NCBI GenBank assembly: GCA_963576475.1
Contig: OY754969.1
Coordinates: forward strand, 31,174,226-31,238,225
DNA length: 64,000 bases
Origin: Molanna angustata
Lineage: Eukaryota > Arthropoda > Insecta > Trichoptera > Molannidae
Direction: 5' to 3'
This document shows positions 1 to 64,000 of this stretch, piece by piece. Under the pieces are notes generated by a model. The model worked only from the letters and a program-made list of their open reading frames with translations. It searched no databases and was not told the DNA's origin. Positions within the stretch are counted from its first letter, which is position 1; each line of letters opens with the position of its first letter. The translations under genes were made by a program, and so were the position numbers.

Positions 1-2879
1 ATGAAGGCCACCTCCATTTGCTTCCATGTTCCCCTGTTCTGTGCAATCTGCATCCAGGACATGCTAGCATATTTTTTTTATATACCATACCTCCATCTCA
101 GATGTGGTCACCCCACACCTCTCTTTATCGTACGTAATTAATTATTATTCCAAAATAAATACTGCAAACCTTTGACATTCATCAGTTAATGATGACTAGT
201 ATATAGGTATATGCTGAACATTAGTTTTCTAATGAATCCAGCCTCGGAAGAACGAATATGTGGAGAGATTGAGTACCTACTGAGTGCAAACAAATCCGAG
301 GATTGTGCCCATGAAGAAGAATTATATTTTCCGTCAAACTTTTTGAGCCTTTTCGCCATTGAGGGGTACGATTTGCACATATAACATCCAAGCAAAATTA
401 GACAAATTTGTGCTGGCTCACGTTGTTTTCCGGTAATTCTACAATACCTACACTACTTGCCAATTTAAGAAGAGTACTTCTATCGATAAGTGCTTAAATA
501 TAACTTTATACGTAATATTTGTACCGTAATAATTATCGAGGAATATTAAATTCAATAAAATTATCGCTGAGGGAATATTTGAGGATATTACTCTATTTGG
601 GGTCAAGAGAAAGAACTAGGTGCCACATTTTCTCCTTTTGACGTACAACAATAATTGAATTTACATTCTTGCATTATATAATATCAACTTCCGAATATTT
701 TCGGAACCATCTTTTTACTAAATAAAATCGTTTGTTTTTGTTATCTCTAACCATTTTGCATATAAAATTTTCTTTTGTTTGAATGATGTTCTTAAAAGAC
801 ATTTCCAATATTTAACTTAATATTATATAACATATTATGTTATGTGAACTTGAAGGTTCTCTGACACTTATATACACACAATCACACATTTGTACCCAAG
901 GTCACACACTATTGTTATAAATATAAATACTTTTCATAGCAAGTAACGACATAAGTTGAAATGTATTATTAATACCAAGGAAATTTTTAAATCAGTTTTA
1001 TTATTTTTACATAATACTTCTCCATAAAAATGTTATTTTATTGTGAATCACCAGAAACAAATAAAATAAAAAATAAATAAAAATTGCATGTAACAACAAA
1101 ATTAATACACTTCAAAATTTGTGTTACACACTAAACTCCGTTGATACCTCGACCGGTTTCGGAGAGCACGTCTTCTTCTTCTGGAGTTCACTTACAAACT
1201 GCGTTAAACTAAAAATTATGGAGGATAGGCCAGCTGTACAGGGTGGGGGAGAGTTACTGAAAGGGGTGACTGTATATTATTACTATTACCTTTTTGGTTT
1301 ATTGGTTTTCTTATCTCTAAACTTTCAAAATTATTTAGTAATAACCCTGAATATTTTTATACCTGTGCTATAGTCAATTTTCAATTATGTGGTTTGCCAA
1401 TTCAATAAAATTGGAATAGTTTTAAACAACGTATGTGTTCTTTAACTCTAGTATTGATATTTCTGTCCGTCTTCCCCAATATAAAACGCGTTACAATCAC
1501 TGCAAGTGAGTTGATAACTCCTGGTTTATCTAGTGAAAATCGCATGATCTAAAGGGACCATAAATGTGAGTATTGGTATAACTTAACTGCGAGCTATTTT
1601 TCCTGATTCGCTATAAACAAGGTATGCAGAATCTGTATTGTATATGAGATATTCAAGTTTTGATAAAATACTTAAACTGGAAATCCGATGTAGTTACACG
1701 AAATTTTATCATTATTGATCTATATAGAGATGTATGTAATGTTTCACACTAAATTCTATTCGCATCCTAAATTCCTTTATCTGCACAATGCACATCTTCC
1801 ACAAACACTGACCTAACATGGTTATTAATGTTTCAAGGATTAAGTCGTAAGGAATCTGCTGGAAATTGGCAAAATTACTGCGACATATCTAATGGTTTTG
1901 CACCGTGACTCACGGAGACCATCTCCGTGGTTAGATTGCTTTAAATAGAAAATTTAGTAAATTCAGGTCAATTCTGGGACTTGCCGTGGCGCGTGGAGCA
2001 TACTGATGAGATCAATATCAATTTTCATTAGTGGCATATCGTTTTTCCTGTAAACCCTAATTACCTACCCCATTTCTACCTTTAATCTACCTCAAATCTA
2101 CTTACTAATCCTTGAGATAAAATAGATATCCCTTAAGGTCAATATTGTGTTGAATGTACCAATATACATTAAGATAAAATATATTTTCAAAGAAGTACAC
2201 ATTTTATTTTATATAATTCATTATTTATTTATTTTGATTAAACTTATAACCGTTCTGTATTTCTATATGTTAACAGGATTTCATGTTAAATATTTAAGTC
2301 ATGTATCATTCTAATTCATGCCTATGTTTATAAAGTGCAGAGTTTTTATTTCGACTATTTCAAGATTATTTTTGTTTCAAATTTCAAATAAATGAACAGT
2401 TTTTTGTAACCTGTACATTTTGCAAGTAGACTTCCAATGCCCACGCCAATATCTATTTTTTCGTTTCTATCAAAACAAAGTAATGAACAGTGTTATGGAT
2501 TAAGGTATTGATTTTTCAATAGACTGTGGATTCTTCCTTGCACCCTGCGCAAATAGCGAGGAGAGTTTATTGCTATATGGGAATTTATTCCAACTAACCG
2601 ATGTTTCTCAGAGAAGAAATATTTGCGTAATCCTCTACGATTTAATCTGAAAAAATGTTTAATTTCTATAAAACGAAGGACGTATCAACTCAATTTAAAA
2701 TAGCATATTATTTGTAGGTATTCAAAATACTTGTATTGATATAATAACAAAATACTTACATAATACTTGTACCTCAAGTACCTGAGTCGATTCCCTGTGG
2801 GATCATAATATTTCATTGAGATATATATTTTTTTAAATTTCAATTATATAATACAACACATATTCAAAACACGCAATCA
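1..2879. other. AT-rich intergenic spacer, no supported gene
   Basis: Only short open frames of 60-90 codons occur, with no recognisable motif. An 8-bp stem, 3-nt loop hairpin lies at 1911-1929 (CACGGAGA / TCTCCGTG). A CCGGTTTC-containing segment near 1150 is faintly similar to one near 63050. I see no tRNA, repeat array or transposon terminus that I can define. Confidence 0.5.
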
Positions 2880-2880
2880 A

Positions 2881-3117
2881 AATTCCAGTTCGGACAGACA
2901 TTGAAGTTAGTTAAATGGATGTAATACACACAGTAAAAATTCCAGTTCGGACAGACATTGAAATTAGTGAAATGGGTGTTATACACACAGTAAAAATTGT
3001 AATTCGGACAGACATTGAAGTTAGTTAAATGGGTGTAATACACACATTAAAAAATCCATTTCAGACAGATATTGAAGTTAGTTAAATAGTTAAATGGGTA
3101 TAATACATACAGTAAAA
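2881..3117. repeat. 57-bp tandem repeat, about four copies
   Basis: The anchor CGGACAGACA recurs at 2891, 2948 and 3005, and as CAGACAGATA at 3062, giving a period of 57 bp. The first three units are closely alike; the last is diverged and carries a short duplicated TTAAATAG segment. No coding frame runs through it. It is most simply a local minisatellite. Confidence 0.9.
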
Positions 3118-4201
3118 TTCATAACGAATATTGAAATTTAATAGCCTACGCACTTACGCTAATCTAAGCTGCATTATCAGAAGCGCAATTTTCAAGATGT
3201 AAATCTCGATCCCTTATTTATACTAAATGTGTAAACTCAGGTCATAATAACCCTTTTTTTCTGTATAATATATGACATTGTATTTTCCGACTTCACTTCT
3301 TTTAATACTTTTACACACCCCCATGTGTTATCAATAAATTGTTATTGTTTGAGTTTTGTAGTCAGTATAAATTTCGCCTCTGAGGATTTATTTATCTTTA
3401 ATCACACCATAATGACAACAAATGGATTAATGCTGCCCAGTTAGGAAATCCTGTTGTAGGATGCTAGCTGAGAAGGCAATTAAATTGCGTGCTCGTCGTG
3501 TATTAAAGTGTGTGTTTTTTCAAATATTTTTCGATCATACTAAAATATTTTCTTTATGTATTGCTATGTATAAAAAAGAAATAACACAATTTTGTTTTTG
3601 ATATTTTGAAAAGTGACTTTCTTTTTACGTGTTAACTTTTATACGTTATATATTTTCCATGATTCTCGGTAAGATTATGAGTTTCGGGAAGGTTTTTTTA
3701 CGTCGTAAAACGAATTAGACCGCAGGAGGTTTTTTCTCAAAGAAAAGGGATTAACATTCTGAGAAGGTTTTGACTTCTGCTTCATTGGATTAGACCGCAC
3801 TAAAGTGTAGAGAGTTTTTTATCTGGATTTAAAGAATATCAACAGTATCGACTTAAACATGTTATATATAAGAATAATGAACAAGTATAGTTTTAATAAT
3901 ATTATAGATTGAATCCACATGTTCAATGAATATATTACAACTTCTTAACCTCTAAAAATGTGAGTTTATTGGAGTAAAAAATGTTTAGGAATGAATTTTT
4001 CTGTAGGTATCTTTAATATATCCCTTGTATTTCATATTAATATAGACATATCCATGAAATAAAATTTCCATTAGTGAATTATATATGAAATGTTGACAAA
4101 GATTTTTCTTCGGAGTGCTTTCAAAGACTCATTGAGGTTAACTTTTCTTTTCGTGTAAAAATAGTTCAATAACAACCCCTATTATTTTATTTTGAATAAT
4201 A
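3118..4201. other. AT-rich intergenic spacer
   Basis: No gene seen. The word ATTAGACCGCA occurs twice, near 3714 and 3787, in a weakly duplicated segment of about 70 bp. Otherwise I see nothing in this stretch. Confidence 0.4.
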
Positions 4202-4500
4202 AAGAATGTAAAATGAAGAAATATGTCACTAATAGAATGAAAGTAGAATAGAACTCATTGTGATGGTTTGGCCACAGGAATGAGGTTTGGGAGAATCAAT
4301 GAGGAACGCCTGACAAAGAAAATATACATTGCAGACAGGAATGGAATGAGAGGTCGGGGCCACCCAAGAAAGAGGTCAACAAGAGCGAACATGAATGAGA
4401 CGATTCATGAATGTGGACGAGGTGATGGATGCGTGGCAGGATAGAAAAATGTGGTCTTCGGTTCTCTATGCCTACCCAGCGAGGGAAATATGTTTGATGG
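4202..4500 (+). pseudogene. RTE-like LINE, C-terminal fragment (decayed)
   Basis: The DNA is clearly related to 10183-10510: the same run encodes a TRMK-type segment, then WFGH, then an ERLTKKIY-like stretch, an RGRGxPRK basic motif and a terminal ...YP. These residues belong to the conserved tail downstream of the reverse transcriptase in RTE-like insect non-LTR elements. Here frameshifts and stops break it, so no product is expected. The 5' part of the LINE is missing, as is usual after incomplete target-primed reverse transcription. I could not define target duplications. Confidence 0.75.
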
Positions 4501-5437
4501 TAGTCTTTGCGTTGTCTGACGTTTAATTTTCAAAGTTCGAAAAGAAAGTTGAATTATGAAATATTCTATCGTTAAAAAGTAAGAAAAATTATAATTATTT
4601 GTCTACTTTATAGTTATTTTTATACCATTAATTATCTTGTCATGAAGTTCATTAATTTTTTTCCAAATGTAACCTTGATTCATTTAATTAATAAGTTTAT
4701 AAAGTCATTGAACCTAATCTCTCAGTTTATGTGTGTATAAATACATAAACAAATAAATAAAATAAATCCACGATGAATAACGTCATGTGTTTGTCATTGG
4801 CAGTATAAAAGTAAACAATATATGGTTTGACTTGAAATGTTATTTATTTAATTTAATGCTTTTGTTACCTACACAAATTATGTATAATTTTTAGCTTTCT
4901 ACCATCCTTTCTCATATAAAAAATATAACTAAGCCAAAACTCCTATGTGCGCGCAGTTTGCTTAAAAATGGGTCCGAAGTTTTCGCTTCAAGAATTATTA
5001 ATACTCGTTAAAGCTGACTACAAGTAACCAAACTACTACAATTACATAAAAGTGAGTAGTTTCAGATTTTAATACAATGAATTGTACACATTAAATACTT
5101 ACTAATATACATTATACTTTAATGTATTGTTAGTAACAGTACATTAAATTTTATGCCTTTATTTTACTATAAAGAGCTGACGTCATTACACTCTTAGAAA
5201 AGAGAAGTATCAAATTTATGGGTATTTAAAGAGCATATCGAGGATATGTATGTATGGTATGGGAGGACATGTCTTTAGTGAGGGTAAAGGTTAGTAGGTA
5301 CTATTGCCAGCGCAGTGACGTGACTTTGTATGGTATAGCTAAGTTAGTCTTTAGTTTTTAGGTTTGTATAACAAAATATTACTTTGTAAAATAATGTGAA
5401 GTAACCTTATTCCTTTCCACACACTTATGAGGTCATA
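4501..5437. other. AT-rich intergenic spacer
   Basis: No gene or terminus seen. A TGACGTCA palindrome lies at 5178-5185. Poly-A/T rich tracts and short frames only. Confidence 0.4.
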
Positions 5438-6296
5438 GGCCCGAATTATAGATTCGTTCTCCAGCTTGAGACTGGTCTTGAGAACACGTTCTCAACCAAA
5501 ATGGTACTAAAGAAACAAAAGTCACTGAGCTTGATCTCAAGACCGGTCTCGAAATGTATAGAAGAGTTGAAATTGCTTCGAGACAGCTATCCCGCTGTCT
5601 TGAGAACGGTCTCAATGAGAGAGAAGGAGACAGCGCTTTACACGAAAAAGATATGCATATACATAGACACGGACGAATTTCGCATTAATTACTATTTTGA
5701 AGTTTACATTGTTAGCGATAGTAAAATAGATCGAGAATCTTATTTAGATCCTTCCGGGGGTTCTCCGTTGAATTAAATTTTGTAAGATTTCATAATATTT
5801 CCGGTACATCCAGTAAATATCATGTTGTTATTCTATGCATGTTGTATCATATTTTGAAATGACTGCTTTTCCTGGAACTATTGACTGTAGGTACACACAT
5901 TCCCGTAATATGCTATATGACAGATAAAAGAAGAAGTATTTATTTTCTTCTTCCGAACATTTTCACTATTTAATCAAGTATCATAATATTATGACGCATA
6001 AATTTCTCTACACTTTCGAAGATTACCAAGACCCAACGAATTGTCAAAATATCTATAAATAGATATAAAGATATTCCAACTCATTGCTACCAACATAACA
6101 AAGCTGAAATTATTGCCATTCGCGAGAAAAAGTACTTATTTATAGAGCTGCATCCACATTTTTTTAGAGTATGCTTTCTCGAATGAGACGGCGTACATAT
6201 TTGACTTTTAATACGGATTTTCGAGCATGATCTCAAGAAGGTCTTGAGATGACACATTTGGAGAACGGTCTTGAGAATTATTCTAAAATTTGGGCC
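5438..6296. mobile_element. Putative TIR element (about 860 bp) with GGCCC ends
   Basis: The left end reads GGCCCGAATTATAGA and the inverted right end reads GGCCCAAATTTTAGA; about 19 of the outer 24 bases match. Subterminal copies of CTCAAGACCGGTCTCGA-like palindromic words (CTTGAGACTGGTCTTGAG and relatives) occur at both ends, as expected for transposase-binding sites. No transposase frame is visible; the 91-codon frame at 5501-5776 covers the repeated motifs and is not convincing. No clear target duplication was found (flanks ATA and TTA). A non-autonomous DNA transposon is the best reading; the superfamily is unknown. Confidence 0.5.
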
Positions 6297-6730
6297 TTAT
6301 TCTTATATAACAATATTTTAAAAACACTTTTTACCCGATTCGTTCGTTACGACTCAATTTGTAGTTTAAATTATATTCTTATATTACAATATTTTAACCC
6401 TAATTCGCATATCATAAGATCAATGGATTCAAATGTCATATTTATATAAGTGAATAAACCGTTTTGAATTTATTGATAGGTTTTTGAATGTTAAAATTCG
6501 TAAAAATATTTTTTCCTAATAGATGAAGATGTAATGTGTAGGACAAGTGTATTATATAAACACGTTCTTGCAAGATTGTAGCAGATGTTTTTTTTATTTG
6601 ATATTTTACAGACTTATTATAATTTTTGTGGCAAATGACGTGGCTAATGCTGCTGCAACTTATTAGAGAAGAGAGGCCTAATAATATATGTATGTTCGGA
6701 CACATTAAGTAAGTGCAGACAAATTTTGGA
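6297..6730. other. AT-rich spacer
   Basis: No gene, repeat or RNA seen between the TIR element and the LINE target duplication. Only overlapping short frames occur. Confidence 0.35.
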
Positions 6731-6742
6731 ACCAAAAATTAT

Positions 6743-7202
6743 CTTTTCTCTTCTTCTTCTCAGCATAATCTCGTCCACTCCTGGACGAAGGCCTCCCCAT
6801 CTCCTTCCACGCCACTCTTTCTTGTGCTCTGAGCAATCAATTGACACCAGCATGACGGCTGATGTTATCTCTCCATCTCCTTGGCGGTCTTCCAACACCT
6901 CTGAATGTCATTCTCGGTCTCCAAGCCATCTATCCTTGGCCATCTGTCTTCGGGGTACCCAGCCACGTGGCCCGCCAATCTCCACTTCAGGGTAAGAATG
7001 CGGTGCATGGCTCTTTGGCTGACTCTTAGTTTTTCAGTACTTAGTTTTACAAGCCATAAGTAGCTACTGGCAGTACACAGGTCTCATATACCTTCTGTTT
7101 CAGGTTGATGGGAATTTGGGGATTTTTGAAGATGTGGGCTAATTTCCGAAAAGTTGCCCAACTTAGTCCAATTCGTCTCTTTATTTCGGCCGTTTGATTT
7201 AT
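6743..7202 (-). pseudogene. 5'-truncated LINE (RT C-terminal region) with 12-bp target duplication
   Basis: On the minus strand the frame starting near 7196 reads QTAEIKRRIGLSWATF, then a KVYETCVLPVATYG segment and, after stops, an LKWRLAGHVAGYPEDRW segment. These are typical of the region downstream of the RT palm in a widespread insect non-LTR family. The 3' end is an (AAG)n-like tail at about 6748-6760. The 12-bp word ACCAAAAATTAT flanks it at 6731-6742 and 7203-7214, which fixes the insertion at about 460 bp. Several stops and frameshifts are present, so it is dead. Confidence 0.8.
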
Positions 7203-7214
7203 ACCAAAAATTAT

Positions 7215-7580
7215 ACAAAGTTTCAATTATTTTCAGATAAGACAAACTAGAACTTTGGTATAGCAAACAAAGGTAGTCTTCCGGTCTTGATTTGATGAAA
7301 TCGCTTTCAAATCATGTTCATCCCTATCAACACCCGATCCTATTCATTCCAACATCACTTGTCACCATTATGTCATATATAAATTATCCGACATAACATA
7401 CCCATTGCAAAATTTGACACTTTTGCGGATACGTATAAACCTCCGTATCACGTTTTGTTGAATGTCAATTTCTATATAAAGATACAAGTAAATTGTAATG
7501 TCACAAAAGTGTGATATGTTATTTATTTTCTTTGGTTTTCAATTTTAAAGTGAATTTATCGAAGTGAATTAAAAAAAAAT
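7215..7580. other. AT-rich spacer
   Basis: I see no gene or repeat boundary in this stretch. Confidence 0.35.
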
Positions 7581-7775
7581 TAACATTAGTTTACAAGATA
7601 TGAAAAGTGATTTACCTAATTATAAAACATCTCAATAGAGATGGAGTTGGAATATTATTGGAGAAACAGGAATTCAATGCACCGTTCTCAATGCTCAATG
7701 CGCAACGTTCACCAATTATGACTACTTGAGTTTCCTATCGAACCAATTTTCAAAAGTCTTATATATTTTAATCGC
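7581..7775 (+). mobile_element. M1 foldback-family element, partial copy
   Basis: It shares GTTTACAAGATATGAAA, then AACATCTCAATAGAGA, then GCGCAACGTTCACCAATTATG with the copies at 11793 and 19875. The segment with GTCATCGGCTGGTTTACGT seen in other copies is missing or diverged. No coding capacity. The right terminus and the minisatellite tail are absent, so this is an internal or truncated relic. Confidence 0.7.
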
Positions 7776-8929
7776 GAAAATACTTTTTTTCTAAAAACGC
7801 TGAAAAACACCCTCCCCATCTATGAAGTGACGAAGAAACTTCTATGTAACGCCACCTATTGAGGAAATTTGTTTTTGTAAACAGTGAAAACTATGAGGTG
7901 ACAATGATTTCGCACAGATGTCACTTCAGAACCGCGTCAGAATTATAAGTTAATTTTTGGCTCGTTTACTTCCTTGTACTAATGTGTATGTATAATAATA
8001 AAATGAATTTGTAACATTTAACATGCTATATAAAAATCATATGTACATTATCCAGTAATGTGGCTCAGGTGATCAAATCCCACCAAAAGTAATATTTATC
8101 AAAAAAAATCTTCGCGCTGTTTTTGTTTTTCTGGGCTGGATACTAAAGTTCAGAAAAATATTAATTTTGAATATAAGTATGTAATTACCAAATACTTATG
8201 TAGTTAAAATACAATACAAAACAATATTCGAACTTTCAGTTGGTTATGCTAAAATAAAATAAAATAACAGTGAAATAAATAGATTACAGAATAAAGAATT
8301 TGCATTATGATATATACATACGTTCACAAAGAAAAATAAAATTTATGAATTTCAGAATGATTAAGAAAAGCTATGTTAGGCTTTAAAAAATATTTGAAAA
8401 TGTTGTTCGAGAAATTCAATAAATAAAAGTCAATAGCAGCTATGGTTTTAAAATAAACGGATTGTCATATATTTTGTAAACAACACACCCTTAATAGAAA
8501 TAAATAATAGAGTAAAGGAAACAACATTAATGGAATAAAAAGAAAAAAAGTTCATGTGCTAGTTGCTGCAGTCGACTGCGAAGAAACCTAAAAAAGAAAA
8601 ACAACTAGGAACATGAACAAATGGCTCTTATATCTACCATATTTACGAGGAAAAGATAAAAATATTGTAGACACTTGTGTTTGGCAACGGTATGCTTTTA
8701 GAAGCGGAACAGAGGTTTGTCAGTTATATATTTTTTGATTATCTGTTTATTTCATGTCGTCCTTGTAATTTGTAATACGATTATTCAAAAATATAGTTTG
8801 TTAAACCAAAATGAAAATGAAATAATATCAAAATTTATCAGGAAATAATGTACGTAAAACACGAAAGATCAAAGACACTCGTAAAACACGAAAGATCAGT
8901 ATGATGATTAGAATGAAAGACAACGTATG
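7776..8929. other. AT-rich intergenic spacer
   Basis: No gene seen. Contains a 12-bp palindrome GCAGTCGACTGC near 8568 of unknown meaning and long A/T tracts. Confidence 0.35.
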
Positions 8930-9125
8930 AGAGGTGATTTGGGCATTTACAAATGTCCCAGGTTCGATTCCCGATGGAGACACAGTTTTTCATTGTGTTT
9001 TCAGTCTGGATCTGTGAGACGGTTAATATCGTAAGTCTCCAGAATGTGACAACTTGTTATTGGGTACTTATTAAATTAATATTTGACATAATACCCGTTA
9101 GTTGCCCAAGAAGCAATATTAAATA
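8930..9125 (+). mobile_element. tRNA-derived SINE S1, 5' end degraded
   Basis: A B-box/T-arm-like GGTTCGATTCCC is followed by GGAGACACAGTTTTTCATTG, TCAGTCTGGATCTGTGAGAC and AAGTCTCCAGAATGTGACAA. This order is the same as in the S1 copies at 15741-15941 and 49343-49582. The A-box end is scrambled here. The 3' end is near the AGTTGCCCAAGAAG segment, followed by an A/T-rich tail. SINEs of this type are transcribed by RNA polymerase III and moved by partner LINEs; this copy is probably inert. Confidence 0.8.
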
Positions 9126-9777
9126 TATAAATAAATGTAGTAAGAATGAATGAAGAAGTCTGACGAAGTAAATATAGGTAGGTACATATCTGACAGATAA
9201 AGAAAAAAAATGGTTTGATCAGAAAAATATTTTTACCATAAAAAATAAGACGTTTGAACAATATAAAGACGATGTATAGGAAGAGGCGATGGATCCCTGC
9301 AAGATTTTTGTCGGTCAGCTCACTTTGCCTATCCCATGAGCGACATATCCTTCTGGGATGTGCGAAAGTATTCCCATAAGAATAAAAAACAGATAGCTGG
9401 AGTATTGTGTGTGATTCCAGAGTTAAGAAAGAAAACCTGGGTTATGATAATAAAAAAGGGTTTAACCAGGTCAATATTTCAAAATAGTCAATTATTATTA
9501 CATCCTTTGTTGGGGTGGTCGAGCAATGATGTCAAACACATTTTCTCAATTATACATATATGAGCAATATAAAATAGATTAACAATACAATATACAGTAT
9601 GACGATTATATACAAAATTACTAGGTAGTACTCGTGAACCAGACAATATCGAAGGACCGCGCGCACGCTAGGCGCCTTCTATTCTACATTCAGTCAATCA
9701 TACTATATCGCTCGCACTCACACTATCACGTATCTTACACTTACATATACAATTGAAAATTTACTATACGAAAGAGC
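9126..9777. other. Spacer with a 75-codon frame of unknown status
   Basis: A short frame at 9336-9563 (+) begins MSDISFWDVRKYSHK and has no motif I recognise. The stretch 9650-9720 is more GC-rich and could be the 3' part of the older antisense LINE at 10570-11175. I do not call a gene. Confidence 0.3.
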
Positions 9778-9790
9778 ATTTTTACATTGG

Positions 9791-10528
9791 TCTTTGAAAT
9801 TAGTGAAAGCAGAACAGCGTGTAAAATAAGAGTAGAGAACGAATGGCTCGAGCAAGTCGACGAATATGTATACTTGGGAAGCGTATTTCAACGGAATGGA
9901 CGGCTTGATAAAGAGATCGAAAGAAAAGTTATGGTAGGAAACAGAGTGAATGGAGCACTAAGACCAATTATGAATGATCGCAACATATCCAAACATATTT
10001 TTACCATATGCCAAAGTTGCCATTCATAGCGCCATCGCAGTGCCAACCTTGACGTATGCAAGGGAAACCTGGACATGGCAGAAGACGCACGAAAGCAGAA
10101 TAAATGGAGTTGAAATGAGATCGTTAAGAAGAATTTGTAATAGAACCATGTATGACCGGGTATAAAATGAGGACACAAGGAAAGAATGTAAGATGAAGAA
10201 AGATGTCATTACTAGAATGAAAGTGAACACATTGAGATGGTTTGGTCACATGAGGAGAATGAATGAGGAGCGCTTGACGAAGAAAATATACAGAGCGGAA
10301 AGGAATGGAATGAGAGGTCGTGGACGCCCAAGAAAGGGATGGCACGACAATGTGAACGATATTCTGAAAGACGGAAATGTGAGAAGTGTGAGCAATAGAC
10401 GAACATGTATGAGACGATGCATGAATATGGACGAGGTGAGACACGCTTTCCGGGATAGAAAATGTGCGTTTGGTTTTCTCTGCCTACCCTGCAAGGAACA
10501 TGGCGTGATTTTTTGTATGTATGTATGT
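9791..10528 (+). pseudogene. RTE-like LINE, 5'-truncated, 13-bp target duplication
   Basis: Three overlapping frames (9787-10029, 9974-10165, 10193-10573) read as one broken C-terminal region. In order they give VDEYVYLGSVFQRNGRLD, a PTLTYARETWTWQK segment, then MRSLRRIC, WFGHMRRMNEERLTKKIY and RGRGRPRKGWHD. These are hallmark blocks downstream of the RT palm in RTE-like insect elements. The 3' end has an (ATGT)n tail at 10515-10530. ATTTTTACATTGG occurs at 9778-9790 and 10529-10541, a 13-bp target duplication. At least two frameshifts make it non-functional. The same family recurs at 4202, 25508, 43440 and 56305. Confidence 0.9.
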
Positions 10529-10569
10529 ATTTTTACATTGGCTTCGAAGCATCTGTATCTTCGTTTGGA

Positions 10570-11175
10570 CTAATGACAATAATTGGTGAAACTTCCATCT
10601 TCCTCACATTTTTAGGTCTGTTGGCCTGTTTATTTCCTGCATCAGCTTCCTTCCTGTGACGTGGACTGCCAGCTGTCCTTTCATCTTTTGGGAGGATGTC
10701 CTGGAGGTCTGCTTTATTGGGGAACATTATCTCTGACCACTTTGACGGTTCTTGAGTCTGTCATTCTTGACACGTGTTCGTTCCAGAACCTTATTCTCTG
10801 TCGACTTAATCTGACGATATCCTCAACTTCGCACATCCTTCGGATCTCTCTGTTTCGTACTCTATCACGAAGGCTTTTGCCAGCGATGCTTCTGACAATC
10901 TTCATTTTGCTGGTTCGAATGAGGTGTTTGGTAGGGACAGTGTCAGCCCTGGATTCTATTCTATAAATCATTATGGGACGAACACATGTCTTGTAGATTC
11001 GAACCTTTGCTAGGGATGTTCATATACTTGTTTTTCCAGATTAAATCTTTCAGACAACCTGATATTGCAGCGGATTTTTGTGTCTGTTTGAGTATTTCAC
11101 CATTAAGATCGTTGTTGTACATTACGTTATTTAAATATTCAGACTTGAATTGGTGACACAATTGTTTAAAACGAT
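10570..11175 (-). pseudogene. LINE RT C-terminal fragment, second family
   Basis: The minus-strand frames 11179-10961, 10971-10714 and 10727-10533 join by frameshift into one degraded region. Visible blocks are LNGEILKQTQKSAAISGCLK, RIESRADTVPTKHLIRTSKM, RSIAGKSLRDRVRNREIRRM, RFWNEHVSRMTD and a proline-rich basic tail. This layout matches the post-RT region of a common insect non-LTR retrotransposon distinct from the RTE-like copies. The 3' end is unclear because the RTE-like copy at 9791 lies directly beyond it and may have been inserted into its 3' end. Confidence 0.75.
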
Positions 11176-11241
11176 ACACAAAATAAAATCCTAAAATATA
11201 AATAGTAAAGAAAATACGAATATAAAAATCTTTATGTTAGT

Positions 11242-11336
11242 GTGTTGCCTCGATACGTGTTACACCGTATGACGACTGTTTATTATAGCGTGTTGCCTCG
11301 ATACGGTTACACCGTATGACGACTGTTTATTATAGC
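11242..11336. repeat. 48-bp tandem duplication
   Basis: GTGTTGCCTCGATACG starts at 11242 and again at 11290, and the intervening sequence is repeated almost exactly. Each unit contains an ATACGG...CCGTAT inverted pair. Two copies only. Confidence 0.85.
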
Positions 11337-11730
11337 GTGACGCATACCAATTTGCTTCTTGATTTGAAAATCTCAAAGAAAATATCATATTTATTTTTAT
11401 TAGCTGGTGCCTTTTACGCATCGTCTCCCCGAGTATCGTAAAGTTTCCACGTGTCAACCTTCTTTCAGTTTCCACTGCCACCAGCATCTCGAGCTGGAGA
11501 GGAGATTTTCGGTATTTGTCAATCCTCTCACGCCATCTATGTAATGTAATGTTTGGGATGTTTGTACGGACGGAGGCTGTGGTCCTATGGGAGAGACGGT
11601 CGGAAGTTTGCTGGTTTGTAATATACATACATAAATGGGACTTGTACTCTCTGGGGTCATATGTTCGACGGTCATATTGCTCATGTCAGGTTGTCATCAC
11701 ACAGTCCATACAGAACCAATTGTACATATC
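11337..11730 (-). other. Region with unidentified 122-codon frame
   Basis: A minus-strand frame at 11260-11628 begins MYITNQQTSDRLSHR and later contains TLHRWRERIDKYRKSPLQLE and TRGNFTILGETMRKRHQ. Base composition at about 11400-11680 is higher in GC than the surroundings, and the charged helical stretch looks like once-coding DNA, perhaps from a retroelement. I do not recognise a family. An opposite-strand frame (11516-11734) overlaps. A chance frame is also possible. Confidence 0.25.
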
Positions 11731-11792
11731 CTAAGAAGAAAACAATCTTGTCAAGCCAACTTTATCAATGAATTATTATTTTGCATATTACA

Positions 11793-12165
11793 CATGTTAG
11801 TTTACAAGATATGAAATTTTATTTAATTAAAAATATAATTTTAAAACATCTCAATTGAGAGGAATATGGAATATTATTGGAGAACCAGGAACTCGAGGCA
11901 CCTCTAACAACCTGCACTTACGACCTGTCATCGGCTGGTTTACGTGTTCACCAATTATGCCTTCTTAATGAGCTTCCTATCAATCGATTTAATTAAGTTC
12001 TATAAATTTTAATTATGAAAATATCTTTTATTTGATATTTATTTATTTATTTTATTTATTTGATAATTATATCCAATATTTTATTTATTTGGTATTTATT
12101 GAGATGTTAAAAATTTGTCATAAAAATTATCATGATATTATCATTGACTCCCGACAGGGTAAAAA
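11793..12165 (+). mobile_element. M1 foldback-family element
   Basis: Left part: GTTTACAAGATATGAAAT, AACATCTCAATTGAGAGG, then GAACCAGGAACTCGAGGCAC, GACCTGTCATCGGCTGGTTT and GTTCACCAATTATGCC. The right end has GAGATGTTAAAAATTTGTCA, the inverse of the left AACATCTC end, followed by GACTCCCGACAGGGTAAAAA. No protein is encoded. The tail runs directly into the 31-bp minisatellite at 12166-12386. It is best read as a non-autonomous element with long inverted ends; a Helentron-like (DINE) origin is an alternative because such elements also carry internal minisatellites. Confidence 0.7.
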
Positions 12166-12386
12166 ATCCAATGTTTGCGTATATGCAACAGTAAAATTCA
12201 ATGTTTGCGTATATGCAACTACAAAAATCCAATGTTTGCGTATATGCAAATATAAAAATCCAATATTTGCCTACATCCAACTATAAAAATCCAATGTTTG
12301 CGTATAAGCAACTATCAAAATCCAATATTTGCTTACATGCAACTATAAAAATCCAATGTTTGCGTATATGCAACTATAAAATATTC
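12166..12386. repeat. 31-bp minisatellite, seven units
   Basis: ATGTTTGCGTATATGCAAC-type units start at 12171, 12201, 12232, 12263, 12294, 12325 and 12356 (period 30-31). The unit contains the near-palindrome TTGCGTATATGCAA. Single copies of the same unit follow GACTCCCGACAGGG in M1 copies near 20170, 20715 and 23050, so the array expanded from the element's own tail. The frames running through it (12032-12286, 12201-12410) are repeat translation, not genes. Confidence 0.92.
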
Positions 12387-12770
12387 GTATTAAAATATAT
12401 CTCAAAGTAGTTTTCTTACACTACGAGTATAATATATACATAAAGAAAGACTATATGCGCTTTCGCGAGACAAAGCTTGTAATATCTTCAAAAGGAATAT
12501 TGTACGCCCTTTTTTCGCCCTTGGAATGATCCTGAATCATTAAACGGCGCTAAATAAATTATTTCTATTATATTATTAAACATAATAATAATACGTATTA
12601 TTTTAGACCCTGTAGATGCTTATTGTATTTATCGTTAGCGCTAATGAATAAACTAATATTAATACCTACTCGTTGTGGAATAATATTGTGTTTTTTTATT
12701 TAAATAAATTTAATTTAATAATCATGAACGTCCCCTGTTATAATGAAAAGATATTTGTATTATTGTTATT
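12387..12770. other. AT-rich spacer
   Basis: No gene or repeat unit seen between the two minisatellites. Confidence 0.35.
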
Positions 12771-13042
12771 CAGATACTTCGTAACATTTATTTGTTATTA
12801 CATTCAGATACTTCGTAACATTTATTTGTTATTACATTCAGATACTTCGTAACATTTATTTGTTATTACATTCAGATACTTCGTAACATTTATTTGTTAT
12901 TACATTCAGATACTTCGTAACATTTATTTGTTATTACATTCAGATACTTCGTAACATTTATTTGTTATTACATTCAGATACTTCGTAACATTTATTTGTT
13001 ATTACATTCAGATACTTCGTAACATTTAAATGTTATTACATT
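12771..13042. repeat. 34-bp satellite, eight near-identical units
   Basis: CAGATACTTCGTAACATTTA recurs every 34 bp at 12771, 12805, 12839, 12873, 12907, 12941, 12975 and 13009. The units appear identical until the last, where TTTATTTG becomes TTTAAATG. Such homogeneity implies recent expansion or conversion. Confidence 0.95.
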
Positions 13043-13214
13043 GAATGGTAGACAAAATGATAGGTACATTTTCAGTCACATCATTTCGAATTATAATCTT
13101 GATAAAATCAGCAAATACGATGTATTTGTGAAAACAACTAAATAGTTATTACATACCAACTGACTATGTTTTTATTTTAAATTTTGCAACTAACACGTAG
13201 GTATTATGTATGTA

Positions 13215-13395
13215 TGTCAAATATTTAACTAGTATGTTGAATATAACTAGTACCTATGTCAAATGTATTATAACTATTAACTAGTATATCAAATGTACTA
13301 AAACTAGTATGTCGAATGTAATATAACTAGTATGTCAAATGTAATATAACTAGTATATCAAATATAATATAACTAGTATGTCAAATATTTAAAGC
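13215..13395. repeat. 23-bp tandem repeat (AACTAGTATGTCAAATGTAATAT type)
   Basis: AACTAGTAT starts at 13279, 13302, 13325, 13348 and 13371, a period of 23 bp, with more diverged units from about 13225. Units differ at a few positions. Confidence 0.88.
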
Positions 13396-14689
13396 GTATT
13401 CAGAAACAAGTTGCCACATTCTGGAGACTTCCCTATGTATGATAGATACTGGTTGAAACATATTTTACAAAGACAAACATCGTACATTTTTTTTATTATA
13501 ACAAAAAAAAAACGTTCTTTTTAATCCTTTGAAAAGAATAATGTACGTTGAAATCGTTGAATTTTTTTGCTCCAATGCAGTGATGTTTCACACAAAATGG
13601 TGACCTGTATGTGACACAATTGTATTTAATTCCAGCGTGGAGTGTGAATTATTGTCACAGAAAACTATGTACACTTTACCAAACTCATTATTTCAAAATA
13701 TATCACTCGGTATATAATTTTTGTTTTTCTCCCACTCTCCCCCGAATCGGAAGCTGCGAGTTTTTGAATAAAAATGCCCTTTTTTATATTATTTTTGGTA
13801 AAGTTTGTGAGCTCCGAGCGCAGGTGTGAAATAATTCCACACAGAAGTAGAATTTTTCATTATGAGATGAAATTTATGTATAGCAAAATTAATTCTTGAA
13901 TTGCCCGTTAGTTATTTTACACATTTTCATACTGTGTCTGCATGATCCTATTAAATTTTGTTAATCGTTTACTTGGAACCTCTTTTTGCTATAGAAGTAT
14001 ATAAAAAAAATTCTAGAAATTAACAGAGCAGAATACCATATAAGATTTATTTTGATATTGAAATACTAATACTATATTATAAAAACTTTTAATGAAAAAA
14101 TAAGATAATACACCGCTTTAGGTAACGAGATTAAAAGATTTTGGCATTCTCGTAAAATAATAATATTACCGTTCATTATTTCAGCCACTGGCATTATTCC
14201 AAAATCGTTAATTCTTAATTTAGAAATAATAGATTTATCGAAAAACTTAATAATAAAATGAATATATGTAGAATCGTTAAAGATTTTTTAAACGTTAATA
14301 TTCGGGAATCAGTAGGGTTGTAAGGTAGTATATAGACCTCCTCAGAGCCTAATCCTTTGATATGTTAAGTATCTGGATGGGTGAACTATTTCCAATTGAA
14401 ATCTTGATGATGCGTTTGTTGCATTTTATTTTGCTCTTTTAAATAATTTACAATTTACGTTATAATAATATGGTGATAAGTGTATAATGGTACCTAATAA
14501 TAATAATTGAGTGTTATTATTTGTAGTGCTTAATTGTTATTAATGTCATTAGTAATCGTTGTAACGTTAGCTGAGGATGGACCCGAAAGAGTTTTTAGTT
14601 TATTTAAGTAAATTAAATGAGAGTACCTGAGTTTTTATATAATCCATACTGTGTAGCCTACTTCATATAAAAATCAATGTATTAATTAC
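13396..14689. other. Spacer with a SINE S1 3' fragment
   Basis: At 13401-13428 on the minus strand, GCCACATTCTGGAGACTT matches the 3' half of SINE S1 without its tRNA-like head. The rest is AT-rich; the 72-codon frame at 13611-13829 has no recognisable feature. Confidence 0.4.
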
Positions 14690-14694
14690 AAATA

Positions 14695-14870
14695 AGGATA
14701 TGTAAGGCTTCTGTGTGGGCGTCCTGGGTTCGATCCCCAGCAGAGGAGAAATTTATTTAAATTCATTTCTCGAGCAAATATAGCTTATACGGGGTGAAAA
14801 CATTGGTTAGTTGTAAGAAATCGCCACTTGCGCAGGGTGCGAGGGAGTGTTAATTATTATTAATATTATT
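14695..14870 (+). mobile_element. tRNA-derived SINE-like fragment, second type
   Basis: CCTGGGTTCGATCCCCAG at about 14730-14747 forms a complete T-arm (CTGGG/CCCAG stem, seven-base loop) and a good B box. The downstream sequence (AGAGGAGAAATTTATTTAAA) is unlike S1. No A box or full cloverleaf is seen upstream, so this is not a functional tRNA gene. Boundaries are approximate. Confidence 0.5.
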
Positions 14871-15719
14871 ATTCAGTCTCTTCGCGGAGTAACCGGCGAT
14901 AATAAACCAAACAATGGAGGAGTTTTCGAGTTGCTTAGTTATTATGTTATTTATGGTGGTAATAATAAAAAAAAATACGAACTATCGAACATGTGTAATC
15001 ACAATATTTTAAACCTGTGTGACTTGTGACTATAAAATTGGGCAGAAAGAGTTTTTTTTATGCTATCATTCATATTTTTTGGTACAACTCCTGTAGATGA
15101 TATTATAATATAGGAACGGTACTTTTGAAACTTTTGTTCCCATTTGGTTTTGATCTGTTCTGTTAGAGGGAGGTATTTTTGATTTTTACTGTATGTTTTT
15201 GTTCTAAATTTGTTGTATTTGGAATAGATATTTCAATTAAATGGGTTTGCTTTGTATTTATCTCAATCAGCGTTATATCGGGTCTATTGTGCAGGTTTGT
15301 TCTATCTGTAATTATATATCTTTTCAAAGTATATGTATGTTGTTTTTTATTGTTGTTATAGATTTACCCAAAAAACATTATACATGTGAAAGTTGCATAA
15401 GTGCATAGCATAATCCTTTAAGATGCTTTAGCAGGCTATACCTATAGTAAATTTTTAAAATTATTTTTCAAAAGATATGTCTTTGAAATAAAAAACAGTT
15501 TATTTGTACATATATATTCTATTGCATGAGTTTTTTGAAATTTGAATTTGTTTAATACTTTTCTTGTTAAATTAGTTTTAGTAAAACCCTTTTTTTATTT
15601 GTTGTGAAAATCTACCGGCTGAGTTTTTTACTTTTATAACATTTTAATCACTATTCTTGCTATTTAAAAAAAAAATTAATTTTACCTTTTCTTCGCGAAA
15701 AATTGTTGTATATCACATA
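14871..15719. other. AT-rich spacer
   Basis: Short T-rich frames (14847-15029, 15179-15361) have the composition of chance frames. Nothing else seen. Confidence 0.35.
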
Positions 15720-15740
15720 TTTTATTTTATTTTATATTGT

Positions 15741-15941
15741 TTATCGGGCAACTAACAGGCACAAATATTAATTTGACACGCACCCAATAACAATTTGCCA
15801 CATTCTGGAGACTTACGATATTAATCGTCTCACAGATCCAGACTGAAAACACAATTAAAAACTGTGTCTCCACCGGGAATCGAACCCGGGACCTTTGGAT
15901 CAGCAGTCAGATACCTAACCAACTGAGCCACGAAGGCCGAC
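15741..15941 (-). mobile_element. tRNA-derived SINE S1, full length
   Basis: Read on the minus strand from 15941: GTCGGCCTTCGTGGCTCAGT (A-box-like), an anticodon-arm-like middle, then CCCGGGTTCGATTCCCGG (T arm and B box), GGAGACACAGTTTTTAATTG, TCAGTCTGGATCTGTGAGAC and AAGTCTCCAGAATGTGGCAA. The 3' end near 15745 is followed by an (AAAAT)n-like tail. The tRNA head has lost cloverleaf pairing at the acceptor stem, so it is a retroposon and not a tRNA gene. It is the best-preserved S1 copy with 49343-49582. Confidence 0.9.
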
Positions 15942-18227
15942 AATATTAGGTGATATACAATATTTTTCGTCTTTCATACATTAGAAGGTAATTTACCGTG
16001 CATTTTTGTGTACATCCGTATACCCAGGGTATACAAGGACATTCACTAGTAGCACAGCCTTATTTAAAAAAAGAACAAGAATTATTTTCTTTGTAGAATC
16101 TATTACAGACTTTATTTTTGAATTCTGCAAATTATTGAGATGGAATAGTTTATTCATTGTATAAAATGTTTTCAAGTGATTTTTTTTCACGTCAAAATGT
16201 TATTTTATATTTAATTAGTACGAATAATGTTTGCCATTTTTATTGCAATCTGTTTTGATGTTTTTCATCTAAGATATTGTTTCAATGCGAACTCTCACAT
16301 TTTAATGATGCAGTCAAAAAAGGTTTTTGTAGTTTATTTCCAAGTCTTTAGGGAATTTCCTTGTGGTTGTCGTTGGTAAATATATTATGTCTTTGTGAAA
16401 GTATCTTCAAAGCAGCTCTCCAGTGAAATGAATATTTTATTTAAAAAATATTTCTCGATAGCTTCAAATAAAAAAAAATATTTTTGTCGCTTTTTGGTTG
16501 TATTTATTTCAATTTAATCAGATAAGTGTATTGATGTTAAATTGAGTTTGTATAAAGTTAAATAGGTATTTCTTTTCTACCGTTTTTCAGATAATTTTCA
16601 ACAGAAAATTGTGTATTATTCGAGTGAACAAAGCAATTTGTTTGATTTAAATTGTTATTTAAATTACACAAAATATACTTCAGTAGGTATGATATTTTTT
16701 TTCTGATTTAGGTACGTAAATCAGCAAACTGACTGACTGAAAATATTTTTCATCATAATTAATAAAATTTTGACCAAGTGAAACTTGTTTTAATATTATT
16801 TGGTGAATATTTACACCCTGAAAACCTTTATGATTTCATAACCAGAATTCCGTTCGTATTTATTTTCATTCAATACTATAAATAAAAAAAAAATTACGTT
16901 GAATATGTTAAGCCATAGAAACTTGAGAAAACAGTATTGTTAGATGTATTTCAAATTAAAGTACACACCTTAATGAGAGAAATATTTTACTTCGTCGTGA
17001 GTTTAAGAGTATTTAAAACCATCAATTCAATATAAAAATATTTTTAAATCGTATTATTTTTATCTCTTGGAGATGGCTATATTTGTATTATCATCTTGTC
17101 AAACAACCATACTTAAAATTATTTGTTACATTAATTAATAAGAATTCAACAATTGCTTATAAAACACTCCTTTGAAAGTCTTTGAATTTAATTATCATGA
17201 GGTTGCTTGGAGAGAAAACAATACAACTTGTGTATTCTCGTTCTTTTCAAAGGTATTGTTCTTTTGCTGCGTTCTGTTATTCTATTTATATATAAAAAAA
17301 AAAACAAACGTTGCATACAAAACAACGAAGCGATGTACACTACTTCTATGTATTGTAATAGACTGCTGTATATACATAGATAGTAGTTGGTTTTTTTTAA
17401 ATATGAATATGGTATAGCAGGGTTGTTAAACGTTCAATACACTTTTGAAATTCTATTTTAAAAATCTATTTACTCAATAATTCATTAATAAAAATTATTA
17501 TTATTCTATATATTGAAATGAAAAGATCTAAAACGATTTTGGAAATTCGTCCCTATTCAAAAGAGTTGCAGGATTGATATACACATTCAAATTTGGATGA
17601 TTGGATTTTAATACAGATTTGTTTTAAATATTATAAGTTATCATCATGTGGTAAATATTTTTAGAAACCCCCAAAACTTCTGAGCAAATTCTCATCTTTA
17701 ATTTTATACAAGATATTGGATGATGCCAAACAGTTTACGTTTAAATCTTCTAAAAAACTGTTATGAATTTTAACACGACGCAACATCACAAATATATATC
17801 AACCTCTTTTTTATTGTATTTCTATAGAAAGGAAAGCTAGGAAAATCAATGGGATGTAGTAATTTATTTGATGATATTTATATACTACTAGCAAAACCCG
17901 GCAGGCGTTGCCATATAAAAATGATGAATAAATGTTATATTTTTTATATTGATTGTTATCTAGAGTCTCTAATTATAATAGTCACATTAGCCCGCTCCGA
18001 CCCCATCAGCTCCCTCAGTCCCCTCGGTACCTTAAGTCCTTTCCGTCCCCTCAGTCCCTTGTTTCCATCAGTCTTTTAGACCCTTTTGTTTAAAATATAT
18101 TTTTTTGTGAAATCGCGAATGTATTGATAATAATTTAATTATAATTATTTAATTTATTAATAATACGTACATTAATAAAAAGTATAAAATAATTAATGGA
18201 ATAATTATTAATACTGAATTCATTAAT
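15942..18227. other. Long AT-rich spacer with a C-rich patch
   Basis: No gene seen in frames 15993-16190, 17172-17417 or 17849-18079. At about 17990-18075 short C-rich words (CCCCTCAGTCCC, CCCCATCAGCTCCCTCAG) recur irregularly, preceded by AAACCCGGCAGGCGTTGCCA. This may be a diverged minisatellite or a transposon end. Confidence 0.4.
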
Positions 18228-19178
18228 CCAACTGTCGATTCGTTCATGAGAATTCAATTCTCTTAATGAATCGACATTATTAAGCCAAGATGCGTGTACG
18301 AAGGAAAATTTTGTATGGTGTAGTGGACTTTTTGCATGCTAATAACACCAACTAGAGGCCTCGCAGCATATATGTTCCCATTCATGGATTTACTCAGAAT
18401 TCGGAGTAGAACATTTCGTGTGTCTGTGTGTGTGTCCCTTATAACTTTTGATCCGCTCAATTAACAGAGCCCAAAATTTCAGAATACATAAACAGTTATA
18501 GGCCTACAAAACTTTTATACTCAGAATTTTGAATTTTTGTTTCAGTCAGGGGTTATCAACTTTTGAAATTTTGGTTTATTTTTCCATATATCTCAGATAA
18601 CATAAAAGCTAGAACGCTGAAAATTGGTATAAACATAGACAAATACAAAATCTCAAATAATTTTTTTTAAAATAATTCCAGAGTTTATCAAACATTTTTT
18701 ATTAAGAAAAATATTTTGTTTATGATAAATTTCTGTGTTTAACTGCCTATATTTCCAAAGTTTTGAAAAATATCGAAAAAAGCCGAAACATCTCAACTAG
18801 ATAATTTAATTTCCTATAAAAAATGTTAAGGTTGTACTAGCATATCTTAAATTTTTTTTAACAATTTTTATAAAAAATTAATTTAGTGACGTCATTGCTT
18901 CATACAATTTGTATGGCAGTAGCCTTCACACAATATCTAAGAAGACTTAATAGTTTGATGCTAATCTCCAAACATACATACATACCATCATGCTGTTTTC
19001 ATATTCTGGGTAGGATCAAAGGACTGACTTCCATACTGTCCTATCTTGACATACATACGAACATGTTTTAAAATTTTCTATAATATGGATATATGGGTTT
19101 ATAGTTTGATTCTTATTTTTCAACTTTACATACTATCGCTATCGACAGTTGGATCTCATGTGTTACATGTAACTAGTT
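18228..19178 (+). mobile_element. R1 repeat family, copy A (about 950 bp)
   Basis: It begins TCCAACTGTCGATT and ends ATCGACAGTTGGATCTCATG, so the ends are inverted copies of TCCAACTGTCGA. Inside the left end is a hairpin (TGTCGATTCGTTCATGAGAA paired with TTCTCTTAATGAATCGACA). Its interior matches copy B (52965-54035) in inverse orientation over almost the whole length, including GGATTTACTCAGAATTCGGA and CATCATGCTGTTTTCATATT. No long frame is present. A non-autonomous DNA element is inferred. The frame at 18886-19071 is a shadow. Confidence 0.85.
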
Positions 19179-19403
19179 TAAATAAATTAATTAATTATAA
19201 TGCAATATATTTCGAAAACCTTCTAGGGCGTGCGCTGAATAAATAAGTTAGTAAGGTATAATAATTGTAAAAATTAAATGATATTACGTGATGACCCTAA
19301 CTGCATGCCATTGTGCCTATATTACAGAATGCACGCGGTCCACCAACAGTTTTGCGGTATTGTTTCAGTAACTTTTTTAATCTCGAGTACAGAGCTGAGG
19401 GAG
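19179..19403. other. Short spacer
   Basis: Nothing recognised; a minus-strand 71-codon frame (19297-19512) runs across the TGGTA repeat and is probably chance. Confidence 0.3.
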
Positions 19404-19431
19404 GATGGTATGGTATGGTATGGTATGGTAT
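19404..19431. repeat. (ATGGT)5 microsatellite
   Basis: The pentamer ATGGT is repeated about five times without interruption. Confidence 0.9.
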
Positions 19432-19874
19432 TGTACAGTACCTATTGAACTGGTCGATTGAACCAAACTCAAAATATTTATGACTCAATATTGCTCCCGT
19501 GACGATTACCAAACCATATCTTTTATTTTGAAACTAATTGGTTTTGCAGGTACAAAATTTAATCAATTCAGTTTTATTTTATTGTATTATATAACCAAGT
19601 ATTTTTAACATTCTCAATGAAGAAATTATTCAGGTAATAATATAATTATTCAACGAAATCTCAACGAACAAAAAATCTTTTATATTAGTCACGTTGATAA
19701 AAACGTATTGAAAGCATAACAACAACCATTGTTTTATTTTCATTTTATTTTATTTTATTCAGAAAACATACAGCATACATAATAATAACAAAAATGATAA
19801 ATACATTTTCATGCCTAAATACATGTTTTCACTTATAAAAAATAAGTAATATCTAAACATTTTTTTTTAACAGA

Positions 19875-20205
19875 TTTTTAATTATCTCAATAGAGACGAA
19901 GTTGGAATATTTATTATAGGAGAACCGGGAAATCAAGGCACCTACAGGGCTTACGACCTGTCATCGGCTGGTTTACGTGATCACTTTATGCGCTTGCGCA
20001 ACGTTCACCAATTATGCCTTTTTAATGAGATCCCTATCAATTCAATTTTGAAAGTTCTATATATTGTAATACTGAAATTATTTTCGCTTGAAAATAAGGA
20101 ATTTTTACTACAGCCATCTATGGGTGAAATTATGAACAACAATCTTTGACTCCCGACAGGGAAAAAAATCCAATGTTTGCGCATATGCAATAATAAAAAT
20201 ATTCG
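19875..20205 (+). mobile_element. M1 foldback-family element
   Basis: It has ATCTCAATAGAGACGAAGTT, GAACCGGGAAATCAAGGCAC, CTGTCATCGGCTGGTTTACG, GCGCAACGTTCACCAATTAT and then the tail GACTCCCGACAGGG followed by one ATGTTTGCGCATATGCAA unit. This is the same order as at 11793-12200, but with one minisatellite unit instead of seven. Confidence 0.85.
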
Positions 20206-20459
20206 ATTTTTTTTTTTTTATTATTTCTTTTTTTCCTCATCATAGGGCGGGTATATTCGAAACACGATGAAAAAAGAAACATCAAATATTACCCCGGCTA
20301 AAAATTTTCAATTTTCATAGCAAAAGTAAAGGGAACAAGAAAACAGTAATAAAAAAACATATTTTAAAATTATTCTGCTACAGTTTTATTGAAGTAAAAC
20401 GTAGATTTACTCAATTGCTTCTGATACTTTTTTATACATAATTAAACGTTAAACATAAC

Positions 20460-20740
20460 AAACTTTTTATGACAAAGATTTTTATTACAATTTTTTAACA
20501 TATCGATAGAGAACCGGGAATTCAAGGTACCTACAGGTACCTTGAATTCCCGGCTTGAATACCAGCCGATAACAGGGCTTTCGACCTGTTATCGGCTTGT
20601 ATACGTAATCGCTTAATTCGTGACAGGTGCCTTGATTATCCGGTTCTCCTTCTATTGAAATGTTAAAAATTTGTCATAAAAACATCGTCGATTCCCGACA
20701 GGGTAAAATCCAATGTTCGCGTATATTGAACATTATGTAA
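20460..20740 (+). mobile_element. M1 foldback-family element, rearranged
   Basis: Left end TTTTTATGACAAAGATTTTT and right end GTTAAAAATTTGTCATAAAA are inverse copies, showing the outer inverted repeat clearly. The interior has GAACCGGGAATTCAAGGTAC directly followed by its own inverse GTACCTTGAATTCCCGG (20515-20553), then more family sequence. The tail has ATTCCCGACAGGG and one GTTCGCGTATATTGAAC unit. Confidence 0.8.
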
Positions 20741-20930
20741 ACATAGGAATACGAAATTTATATTGAATCTTATTTTATAAATAAAATAGACTCTACAGTA
20801 ATATAATTTTCTTACTTTTTTACCTCAAGGTGGGAATTTAATGAATTGGTTAGAGATGTCGCATAGCTGAATTTAATAGAATGGTCAATAAAGTTTCAAA
20901 CTAACATACTTTAATATTAATAAATAAAAG

Positions 20931-21168
20931 AGTATTTTTCAACAATATTTTTATAACGACTGAACGTTTTCGCCAATGTGACTTGGCATTGTCAATCTCC
21001 AAATAAAACTTTTCAAGGTCCAAATGAAACTTTCCAAGGCCCAAATGAAACTTACGTCAAGGTCCAAATAAAACTTTTCCTTTGATGAAGTTTCATTTGG
21101 ACCTTGACAATGCCAAGTCACATTGGCGAAAACGTTCGGTTGTCATAAAAATATTGTGGAAAAATACT
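20931..21168. mobile_element. Foldback MITE with 65-bp inverted ends
   Basis: The left arm begins AGTATTTTTCAACAATATTT and contains ACGTTTTCGCCAATGTGACT; the right arm is its inverse with few differences (about 65 bp). The 110-bp middle holds repeated AAGGTCCAAATGAAACTTT words in both orientations, so much of the element can fold back. It has no coding capacity and no clear target duplication. Confidence 0.85.
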
Positions 21169-21203
21169 TGTTAATTTATTTATTTGAAAATGGATTTCCA
21201 CTC

Positions 21204-21372
21204 TGCCCCCCTAGACAACATGCCATTAAAGCTAAGCGTTATATCGCTAAGCGATAGAAATGTATGAAATTTGTGGCTGTCACGTGTTGTCATAGCGACC
21301 AATTTCATACATTTTCTATCGCTTAGCGATATAACGCTTAGCTTAAATGACACGTTGTCTAGGCCCCCAGAT
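21204..21372. mobile_element. Hairpin MITE, CTAGACAAC family
   Basis: The arms read CTAGACAACATGCCATTAAA then GCTAAGCGTTATATCGCTAA, and the inverse on the other side. The inverted arms are about 60-65 bp around a short centre with GTCACGTG. C-runs sit at both outer edges (left GCCCCCC, right GGCCCCC), so the termini are not simply inverse there. A second, cut-off member begins near 63846. The frames 21180-21419 and 21271-21468 are translations of the two arms, not genes. Confidence 0.85.
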
Positions 21373-21375
21373 AAC

Positions 21376-22261
21376 ACAAAAACTCTAGAATCATTAACAT
21401 ACTTTATCATATATTTCAAAAAAATAATACGATTGCTAGCAGATAGGTACCCACTCTACTTATTTTAACATATAATAAAAAAAATATTCCATCATAACAA
21501 CATTGTTTTGTGAATATTCAGAATTTTTCAATTATATGTTCAAAGGAATTTGATAAAAACGTTATAAAAAAATAAACGCAAAATATAATTTCGTATTCAG
21601 TAATTGAGGATTGACCCGACCCACTTGAAATTATCGTGTCGAGTACGAAACTTAGTATGATATAATGTAAATTGCGAATTTAAAATTATGCAGTCTCCCG
21701 TGATATGAAAATAATGGATTATTTCATATAAAATGACACGACGAGATAATCTCTGGAAATTATACAAAGTGAAACTTTGAGTTTAGTTTATAAGAATAAT
21801 ATTGTGAAGTCGTACCTATTATTTTAGTAAAATTAAGCCTCAGTTAACTTGGTTTTCAGGTTAATATTTCTTCTAAGTATAATGATTTCTCTTTGTGACA
21901 TAGTTTGAGACATGATGCTAAAAATAAGAAGAAAAAAGTCTATTCAAACAAATACATCTTATTCGGATATCTATAAATCCTAGAAAAAAGGCAGATTTTG
22001 GTTAGGATACGAAAATCGCATACTACATTTAAGTGATATTTATTTGCTTAGATATCACTTATTTTAATTCCATTCAAGTTGAGAATTCCTTGCCAAAAAG
22101 CAGTTTCCAATGATCGATAATATTCGAAAAAAATCTTTTAAAATATAAGTTATTTCTATTCTGTCCTTTCAATTCAAAAGTAAATCAAAGTTTCATTAAA
22201 AATTTGGTTTTTGATACTAATTTTATAAATAACGTTTGTTGTAGAATGTTTTATTTTAATT
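21376..22261. other. AT-rich spacer
   Basis: I see no gene, RNA or repeat unit here. Confidence 0.35.
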
Positions 22262-23039
22262 GCATTTATTTTTTTTTTTTTTTTTATTTATTTCTATCCA
22301 AAAATATACAGTATATATGAGATACAAAATATCTTAAGATAATATAAGCTTATTCATACATAATTAACATACAATGTAAATATAAGTTACCTCATTTCAA
22401 TAAATATCAATTTACCACTTCACTGGTGCTTACATAGTTTAAGCCATATCTTTTTGTTTGTATCTTTGTTACTAGCCCCCTCACTAGGCATAGCCTGTGC
22501 TAAGGTGAGCTAGTTTTATGTTATTGTCTATTACGTTGTTTATTTAACGCTACGCATTCAAAACGTATGCATCTTTCCTTCTAAATACAATATTTCATTT
22601 TGAGTCATGCACACACAACCAAAAATTGTGGAAATAAATTATTTGTTTAACTTTTTTTCAATTGTCTATTCTGTTGTTTGTAATAGTGAATTTACATTTT
22701 ATTTGGAAGAATTATTTCCTTAAGGATTTTTTCATCTATTTCATAAACCCATCTTAGTGATAGTTTTTTAAATTCTTTTGCATTACTGATGTTTTTAATA
22801 TTTGAAGGTAAACTATTGAAAAGTTTTGTTGAAAAATATCGTACACTACGTTGTCCAAAAGTTGTTTTAATATATGGTATATTTAAGGTATTTGTTGTAC
22901 TTAATCTAGTGTGTTTATATTGTTGTGAGCTAGTATATTGGTCTTCTCTTTTTAGCTTGTATATTAGCAGATTTTTTGCATATATTTTTGTAATTGTTGG
23001 AACTTTGAATTTAGTAAAAATCTCTTCAGTATTCGTTCG
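22262..23039 (-). pseudogene. CR1/Jockey-type LINE 3' end
   Basis: On the minus strand from 23039 the DNA encodes KFKVPTITKIYAKNLLIYKL, then a TTFGQRSVRYFSTKLFNSLP motif and an EFKKLS ending. This FGQRS...FNSLP block is the usual C-terminus after the RT domain of CR1/Jockey-like elements. A 3' untranslated region follows, ending in an A-rich tail at 22262-22290. Part of this 3' UTR (CACTGGTGCTTACATAGTTT to GTCTATTACGTTGTTTATTT) recurs at 32375-32555. The RT palm is absent. M1 (23040) adjoins the truncated 5' side. Confidence 0.75.
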
Positions 23040-23430
23040 AATAGCATATACGCAAACATTGTTTTTTTTTCCCTGTCGGGAGTCAAATGATATTTTTATA
23101 TACGAATTTTTTCATCATCTCAATAGAGACGAAGTTGGAATATTATAGAAGAACCAGGAACTCAAGGTACGTACATGTCTTATTTTCAGGTGAATTGTTA
23201 CACATTATTCAAATATATAGAATTTTTAAAAATCACATTGAAAAGGGAACTCAATAAGAAGGCATAATTGGTGAAAGTTGCGCAAGCGCATAAAGTGATC
23301 ACGTAAAACAGACGATGACAGGTCGTAAGCCCTATAGGTGCCTTGAGTTCCTGGTTCTTCTATAATATCCCAACTTCGTCTCTATTGAGATGTTAAAAAA
23401 GTTTGTCAATAAAAATAATATTTTTCATGT
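23040..23430 (-). mobile_element. M1 foldback-family element, minus orientation, both arms present
   Basis: It starts with the tail (inverse of ATGTTTGCGTATATGC and GACTCCCGACAGGG), followed by TCATCTCAATAGAGACGAAG, GTTGGAATATTATAGAAGAA and CCAGGAACTCAAGGTAC. The right side, GCCTTGAGTTCCTGGTTCTT to CGTCTCTATTGAGATGTT, is the inverse of that arm over about 60 bp. This copy shows the two-armed structure of the family most clearly. Confidence 0.88.
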
Positions 23431-23553
23431 TTAAGAATTGATATTTGCATTGTTGATTTTTCGTAATTAAAAAAACTAACCTCGAGCATACAATATAGAT
23501 AAGAATTGATAAAATGTATTATTTTTGACTACGTTTCTTTGTAGAATTTGATT

Positions 23554-24008
23554 ATTATTATTAGTTAGGGGTTGGACCCTACGCCCCTGCACTGCGTCCA
23601 TGTTTCATAATATATTGTGCACTTCCCTTTAGGGCTGTCATTTCTACAGCAGTTCGGTTTCTTGGATAAAGTCCCATATTTTGCAAATCGATATACCTCC
23701 CACGTCCTTGGGTCTTAGTATAAAGGCTCCCAGGTGTCTGTGTCTGGATTCCACCAGCGCTGGGCACTCACAGATCAGATGTGAGGCTGTTTTTTCCTAT
23801 TGTAGACACCTCGTACAGTTTGGTTCATCAGCGGTCCCCATTATGTAATGTTGTCTTTTCAGATGACAGTGACCAGTGAATAGACCAGTCATTGCTTTTA
23901 ATAAATTGTTCTCTGCTGATTTAGAAGCTTTCTTGTCATTTTTTTAGAGGGCCTTTCGATGAATTCTTTCCCCTGTCGTTGTCCACAAACTGGCCTTCCA
24001 GAATTCAC
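23554..24008 (-). pseudogene. LINE C-terminal (RNase H-zinc finger region) fragment
   Basis: Minus-strand pieces read LLKAMTGLFTGHCHLKRQHY, then CTRCLQ, a stop, ASHLICECPALVESRHRHLG and AFILRPKD. The GLxTGHCxLK...CxxC...H(x)nC pattern is typical of the C-terminal region of Jockey/R1/Loa-type elements. The 3' tail is (TAA)n-like near 23551-23565. A 9-bp AATTTGATT at 23545-23553 and 24009-24017 may be the target duplication. Stops and frameshifts disable it. Confidence 0.7.
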
Positions 24009-24020
24009 AATTTGATTTGT

Positions 24021-25494
24021 ATTGTACACAGTAAAAACATAAAAAAATATTTTCAGTAAACACATTGTGAGAAATTATTTGGCAAAAAGCCCGCGAGTGT
24101 ACGAATCTTACAAATAAATAAATTTATTCAACGAAAAATATGTTTTTGAATTTAATATTCTTAACTAAATAAATAAATAACTTGTCACAATTTACTTGCG
24201 ATGTATTTGAGAGCAAACATTTTAGAGGCGGACTATTACTTTTCTAACTCTTTCTGCAATTTCTCTCAAAAGTTTGCTGGTTCTCATTGCAAACTTTTAA
24301 AGAGTTGGTAGTACCACTGCACCATTTATGCTATAGGAAAAATAACCAGGGAATCCTTATCTATGCCTTATAATTAGATGTATTCCTCTAGTTGCCGGAC
24401 TTTATTATCATTAAATATACCGATGCGCTTCAAGTTTCTATTATATAAATTATACGCCTGACAGTGCACCTCCATGTAATAATGTGGAAAAAGAAAGAAA
24501 AATGCCAGAAAGAATTCTTTTATAATAGTAGATGAAGGCATTTAAAGAATGTTTACACAATTTATAAGGGAACGTATTTAAAGAAAAAAATGGTGTGTTT
24601 ACAGATGTGAATACTTTATCCTATAAATCATTATTTTTTTGCGTCGAATTCGTACAATTTAGCATGATATTTTCTACCACAACATTATATGTATCTGTTG
24701 TTTTTTAAATAGTTTTATTCGAAAAATAATTTAGCAATGAAAGAAGAACGAGAAAGGAGAGAAAATAGGAATATTTTTCAAAAAATATTCTTATTTTCAA
24801 AAATAACGATATTTTTTTAAAATGTTATAACTAAATTACAAGATCGCAATATTAAACTTTATTTGACGTATGTTTTTGTGGTCTTAAGATAGTGTGAATA
24901 TACCAGTTTTTTTTAAGAATTAACTATTTCATTATGGAGATCAAATTCCTTGTTTCATTTGAAATGTTAATTTATTATCCTTGTATTTTAATTTCAGTCA
25001 TTTTGATCCAGAATTTCCTGTAAAGTTCAACAAAAGGACATTGATTCTCTTGGCGTTTGTTTATTTTGCCAAGTTGAAACGAGCTGAAAACTTTCTTATA
25101 CTCTAGAAGTTAAACGATGAATGATGACAAACAAATAAATAAACCGAGAATTTGATGAATATGTGTTAATTACAAAAGTTGATTATTGTGTTGCCATGCG
25201 ATAGCAAATTAATGAAGCTTTAAAAAAGTATGAACCTACACACTTCAAAGAAGTCAAAGTTACACAAAAATGGTACGGATTCCGTCTTAAAATTGTTATT
25301 TTTTGAATAAGTTATTTTCCTTTGTTGTGTTGGCTAATAAGGCACCATCAAAAAATGTACATCAAATGAGTTTGTATTTAGACCTATGTATATTTATTCA
25401 GTGAGAACAACAAATTAATACTTGTGAATCACTAGAATTTGTAGAAACGGTCGCTATTATAAACAGAAATTTGACATCAATGCGTTTATTCAAT
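24021..25494. other. AT-rich spacer
   Basis: No open frame, repeat array or RNA signal is recognised. Confidence 0.35.
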
Positions 25495-25507
25495 AAGAAA
25501 CAAATTA

Positions 25508-25974
25508 CCATACCATCACGCCATTTCCCTATTTGGGGTAGGCAGAGAGAACCGAACGCCAGACTCCTCTCTCTTGACATACATTCCTCGCTTCGTTCAC
25601 GTCCATACATCGTCTCATACACGCTTTTCTATTATTCTTACTTCTAACATCAGCATTTTTCAAAATCCCATTTATGTTATCGTGCCAACTTTTTCTTGGC
25701 CGACCCCTACTTTTCGTTCCTCTTTTATCAGCCTTGTATACTTTTTTTGTCAGACGGTCATCACTCATTCTTTCTATGTGGCCGAACCACCTTAAGGCAT
25801 TTATTTTCATCTTACTTACGATATCTCTTTCAATCATACATTCTAGTCTAATATCCTCATTTCAACCGCGTTAATTCTACTTTCATACGTCTTCTGCCAT
25901 GTCCATGTCTCACTAGCATACATTAGAGTCGGTGCGACGATACCATTATGTACCGCGAGCTTTGAAACAACAAG
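25508..25974 (-). pseudogene. RTE-like LINE, 5'-truncated, 13-bp target duplication
   Basis: The minus-strand 102-codon frame (25837-25529) contains MKINALRWFGHIERMSDDRL, TKKVYKADKRG, SRGRPRKSWHD, KACMRRCMDVNEAR and ends ...LSAYPK. This is the C-terminal tail of the same family as 9791-10528 and is better preserved here. Upstream in another frame are LMYASETWTWQK-like codons. AAGAAACAAATTA flanks it at 25495-25507 and 25975-25987. It is a 467-bp dead copy; the 102-codon frame is a remnant, not a host gene. Confidence 0.9.
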
Positions 25975-25987
25975 AAGAAACAAATTA

Positions 25988-26939
25988 TATTATTATTATT
26001 CGATTCTAGGACAACTATATAGGTATTTTTAAATAGCTCCCTATATGTATAGAGAAAAGTATAAGTAGGTACCAATATTACATAGAAAAAATATTCGATA
26101 CATTTTTTTATTTCAAAGAATGAATATATCCTTGTGACAAATACATAAACATACTGATACATTCCGTAAACTAAGCAGTAATGCATGTGCTATAGGTGAA
26201 CGAAATTGGCCGTGGCAGGACTTAAAATATGTTCGATATCATATTATTTATGTTTATACGATGTTTTAATTTATTTCTATATAATTTCAAACTTGAACTC
26301 ATTTTGTGTACGTATTCATTGTTTTTATCTTTATTTGTTTAAATAAGCATAATTATAAATCTATTTATGTGTATTATTGACAAATTTAAAGCACATTGAC
26401 AGAAAATCTATGATATTAAAACGTCTAGTGAGGATCAAATAAATATGTGTACACACTGTACATCTGTTTCTAAATGAACAATAACGGAGAGTACCTTAGT
26501 ATCAATAAATGTAGTTAACCAAATTTCTACGTACGAATGCTTGTGAAAATTTCCCCAGTCAAACTTGTTAATCGATTAAATGTGTTTCACGTTCATTCAA
26601 ATATTACATAATATATATAGGTATATTAGGATTGTATTACAAAATCAGACTACTCTATTATTTAGGTGCTTAATTAGTATTTGAGGCTTCCTTCTGTCTA
26701 TAACAATTATAATAATAATTATTATATCTCATAGTTTGGTGGTACTTATGGTTTGACACATCTTATTATAATATTAACAGACACATTGTATCTATAATAC
26801 ACATATTATGGTAAGAAACATGCTATTGGTTGATAATTATATTAATAAGTTATTTGAAAACATAGCGTCATTCTATGTACGTCTTATAATGCGGATAGAG
26901 AATATCGAATGCTATAAAATTTAGCCATTCGTAATCCAT
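25988..26939. other. AT-rich spacer
   Basis: No gene or repeat unit recognised. The minus-strand frame at 25923-26186 looks like chance. Confidence 0.3.
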
Positions 26940-26951
26940 TAAGTATTTTTA

Positions 26952-27800
26952 CATAAAGAATTACTATTAAAAATAACTACAGTAGGTATGAAGGTAAACA
27001 AAGACAAAACAAAGCTGTAGGCTGTAGGCCGAACGCAACAGCAAATAAGAGTAGCAAATGATGTCGGGAGTTCCACTAAAGAACACCAAGTTTGTCCACC
27101 TCGGGAGCAAAATAACATGAGACGGTCAGTATACATCAAGCAAGACTCGCATTTAATAAATGATCAAAATAATTGAGTTGAAAAATATAGACCTAAAACT
27201 AAGAATACTCCTCATCAAGACCTATGTTTGGAGTATCTTGATGTACGGCTGCGAGACATGGTGCCTATCCGAAAAAAATAAAAGGAGACTGGAGGCTTAT
27301 GAGATGTGGTCCTATAGAAGACTATTAGGGATTTACAGGAGAGATCATATAACGAATGAGGAGGAATCGAAGGAGGAAGGCACCTGCTCAGTACGAAAGG
27401 CGTGCAAGATGGATCGGTCATGTAATACGATAAGAGGGCCTCTTGCACGCCATAATGGAGGGTATGACCGAGGGGATAAGCTCTAGGGGAAGCCCACGCC
27501 GAGAGTATCTGGAGGACCTGCTGGTAGATGTATGCTGCTCATCATATGTTGATTTCAAAGAGCCGCACAAGACAGGGAAGAATGAAAGCAAACCAATCGC
27601 AGGATTTAAACCAGATAAGAGATACACAGAATGGAACAGTCAACATAAAATAAAATAAAAAAAAATAAAAATAAAAAAAATATACCACTTTCTTCTAATA
27701 CAATGTGGTAACTGGATGCAGAAGCCCCAGGACTGAGAAACCTGCATGGAGAGATTGATATGAGTGAGGTCATGTCCAGCAGTGGACAGAAACGTCTGCA
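26952..27800 (+). pseudogene. LINE C-terminal fragment, third family, 12-bp target duplication
   Basis: Decayed codons from 26990 match a MKVNKDKTK...GR segment; the frame 27160-27486 then gives LRILLIKTYVWSILMYGCET, EMWSYRRLLGIYRRDHITNE and, after a frameshift, HAIMEGMTEG and RGSPRREYLEDL. This is the classic region following the RT palm of another insect RTE/I-like family. The 3' part ends GTCCAGCAGTGGACAGAAAC. TAAGTATTTTTA occurs at 26940-26951 and 27801-27812, a target duplication fixing an 849-bp insertion. An A-rich AATAAAA tract splits the copy at about 27645-27680. Confidence 0.85.
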
Positions 27801-27884
27801 TAAGTATTTTTAATATCTACATCTAGGTTATGCGGGAACGTAACACCTACAGGTAGATATCCTTTCTCAGGAAGATAGATGCTG

Positions 27885-27957
27885 GTATATCTCCTGGAGT
27901 CCCGAGGAAAAAACAAATATCGTTCCCGTCAAATGAAGAGATATGTTGTAAATACAC
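27885..27957 (+). pseudogene. Mariner-type transposase scrap, copy of 29336-29403
   Basis: TATCTCCTGGAGTCCCGAGG through GAAGAGATATGTTGTAAATA (about 68 bp) is identical to 29336-29403, where it adjoins transposase-like sequence. It therefore marks a second, very short piece of the same element or a segmental duplication. Confidence 0.6.
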
Positions 27958-28059
27958 TCAAAAAATGTAGTTGTTAAAAATAAATGATTTGCTGCTAATA
28001 ATAACCAAGCAACTTTGTTAATATAGTACCTGCAAAGTTCGTTGCTAAAAATTGCCAAG

Positions 28060-28665
28060 TAAATGGTCTGCTAATTTTAACCGAGTAGCTTTGTTAACAA
28101 TCTGTCAAAATTAATCTAGTAACTTGGTTAACCACGGACAACTTTGTATAATCAGCCAAGTAACCTGTCAAAACTTAACCTACTAACTTTGTAATATCAG
28201 CAAAGTAACTGTCAAATTCAACCAACCTAGTTGGCTAATTTCTATCAACTTACTCGGTAATCTGAACTAATTCATTCAGTATCCACAACAAACAACTTGG
28301 CTAATTTCAATCTACTAATCGGTAATCTGAACTAATTCATTCAGTATCCACAGCAAACAACTTGGTTAGATTTAATTAACTACTCAGTAATCTGAACTAA
28401 TTCATTCAGTATCCACAGCAAACAACTTGGTTAAATTCAATCTACTACTCAGTAATGTGAACTAATTCATTCAGTATCCACAGCAAACAACTTGGTTAAA
28501 TTCAATCTACTACTCAGTAATGTGAACTAATTCATTCAGTATCCACAGCAAACAACTTGGTTAGATTTAATCAACTCACTCAGTATTCTGAATTAATTTA
28601 TTCTGTAGCCACAGCAAAGCTACTTGGCTATTTTCAATCTACTTACTCAGTATTCTGCTAATTTA
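28060..28665. repeat. 65-bp satellite, about seven units
   Basis: AACTAATTCATTCAGTATCC starts at 28266, 28330, 28395, 28460 and 28526, with a diverged form at 28590; the period is 64-66 bp. Shorter diverged units with AACTTGGTTAA or TAACTTTGTTAA words extend back to about 28010. Each unit carries AGCAAACAACTTGGTTA. No coding frame. Confidence 0.9.
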
Positions 28666-28979
28666 CACAGGTAGGATATTTGGAGTGAAATAAAATACAG
28701 GTTTCATTCAAAATTTCATTTATTGCACAGGAATGTGATTTATTGTATTAAAAAAATATTATATTTCTAATACATAGAGACATATTAAACATAATAAATA
28801 TAAAAAAAACATCTTTTAATTCTCAAGAGTACATAATTTTTATTTCATGCAAGTTAGGTTGGTTCTGAAAATGCCAAAAAAACAACAAATTCTGGGTTTC
28901 AGATAATTTAAATTAGGTATGAACTCTTTTCATGTAGGTACATGCGATAGTTACCTTTTCTAAAAATTGCTGAAATTGA

Positions 28980-29405
28980 CGATACAACCCTTTCAAAAAG
29001 AATTTTGTGGATAAACGAGTCAAAATTTACTAGCGAGGGGATTATAAACCTTCACAATTTATATGCATGTGGTCTAATGAGAATCCTGCGTGGCCCGTTT
29101 AGTGTACTTTCAGAGAAAATTTAGAGTCAATGTTTGGGCAGGAGTGATAGGCAATATCATCGTGGGACCATACTACTAGCTGGACAACCTTAATGGTATA
29201 AATTACATGGATTTCCTTCAAAACAACTTGTTGTGTCCGGTTCACTATGCAATAGTATGCCAATTCCCGGATTGGAAGTCTAGGCCCCATTCCGTGGCCC
29301 GCACAATCCCCAGAGCTATCGCCACTTGATTTCTATATCTCCTGGAGTCCCGAGGAAAAAACAAATATCGTTCCCGTCAAATGAAGAGATATGTTGTAAA
29401 TATAT
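28980..29405 (+). pseudogene. Mariner/Tc1-superfamily transposase relic
   Basis: Shifting plus-strand frames give ESKFTSEGIINLHNLY, then FRVNVWAGVIGNIIVGPYY, LDNLNGINYMDFLQNNL, and finally FPDWKSRP... and a LDFY segment. This succession (DES.F, VWAG.IG..I.GP...L, G..Y..FL...L, then SPDL.PLDF) is typical of IS630/Tc1/mariner-type DDE transposases. The first Asp region and the final LDFY region are visible; several frameshifts and stops break it. Neither terminal inverted repeat was identified. Confidence 0.7.
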
Positions 29406-30949
29406 AAGCGAGGTTTAACAAGGTGTTGTTAAATATTTAATTTTCAACATATCGCCGCAAAGTTGATTAAAAGAGTACGAGTGAAAGGATCGGACGGTGA
29501 TCTCGATTTGTTTATTTTCGAAATAAAAAAAATCACATATTGTTCGTTTTATATATTATAGTCGTCAATGTTTTGTAGATAATACTGTATATCAGTGTGT
29601 CATAAAATGAAATGTGCGTACATAAAAATTAGGTAACAAATTAATATTTGTGCTTCCATTGTACATTTTATTGCCTACTCAATATTATAAATTTTGATTG
29701 TCAAGATCAAATCGTAATGGAAACCGTATGATCTCATAGTAATTTTCAATTCATATACTTATGTTTTTCTCAAATTAGATACTGTTCATTATCTATGTTT
29801 TGTCGAAATAAGTAAAAAAAATATTTTTCATTTTTTGATTAAAATAGTAGGTACGTAATATAATTTAATGAAATAATTACAATCAACCAACGTGTTTTCG
29901 TTACATCGATGTATTTATTATACATGTTGTTTATAATGTTCTTTTAGTACAATTTAAATTCAAAATTAAAGTGTATTAAATTATTGAGTATCGATCCGTA
30001 CAATATTGGATTAAGAAATTAATAAATTATGTTCACAAAAAGCCAATACCATGAAAACATTCACAATGTTATATCAAATTTGAACGAATTACATAAAATA
30101 CTAGACACTTATTGGAATTATTTACTGGTACAACGAAGACAATATGACTATTTCACATAAAGATACAGACACGCAAAAATTTAATGACCCATTATGTCCC
30201 AGTTGTGAAATTGGATGTCGGTAATCCAATTGCATAATAAACATTTTATATCTAGTAAAAATATAATCAGCTGTAAAACATAATAATAGATATAATATAA
30301 TGTTTGATTCAATCACGTTCGTAAATTTTATTTTTATACTTGGATGTTGTTTTTGTGTATTTAAGTATTACGTAAGGATGGCTAAGATATAGCTATAAGA
30401 CCGTATCAATTGGTAAAAAAATGATCGAGGTTTCGAATCGAAAACTTTCGCAAGATCGGCCTGTACATTTTTCTACTGTCATATCTGTATTATTATACAA
30501 GTAGCAAATACGAAAACAGCGGCTGAGCAAATACGCCCAATTATTATATATGGTAGTCACTTCTCTAGTAGCGTCCCCAAATACCTACTGAATACCCTCG
30601 ATGTCTGATTGACGACCCATCATTGACTGCAATCACTAGATCACAGAAGCAATGTCGGTATTTGAAGTTAATTCTATAGATACCACCACGGCAGTTGCTC
30701 AGAAGAACTTGCATCTCTGGTCCCTCTTCCGCTTATTCACAATAGTTACTCGTTATACTCAATTTCAACACCTGTTCACAGTAAACTTTCAACATACGCA
30801 AACCAGTTGCTTCTCGAACTCTATAAACACAGCAGCGCGACTATGTTTTTGTGTTCTGTGTTTACACCGTCTTACGAACCGGGTCTTTTGAAGATCCAAA
30901 TAAATATTTTTCTGAGCAGATTGCAAGTCCGCTTCTTTGGAAGAGCCAA
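29406..30949. other. AT-rich spacer
   Basis: No gene seen. The stretch 30600-30900 is less AT-rich and carries two overlapping frames (79 and 60 codons) without recognisable features. Confidence 0.35.
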
Positions 30950-31012
30950 TACTAAATGTACATTACTACTAAATGTACATTACTACTAAATGTACATTAC
31001 TACTAAATGTAC
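30950..31012. repeat. 17-bp tandem repeat, about four units
   Basis: ACTAAATGTACATTACT repeats without interruption at 17-bp spacing; the unit contains the palindrome TGTACA. Confidence 0.92.
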
Positions 31013-31113
31013 ATTACGATGGAACTCAAAGTGTATATTCTCTACATGATAAATCTTGTGAAATTGATGTAAAAAAATATGGTAAAAATTGTGAAATCAT
31101 GACTCTCCATAAT

Positions 31114-31315
31114 AGGCATGATGACAGTATGAAAAAATCATTGAAATTATAATTTTATAAGATAAAATAGGTTATATAGATTGGAAAAAATATATTTATT
31201 TTCATTTTAAAAGAGCGAATAATATTAATATTATTAAAATAAAAATACAAAATTATGTAAGTCCGCCATTTTATGAGAAACACCAATCAGAGTGAATCAA
31301 TAATTATGACGTCAC
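31114..31315 (+). repeat. 200-bp dispersed repeat, copy 1
   Basis: It is highly similar to 31946-32145: shared runs include TTTATTTTCATTTTAAAAGA, GAATAATATTAATATTATTA, GCCATTTTATGAGAAAC and an ending TGACGTCAC. No coding frame. Confidence 0.85.
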
Positions 31316-31567
31316 AGTTTCAATATAATATATGAAATTACTTTGCATCGAACAAAGACTTTTGCTCGTCAGAATTTAGAAACGTAAAAACTTACATATA
31401 AGCGTATTATTATTATTCTATGCATATAAGTACTTTATTTATCTATAATTTAAATACAACTTACATCTCGAAAATCGATAAAATATGTTCCTTCTTCTCG
31501 CTACATTATGTGTTCATAAACTAAAAGCATACCTACGCGGTACTGTGGTAGACATGACAGTTGTAAA

Positions 31568-31737
31568 GCTGCGTTGCACCGCTCAATTGCGTCGATTCTG
31601 TTCACTGCGACGGGTGTGTTAACTCACTCCTTCGAAATGTATTGGCTCACGGCGCAGTGAGTCGTGAGTGCTAGACAGGGAGAATGCGAACAGTGTTAGG
31701 GTATTGAGTTATTGAGTTGCCTGCTTTTTAACCGACA
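31568..31737 (+). repeat. Left 170-bp inverted arm
   Basis: From GCTGCGTTGCACCGCTCAAT to TGCTTTTTAACCGACA this segment is the inverse of 32570-32741, at roughly 90% identity by eye. It contains GGCTCACGGCGCAGTGAGTC and is GC-richer than its surroundings. The two arms enclose about 830 bp. Confidence 0.88.
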
Positions 31738-31808
31738 AACTATTACTTTTAAAAGTAGAATCGGGATTTTTAACCGACATACTATTACTTTTAAAAGTAG
31801 AATCGGGA
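31727..31808. repeat. Two tandem 42-bp units
   Basis: TTTTTAACCGACAAACTATT and AAAAGTAGAATCGGGA are repeated immediately as TTTTTAACCGACATACTATT and AAAAGTAGAATCGGGA. Confidence 0.85.
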
Positions 31809-31945
31809 AAGTTGTGATATTTTTAAACATGTAGGTACATGAAATATAATGAATTCAATAATAATCTTTGCTTATATAAAATACAATACCTGCATATTAT
31901 ACTTTTATTATTATTTTTTAACTAGCTTAATGACCCGGCGCAGTG

Positions 31946-32145
31946 AATAGGCGTGATGAGAGTAAAAAATCATTGACATTATGATTTTAAAAAATAAAAT
32001 AGGTTATTGAGGTTTAAAAAAATGTATTTATTTTCATTTTAAAAGAGTGAATAATATTAATATTATTAAAATAAAAATACAAAATATTATAGACTGCCAT
32101 TTTATGAGAAACGCCAATCAGAACGAATCAGAGCGCATGACGTCA
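31946..32145 (+). repeat. 200-bp dispersed repeat, copy 2
   Basis: Direct-orientation partner of 31114-31315, lying between the two 170-bp inverted arms. It ends with the same TGACGTCAC word. The frame at 32047-32229 crosses its end and is not a gene. Confidence 0.85.
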
Positions 32146-32374
32146 CGATATTCTAGGTTCAAGTCCAGTTTTGCCGATTTGTGGCACTTGTGCCGATTTC
32201 GGGAAATTCAGACTTGCGTCGGCACTTAATCGGGAAACGCTTTAATTCGGCACTTTTTGGGATTAGAATGTATAAAAAAAATATATATATTTTTGTTTAT
32301 ACTAGATGTATTAATTTTGTTTTTTTACGTCTAAATAAAAGTTACTATTATTATTAGTAGTAGTAAACATACAA

Positions 32375-32555
32375 AGTAAATATAAGTTATTTCATTTAAA
32401 TAAATATCATTCTATTATTTCACTGGTGCTTACATAGTTTAAGCTATTTCTTTTTGTTTGTATCTTTGTTACTAGCCCCGTCACTAGGCATGGCCTGTGC
32501 TAAGGTAAGCTAATAGTTTTATGTTATTGTCTATTACGTTGTTTATTTAGTAAGT
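32375..32555 (-). pseudogene. LINE 3' UTR fragment
   Basis: CACTGGTGCTTACATAGTTT, TGTTTGTATCTTTGTTACTA and GTCTATTACGTTGTTTATTT match the 3' untranslated part of the CR1/Jockey-type LINE at 22262-22560 over about 180 bp. No coding part is present here. Confidence 0.75.
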
Positions 32556-32569
32556 ATGTATGTAGGTAT

Positions 32570-32741
32570 GTCGGTTAAAAAGCAAGCAACTCAATAACTC
32601 AATACCCTAACACTGTTCGCATTCTCCCGGTCTAGCACTCATGACTCACTGCGCCGTGAGCCAATACATTTCGAAGGAGTAAGTTAACACACCCGGCGCA
32701 GTGAACTGGGTCCATGCAATTGAGCGTCGTAACGCAGTGGT
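32570..32741 (-). repeat. Right 170-bp inverted arm
   Basis: Inverse partner of 31568-31737, from TGTCGGTTAAAAAGCAAGCA to ATTGAGCGTCGTAACGCAG. It includes a 10-bp insertion-like difference around GGGTCCATGC. Confidence 0.88.
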
Positions 32742-33660
32742 GTTACACAGGCCTAATGCCTAATTCGCGGGAAACTTAAGATGGCCTATTTTGACGTTTG
32801 GACATTCATGAAGTTCTTTATATGCTTATTGCCTAATTGATGGTAAATATTTAGTAAATTAATTATAGTATTGAGAGCTAAATGTGGGGGAACAAATACT
32901 GTACTTCATTGTAAACGCATACTTAATAAAATACACTTTCTGTGTCTCGCATTGCCAAATTTAACTACTTGTTTCTCGTTTATATTCGCGTGGGACGAAA
33001 ACAAATACCTCAGTAGGTATTTTTTTCGACGTGTTTGTACATTTAGGGACCGCACAACACTTATGCACTTTTGAATTTATTTTAAATACACAAATCGTCT
33101 TAGAATTCATATAGTACATATAGTAGTGATATGCGGTCTACGAAACCGTGACGTCACCGTCAGCTCCGACGGACGCCATTACACTGCAAGCGTTTTTTGA
33201 CGTAAATGTCAAATTGGATTTTGAAATGGCAATTTTTGCTACTAAACCTTTATTTTATGTTGAAATGTATATATATTTGAAAACAGTGGATGCGTAAAAA
33301 CATCGTGAGATAGTTTCTCAAAATTAGTCATCATGCCTATTCTATACTAGTGGAGAGTAAAAAACGTTCCCATACAGAAGCTATTTTACTTATGTTATAT
33401 TATAGATCTACAGTTTGCATACAAATATATAATTTCGCACTTAATATAAGATCATGATTTTTTTTCTGTAAAGGTTGACAATCCCTGAATCCATTGTATC
33501 AAAAAATCAAACAAAATAAAAATATCTCTATTTTCGAGACCATGAGAGCATTTTGAAAATATTGACAGGTGAAATCACAGAGGAGAATTTATCGGATAGG
33601 TGTACCTATATGGAAAATTAATAAGCTCAAAGATTATGGACCTTACATCATATATTATAT
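32742..33660. other. Spacer
   Basis: No gene supported. A TGACGTCA palindrome occurs at 33149-33156 beside CCGTCAGCTCCGACGG, which can form a short hairpin. A 67-codon frame at 32871-33074 has no recognisable feature. Confidence 0.35.
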
Positions 33661-34085
33661 CAATATGAAGTAAATCGAACCTCTATAGTTTGGGCTGTAG
33701 AGAAGACATAAAAAAAAACAACGTAAATGATGCGCTAGGTCTCTAAATCAACTCTGTCTATGCACTTTACACGGTATGACGTAAATATAAAGTCGATCGG
33801 ACTTATAGTTTGGGCTGTGTAGAGAAGACATAAAAAAAACAACGTAAATGATGCGCTAGGTCTCTAAATCAACTCTGTCTATGCACTTTACACGGTATGA
33901 CGTAAAAATAAAGTCGATCGGACTTATAGTTTGGGCTGTGTAGAGAAGACATAAAAAAAACAACGTAAATGATGCGCTAGGTCTCTAAATCAACTCTGTC
34001 TATGCACTTTAAACGGTATGACGTAAATATAAAGTCGATCGGACTTATAGTTTGGGCTGTAGAGAGGACACATAAAAGATACGGC
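33661..34085. repeat. 121-bp tandem repeat, three full units plus ends
   Basis: TTTGGGCTGT occurs at 33689, 33809, 33930 and 34051, giving 120, 121 and 121 bp spacing. Units are nearly identical (GATGCGCTAGGTCTCTAAAT, CTATGCACTTTACACGGTAT). No coding frame. Differences are limited to the A-run length and a few substitutions. Confidence 0.93.
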
Positions 34086-34168
34086 GCGGCGTACGTAAGG
34101 TAATATTGCATCTACCTGGCGGCAAAATTCTTCCTTCGTATCGGTAGGTATACAGGGAAGGTACCCAC

Positions 34169-34751
34169 ACTTACCTCTATATCAGCACGATATAGAGGTA
34201 AGTTTGGGCCTAGGTTGCGGCTCTAAGGGCCTAGGCAGTAAAGGCGGGGGTGGGCGGCCGACGCTGTTGTGCCCTCGTCAATTCTGTACTTAGAGAAGAG
34301 CAGGACGGACGCCTCTAGTCTCGCTCGGCAGTTACTCGTCAAACTGTGGCGAATGTTGTTGTTTGGTCGGGGCACACCGCCGGCGCAGACGTCGGGTCAG
34401 ACATCCTGTGTTGACATCTGTGACGTCATATCTGACAGGTGATGATTGCGTCGGATGCCCCCGGTGTTAGCCCGCCAAGCTTTCGGACGCCAACACGAGG
34501 ACCGAGGGGTGCGGGGGCAAGCCCTTCCGTTCGATCGGTTGTGCTAGGGGCTTGCCCCGGCTGCCGATCTTGAGCGTTTGCCCCGCCGTTTGAGGTTGGA
34601 TTCTCGGGGGCAGTGGTTGAACCCGATGGATAGTGGATGGTTGTGTTGTCCGACGTTGCGGCCGCGTCCGGGGGTGAAAAGGGCCATAGAGTCCTAGAGC
34701 TTCACCGGTGTGGAAGTGGTATCGCGTACTCATCACCTTACCTCTATATCA
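34169..34751. other. GC-rich block bounded by 14-bp direct repeats
   Basis: A sharply GC-rich segment in otherwise AT-rich DNA. TTACCTCTATATCA lies at 34171-34184 and again at 34738-34751, compatible with a target duplication. At the left edge ACTTACCTCTATATC and its exact inverse form a 15-bp stem with a 5-nt loop (34169-34203). A minus-strand 89-codon frame (34736-34467) begins MMSTRYHFHTGEALGLYGPF and is Arg/Pro rich; I do not recognise it. The copies read AG|GTAAG (splice-donor-like) on one strand or the other. It may be a 5' piece of a GC-rich LINE, a retroposon, or a transcribed CpG-type island. Confidence 0.45.
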
Positions 34752-35239
34752 CAACACAAAAATGTTTGTATAAAATACCACTTTCAAACACAGTTTGAGT
34801 ATTACACGCGCACGGCGGCGGCGGCGCCTAGTTTTTAGATGATCGATATAATATCGTGAAATATATATATTTCGTCTTATATCGAAATCCACTCTATGGA
34901 AACTATAAACTTATTCAACTGTCAGTGAGACGTACACGGCGACGAGTTGTAAATGATTATGATGAATATTTTAGGTAGCTTTTAGGAGAGGAAAAAGTTG
35001 GAAATGTTGCCACATACACCGAACAAAAAATACACTTTAAAATTGTGAAATCACGACTCTTCACTATTCAAAAGTAGTGGAGAGTAAATAAATCAATTTA
35101 TAAATCAAATATTTATTTATTTATTTGGGAAGCCAGCAGCTCATTTACATTTTTTATAATACAAATTTTAACATAGAATTCAGAGGCAATAACAAGCTTT
35201 CCATCAATAACAAGAAATTACTGTAAACAACTCATGTTA
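34752..35239. other. Spacer
   Basis: Contains a short (CGG)n-like patch near 34813 (GGCGGCGGCGGCGCC) and otherwise nothing that I recognise. Confidence 0.35.
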
Positions 35240-35282
35240 CACGCACACACACACGCATACATATGCACACACACACACACAC

Positions 35283-35323
<41 letters not shown>

Positions 35324-35330
35324 TACATAT

Positions 35331-35393
<63 letters not shown>

Positions 35394-35413
35394 CTCTCAC
35401 ACACACACACATA
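35240..35413. repeat. (CA)n microsatellite
   Basis: Almost pure CA dinucleotides with interruptions ACGCATACATATG (twice) and CCCTC. The frames on both strands here are repeat translation. Confidence 0.97.
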
Positions 35414-35707
35414 TACAATTTGTTTGGGAAGGATAGGAGGGTACGAAGGAGGAAGATTAGGAGCGTATCACCTTCAATATCTCGCGACGAAACTTATCAT
35501 ATTTCACATTGAAGATGTCCACCCCGGCTGAGAACAACGTGTTATGAGAATCACATACGCGTGGAATTATAGCATTCTTTCTGATATTTATTCTACATAC
35601 CGGAAAATGTAAAAGTCCAGATCAGCGAACCATTCTACCTGGAACATGGAATATTGAAATAACCCTCAGTGTTAACAAGCTGTTATTGATTATTTCGCGT
35701 GGTGATT

Positions 35708-36200
35708 GTTTTTTTTTTATTTGTAACATATATGTATATACACATCAAAGTTTAACAACACAATTTTTTTTTTACAAAAAAGATACTTGTGAACTAGATG
35801 CGGAACGTAAACTGCTTCACTAGGTTAAAAACCTGTTCGGAAGCAGGAGCTTATAATTATATTTATATAGTCATATGATTTACGCGCGTGAGTGTGTCAT
35901 CGTAAAGTAGTTTATTTATCAGTGTCTTGCCTGTTTTTTTAGCCATTTTTTTAATCCCCATTTAAAGCTATTTATATTTTTAGTTATCCTCAATTCAATT
36001 GGAAGCAAATTGAAAATTTTACTACAAGGAAATGAATAATTCTTTGTCCATAAGTCGACTTGTTCCTCGGTATCTGTATATTTGCTTGTCAAGTCTGCCT
36101 AGTCTGACGTGTAGTTTGGGTCGATGAAGTTGTTGAGGTGTGAATAAATAGATGCAAATGTTTTTAGCATATAGTTAGGTTGAAGGTAAAGACTACGGTA
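35708..36200 (-). pseudogene. CR1/Jockey-type LINE 3' end
   Basis: Minus-strand codons read FIDPNYTSD, a stop, ADLTSKYTD, then TKNYSFPCSKIFNLLPIELR and NINSFKW. This is the usual post-RT C-terminus, where an F.S.KI.N.LP.E.R block is followed by a short helix. The 3' untranslated end runs to an A-rich tail at about 35708-35720. Frame breaks and loss of the RT domain make it a dead 5'-truncated copy. Confidence 0.65.
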
Positions 36201-36737
36201 CGTTACCAGATTTACCTTAATCTTAGGATCTTAATCTCCTATCTTGTCCACCACTAGTGGTACGATACGATACATCTGTTGTGTAATTTTCAAAATATTG
36301 ATGTGGTGGCTAAACCGTAGTGAAGTTTGGGGCATGTTATAATTCTTATTCCGAGATGTTCATTGCCATAAAAGTATAGGTACCGTAATAAATTGCAAAC
36401 AACATAACAACATATAAGTGCATGTTGTATAAGTCCTACATATACATGAAGAACATTAAATTTTCGCGAAGACACGTAATAATGTAAGGTTTCATTCACA
36501 CAGAACCAAAAAATAAAAAATAAATAAAACGATTTCAAATACATACACGAGACAATTTAATTTTATTTTATTATTTTGAGATTAGTGTGAAAAATAAGAT
36601 TGCGCTCTCTGCTGTTTTAGTTTTTGGGTGTGGATTTTTTTAGAAATCAGGCTTTAAGACAAAGAAAGCAGCTGTCACAAACAATATTTTCAAAGAATAT
36701 TACGAATTACATATTTTAACACATGTCTATGGCGATA
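36201..36737. other. Spacer and left remnant of R1 copy D
   Basis: Mostly AT-rich. The last 40 bp (TTTAACACATG...GGCGATAGTAT) resemble the terminus of R1 copy B (GTAACACATG...GTGATAGTAT), so the Gypsy element landed in an R1 copy. Confidence 0.5.
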
Positions 36738-36741
36738 GTAT
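36738..36741. repeat. Gypsy target-site duplication (GTAT), left
   Basis: GTAT directly precedes the LTR here and directly follows the other LTR at 42642-42645. A 4-bp duplication is usual for many Ty3/Gypsy integrases. Confidence 0.9.
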
Positions 36742-36941
36742 TGTAACGAAATTTATATTTATTTATTTTATTATGGTTCAAAGTCTTATTTATTTTTACA
36801 ATTTATATTTTTACAAGGTTTGTCTAGTTTTTCCAACTCACTACCCAAATCTTTTGTTTTCATTTTTCTTGGGTTCTTATTTTCAAAATATTTCTATTTA
36901 AATTTTCAATTTAAATAGAAATAGTACTTAATTTCATAACA
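36742..36941 (-). repeat. 3' LTR, 200 bp
   Basis: On the element strand it runs TGTTATGAAATTAAG ... TTTCGTTACA, that is 5'-TGTT...TACA-3'. It is identical base for base to 42442-42641. AATAAA words near its end could serve as a polyadenylation signal. A perfect 15-bp stem (ATTTCTATTTAAATT and inverse, 3-nt loop) lies at 36890-36922. Confidence 0.97.
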
Positions 36942-36953
36942 CTGCCTCCCTCT
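36942..36953 (-). other. Polypurine tract
   Basis: Minus-strand AGAGGGAGGCAG directly abuts the 3' LTR and starts at the pol stop codon. This is the expected plus-strand primer of LTR retrotransposons. Confidence 0.85.
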
Positions 36954-39900
36954 TAGTTCAGTTCGTCCCGAACAGAATTCTCTAGATGAATAAATCGGCA
37001 TTTTGAACCTTCTCTACAGTGAGATGCTTTGAAAAAGTAACATGGTACACTTTTTTTTATATTTTTACTGTATCTTGGATTATAGCAGCAAACTAGAACA
37101 TTAATTCCAGTATTATGAAAAATCTCTTCTATCATATTCCGAACCACTTTCCAATCCATACCATCACTGATCTTTGGAATGCCGAGCTTCATAAGATTCA
37201 ACTGTAACATTTGATCCCGCATACTTCGTAGACAGTTCCACATCTGAGCATACTCTGCTCGTTCCTCAGACGTTTCCTTATTCGTCATGTAGAATAAATG
37301 CTGTTTTCCATGCTGTGAATGGACCGCTTCTCCAATCTTCAGATTCTTGGCTTTTAGCTCATATAACATCCCATACTTTCTCATGATAACTTTGGCTATA
37401 CCACTAGTCATCTTCATGTCTTGAGCCACACAGTAAGCTAAAACATTATCTTCTGGGATATCGAAGAGGTCTTGCTCAATTTCCACAGTCACACCATGGC
37501 GAGTGCGTCGATAAGGAGTCATCATGAATTCCTCGAAGGTCTTTTCTTCACTTTGGACATTGCAAACTTGAGCAACTGGATTTTTTTCCTCATCCTTGTT
37601 ATCACCTAAAAAGGGAGCCAGGCGATTGAAATGTACCACTCTTGGCTTCCCATTTGGTTTTCTTCGTATACGATAAACCACATCATTAATCCTTTTGATC
37701 ACTTCATACGGTCCTTCCCAGGATTTCTGAAGCTTTGGTGAGTAGCCTCGTCGTCGTTGTGGATTAAATAACCAAACCAAGTCTCCAGCCTGATAACCAC
37801 CTTCCACAGCTTTAATGTCGTATCGCTCCTTCATCTTCTCACTAGCTACTTGAATATTGGACCGTACACGGTCATGTATAGCATTCATTTTCCTCCGAAG
37901 ATCTGACACATAATCTTCTCCAACTAGATCTTCTCCAGGCTTAGATCCATACTGCAGGTCGCAAGGTAACCGTAACTCACGGCCAAAAATCACACTTGCC
38001 GGTGTTTGCCCTGTTGTCTCATGAATTGCTGCTCGATAAGCTAATAAGAACAAGTGGATGTATTCGTCCCAATCCTTCTGGTGATCGGACACTGCTTTTG
38101 ACAAAAATCTTCCAATTGTTCGATTCATTCGCTCCACCATTCCATCCGACTGTGGATGCAAAGCAGTTGTTCTCGTCTTTCGAATTCCTAATGCTTCACA
38201 AATTCCCTGGAATACGGCTGATTCAAAGTTTCTTCCCTGGTCCGAGTGTAACTCCAATGGTACTCCAAAACGACTTATCAGTTCCCTTACCAAGACTTCA
38301 GCAACAGTGGTAGCTTCTTGATTCGGTAGTGCATAGGCTTCTGTCCATTTACTAAAATAGTCCATTGCTACCAGAATATATTTATTCCCTCTTTCCGTTG
38401 TGGGAAACGGCCCCGCTATGTCAATGGCTATCCTTTCAAATGGGCTACCAACATTATACTGCCTCATTGGCGCACGCCTTCGTTTCTGAGGTCCGTTTGA
38501 AGTGGCACAAGTTACACATCTTCTACACCAATCTTTTACATCTCCATTGTAATTGACCCAATAAAAACGTTGACGAATTTTTTCTGTGGTTTTTTTAACT
38601 CCCAAGTGTCCCCCAGACACATCATTGTGAAGCAGTTTAAGAACTTCAGGAATTCTCTTCCTTGGAATCAATAGTTGTTGTCTCTGCTGTGTTCCATCTT
38701 CATTCTCCAATACACGCTTTAACAACCCATTTTCCACGACAATGGATTGCCACTGAGCCCAGTATGACTTAATATTTGGAGATAGTGAAGCTATTTCTTC
38801 CCATAAAGGTCTTTGATCATTTTCCTTCCACTGCATTACAAACTTGAGATCTGGGTCTTCCAATTGGTCTGCTCGTATTTCATCATCTTGCCAAAACTTG
38901 TCAACGACCGTGGTTCTACAAGCTATAAAAAACTTTTCCTCAGCCTTATTACAGTGCTGGCAATCCTCTGGACATGGTCGCCTTGACAGTGCATCGGCAT
39001 TTCTATGATGAAGTCCGGCTCGATGTTCAGAATCATAGTCATATTCTTGCAATCTCTCTATCCATCTTGCCACTTGACCTTCAGGATTCTTGAATCGCAA
39101 AAGCCACACAAGTGCCGAGTGATCTGTCCTTAAAAGAAATTTCCGTCCATATAAATACTTGCGAAAGTGCTCAACTGACTTGATAACAGCAAGCAATTCT
39201 CTTCGTGTTACACAGTAATTGCGTTCTGGTTTCGACAATACTTTACTGAAGTAAGCAATCACGCGTTCTGCCCCATCTTGTACTTGGGAGAGCACACTTC
39301 CGATACCAACGTTACTTGCATCTGTATCCAGAATAAACATTCCTTCAGCTCGAGGATAACTCAAAACCGGAGAATTAATTAGAACCTGTTTTAATTCTTC
39401 AAATGCATGTTGGCACTTGAAATCCCATATGAATTCACTGCTTTCCTCCGTGAGTTTTGTCAGTGGCTTTGCGATGTCAGCAAAGCCTGGAACAAATCGT
39501 CGATAGTAGGTACTCAGACCCAAAAAGCTTCTTACTTCATGTTTGTCTTTAAGTACTGGCCAATCTCGAACAGCTTTAATCTTCTCAGGATCTACTGCTA
39601 CTCCCTCCTCAGAGACAACATGACCTAGATAGTTGACTTGCTTTCGGAACAATATACATTTCTTGCAATTGAGTTTAAGGTTGGCCGACCTCAATCGTGA
39701 AAATACCTGTTCCAAATTTCCTAAATGTTCTTCAAAACGCTTCCCAAGTACGATGATGTCATCTAAGTATACCAAACAGGTCTCCCACGATAATCCTCTT
39801 AGCACACTTTCCATTAGTCGTTCAAACGTAGCCGGTGCATTGCAAAGTCCAAATGGCATCACTTTGAATTGCCACAATCCACTTCCAACAGAAAACGCCG

Positions 39901-41128
39901 TTTTTTCTCTATCCTTGGGTTCCAATCCAACCTGCCAATAACCACTCTTTAGATCCAAAGTTGAGAAGATCTTACAACCAGCCAATGTATCTAGGGTGTC
40001 ATCGATTCGAGGCAGTGGATAACTATCCTTCTTAGTTACATTATTCAATAAGCGAAAGTCCACACAGAACCGAGTTGAGCCATCTTTTTTTTTAACTAAC
40101 ACTACTGGTGAACACCATGGGCTGCTTGATGGTTCAATAACGCTATCCCTTTCCATGTCTTGAATAATTTGATCTGCTTCCGCCCGCTTTGCTAATGGTA
40201 GCCTTCTAGGTAATTGGCGGATAGGCCTTGCGTCACCCGTATCTATTTGATGTTGAACAACATTGGTTCTTCCTTTAGAAAGACTCGCATTCTCAAAAAC
40301 ATCTTGATAATGAGCAATGAGGTATCTAATTTGTTTGCTTTGTTCTTTGGTAAGTTCCTTACAAGCATCTTTTACAAAGTCTTCAAGATGTTTTGGTACA
40401 TCCTCTGAAGAAACTTGTGCGATGCAGGCATTTTGTGTTACTGAGGAAACTGATGAACACACACTTAAATAAGCTCCTTTTTTGACAGTTACTGGATATT
40501 CATTTATGTTCATTAATCTGACTAAAATTTCCTTTTGGTTTTGAATCAGTGCTCTTGCAATTAATACTCCTTTTCCTGCTTCATTGTTGGCGTTGGACTC
40601 CACAACCAAAACATGTCCATTCGGGATAACACAGTCTAAATTGACTCGTACTAACATCTCACTTTGTTTTGGAATAGTTACAACATCCGCTGCAAGAACA
40701 CGTGTAGAAAATTCCTCACGCTCTTGCACGAGAACATCTTCATCTCCAATTTTCAAAGATCGCCTCTTTAGATCCAACTGGAATCCATATTTCGCCATTA
40801 TGTCCATTCCGAGAATAACTTCCTCCTCTATATTCGCCACTAGCACCTGATAATCGAAGATAGAACTACCAATTTGAAAGTTGGCATATGTCTCACCACA
40901 TATAGATGCCGACTCCCCAGTAGCTGTTCGTAATGTCCATTTAGTTGGTGTAATACACTTTTTATTATAAAGCAAATCTGGTCTCATGATTGTCATCGTT
41001 GCTCCAGTATCCAGCAAAAGTTTCAAATTCTTTCCATTTACTTTGCCATTTATAAACATACTGGTATCTCGACCACTGAATGATGCAACAACTGCAGATC
41101 TCTTTGAGGCATTGGTAATGTAGGTCAA
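36953..41128 (-). CDS. Gypsy Pol polyprotein: protease, RT, RNase H, integrase, macrodomain, CCCH finger
   Basis: 1391 codons shown from a TTG at 41128; the same frame is open upstream to 41191, overlapping gag, so it is probably made as Gag-Pol by a -1 shift. Aspartic protease: DTGA at 40-43. Reverse transcriptase about 290-520 with YLDD at 454-457. RNase H with DTDAS 601-605, E644 and D669. Integrase zinc region H834, H841, C871, C874; catalytic D903, D963, E999; GPY at 1139-1141. Then about 1211-1350 is a macrodomain with MTSGIA 1240-1245, K1284 and D1325, and C1363, C1371, C1377, H1381 form a CCCH finger. No internal stop. Function: copies element RNA and integrates the cDNA; the extra domains suggest ADP-ribose removal or binding (inference). 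Confidence 0.96.
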   Translation of the reverse strand: MTYITNASKRSAVVASFSGRDTSMFINGKVNGKNLKLLLDTGATMTIMRPDLLYNKKCITPTKWTLRTATGESASICGETYANFQIGSSIFDYQVLVANIEEEVILGMDIMAKYGFQLDLKRRSLKIGDEDVLVQEREEFSTRVLAADVVTIPKQSEMLVRVNLDCVIPNGHVLVVESNANNEAGKGVLIARALIQNQKEILVRLMNINEYPVTVKKGAYLSVCSSVSSVTQNACIAQVSSEDVPKHLEDFVKDACKELTKEQSKQIRYLIAHYQDVFENASLSKGRTNVVQHQIDTGDARPIRQLPRRLPLAKRAEADQIIQDMERDSVIEPSSSPWCSPVVLVKKKDGSTRFCVDFRLLNNVTKKDSYPLPRIDDTLDTLAGCKIFSTLDLKSGYWQVGLEPKDREKTAFSVGSGLWQFKVMPFGLCNAPATFERLMESVLRGLSWETCLVYLDDIIVLGKRFEEHLGNLEQVFSRLRSANLKLNCKKCILFRKQVNYLGHVVSEEGVAVDPEKIKAVRDWPVLKDKHEVRSFLGLSTYYRRFVPGFADIAKPLTKLTEESSEFIWDFKCQHAFEELKQVLINSPVLSYPRAEGMFILDTDASNVGIGSVLSQVQDGAERVIAYFSKVLSKPERNYCVTRRELLAVIKSVEHFRKYLYGRKFLLRTDHSALVWLLRFKNPEGQVARWIERLQEYDYDSEHRAGLHHRNADALSRRPCPEDCQHCNKAEEKFFIACRTTVVDKFWQDDEIRADQLEDPDLKFVMQWKENDQRPLWEEIASLSPNIKSYWAQWQSIVVENGLLKRVLENEDGTQQRQQLLIPRKRIPEVLKLLHNDVSGGHLGVKKTTEKIRQRFYWVNYNGDVKDWCRRCVTCATSNGPQKRRRAPMRQYNVGSPFERIAIDIAGPFPTTERGNKYILVAMDYFSKWTEAYALPNQEATTVAEVLVRELISRFGVPLELHSDQGRNFESAVFQGICEALGIRKTRTTALHPQSDGMVERMNRTIGRFLSKAVSDHQKDWDEYIHLFLLAYRAAIHETTGQTPASVIFGRELRLPCDLQYGSKPGEDLVGEDYVSDLRRKMNAIHDRVRSNIQVASEKMKERYDIKAVEGGYQAGDLVWLFNPQRRRGYSPKLQKSWEGPYEVIKRINDVVYRIRRKPNGKPRVVHFNRLAPFLGDNKDEEKNPVAQVCNVQSEEKTFEEFMMTPYRRTRHGVTVEIEQDLFDIPEDNVLAYCVAQDMKMTSGIAKVIMRKYGMLYELKAKNLKIGEAVHSQHGKQHLFYMTNKETSEERAEYAQMWNCLRSMRDQMLQLNLMKLGIPKISDGMDWKVVRNMIEEIFHNTGINVLVCCYNPRYSKNIKKSVPCYFFKASHCREGSKCRFIHLENSVRDELN
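36986..37042 (-). other. CCCH zinc finger at the C-terminus of Pol
   Basis: Pol residues 1363-1381 give C-x7-C-x5-C-x3-H, the exact spacing class of CCCH (C3H1) fingers, with an aromatic and basic context (CYFFK, KCRFIH). Such fingers usually bind RNA. It is ten residues from the protein end and has no usual counterpart in Ty3/Gypsy Pol. Confidence 0.75.
37079..37498 (-). other. Macrodomain (OARD1/TARG1-like) within Pol
   Basis: Pol residues about 1211-1350. The string VTVEIEQDLF fits the first strand and the Asp that contacts adenine in macrodomains; LAYCVAQDMKMTSGIA fits the ADP-ribose binding loop; FYMTNKE places Lys1284 at the catalytic Lys of the TARG1 type; and PKISDGMDWKVVRNMIEEIF places Asp1325 at its catalytic Asp, with the conserved Gly1323 and MIEE helix. 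Length (about 140 residues) matches a whole domain. It occupies the position where chromoviruses carry a chromodomain. Assignment is by recalled family pattern, not by search. Confidence 0.82.
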
Positions 41129-41154
41129 CAGTTGCCCCTTCCCATCAACCCTTT

Positions 41155-41191
41155 TTAGTTTTCCTGTGGCTGTTGCTGTTGCGTTGTTGCT
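41155..41191 (-). promoter_or_regulatory. Gag-Pol overlap, candidate -1 frameshift site
   Basis: The pol frame is open from 41191 and gag stops at 41155-41157. The heptamer GGAAAAC (41158-41164) sits directly before the gag TAA and resembles -1 slippery sites, though it does not match X-XXY-YYZ perfectly. No ATG begins pol near the overlap, which favours frameshifting. No stimulatory structure was worked out. Confidence 0.55.
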
Positions 41192-42354
41192 TCATTTGGA
41201 CACCGATTACGTAGATGTCCAGCTCGTCCACAACCCCAGCAGCGAAACTGTCTTTTTCTTCCTTGCAATGCCTTCATCACCTTTTCGACAATGCATTCGA
41301 TGAGTTTTTGATTCTCTTCAACGGCCTCAACAACGCGGGCTTGAGCATGACCTCGTAAAGATTTTTTTATAGATTCAAATTCGAGTGCCTGGGTTAGAGC
41401 GTCACTCAAAGTTTGTGGTCTAGCTAGTTTTACAGCTTGTTGTGTCTCATTTGCCCACAATCCATCCAAGAACTTTTCTACTGCAAGGCTTTCACACACA
41501 TCATCAGGAACCGTAGGGTATGCATATCTAATTAGACGCGCTATATCCGCCTCAAATTCCTGGAGAGTTTCATTAGATTTCTGATTACGATTCTTAAGTT
41601 GTGACCTGTAAAACTGTTCCATGTGCTTATGTCCAAATCGCATCTCAAGTCTCTCAATCAACAATTTTAAATCTCGTCGCTCAGCTAGAGGAATTGTCTC
41701 CAAAACTTTTAAAGCATCACCTCGTAATGATACACTCAACACTGAGGCCTTTCTTGTCATGGACCAGCCATTTATCATGGCCACTGTCTCGAACAATGTT
41801 AAATATTCTTCCCAGGGGCATTTTCCATCAAAGGTTGGCATATCATTTCGCACGCACTCCACTGTTGGTACTCTTGTATCTTCTACACACTTAAAATTTG
41901 TATCTACAGCTGAATTTTGCTCGGAATTCATTGGCGTGATTGAAGGAAGCACTTGATTCTCCAAAACTTTCATCTGTTTAGTTAATTCATTTATCTTCTC
42001 ATCAAAGGTCATAGAATAATTCTGGAATTTCTTTTCTATAGTATTTGAATGCTTTTGAAGCATCGCTACTTCTCCTTTGATTTCTTTAATTTCTCCTTTT
42101 ATATCTCTGGAATGTTCTTGAAACTTCTCTTCTATGTCTCTGGAATGTTCTTTTAAGACTTGACAAAGATCGTTGTTAGAGCAAGGCATTTCAAAAAGGT
42201 ATTTGTCTGGATCCTCACCTACTTCTTGCATCACTTTTCTCAATCGTAGTTGAAGTGCATTTTTATTTCCTGATGTATCAGCGTCTCTCTCCTCCAACTC
42301 ATGTTTTAAATCAACCACTTTCAACTCTAAAAGAGTTATTTTTTTTGATGCCAT
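41155..42354 (-). CDS. Gypsy Gag with SAP domain and zinc knuckle
   Basis: 399 codons, ATG at 42354, 87 bp after the 5' LTR. Residues about 8-42 (LELKVVDLKHELEERDADTS then NALQLRLRKV) fit a SAP DNA-binding motif. Residues 62-135 are a heptad-rich coiled coil with repeated EHSRDI. About 171-330 is the capsid-like retrotransposon gag region (FDGKCPWEEYLTLFE to LSDALTQALEFE). C372-x2-C375-x4-H380-x4-C385 is a CCHC zinc knuckle, preceded by basic residues, and the tail is Gln-rich. Gag packages element RNA into particles. Pol lies in the -1 frame and overlaps the last 37 nt. No stop or shift inside. Confidence 0.95.
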   Translation of the reverse strand: MASKKITLLELKVVDLKHELEERDADTSGNKNALQLRLRKVMQEVGEDPDKYLFEMPCSNNDLCQVLKEHSRDIEEKFQEHSRDIKGEIKEIKGEVAMLQKHSNTIEKKFQNYSMTFDEKINELTKQMKVLENQVLPSITPMNSEQNSAVDTNFKCVEDTRVPTVECVRNDMPTFDGKCPWEEYLTLFETVAMINGWSMTRKASVLSVSLRGDALKVLETIPLAERRDLKLLIERLEMRFGHKHMEQFYRSQLKNRNQKSNETLQEFEADIARLIRYAYPTVPDDVCESLAVEKFLDGLWANETQQAVKLARPQTLSDALTQALEFESIKKSLRGHAQARVVEAVEENQKLIECIVEKVMKALQGRKRQFRCWGCGRAGHLRNRCPNEATTQQQQPQEN

Positions 42355-42421
42355 AATAAATGTCTTTATAAATAACTATTTTATTTTTTTCTTACACAAA
42401 AAAATACTTGGGTATTTTTAT

Positions 42422-42439
42422 ACCCCACACCTGACACCA
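42422..42439 (-). other. Primer binding site, tRNA-Leu-like
   Basis: Minus-strand TGGTGTCAGGTGTGGGGT begins 2 nt after the 5' LTR. It begins with TGG (complement of tRNA CCA) and resembles the complement of a eukaryotic tRNA-Leu 3' end with about one or two differences. The tRNA species is an inference from memory of tRNA-Leu consensus. Confidence 0.7.
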
Positions 42440-42441
42440 AA

Positions 42442-42641
42442 TGTAACGAAATTTATATTTATTTATTTTATTATGGTTCAAAGTCTTATTTATTTTTACA
42501 ATTTATATTTTTACAAGGTTTGTCTAGTTTTTCCAACTCACTACCCAAATCTTTTGTTTTCATTTTTCTTGGGTTCTTATTTTCAAAATATTTCTATTTA
42601 AATTTTCAATTTAAATAGAAATAGTACTTAATTTCATAACA
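42442..42641 (-). repeat. 5' LTR, 200 bp
   Basis: Identical to 36742-36941. It should hold the element promoter; A/T-rich tracts make a single TATA box uncertain. The transcription start and R/U5 border cannot be read directly. Confidence 0.97.
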
Positions 42642-43500
42642 GTATGTATAAAGAATATGTACTTACCAAACTATGAATCCATGAACCAAATTATTGAATA
42701 GTTTAAGATATTTTGTTTTCCATACAAAACATGTAGGTATGTCAGGATAGAATAGTCCTTTTCATACCCAGAATATGAAAACAGCATGTTGGTATATACA
42801 AACATATTATGTATGTTTGGAGATTGAGTATCAAACTATTGAGAGTCCCCGTTGATATTGTGTCGTTGTTGGGGTTTGAGGAGTCAGCCTTTCTGGTTTG
42901 CCTATAAATATATAAATATGTATGTCCCCACCAAACAGATTGAGTTCCCTAGCACCTCCGTCTAAAAATATCTTGTAATCAGGGGGGCAAGTCTGGTCCA
43001 ACTGGCGATATCAATCCTCGTGATTACCCATATCATTGATATAATTATTATATGGAGTTCTCCATATAATAATTATATCCATGATATGGGTAATCGTGAG
43101 GGTTTTGATTTCGCCAGTTGGACCAGATTTGCCCCCCAGAACACGCATTATTATTTAACTCCACTAAATCGGTACCTAGTCTCAATATGACTCAAATACC
43201 TAAATCGTCATTAAATTAAATTTTTACAATAAGTTTGAGATGTACTACTATAATGTACATTTTTTTACACAAAATTTCATTACCTAGTTTAGGTATTTCG
43301 GCGTTTTTCGATATTTTCAAATAATTTGGAAATATAGGCAGTTAAACAATTTATCACGGAAACAATATTTTTGTTAGTAAAAAATGTTTGAGAAACTCTG
43401 GAAATTTAAAAAAAAATATTTGAGATTTTGTATATTTCTACCAATATTCAGCGTGGTTTTTGATGTCTATGGAAAAATAAAGTAAAAATTCAAAAGTAAA
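42642..43500 (-). mobile_element. R1 repeat family, copy D, interrupted
   Basis: GTATGTATAAAG...ACTTACCAAACTATGAATCC, CCCAGAATATGAAAACAGCA and, further right, GATATTTTCAAATAATTTGGA and AAAAATGTTTGAGAAACTCT follow the order of copy B. The Gypsy element splits its left end, and a hairpin MITE (42982-43137) is inserted inside. The right end is lost near 43500, where RTE-like sequence starts. Confidence 0.8.
42982..43137. mobile_element. Hairpin MITE, GGGGGGCAAG family, copy 1
   Basis: Starts GGGGGGCAAGTCTGGTCCAA and ends with the inverse; two arms of about 77 bp (including GATTACCCATATCAT and ATATAATTATTATATGG) leave almost no loop. RNA from either strand would form one long hairpin. No target duplication is obvious. 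It lies within R1 copy D. Confidence 0.92.
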
Positions 43501-43720
43501 TAACCATGATATTCCATTGTTCAAGCTTCTTATATTTCCTTCTTTCAAAACATAATTCATATGGTCATACCATCCCTTTCGGGGTTGGCCCATGCTATTC
43601 ACTCCATCTCCCTCACCCATGTATATTTTTTTTGGTCAACTGTTCATTCTTTCGATATGCCCATTATAAACATATACAAAATATTTTTTTATGGTTTGAA
43701 ACTCTCACTTCATGATAGTA
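43440..43720 (-). pseudogene. RTE-like LINE fragment, decayed
   Basis: Minus-strand codons give NEQLTKKIYMGEG, then GQPRKGWYDHMNYVLKEGNI and RSLNN, the C-terminal tail of the RTE-like family seen at 9791 and 25508. Both ends are eroded and stops are present. Confidence 0.7.
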
Positions 43721-43739
43721 CTCAAAGTGAGTATTAAAA

Positions 43740-45234
43740 AAAAGGATCAAATAATCCTCTAAAAGGGGACTAGTATGAGAAAATTGTGAATGACTAGTCA
43801 CAAAAAAATGTGGTTCTCTATATATTGACATACGATTAGTAATAGGATTTCACATATTTTTTGTGACGATGAGTAATATCACAATTCGCTCATAATGTGA
43901 TGCTCGATTACGGTATCAAAAATGCCCCACGTATTTAGTATGTAGGTACCTACCTACATACTAAGAATATGAACAATTATGTTGTACATGGTATTGGCAT
44001 GTATGCACAAGTTCTTAGGAATATCTTGAAGTAAGAGAAGGTCTTGAAGCCAGAAAATGAATATTTGATTGACCAGTTGGTTAGGATCGCTGCGTCTCTC
44101 CTTTGCGGAACAATTTCGGAAAAACACAATTTTATGACATCATAAAAGTTCGTGTGTACATGGGTTGAATGCTTGAACATGATACCAACTATATTATATG
44201 AAGTGCTGTAAAAATTCCACAGTATATCATCTTATATTATAACGACTTTTTATTCAAGAGTTTTAATTCATAACCATAATTTTCTTCGCTATTTCAATAA
44301 GAGCATGAACCAGACTTACGTTGTTACGTAGGCCGAACGTTTTTCTGCTTAAGTAAACCACAGATTGGTTTAAATGAATCCTGAGTAGTAGTGGATTTGT
44401 CTACATATTCAATTAAAACCACAACATATTCAATTAAACCGCTCATGATTATTATAATTGGGACGATGAAATAAAAATAATTCAATTGTTCAGTTACGTA
44501 TAACGATACCAATAAAAAAGATATCAATATGTGAGATAAAACGTTGTTATTCGGCTTTATATTTTTGGATTGAAAAAAATATCAAATTCAACACAAAATA
44601 ATATTTTGAGAAAGATACAAGATTTTACTTTAAAAAGAAAAAAGCATTTCGAAGTTGAGATTAAATTTTAAATTTGATTTTCCAAACGCGAAGGGAAAAT
44701 ATCAAATTATTTTAGTTTTGTCTCCAACTTCAGAAAAGTGAATTAGAAAATCTTAAATAACATACCCTAAAAATCATGTAGGTATCTTTATTCTGAGTTA
44801 ACAGTTGTTTAGGTATTTATATTGCAATATAATGTTGCTTTGACTTCGACGCAGTATTTTTAAAAAAAGGTTTTGAAATGCTTTCGCTTTCGCTTGGCGC
44901 AGCTAGCATCTTCAGTCGTTCTAAATTTTCACGAGTATAATCTTACCCTTTGAAGATTCTACCTGTGCCTAGCGAAAGGGCTAAAATCTTTTTGTATGCT
45001 TATCCTCGTTTTTTGTTTTTATTCAAGTTCATATTGACCAATCTATACTGCACTAAAATAAGTACAAGCATTTGATTTCAAAACAATGCCAAAATATAGA
45101 TAAAATATTAACAACTTCTACTGTATACAAATATACCGTAAAATTAATACCTATTTTGAATCATTTCGTAAAGCAGTAAGTTGACACAAAGTTGCAGGAT
45201 TAGAATTTAATTTTTCGGAATATTTTTTAACTAA
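43740..45234. other. AT-rich spacer
   Basis: No gene supported. Short frames at 43977-44180 and 44324-44527 look random. Near 44880 a CGCTTTCGCTTGGCGCAGC segment is of unknown type. Confidence 0.3.
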
Positions 45235-45570
45235 CGGGTTTGTATTTTTAAGCTTATATAATTTCTTAGAATCCATGTCTGAGTTTGTTTGTCTGTATTA
45301 CTTTTTTTATTTAATTCTTATGTAGGTATTTGTAATTTTATATATTTTTATTTTAGTTCCATGTCTAAGTTTATTTGTTTGTGTCAATTTGTATATTCCA
45401 TTCTTATGTATTTGGAAATTTTATATCTTTTTTTTAGTTCCATGTCTGAGTATATTTGTTTGTGTTAATTTGTTTATTTAATTCTTATGTATTTGTTAAA
45501 AATTTTATAATTTCATTTCAGTACAAGGTCTGAATTTATTTGTTTTTGTTAAATTGTTAATTTGTCGATT
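45235..45570. repeat. About 84-bp diverged tandem repeat, four units
   Basis: TTCCATGTCTGAGTTTATTTG-type words start at 45273, 45359, 45440 and 45524, each followed by TTAATTCTTATGTATTTG and a T-rich end. Units are diverged, so the array is old. Confidence 0.85.
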
Positions 45571-46149
45571 TTTTGGCACAAATCATCCAATAGGATGCAA
45601 TGCCTTGAAAAAAAAATAAAATATAAAAAAAAAAAATTCTTAGAACTGTTGCAACAGAAACGTAAAACTTGTGAACATTCAGTCCTTATTATTAATGGTA
45701 GGTACTTTCAGTTTCAGTTAAGATGGGTTTTTGAACAGAATGACTAGATTCAAATGGTTTCAAATAACACAAATCTTTACACAAGTATTTCCTCTGCCAT
45801 TTACCACCACTTACTGTATATAAATAATACATTACCTATATACTTCCTTGTGTACAATCTTGCGGTATCTTCAGAAAAAAGGAAACCAAGTATTGTAAAC
45901 TCTCTTACGCAATAGAAATAGGTTTCGAAACTTTATTGCCCACATAAGTTTTAAAGTGTTTTTTGAAGTAAAAATTCAGAATCCATGAAACGTGTATCCC
46001 TCAAGTGTCTGAAAAAGACATCCAACTTTCACGTCATTCTTTTCATTTAAATAAAAATTTAAATCACACAATAATATTTTCAAATGATCGTTCAGATGTC
46101 AAAATTCGACCGTAATTTATTAAATTTTTGTGTTTGAAAAGACATTGTA
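45571..46149. other. AT-rich spacer
   Basis: No gene or repeat seen. Confidence 0.3.
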
Positions 46150-46560
46150 CTTCATCCGTGATAAAAAAAAACATCATGTAGATTTACATACATCAAGAGG
46201 TACAACGTTTTGTTCTCATATATTGCAAAGTACCAATTAAATTGATTGACGGTAGATTCTGTATTTTTCTTTATTTCTTCAGTGGTGGGGTTGTTAATTT
46301 CTACATGTGCAGTTTGATTCCAATAGAGGTTTGCAATAATTCTTATATCTTTGCCATCCAACACAATCCTTAGAAATAGTTCTACAAGTTTTTTTATGTT
46401 TTACATGGTCAAAATCTTTCAGATCGAGAGAATTTTGGATAAACGTTATTGTGGAGAAAAGAGCCTCTCTTGTTCCGATTCCATTACAGAATCCAAACTG
46501 TGTCACTCCTATTTGTTCACCAATCTTCATCCAAAGTCAATTGTGTAGGATTCTGAAAAA
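46150..46560 (-). pseudogene. LINE reverse transcriptase palm fragment
   Basis: Minus-strand frames give GVTQFGFCNGIGTREALFST, ITFIQNSLD, DFDHVKH, and in the adjacent frame LDGKDIRIIANLYWNQTAHV then EINNP. These correspond to the RT blocks around QFGFR.G.GTREA and DG.DIR.I..LY..Q.A.V in insect non-LTR elements. The catalytic YADD block is absent, and two frameshifts are present. It is an internal fragment without a 3' end, which is unusual for a simple 5' truncation. Confidence 0.75.
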
Positions 46561-46756
46561 TATTTTAAGTACATGAACCATTAAGATAGTTAGCCTGTAG
46601 TCATTTCAAGATTCAGCTTTTGTTAAAATTTATCTTTATTTGTTTAATAAAACAACTGGGTTTGACCTTGAAAATATCTATGTAAAAAATCTATGGTTTG
46701 AGTTGAAATATTTTTTAATTCATATAGTGCATATATAACATATATTTAACGTGCCC

Positions 46757-47168
46757 TTACAATAAAATCCGCTGAAGCTTTGGACATATTTGAGAGAAAA
46801 GTTCTTCGCCACATATGCGGTCCAGTGAAAGATGGGGAAGAGTGGCGTATAAGGCGAAACGAAGAACTGTACAGAATATTATATGAATCACTCAGTATCT
46901 CAACACATATAAGACTATCGAGATTGAGATGGGCTCGATATGTTCAGAGAATGCCAAATATGCGAAGAGAATTATGACTGGTCATCCAGTAGGAAGAAGG
47001 AAAATAGGAAGACCCAGGCTGCGATGGGAGGACGAGGTGAGGAGGGATGCAGTACAGCTCTTAAGTGTTACATACTGGAGGACGGCAGCTGAGGACAGAC
47101 GGGGTTGGAGGCAAAAGTTGAAGGAGGCCAAGGCTCGATTTGGGCTGTAGCGCCATCGAAGAAGAAGA
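46757..47168 (+). pseudogene. LINE C-terminal fragment, fourth family, 13-bp target duplication
   Basis: Frames 46780-46977 and 46929-47150 join by a frameshift: FERKVLRHICGPVKDGEEWR, RRNEELYRILYE, RLSRLRWARYVQRMPN and then GRRKIGRPRLRWEDEV, TYWRTAAEDRRGWRQKLKEA. This is the end of a well-known insect non-LTR family; the 3' end is GCGCCATCGAAGAAGAAGAA. ATTTAACGTGCCC lies at 46744-46756 and 47169-47181, fixing a 412-bp insertion. A short relative is at 52457-52580. Confidence 0.9.
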
Positions 47169-47181
47169 ATTTAACGTGCCC

Positions 47182-48004
47182 ACACATACATACATATGTA
47201 CTAGGCATTTCCACACCAATATGTTGCAGCAGCCATTGCCATAACCAAATCTTGTTCGCTACTTTTCGGTACCATGTTTTGGCAGAAAAGAATATGCTTA
47301 TCATCTTGGACCTCCCCGCAATCGCAAGACACATTTTCTTCTCACCCTCTACCCTCTATAAGTAATTTTTACACCTTGTGACACCTAAGTTTATCAGAAA
47401 TGTGTAAGAAAATAAAATATTAAATGGTAAAAGTATAAAACTTTTATGCGTAACTCACTTTGAGAATCACCGCACCAGATGATAACTCAACTCACCGTAT
47501 TTTTCGTGTAGAGTTTCGTGAGTAGGTAGTCTTCCTACGCTTAAATCTACGCTTTAGTAGGATAAAATTTTAATATTATAAATCGAGCCTTTTATAAAAA
47601 AGAAATGTTATCTTTACTACCGAAAACATAATAGGTAATGAAAGTAAATGGATTGTGTAATTGGATTTTCGAAAAACATATTTTTTTAACATATTTAAAA
47701 ATGCTTTCTTTATAATGTTTCTGTTTATTATGAGATGAACAAAATAAATATAAATTATTAACCCATCACCTACTTGTGTAACGAGTAGACATTTTTTTTA
47801 ATACATACATGTTTTTTTGAAAGAGGAAACATTAATTAAACTCAGCAAGGGGTAGAACATTGAATATGCATGATTTGTCAAGGTCAATTTTCAATTGTCA
47901 AGGTCAAAATATAGATCAAGGTAGGATTTAAACCCGGATCCACTGGATTTATTACAATTCCGTATTTTCATTTAACCACTTTTTTGTGAAATTAATTATC
48001 GTTG
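47182..48004. other. Spacer
   Basis: No gene supported. A tRNA-like minus-strand B box (degenerate GGTTTAAATCC near 47928) is too weak to call a SINE. Confidence 0.3.
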
Positions 48005-48324
48005 AAAATTATAAATAAATTTGGTATGGTAAAATAAAACCAAAGTTTTCAGTTCTACTACTTTAATGACACTGACTAGTTTGTATTTGGACGCTCCTCT
48101 TTGTTTGCTAGTTTTCTTTGTCAGTTCTTTCTAGCAGCACTAATTGAACTGACGGAAAAAAATGTTGTAAATCCCTTAACCAGACATAATATAATCACCA
48201 ACCACCTCTTTTTTTTGCATACTTTGAAAATGGTCACTGGATGACCGAAACTAGTCAGTGTCATTAAAGTAGCAGAACTGAAAACTTTGGTATTATTTTA
48301 CCATACCAAATTTATTTATAATTT
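48005..48324. mobile_element. Foldback element with 77-bp inverted arms
   Basis: The left arm (48005-48082, AAAATTATAAATAAATTTGG to CTTTAATGACACTGACTAGT) and the right arm (48248-48324) are inverse copies with only a few differences. The 165-bp centre contains CTAGTTTTCTTTGTCAGTTC and its own partial inverse. No frame and no sure target duplication. Confidence 0.88.
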
Positions 48325-48438
48325 GAAATGGAGTTCTACCAAGAATTGTCCGTAGAAAAGTTAAAAAAAGAAAAAAAAATATCGTTGACTTTGTATTTTT
48401 TTTAGTTTTTGATGATTTTGTCATGGATTCCATCATCA

Positions 48439-48621
48439 GGGGGGCAAGTCTGGTTCAATCGGCGAAATCAAAACCCTCTTGATTACCCATATCATGGAAA
48501 TAATTACTATATGGAGTTCTACAATATCTTTAGATGTCATAGAACTCCATATGAAAATTATATCCATGATATGGGTAATCACTAGGGTATTGATTTCGCC
48601 GGTCGGACCAGACTTGCCCCC
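48439..48621. mobile_element. Hairpin MITE, GGGGGCAAG family, copy 2
   Basis: Begins GGGGGCAAGTCTGGTTCAAT and ends with the inverse (CGGACCAGACTTGCCCCC). It matches copy 1 (42982-43137) but keeps a 25-bp centre (ACAATATCTTTAGATGTCAT) that copy 1 lacks, so copy 1 is a deleted form or this one has an insertion. Confidence 0.9.
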
Positions 48622-48624
48622 AAG

Positions 48625-49342
48625 GTCTTGAGAAGATATTACCTCTCTAATAAAAAAAAAACAATCACCAAAATCGGACAATATTTCAAAGATTTATTGC
48701 TGAACATACATAAAAAAATTCACGTCGAAATGATAACATCCTCCGTAAGCAGAGCGGGTGGTGGTGTTGGAAGAAAAACCTCCTCAGTTTTTGGAAGTCT
48801 GTTAAAAAGAAAAAATGCGTCAAGAATTTTTATTATCTACTAAAGCGGATTCGGGCTAAAACAAAAGTTCACAATAAACTATTTCGAAAGATTTCTCAGG
48901 GAAAAAATATTGTACCGTCCATTACGCGTGTGACATTGGTGTAGAGATTGTGCGCGACCTTTAAATGATATTTCCATATTCATATTACCGTGTCCGGAGC
49001 ATCACACGAGCTCCGACCCAAAATATCAAAAGTTAGGTAAATGCAAAACGGTTTAGGCTCGAATCCCCAAATGGACGACAAACATTGCAGAGATCCCTGA
49101 TTACCCCGGCACTACATACTTAGAACATGACCTCATTTGGAACAACTTAACATAAAATAAATTATTTATTAACGTCTGTGAACGTAAAAGACCATTAAAA
49201 AAATGATACGACACACACGCAGAAAAAAATATATAATAGGTTCCGATTTAAAAATCAATGTTCAGAAAACATCTTTCCATTTAAAGAAAAGAGATTATTG
49301 AAATGGAATAACGTTTTTGTTCGAAAATATGTTTTTGTTTTT
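48625..49342. other. Spacer
   Basis: A 71-codon frame (48628-48843) has no recognisable feature. No RNA gene seen. Confidence 0.3.
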
Positions 49343-49582
49343 GTTAGCCTTCCTGGCTCAGTTGGTTGGGTATCTGACTTCTGATCCAAGGGTCCCGGGT
49401 TCGATTGCCGGTGGAGACCCAGTTTTTAATTGTATTTTCAGTCTGGATTTGTGAGACGATCAATATCGTAAGTCTCCAGAATGTGGCAACTTGTTATTGG
49501 GTACGTGTTAAATTGATATTTGACATAGTACCTGTTAGTTTCCCCAGAAGAAGGTAATGTAATATTAAAAAAAAAAAAAAAA
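49343..49582 (+). mobile_element. tRNA-derived SINE S1, full length
   Basis: GTTAGCCTTCCTGGCTCAGT (A-box region), GGTCCCGGGTTCGATTGCCG (B box, T arm), GGAGACCCAGTTTTTAATTG, TCAGTCTGGATTTGTGAGAC, AAGTCTCCAGAATGTGGCAA and a 17-A tail at 49566-49582. The order is identical to 15741-15941. It has a proper poly-A tail, so it is probably among the youngest S1 copies here. Confidence 0.92.
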
Positions 49583-50916
49583 TTGTCAGTAAAACAAAAA
49601 CGCAACTATGCCCATTTTATTAGATTTCTGAAGTGAAGGTAAGTTTTTTTTTTAAGATCTGAAGTCCACGAGTGTGAATCTTCCATTCACATTCGTCGAT
49701 CGTTCTTATGCAGTATGATGCCAAGATTGCTAATCTAGAGGGCTCCATGAGCTACTTTTCGTGCAATTCATTTTTTTCTTGTCGTCCACTTGGCGTTCTG
49801 TGAAGGGGCCGATTACAGTCCCCATATGCAAAACGGATGGTGGTGAGAGTAGCGTATAATTCCTCCACCATTAAAAAAATTTAAGCTATAAAAGGGATGG
49901 CTATAATTATATTCAACATATTACAATAAAAACGAAGAATTATAACAAATATTATAATCCATTTTAATTCCATAAATCACAAAACATAACACGTGGGCAG
50001 TCTGGGGTGCGTATTTTTCACATCAGTTAACAAGTATTAATTATTATCCAGGCGATTAATCTCATAAATCAACAGGGGAATATTTTTCATTATATTCGTT
50101 TTCAGATATTTCAAAGAAATAACCACTTTTTAGTGTACACTGGCTGCATTAGGGGCGAAAAGAAGTATATTCCGATATTTTTGAACCACAAAAATTAACA
50201 TGAAAATACATATAATTGAATAAAAAGCAAATATTTTTTTAATACATGCCTGTCACACAACAGGCAAATCATTATAGGTTTTCAACTGTTTAATGATTTA
50301 TCAGAATGTGTGAAGGAAGCTGGTCTTGTAATTCTTTTAAGATATTGTGTGCTTCCTTTGTATTTTTGTGTATATTTGAATATTTTCTTGTTTTTTGTTG
50401 TTTTTATATATTTCATACTGTGAAAACTTTTTATTTTTTCAACTTGTTAATATGCTTTTTGGATATACTAGATGTAAGAAAATGCATTTATTTTTTACAT
50501 CTAAATAAAATATATATACATACATAGATGTTTAAATAGGTTTTCTTGCTACAACCGATTATCATATACGTACGAAGAATTATTTTGAACGTCATTGTAA
50601 TATGAATTTAGTTTAACAAATTAATTTCTCTAAAAAGTTAATGAGCTCTGGTAAATTTTCCTTAACAATTTTCAAGGATACAATTGTTAATGTGTGTTAA
50701 TCTATTTTGAAAAACAATCTCTATTTTTCATATTTTTACATTTTTCCTCCGTCCAAGAATATTGATAAATATTGGTGGTTATGTTCACCCAAGTATGGGA
50801 TGCATATAATGTATGATAGTGAGACATGAACATGCAGAAGACGTATAAAGTAGAAAAAATCCTGTAGTAACGAGGTATTTTAGTCACGAGTGCAATGAAA
50901 AAATATATATTATCTT
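49583..50916. other. AT-rich spacer
   Basis: No gene supported. A TACTAGATGT...ACATCTAAATAAA segment (50466-50512) resembles 32290-32340 and may be part of a LINE 3' UTR. Confidence 0.3.
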
Positions 50917-51650
50917 ACTATCGATTTGTTCAAGAGAACTAATTTTTCTCAACAGATCGACATAGTTTCAAGCCAAGATCGGCGAGATTTGTTTGGCCAG
51001 GTCTTCATATACTTTTCATGGTTTTTTAACTTTGAAGTCTAAAGACACAAACTTAAAGGCTTGTAGAATAAGTGTTATTGAGATGAATTAACTCAGAATT
51101 CGAAGTATGTAGAACATTAAGCGTCTCTTGGTTTGTGTGTCTCTTATAACTTTTGATCCGTTTGATTTATAGAAACCCTAAAATTTCAGACAATATAGAA
51201 GCGTCCACAAAACTATTTTATTTTGTTCCAGTCAGGGGATATGAACATTTGAATTAATATTTTATTTATCAATAAATCTCAAAAACTGTAAAAGATATTT
51301 CCATATACATATCTAAAGAACGCGGAAAATTTGTATAAAAAAGACATACATGTACAATATCTCAAACTAATTATTTACGAAAAAGTTTTAGGGCATCTAA
51401 AATAATTAAGAAAAACATATTATATGAAAAAAAAATTGTGTTTAACCGCTTATATTTCCATTTTTTTAAACATTGAAAATGCCAAAATACCCCAACTAGA
51501 TTATTTAATTTTCTTTAAAAAATCAAGATGAAAAAACATGAACAATTTAGATCTGGCCATACAAAGTGTCGCGTATTTTTATTTTAAACTTAGTTGATTG
51601 TTTATGAGAAATAAATTCTCTTGAACAAATAGAAAGTTGGATAAATGCTT
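50917..51650 (+). mobile_element. R1 repeat family, copy C, shortened
   Basis: Left end TATCGATTTGTTCAAGAGAA with TTCTCAACAGATCGACA forms the family's hairpin; the interior has ACTCAGAATTCGAAGTATGT, TCTCTTATAACTTTTGATCC and AGTCAGGGGATATGAAC. The right end has TTCTCTTGAACAAATAGAAAG then TTGGATAA. It lacks the CAGCATGATGG segment of copies A and B, so it has an internal deletion. Confidence 0.82.
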
Positions 51651-51659
51651 CTTGTTTGA

Positions 51660-52441
51660 TTTCACGTCTTGTCTTTAGTACCTACATATTATATTAATGG
51701 AATTGATAATGGAGTATTGTGTTATCGGGTTTAACAATCGATAAATCTAATTAAGAACCCTTTGCCTCGCTTATGATGTTACTAACGTATGACATAGAAG
51801 ACATTGTAGGTAATTTACCTAAAGTTGTTATTTGTGTTTGTACCTGGGTATTATATTTGACGTCATCGATCGTACATGGTACCTCCTCTTGATTCTTAAT
51901 TTCCTTGTGAATCAAACTACCTGTACATAATATTATATGACCACATATTTAGGGACAAGTTGTGATTGACAGATTATAATTTGGTTTTGTTTTGCCCAAA
52001 ACTGGTGAGTCGATTATGAGGTACAAAATATTTTGATACAAGTAACTATATTGAATGAAATTTACTTAAGGTGACGGGATAGGCTCCGAGGTACTTTTTG
52101 GAAGTTCATTATTCCTTACTCTTAAAAGTTACGTCTTCAGCAAAAATATACCATATTGCTCTTTCATTTGCCTATACGTGGGTACTTTATACTTTTTATG
52201 TTATGTACTTGTTTCGTAATATTTTTTTAATAATACCCGTTTTCTCCGATTTATGATCTATAACTCAAAAATTATGAAGTTAGAAACATGAACATTTTTT
52301 AATAATGGTAGTATTTTGTAATTACAAATAATGGACCGATAGGTTTTAACGCGATATTTTCCATTTTTTTTTTAAATCAAACAAACCATATTATTTTTCG
52401 TGATGCTCGCTTTACATAAATACAATAATGGCGGTTTTCTT
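51660..52441. other. AT-rich spacer
   Basis: No gene seen. A TGACGTCA word lies at 51858-51865. Confidence 0.3.
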
Positions 52442-52456
52442 TAAGGACATACATAC

Positions 52457-52580
52457 TTTTTCTCCTTGGCCTCCGTCAGTCTTCGCCTCCAGCTTCTTCT
52501 ATAGTCCGCAGCAACTCTCCAACTGCCCGGTATTTGCAATAGTTAGGAAGCATCCCTTCCAACTGTGGTGGCATTCTCTG
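52457..52580 (-). pseudogene. 124-bp LINE tail with 15-bp target duplication
   Basis: Minus-strand codons GSWRVAADYRRSWRRRLTEA match the WRTAAEDRRGWRQKLKEA ending of the LINE at 46757-47168. The flanks TAAGGACATACATAC (52442-52456) and TAAGGACGTACATAC (52581-52595) differ at one base, so the insertion is old. The 60-codon frame at 52476-52658 is accidental. Confidence 0.75.
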
Positions 52581-52964
52581 TAAGGACGTACATACAGTCA
52601 CATACAATAGATTCAAAGTTTCCATTTGACCTGCTGACATTCCCTTTTCCTGCGCCATAATAAATATTTATTTTATCAACATATGCAGATTAAAAGAAAC
52701 TAAGAACTCTTCATTATGGTCGTGTTCTTTACACCTCCAACTTGAATAAAAACATCTTTGGTTTCATCCCATTTCTTTAATGATCGAACTTCACTGGTAA
52801 AAGTATCCAATACGAGTAAGAGAATTAATCACGCTTGCTGATCCTGGAATATGATGGCTCTGCAAAACTTGCTTCGAACTACATTAAAAAAATATGTCTT
52901 GAAAAACATATCCAACATTGAAATAGTCTGGATTATAGAGAACTAATTTTCAAAAAAAATACTA

Positions 52965-53758
52965 ATTATACTAGTTGCATGTAACACATGAGATCCAACT
53001 GTCGATAGTGATAGTATGTACATACAGTTGAAGAATAAGTACCAAACTATAAACCCATAAATACAAATTATTTAATATTTTAAGATATTTGGTTTTCTAT
53101 ACAACACATGTACCTAGGTATGTATGTCAAGATAGGATAGTATGGAGGTCAGTCCTTTTATTCTACCCAGAATATGAAAACAGCATGATGGTATGTATGT
53201 ATGTTAGGAGATTAGTATCAAACTATTAAGTCTTCTTAGATTATTGTGTAGCTATTGCCATACAAATTGTATGAAGCAATGTCGTCACTAAATTCAATTT
53301 TTATAAAAATTATTAAAAAAAGTTTGAGATGTGCTAATACAATGTTCATATTTTTTAAAGAAAATTAAATTTTCAAGTTGGGGTGTTTCGGCTTTTTTCG
53401 ATATTTTTAAAAAAATTGGAAATATAGACAGTTAAACTCATAAATTTATCCTAAAAAAATATTTTTCTTAATAAAAAATGTTTGAGAAACTCGGGAATTT
53501 TTTTGAAAAAACTTATTTGAGATTTTGTATTTGTCTATATTTGTACCAATTTTCAGCGTTCTAGCTTTTATGGTTTCTGAGATATATGGAAAAATAAAGT
53601 ATAAATTCAAAAGTTGATAACCCCTGACTGAAACATAAATTCACAATTCTGAGTATAAAAGTTTTGTAGGCCTATAACTGTTTATATTTTCTGAAATTTT
53701 GGGCTCTGTTAATTGAGCGGATCAAAAGTTATAAGAAAAACACACACACACACAGACA

Positions 53759-53821
<63 letters not shown>

Positions 53822-54035
53822 ACGAAATGTTCTACTCCGAATTCTGAGTAAATCCGTGTATGGCACATATATGCTGCGAAGCCTCTAAGTTGGTGTTTTT
53901 TGACTTCAAAGTTGGAAAAGCCGTGAAAAAAGTAGACCTCTGCATACCATTCTCGCGTATCCTGGCTTGAAACATTGTCGATTTGTTAAGAGAACAAAGT
54001 TCTCCTGAACAAATCGACAGTTGGATAAGTCAATG
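52965..54035 (-). mobile_element. R1 repeat family, copy B (about 1.07 kb)
   Basis: Left end GCATGTAACACATGAGATCC then AACTGTCGATAGTGATAGTAT; right end hairpin TGTCGATTTGTTAAGAGAAC / CTCCTGAACAAATCGACA then GTTGGATAA. It is inverse to copy A along its length. A CA microsatellite (about 53737-53825) has grown inside it. The unoccupied equivalent of the Gypsy target in copy D is at 53006-53022. Confidence 0.87.
53737..53825. repeat. (CA)n microsatellite within R1 copy B
   Basis: CA dinucleotides with CAGACACACACATA interruptions. Copy A has only a short TGTGTCTGTGTGTGTGT at the matching place. Confidence 0.95.
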
Positions 54036-56304
54036 AAAGGATTGTATGTAAGCAGTTATAATTACACATTGAATTCATTTTAAATTACATAAAATCACAA
54101 AAATACATATATTTTTGGTGGAGTCTGCACATTGATAATTTAATTTAACTTTTCTCTCCTTAATTTAAAGATTTATTTTTAGCGGATTTGATTTATATAA
54201 TTTCTAAATCGATTGTAGTTTTTTTATATTTGTTATAGATACGTAATTTGTGTAATTCTAGACCTTAATAATTGGTTGTTGTAATTCAAGAGGTTGAGTT
54301 TTTTTTATTTTGAAGGATATCCTAACCTACCTTTATTAACTTATAGGAATTCCTTTTACTAAATATCGAATATCTTACAATGAATTTAACAGAGCCATAA
54401 TATTTTGGTTTAAATTAAGTAGACCCCTTCAGTCAAAATATTTCATATTGTGTTTTGTTTCAAGTGGACTTTGGTCAACATTATAGTTTCAACATAAGTG
54501 AGTGTACATACACTCCAAAAATGAAATCAATAAGAAGTGGATCAAATCGAATGTTCGGGAACGTATTTCTATGGAATCCATTTCGATTCGACATATTCTT
54601 TAAACAAATAATATTGGTCATTGTTTTACATTCGGGAGCAAATTGAGTTTTGAAATATAAAAGAATTTAAAAAATATAAAATATTGTTCATGGAAAACTA
54701 TTCAGATCTAAGTTGACGAACTTTACAGAAATTATATCAATATGAGACAGTAAAATGTTAAGTAAGGCTTTACAGATGACACAATTTGTTTGGTACACAC
54801 ACTAAACAAACATAATACGCTTTACGACAAAACTAGTAGAATATACTTGTCACTTGATACCTGTTGGGAATTCGATGTAACACGCTAAAAAATCACAACT
54901 TTGTTGTTGAAAGTAAAAATAATGATATGACATTAATTTTATGAGATTATATACAAAACTTATTATAATATCGAGATAATTAATTGTTAACAGAAACTAT
55001 GATTCAAGTAGTAAGAGAAAGTTCAACAGTAACATATCTCCTAGGAATCGAACCCATATAATATTATTCACAATCGAATAACGATATTATCGTTACAGTC
55101 GAAGTATTATAGTATAATCCATAACAATTAATAAGATATTATTTATTGAGTTATAGTAATGATTACTTAAGGTTTTAATACCGCCAAAATCACCCAAGTA
55201 TAACGCCGCAGGTAAGAAGTTAGAAATTTAACTAAGAAATTGTATTTAAACCTATAATACGTGCAACTTCAATAGCCCAAAAATATTATAATGGTAATAA
55301 AATATTCTAAATTGTTCTAAGGAGTGTAATTATCGTTAATTTTCCGGAAGAACACCTTAATATATTAAATGAGGATTTTCGTAGAAGACTATTAAAGGCT
55401 TAGAAAGTAAGAAGGGAAGGAAGTGGATTTTGGGCGAATACATAGGAAAGGAAATATCAAATAAAGTTAACCAATACGCGCTTAACCAAGAAGGATACAA
55501 TTGTTTTTTTTTTATTTCATAGAAGACACACACGATCCAAGATAAGGATAATTTGATTATTTCTGGAGTCGTTTGAGTAAAAGTATCATCTTAAATTGAA
55601 TGTTTTCTAAACTCTGTTTTAAATAGCATAGTAAATGTGATCTTTGCTGATAAAATTTCCACTTTTTTTATATTTTAAACAGAACGATGTACATAAAACA
55701 AAGCTCAAATTATTAAGTACAAAACAAGATTAATAAACCTGTAAAGTAGTCAAATTTTCAACACAGAGTTTTGAACAATTTGTAGCGGTCAGTGAGATCT
55801 AAAATAATTAATGGCATGGAGCTTTTAGAAGGAAATTCGAGGAAATATCAATTTCTATGCAGGAACAAACCAAGAACAGTGATTGATTTTAAATACACTC
55901 ATGCGTTATAAAAACGGGTTCGCAGAAAAGCCAATATACAGAGGATGTCGATAAGAATATGAATATACACAGTTTTAGTCTGTATTTTATTAGTTGGGGT
56001 TTGTGGAGCGATCAATTCAAGAATCTAAAGTGAGACAAATTGTTATTGCCTGCGTGTAAAATAAATATTTGAATTGAAAATATTTGACTTGGTTGCTGGA
56101 AAAGCATTATGAAATAAACATATAAGAGTTGTTGTCATCAGAACTTGCGCAAACGATTTGCATTCTTTTTCATATTAAAGATATTCAAATTTAAGTAAAA
56201 AACAGAAATATTTTTTCATATTATACCCTTTCATGATAAATTCTCGGGAAAATAACATATTTAATGTAATATAAGCAAATGTTATTTATACTTATTGAAA
56301 GAAT
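54036..56304. other. Long AT-rich spacer
   Basis: No gene seen; short frame 54455-54646 has no motif. No repeat unit found. Confidence 0.35.
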
Positions 56305-56735
56305 AGTTATGGCAGGTAATATAATAAACGGAGCGGTTAGACCAGTAATTTCCGATCAAAGGATATCAAAGGAAGCCAAAATATATAATGCGAATGTATT
56401 GCCTACTTTGACGTGCCAGTGAGACATGGACGTGGCAAAAGACGCACGAAAGTAAAATAAACACCGTAGAAATGAGATCACTAAGAAGAGAATGTAATAG
56501 AACGCCAAATGATAAAATTAAAAATGAAAACATAAAACATAATGCAAGATGAAGAAGGATATTATAAGTAAAATGAAAGTTAATGATTAGGGTATATTAA
56601 AAGAATGAACGATGAACGGTTGACCAAAAAATTATGCATGGTGTAAGAGATGGAGTTAATAGCAGCCCCCCCCCCCAGAAGGGATGGTATGACCATGAAT
56701 GATATTTTGAAAGAAGATAACATAAGGAGCTTGAA
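56305..56735 (+). pseudogene. RTE-like LINE C-terminal fragment, heavily decayed
   Basis: DNA parallels 9900-10400: GTTATGGCAGGTAATATAAT...CGGAGCGGTTAGACCAGTAA, TGAGACATGGACGTGGCAAA, AGACGCACGAAAGTAAAATA, then TGAACGATGAACGGTTGACC and GATGGTATGACCATGAATGA. It carries many indels, including a 13-C run near 56669. The Jockey/CR1-type LINE begins directly downstream and may have truncated it. Confidence 0.75.
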
Positions 56736-56739
56736 AAAT

Positions 56740-58822
56740 TGATTGTGTGCAAAATTTTCCGTCTTACCACTCAACACACCAACTATGCTCAACATGCAAC
56801 AATGTACAGAATCTGTAATACATATAATAGGCATTTCCAAGAGATTGACATATTCTTACTTCATCGTCATAAATTCACATCTTTCTGTATATGACTGGTC
56901 TTTCTTAAAACATTGTGATGATGTAGACACAGCAACCGAAGAATTCTATACTTCGATAAATAGTATAATTAAATCTCACGTCCCTGCAAAATTATTAAAA
57001 ACGATAATTTTCCAGTTTGGTTTTCACCTCCACTGAAGAAAATTTACAAAGAAAAACTTAAAGTGCATAAAAGATGGAAAATATACAATAACCCAATAGA
57101 CTATGCCGAATTCACACTGCTTCGATCCCGTCTAAAGAGGGTTCAAAAAGATTGCTATGATCAATACATTACCGCTGTTCAAAATGACATACATAATAAC
57201 CACAAAAAACTATGGACATATAAAAATAGCAAAAGTCAAAACAAACAAATACCTCAAACAATGTTTTTGGACGGCAGATCCGGTAGCGGTGGAACAAAAG
57301 TCAGTCAAATGTTCTCCGAATATTTTAATTCTGTATTCGAAACAACACCTTATCATAATACCGCAACAATCAATCTCGGTGATAACATCACGTCATACAA
57401 CGACTTTGAAGGAATAGGGCATTTAGCAACTAACGAAACAGAAGTCTGCAATTACCTTAAAAAAATTGACACAAAGAAAGGTTGTGGTAATGATGGAATA
57501 CCACCATCTTTCATCCAAAAATGTGCGCAATACCTTGCAAGTCCAATAACCACGATATTTAATAGGTCTTTCTCGGAAAACACGTTTCCTCAAAAATTAA
57601 AAGAAGCATTAATTATCCCTATTCATAAATCCGGACCAAAAAATAATATAAAAAATTATCGCCCGATATCAATTTTATCTACAATAAGTAAAATTTTTGA
57701 ACGCATAGTGTATGATCGGATTTATCCTATTATAGTAAAAAAAATCCCAAGCCAACAACATGGTTTTTTAAAACATCGATCTGTATTATCTAATCTACTT
57801 ATCTACAATGAATTTATTTCTCGTAATATGGATGATAAAAACCAAGTGGATGCGATATATACAGATTACTCTAAAGCCTTTGATAAAGTAAATCACTTAA
57901 CACTAATTAAAAAGCTTGAGGAAGTTGGAATCCATGGTGACCTACTCAGATGGTTTAAATCGTATATTACCAAAAGATTACAATCTGTAGTAATTGAAGG
58001 CTTTAAATCAAACTTCACATTAGCCCCCTCAGGAGTTCCGCAGGGCTCTATATTGGGACCGTTACTATTTAATGCTTACATTTATGATATTTACAAATGT
58101 TTCAAACATTCCCAATTTATAGCCTACGCGGATGACATGAAAATTTATAAATCCATACGTTCACTTTCCGAATGTCACGAACTTCAAGACGACCTAAATA
58201 GACTCCTTGCATATTGTCTTGTAAATAGATTGCAATTGAACACCTCAAAATGTTTTAAAATTACATTTACACGAAATAGACAGAAAATCTACTATAACTA
58301 CACAATCGATGATAACATACTTACAACTGTTGACAAAATTAAAGATTTAGGAGTTATCTTCGATTCGAAGCTCACATTTAACGCACATATAGACGCAATA
58401 ATTGACAAAGCTTTTAAAATGCTCGGATTCATAGCACGCTTATCGAAACCTTTTTACAATACTCAAACTCTTCTTGTTTTGTATACAACCTACATAAGAC
58501 CGATTCTGGAACATTGCACCCCGATCTGGTCTCCTTTTTATAACATACATATAAATAGAATAGAAAGAGTACAAAAAAGTACCTTAAAACCGTCAACTAC
58601 AAATCACACCTTCATTTTCTTAACTACACAGAATCCAGGAAATTTCACGGCCTTGAATCACTCGAGAACCGAAGAACTCATAACGACCTATCACTTCTTC
58701 ATAAAATAGTTAATAATTTTTTTTATGCTCCCCAAATAATAAGTAATATACTGTTTCATGTGCCAGGTAGAACAAGCAGACACTCAAATCTATTTCATAT
58801 TCCACACTGTAGCACTGTATAT
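56740..58822 (+). pseudogene. Jockey/CR1-type LINE reverse transcriptase, broken by two frameshifts
   Basis: A linker region (CDDVDTATEEFYTSINSIIK at about 56910-56970) shifts frame near 57010-57015 into the main frame. The 548-codon frame 57063-58709 holds the RT: NYRPISILSTISKIFE (199-214), FLKHRSVLSNLL, DYSKAFDKV with Asp268, PSGVPQGSILGPLLFNAYI and AYADD at 354-358, so the catalytic residues are intact. Near 58576 it shifts again; the other frame continues to about 58822 with the NYTESRKFHGLESLENRRTH, HKIVNNFF and FHIPHCSTVY segments. The endonuclease domain and the extreme C-terminus are missing. It could not make the whole protein. Confidence 0.92.
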
Positions 58823-59100
58823 GTTTTTTTTTTTAAGCTAACTTGTCCTTTTTTTATTTTACGCATGTTGTTTAATTAACTTTTTAACTCACTCCACTGT
58901 ATATGTTTTTTAAGCTAACTTGTCCTTTTTTTATATTACGCATATTGTTTAATTAAGTTTTTAACTCACTCCACTATATGTTTTTTAAGCTAACTTGTCC
59001 TTTTTTTATATTACGCATGTTGTTTAATTAAGTTTTTAACTCACTCCACTGTATATGTTTTTTAGGCTAACCTGTCCTTTTTTTATATTACGCATGTTGT
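58815..59100. repeat. 76-bp tandem repeat at the LINE 3' end, nearly four units
   Basis: AAGCTAACTTGTCC starts at 58835, 58912, 58987 and (as AGGCTAACCTGTCC) 59064: spacing 77, 75 and 77 bp. Each unit has CTCACTCCACTGTATATG and TACGCATGTTGTTTAATTAA. The array begins exactly where the RT reading frame ends. Confidence 0.93.
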
Positions 59101-59180
59101 GGGAACTATTTTGGCAAATTACTGATATTTGTTATTGTTTTTGTTTATGGATTATAAATTGCTGTATGTTTCCCCTTAAA

Positions 59181-59256
<76 letters not shown>
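59181..59256. repeat. (AAAT)n LINE tail
   Basis: About 18 uninterrupted AAAT units follow GCTGTATGTTTCCCCTTAAA, marking the LINE 3' end. Confidence 0.95.
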
Positions 59257-59257
<1 letters not shown>

Positions 59258-59457
59258 CAAATTTAACACTTAATTATACTGACACATTTATATATGCAAT
59301 TTCACACATCATTCACACAATATCTCACCATAATATGTAACCATTCCTAATATATCTTAATATACTACAATAACTTCAGCGACAACCTGTAATTGGCTTT
59401 ATTCTTAATCAAATTATCTTTATGTTTTATAATTTATTATATGCTGTATGTTGTCCT

Positions 59458-59488
<31 letters not shown>

Positions 59489-59489
59489 T
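59257..59489 (+). pseudogene. Second LINE 3' end with its own AAAT tail
   Basis: ATTATATGCTGTATGTTGTCCTTT at about 59436-59459 closely resembles the first 3' end (GCTGTATGTTTCCCCTTAAA) and is again followed by AAAT units (59459-59489). The 200 bp before it would be 3' untranslated sequence of a related element. Confidence 0.6.
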
Positions 59490-62400
59490 AGCAGTATAGT
59501 GATCGGCTTGCATCTGCTTACACTGTAAGGGACATGGTGAGATGGTATGTATGTAAACATTTTATAAATGAACACGCACTCGAAATCAAGTTGTCACATT
59601 CTGGACAAATGTGAAATAAATAGCTAGGTAAACATGTACAATTATATTTATTAATGATACTAAACTTAATGCAACACATATATATATAAGTCGGCGGGAG
59701 GAGCCATTGTATTTTACCTACACTTTTCAACAACAATGTAGGTTGGATGTTTATTATTTTCTGTTATACCTTAACTTGTTTTCTCACTTTTTCGGCATTG
59801 TTATAACAAGACAAGTCGTTACATAAACGGACTAAAGGAATTTAAAAATAAAATGAATGGGAACAATGGATGGGTAAAATGGTTCGCCATTAGTGATACA
59901 ACATAATAAATTATTCCTCCACTATTTTGATAAAAACACTTTTTCATTCTATGGCCGAAAATGATTCATCGACGTTACAGTTAGAAAATATCGCTTTTCA
60001 GTCCGAAGTATGGGGGCGAAAATAACAAGAAAAATAGTCAAATTATAATTCTAATGAATAAATTATCCATTTGGTTTCTACTTAATACACCGCGTCAAAG
60101 CATTTTCCAGTTATATTTTGACATACATAAATTTGAATTTAAATTATCGGAATATTGTTAATAACTCGAAACAGAGGCAAACTAGGACGTGTATTTTTTG
60201 GACGAAATCCTCGCGAATGTTACAATAAATTTTAGGAGATATAAAAATAACATGTCAGTATTTCCGAGGACTGTTGATCTTTTTTACTGCGAATCGAAGA
60301 TTTTTTATGCTAAAGATTCTTCATAAATAATGAATTGATCAGTGGCAGGAATTTGTATTTTATTAGAATGAGTTAAATATTTTTGAGAATGGCTAAAGTT
60401 TTGTGTTTTGATGCATTCTCTAGGGGAAAAATGATTTATATATTTATATCAAATAATTGTTCTACATTCATACATAAGAATAAATGATCCTTAATGAAAA
60501 AAAATAGCATTGTTTCATTACGAACTACGATGTTTTTGATATGCTGATAAATATGTTCAAAGTATTGAGTACTTATAAAATTATTTTCTTTCGAAGACCA
60601 GACGTGAAAGCGCTGCATAAAAAACGGTTTTTCAGAGATTTGAACTACAATTTCTTTTAGCATTTATATTATTTTAAAATAATTTTGACTTGAATGAATT
60701 GAGTGATATATAGGTAAATAAGAACTATTAGTAAAAATCGTAGGTAATATAATCCAAACTTAGTTGTCGAGAATTTTATACTTACATATTTAAAGAAGTT
60801 GTTCTTATGCTATCAGAGATCGAAAGGCAGAAATAATTTTAAAATAATTATGAGATTTCATAGTATAAAACATTATTTTAGATTAACATGCACCATTAAA
60901 TTTGAGAAAGACTGTATTTATCGTAACGTTTCGGGCTTAATACACTCTTCACCATCGGGGAGAATACCACACTTTGAAATGAGTTACATTTAAATTTCGC
61001 GGTTTTTTCGGGATTAATTTCTTGAAAATAACCCTTCTTATATTACCAAATAATGAACAAAAGATTTAACTTGTTGCAAACGACTCCACAATACAAAATT
61101 CAACTTTTAATCAAAAATACGTCAGTTTGTGGTTTTATACAATGAAACCAAAATAAGCCGTTAAGTTTAAATAATAGTAGGTATTTATTTACCTGCATCA
61201 CAAATTTGTTTCATAATTATTGTACAGGTATGTAAATAACACAATAATATTTATGATTGTTTTATAAATGTACCTTAATAAAGTATGCCGCACAGAAGGA
61301 TCATGGTGAAAAACAAATTGACTATAAATCCTATTGCGAACTAAAATTTTAATATACTTAACTGGAATCTCAGGTCCAAAATTAATTACCATTCATGTAG
61401 CAATAACATGGGTACCGGTTGTAATAAATTTTATATTAGAATTAAATAGTAAATGATGTTGTGTAGGTATTCCGTTGTGAGGGTTAACCAACTGCTATTG
61501 AAGAAATAAATTATCCGTTGTATAGTGAAGCTATGATTAATTTGCACATAACCAATGATATTATTAAGTATTCCAATATTTCGAAAAGCCTCCAATATTA
61601 AAATAGCAGAAAAACGCATTTATGCGATGATGCATCGATGAAAATGAAACGAAAATTGTACTACAAATGATCAGATAACTTTAGGTACAGTTAAAGAGGT
61701 CATTGGATTTTTCTTATGTTATTCACATCTTTTCACAGTTATTTAAAGAGGCCAATTTTGTTTCTTTTATCCAGAAGGGTAAATGAAAAGCTTATTTACT
61801 AAATTATCATTTTTTCAGTTCTATTTTCTTATTTTTTTACATATAGACATATTGTTTTATTTCAATTGAGTATTATAATGAAAAACGTTTTAAGATCACA
61901 AGGTTGTTATGTGACGCCTAAGTTGCTTTATTATAATTGTATATTTTTATAATCACATATATGTATATTATATTTTTGAATATAAAATAGGTGCATACTT
62001 ATACAGTACATACTCAATCACATCATTAACTAACACCAATTTGATCTTAAGAGTTCATAAAGAAATTCAGTATGACATTTCCAAACGTTTAATATATTTA
62101 CATTTTCTATTTTGAATAATTATTTCATACTAAACACAACCGATGAAATTCCAATTTTATGAGCACATTTGTAAATTCATTGTAATACATTTACAAAAGT
62201 AATATCAGTTAATTAATCGATGAGCGAAGTAGGTGTATATTTTTTATGTTTTTTATTATTCATCAAATGTCACATCTTTTGATTCCGATGTCCTACGAGA
62301 TCGTGCTATATTTTGTTTCTCGAAATTAATAAAATAACTTTACCCTTTTGTGTCACAATACACATAATAAACTGACAAAGCAACTTATCAAAAGTAAATT

Positions 62401-63419
62401 TGAGGAAAACATCAGAAGTAGCAAGGACAAATTTGATGAAAATATAATCATATGCAAAGATAACTTCGCAATGTAAAATTTTGATTAAATATGTTCAAAG
62501 TTGTTTGTAGATTCCAACTAAATAATTAAATAATGTGGTGGTGAGGTTTGTTACTCCTAAAAGTTTGATGAGCGGTGCTATAATTTGTGTTTAGGTATAT
62601 TCAAGACTTTAGATTATTAAATATTAAAACACAATATAATGATGAAACGTACCTGCACATAAATTCCGAAAATAAATTAAATAAGCAAGATTCTTGGACT
62701 GAGAAATTTAAAAGAGTAATTTTTTAAAGTACTTGTTCGTTCGTTGGGCTAAAGATACTGATAAATTGCAAGAAATAGCTATTTGTATAGAGAACTCAAA
62801 GTTTGATAGTACGTCATGCACACTTACCAATGTTATTACCAACAATACACAGATAATATAGAAGTAAACTTCAAGAATATGACAATTATTGTGATAAATC
62901 ACTGTACCTATTACAGGTACATATTATTATATATTTAAAGAATTTCATTTTATATCTTGATACTTTGCAGCTATTACTTTGTGGTTCATTTTAACTAATA
63001 AACTAAAATAATAACTTCTTTGTTTACACCACTTTTGAGTATTAAATGTTAACCGGTTTCAGAGCTGACCCGCTCCCTCATCCGAACAACCAATTATGAT
63101 GATGATGTAATTTTACACAAACGCTTTGATGTTAACGAAAAAAAGTGTATCTTAAAAAATATTATGTTATGCAGATTAAACAAACATGTTAAAAGAATAG
63201 CAAATGAATTTAATTAAGGCCGCTTTCGGAGGCAGGCGTCAAAAATGGTTTCCGTTAATCATAAATTCTGTTTGGTGTGAAAGGGTCCATATTTTGGAGC
63301 GTGATAATTTTAATTACAGTATGAAGATGGCCAGTTCCTCATCCCGTAGGGGCTAACCACCATTTCGACGGCGAGCTGCATGAACTAACAGTAAACAGAT
63401 ACCGCACTATTTATTTATA
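59490..63419. other. Long AT-rich spacer
   Basis: No gene found in about 3.9 kb. Near 59588-59610 CAAGTTGTCACATTCTGGA is a small match to the 3' half of SINE S1 in the minus sense. Short frames (60436-60663, 60799-60993, 61198-61392, 62708-62902) look random. Confidence 0.35.
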
Positions 63420-63540
63420 GAAAGATTTCTCATTGTCAGCCTTCGTGGTTTAAAAATAAGACATCCCACTCTTGAACCAATGACTGTGAAGACACAGTTG
63501 TTCGATGATTTTTCAGTATGGATTTAAGAGACAATTAGTA
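63420..63540 (+). mobile_element. SINE S1 remnant
   Basis: GTCAGCCTTCGTGGTTTAAA matches the S1 head, and GAAGACACAGTTGTTCGATG then TTTTCAGTATGGATTTAAGA match its body. The B box is destroyed (TCTTGAACCAATGACTG). Confidence 0.55.
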
Positions 63541-63845
63541 GTTAGTTGCTTTAGAAGATACAAAAAAAATAACGTGTGGGTTGTGACCAATGCTATACTT
63601 TTCATTACCAAGTCACTCTACAATCTATTCAAATTATGCATGGGAAATTTTCAGCATTTTCTTGGATGGATTGAGTTTGTTAAATTATTTTTGATTTAAA
63701 TATTTTATTATAGAAACTTTATAATTCTACAATGCTATTTTATGAATATGACGATTTTTAGCAATTAGAAAATAAAAATATAAATTTCAAGTTTCCTGAG
63801 CTAGGGGTCACTTTGATATATTTGACAGTTAAAAAATAAGGAGCA

Positions 63846-64000
63846 CTGCCCCCTAGACAACGTGTCATTTATCTCAAGAAAAGAAACATCAAAAGATAAC
63901 TCAATGTATGGAAGTAACAGTTGCCAGTCACGTGACAACTGTTTCCATGATAAAATATTTAAATCAAAAATAATTTAAGATATCCTTCAAAAACTAATGG
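63846..64000 (+). mobile_element. CTAGACAAC-family MITE, cut by the window end
   Basis: TGCCCCCTAGACAACGTGTC then ATTTATCTCAAG matches an arm of the hairpin MITE at 21204-21372. A centre CAGTCACGTGACAACTG is present, but the second arm is not seen before the window ends. Confidence 0.65.

What the first reader, a model, noticed from the sequence alone, without database searches (positions are those of the whole stretch)
37079..37498. ADP-ribosyl-hydrolase-like macrodomain fused to a Gypsy integrase
Seen: about 140 residues beyond the integrase GPY/F module read as a complete macrodomain of the OARD1/TARG1 type, including the MTSGIA loop, Lys1284 in FYMTNKE, Gly1323 and Asp1325 in SDGMD, and an MIEE helix. 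Known: the TARG1 type removes ADP-ribose from acidic residues using a Lys and an Asp at these positions. Inference: an active hydrolase travels with the integrase. It could undo PARP modification at integration nicks, read ADP-ribosylated chromatin for target choice in the way chromodomains do in chromoviruses, or blunt a host response. The frame is intact in a very young copy, so the domain is probably under use. I know of no described Ty3/Gypsy element with this architecture, but I cannot search.
Basis: partly seen in the sequence, partly recalled or inferred. Interest (0 to 1): 0.93.

Follow-up and report, generated by a model that had tools for sequence, protein, structure and literature searches.

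The report
Jumping gene carrying ADP-ribose eraser
A young, many-copy retrotransposon, probably of a beetle, carries at the end of its integrase a domain of the same family as the cellular enzyme TARG1, followed by a zinc finger, and since most of its relatives keep TARG1's catalytic residues, these jumping genes likely carry a tool predicted to strip the host's ADP-ribose marks from their own nucleic acids or proteins.

The parts
36742..42641 (-). complete LTR retrotransposon (Ty3/Gypsy), 5900 bp
   Evidence: LTR pair, flanking 4-bp duplication, domains
36742..36941 (-). 3' LTR (TG...CA)
   Evidence: 200/200 nt identical to the other LTR
42442..42641 (-). 5' LTR
36738..36741 (.). target-site duplication GTAT
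   Evidence: read
42642..42645 (.). target-site duplication GTAT
   Evidence: read
42423..42439 (-). primer-binding site TGGTGTCAGGTGTGGGG beside the 5' LTR; tRNA-Leu-like by recall, not tested
   Evidence: sequence
36942..36952 (-). polypurine tract GAGGGAGGCAG next to the 3' LTR
   Evidence: sequence
41155..42354 (-). gag ORF, 399 aa, with a CCHC knuckle near its end
42235..42324 (-). SAP domain at the Gag N-terminus
   Evidence: PF02037 E 1e-7
36953..41128 (-). pol ORF, 1391 codons from a TTG; frame open from 41191, so it overlaps the end of gag in the -1 frame
40796..41053 (-). aspartic protease
   Evidence: PF13975 E 3e-10
39617..40096 (-). reverse transcriptase
   Evidence: PF00078 E 2e-37
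39041..39325 (-). RNase H
   Evidence: PF17917 E 3.2e-33
38495..38668 (-). integrase H2C2 zinc-binding domain
   Evidence: PF17921 E 1.5e-19
38159..38422 (-). integrase core (rve)
   Evidence: PF00665 E 3.5e-15
37613..37714 (-). integrase C-terminal p58/GPY-F-type module
   Evidence: PF22938 E 4.8e-14
37082..37495 (-). TARG1-type macrodomain
37277..37279 (-). Lys1284, equivalent of TARG1 Lys84
37163..37165 (-). Asp1322, equivalent of TARG1 Asp125 in the family alignments (Asp1325 in the pairwise one); the three-residue gap of the phosphate-binding loop lies just before it
36986..37042 (-). CCCH zinc finger C-x7-C-x5-C-x3-H (borderline Pfam score)
   Evidence: PF00642 20.6 bits, cut-off 20.5; motif in 32 of 45 macrodomain-bearing homologs

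Best explanation
This is a young Ty3/Gypsy LTR retrotransposon whose Pol protein continues beyond the integrase into a TARG1-family macrodomain and a CCCH zinc finger, a module that likely removes host-added ADP-ribose from the element's nucleic acid or integration complex. Shown: the architecture, its homology to TARG1, its restriction to one clade in which most members keep the catalytic Lys and Asp, and the youth and copy number of this family. Inferred: the module was captured once from a cellular TARG1-like gene; the zinc finger, predicted to bind RNA, keeps the macrodomain near element RNA, cDNA ends or the intasome; there it would reverse ADP-ribose that host PARP-type enzymes put on phosphorylated RNA or DNA ends or on acidic residues, so that reverse transcription and integration are not blocked. 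For the window's own copy, whose phosphate-binding loop is shortened, activity may be reduced or shifted towards binding only.
For: Identity: (family profile to TARG1 8e-47, next DarG 7e-9). Inheritance: 45 of 120 listed homologs carry the domain, each 25-36 residues behind the integrase match (45 of 45); integrase tree: 31 carriers and 3 non-carriers in one clade, SH-aLRT 99; RT tree: 19 carriers and 3 non-carriers, 99; the macrodomain tree repeats several of the same subgroups. Catalytic pair: 41 of 45 rows that reach both sites have Lys and Asp (the 47 rows less two truncated ones). TARG1's Asp20 and Gly43 are kept in 47 of 47. Zinc finger motif in 32 of 45 homologs. 150 scored copies, the window's included, share an identical 160-residue macrodomain piece without stops. 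Known biochemistry: TARG1's Lys84/Asp125 dyad (PMC9411070, passages); TARG1 and two viral macrodomains remove ADP-ribose from RNA ends (PMC6582358, abstract text and passages); TARG1 acts on nucleic-acid termini, and transposon RNA is suggested as a target of the mark (PMC7050489, passages).
Against: No activity was or could be tested. The window's domain lacks three residues of the phosphate-binding loop and differs at near-invariant sites. P0016, about 92% identical in RT and integrase, lacks the whole module; P0032 and P0033 lack it too; 13 of 45 carriers lack the zinc-finger motif, six of them grouped together, some others being truncated: the module is dispensable at least at times. In 4 of 45 rows Lys or Asp is replaced. 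The domain evolves faster than the integrase (window against P0003: 50% against 77% identity). No dN/dS was possible: copies in the genome are near-identical, and those fetched were picked by protein identity. Of 30 fetched copies, 13 have one or two gaps against the window in the 672-nt stretch from linker to stop, and 77 of the 150 copies do not have the window's 1412-codon frame, so many copies are broken somewhere in pol.
Confidence: 0.45

Rival explanations
1. Reader, not eraser: the macrodomain binds ADP-ribosylated chromatin or proteins at DNA breaks and steers integration there, as chromodomains are thought to do in chromoviruses (recalled).
For: Position directly behind the integrase in 45 of 45 homolog carriers; the ALC1-like class holds both readers and erasers (PMC7050489, passages); the window's shortened loop could leave binding without hydrolysis (inference).
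Against: The catalytic Lys/Asp pair is kept in 41 of 45 rows, which a pure reader would not need. Insertion sites were not analysed.
Confidence: 0.2
2. Captured cargo in decay: the module was useful in the clade's ancestor but is now drifting in the window's lineage, where it neither helps nor harms.
For: Three-residue loop gap and changed near-invariant sites; long branch of the window's macrodomain (0.75) against 0.042 in integrase and 0.077 in RT, although those short branches partly reflect that the module-less sister P0016 is in the integrase and RT trees only; that sister lacks the module.
Against: The 160-residue piece is open in all 150 scored copies, though these were ranked by similarity to the query; across the clade pocket columns are more conserved than the rest (entropy 0.65 against 1.5; column set chosen after I had seen conserved columns, window's copy not included).
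Confidence: 0.25
3. Assembly or annotation artefact joining a host gene to a transposon.
For: None found.
Against: Single open frame, 150 genomic copies of the piece, a 98% identical copy of integrase end plus module on a separate record (P0002), and 45 diverged homologs.
Confidence: 0.01

Closest known systems
TARG1/OARD1/C6orf130 (ALC1-like macrodomain class)
   Different: TARG1 is a stand-alone cellular enzyme; here the domain is a C-terminal part of a retrotransposon Pol with a CCCH finger; the window's copy has a shortened phosphate-binding loop.
DarG macrodomain (antitoxin of DarTG)
   Different: Bacterial; lacks the Lys/Asp pair according to the same passages; much weaker similarity.
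Macro-domain ORFs of epsilon-like endogenous retroviruses in ray-finned fish
   Same: A retroelement that carries a macro-domain protein (PMC4977317, one passage, citing Basta et al. 2009, which I did not see).
   Different: Described there as additional ORFs in retroviruses; here fused to the integrase of a Ty3/Gypsy element. Macrodomain class in the fish elements not checked.
Chromovirus integrases with a C-terminal chromodomain (recalled)
   Same: An accessory chromatin- or modification-related domain placed after the integrase GPY/F module.
   Different: No chromodomain hit here; the added domain belongs to an enzyme family rather than being a histone reader.
Macrodomains of alphaviruses and coronaviruses
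   Same: A parasite's own macrodomain; those of VEEV and SARS coronavirus reverse RNA ADP-ribosylation in vitro (PMC6582358, passages).

Membership tests
Ty3/Gypsy LTR retrotransposon | paired LTRs with short target-site duplication | tested here: met
   200/200 nt identical LTRs, GTAT duplication
Ty3/Gypsy LTR retrotransposon | Pol order protease, RT, RNase H, integrase | tested here: met
   Pfam on four pieces
Ty3/Gypsy LTR retrotransposon | tRNA-type primer-binding site and polypurine tract | tested here: inconclusive
   Both motifs are read; match to tRNA-Leu is recalled, not computed
TARG1/OARD1 (ALC1-like) macrodomain | sequence homology to TARG1 | tested here: met
   1e-17 single sequence; 8e-47 family profile
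TARG1/OARD1 (ALC1-like) macrodomain | TARG1 fold | tested here: met
TARG1/OARD1 (ALC1-like) macrodomain | catalytic Lys84 | tested here: met
   Lys1284; Lys in 43 of 47 rows, Arg in 3, one truncated
TARG1/OARD1 (ALC1-like) macrodomain | catalytic Asp125 | tested here: met
   An Asp in either alignment (Asp1322; Asp1325); Asp in 42 of 47 rows, Asn 2, Glu 1, two truncated
TARG1/OARD1 (ALC1-like) macrodomain | intact phosphate-binding loop (GCGL before Asp125) | tested here: not met
   Window and P0002 lack three residues, P0021 two; 42 of 45 rows have full length. This concerns the window's copy as an enzyme, not the clade
TARG1/OARD1 (ALC1-like) macrodomain | ADP-ribosylhydrolase activity | not testable with these tools
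   needs purified protein
Chromovirus | chromodomain after the integrase | tested here: not met
   no chromodomain among Pfam hits up to E 1
Errantivirus-like (env-bearing) Gypsy element | env ORF between pol and the 3' LTR | tested here: not met
   pol stops at 36953 and the LTR begins at 36941, so there is no room; of ORFs of 150 aa or more only gag and pol lie in the element
CCCH zinc-finger proteins | C-x7/8-C-x5-C-x3-H finger | tested here: met
   PF00642 20.6 bits, cut-off 20.5; 15 of 18 A1 members match at E <= 0.1, best 8.5e-7

The most novel reading that the evidence does not exclude
A clade of beetle retrotransposons captured a host TARG1-like ADP-ribosylhydrolase, welded it with an RNA-binding CCCH finger to its integrase, and uses it as its own counter-defence: insects ADP-ribosylate retrotransposon nucleic acid or integration complexes to restrict them, and these elements erase the mark. 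The pairing of CCCH finger and ADP-ribose eraser mirrors, in reverse, host antiviral PARPs that pair CCCH fingers with a PARP domain (recalled).
Probability: 0.3. Interest if true: 0.92.

Novelty: new variant of a known kind. Interest (0 to 1): 0.78.

Why it matters
Macrodomains of RNA viruses can reverse ADP-ribosylation (PMC6582358), but no LTR retrotransposon integrase with such a domain turned up in my paper searches. A whole clade with a mostly conserved catalytic pair makes it testable whether ADP-ribosylation restricts transposons in insects. The natural set of full-loop, short-loop, zinc-finger-less and module-less relatives is a ready comparison series.

Tried and rejected
Pfam Macro alone would have missed the window's copy (13.4 bits, cut-off 22). 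A search of long proteins with the macrodomain and finger region alone found nothing at E <= 0.001 among 235 candidates; the short piece found one 98% copy among 9 candidates; only the search with the integrase included reached the clade. That search ranks by a region that contains the macrodomain, so 45 of 120 is not a prevalence, and 2411 of its 2531 hits were not listed. IMG/VR scans with P0001 and A1 and a GTDB scan with A1 gave no relatives. The family search PF01661 in the own genome found three other macro matches, not this one; I did not study them. dN/dS was given up: 30 fetched copies differ from the window by 0-3 mismatches in about 672 nt, 13 of them also with 1-2 gaps; the 17 gap-free copies hold 2 synonymous and 6 non-synonymous variant codons against the window, too few and too selected to read. 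Alphavirus-type origin: lower in the fold list, not excluded by that. Several independent gains instead of one are not formally excluded: the starred branches force at least 2 (integrase) and 3 (RT) changes, the shortest history needs 4, both trees are quick ones without bootstrap, and no AU test was run. Paper searches for this architecture; open-access library only; I saw their listings and opened passages of seven papers, of which PMC11377751 and PMC10933786 were not used. The host TARG1 gene, which would test where the module came from, was not found because that request did not complete.

Full report
WHAT IS THERE. The finding lies on the minus strand. An element of 5900 bp spans 36742-42641, with LTRs that are identical over 200 of 200 nt, a 4-bp flanking duplication GTAT, a primer-binding site and a polypurine tract beside the LTRs. 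It holds a 399-aa gag with a SAP domain and a pol frame that overlaps the end of gag in the -1 frame. Scanned in pieces, pol shows protease, RT, RNase H, integrase H2C2, integrase core and the p58/GPY-F-type end module. The frame then continues for about 215 residues: a linker, a macrodomain (about 37082-37495), a CCCH zinc finger (36986-37042), and the end ENSVRDELN just before the polypurine tract.

A CLADE, NOT A FREAK. Of the 120 best homologs listed (of 2531), 45 carry the macrodomain, in each case 25-36 residues behind the end of the integrase match. Of the 120, 105 had enough integrase for a tree; the 15 dropped all carry the macrodomain. There, the 31 carriers (window included) and 3 non-carriers form one group with SH-aLRT 99; the shortest history needs four changes of state, that is one gain and three losses if the root lies outside. 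RT, with 77 of the 120 homologs, gives the same picture: 19 carriers (window included) and 3 non-carriers, 99. The macrodomain's own tree repeats several subgroups. Both larger trees are quick ones without bootstrap. Probable losses are visible: P0016, closest to the window (RT 92%, integrase 93%), ends in RDEQN directly after the integrase; P0032 keeps what looks like a stump of the zinc finger. The zinc-finger motif is present in 32 of the 45; six of the 13 without it group together, and of the other seven P0026, P0027 and P0028 stop before its end. The named carriers are Aromia, Callosobruchus (beetles), Harmonia, Diabrotica and Molorchus (beetles by recall), and two records of the powdery mildew Erysiphe pulchra, which I read as contamination because one of them groups with the Harmonia element. 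Twenty-two carriers bear no species name.

CONSERVATION. TARG1 uses Lys84 and Asp125 as a catalytic pair (PMC9411070, passages; PMC7050489, passages, which prints Glu125). Of 45 rows that reach both sites, 41 have both; the exceptions are P0019, P0021, P0024 and P0030. Asp20 and Gly43 are kept in 47 of 47 rows. Pocket columns have mean entropy 0.65 against 1.5 for all columns, p about 5e-5, but I picked that column set, partly from recall, after seeing conserved columns, so the test is not blind.

AGAINST AN ACTIVE ENZYME IN THIS COPY. The loop that reads GCGL before Asp125 in TARG1 and in many relatives is three residues shorter in the window and in P0002, two shorter in P0021; 42 of 45 rows have the full length. 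PMC5087735 (passages) calls the corresponding stretch of the related SCO6735 the phosphate-binding loop. In the family alignments the catalytic Asp is Asp1322; in the pairwise alignment it is Asp1325. The window's domain also departs at positions that the rest hardly vary. Either the pocket is altered, or a shorter loop still works; this needs protein.

YOUTH AND NUMBER. In the window's 995-Mb genome the first look gave 502 candidates, of which 150 were scored; all 150, the window's own included, encode the same 160 residues without stops. By my hand count 73 of the 150 lie in open frames of 1412 codons like the window's; the other 77 have other lengths, many of them short, so they are broken or altered elsewhere. 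Thirty fetched copies differ from the window by 0-3 mismatches in about 672 nt, and 13 of them also by 1-2 gaps. So the family expanded very recently with this domain on board. Since copies were ranked by protein similarity, this cannot show selection.

MECHANISM. I commit to the eraser reading. A catalytic pair kept across a diverged clade speaks for chemistry rather than mere binding. The fusion to the integrase would place the domain in the particle and at the integration site; the CCCH finger points to nucleic acid. TARG1 and two viral macrodomains remove ADP-ribose from RNA ends (PMC6582358, abstract text and passages), and a review suggests transposon or viral RNA as a target of that mark (PMC7050489, passages). 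Capture, substrate and benefit are inferred.

KNOWN OR NEW. The nearest precedent I found is one sentence on macro-domain ORFs in fish epsilon-like endogenous retroviruses (PMC4977317, passage). Nine paper searches listed no Ty3/Gypsy element with a macrodomain in their titles and abstract starts; only some listed papers were opened, and the library is open-access only. I rate it a new variant of a known kind.

Noticed in passing
42235-42324 (minus): The Gag N-terminus carries a SAP domain (E 1e-7); SAP is also listed for several Aromia gag-pol records of the same clade. A DNA-binding Gag domain in these elements may be of interest by itself.
   Followed up: partly
57063-58709 (plus): A 548-aa ORF with a reverse transcriptase domain (PF00078 E 2.8e-31), a separate retroelement.
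   Followed up: no
15865-15937 (minus): tRNA match in Rfam, 35.1 bits; gene or SINE-derived not decided.
   Followed up: no
33653-34082: Tandem array with a period of about 121 nt.
   Followed up: no
42964-43155: Nested imperfect inverted repeats just outside the element.
   Followed up: no
P0007, P0011 and P0053: Records named Erysiphe pulchra and a Rickettsia endosymbiont hold insect-type Gypsy proteins, probably host or insect contamination of those assemblies.
   Followed up: partly
L001-L003: Other macro-domain matches in the window's genome, possibly cellular genes.
   Followed up: no
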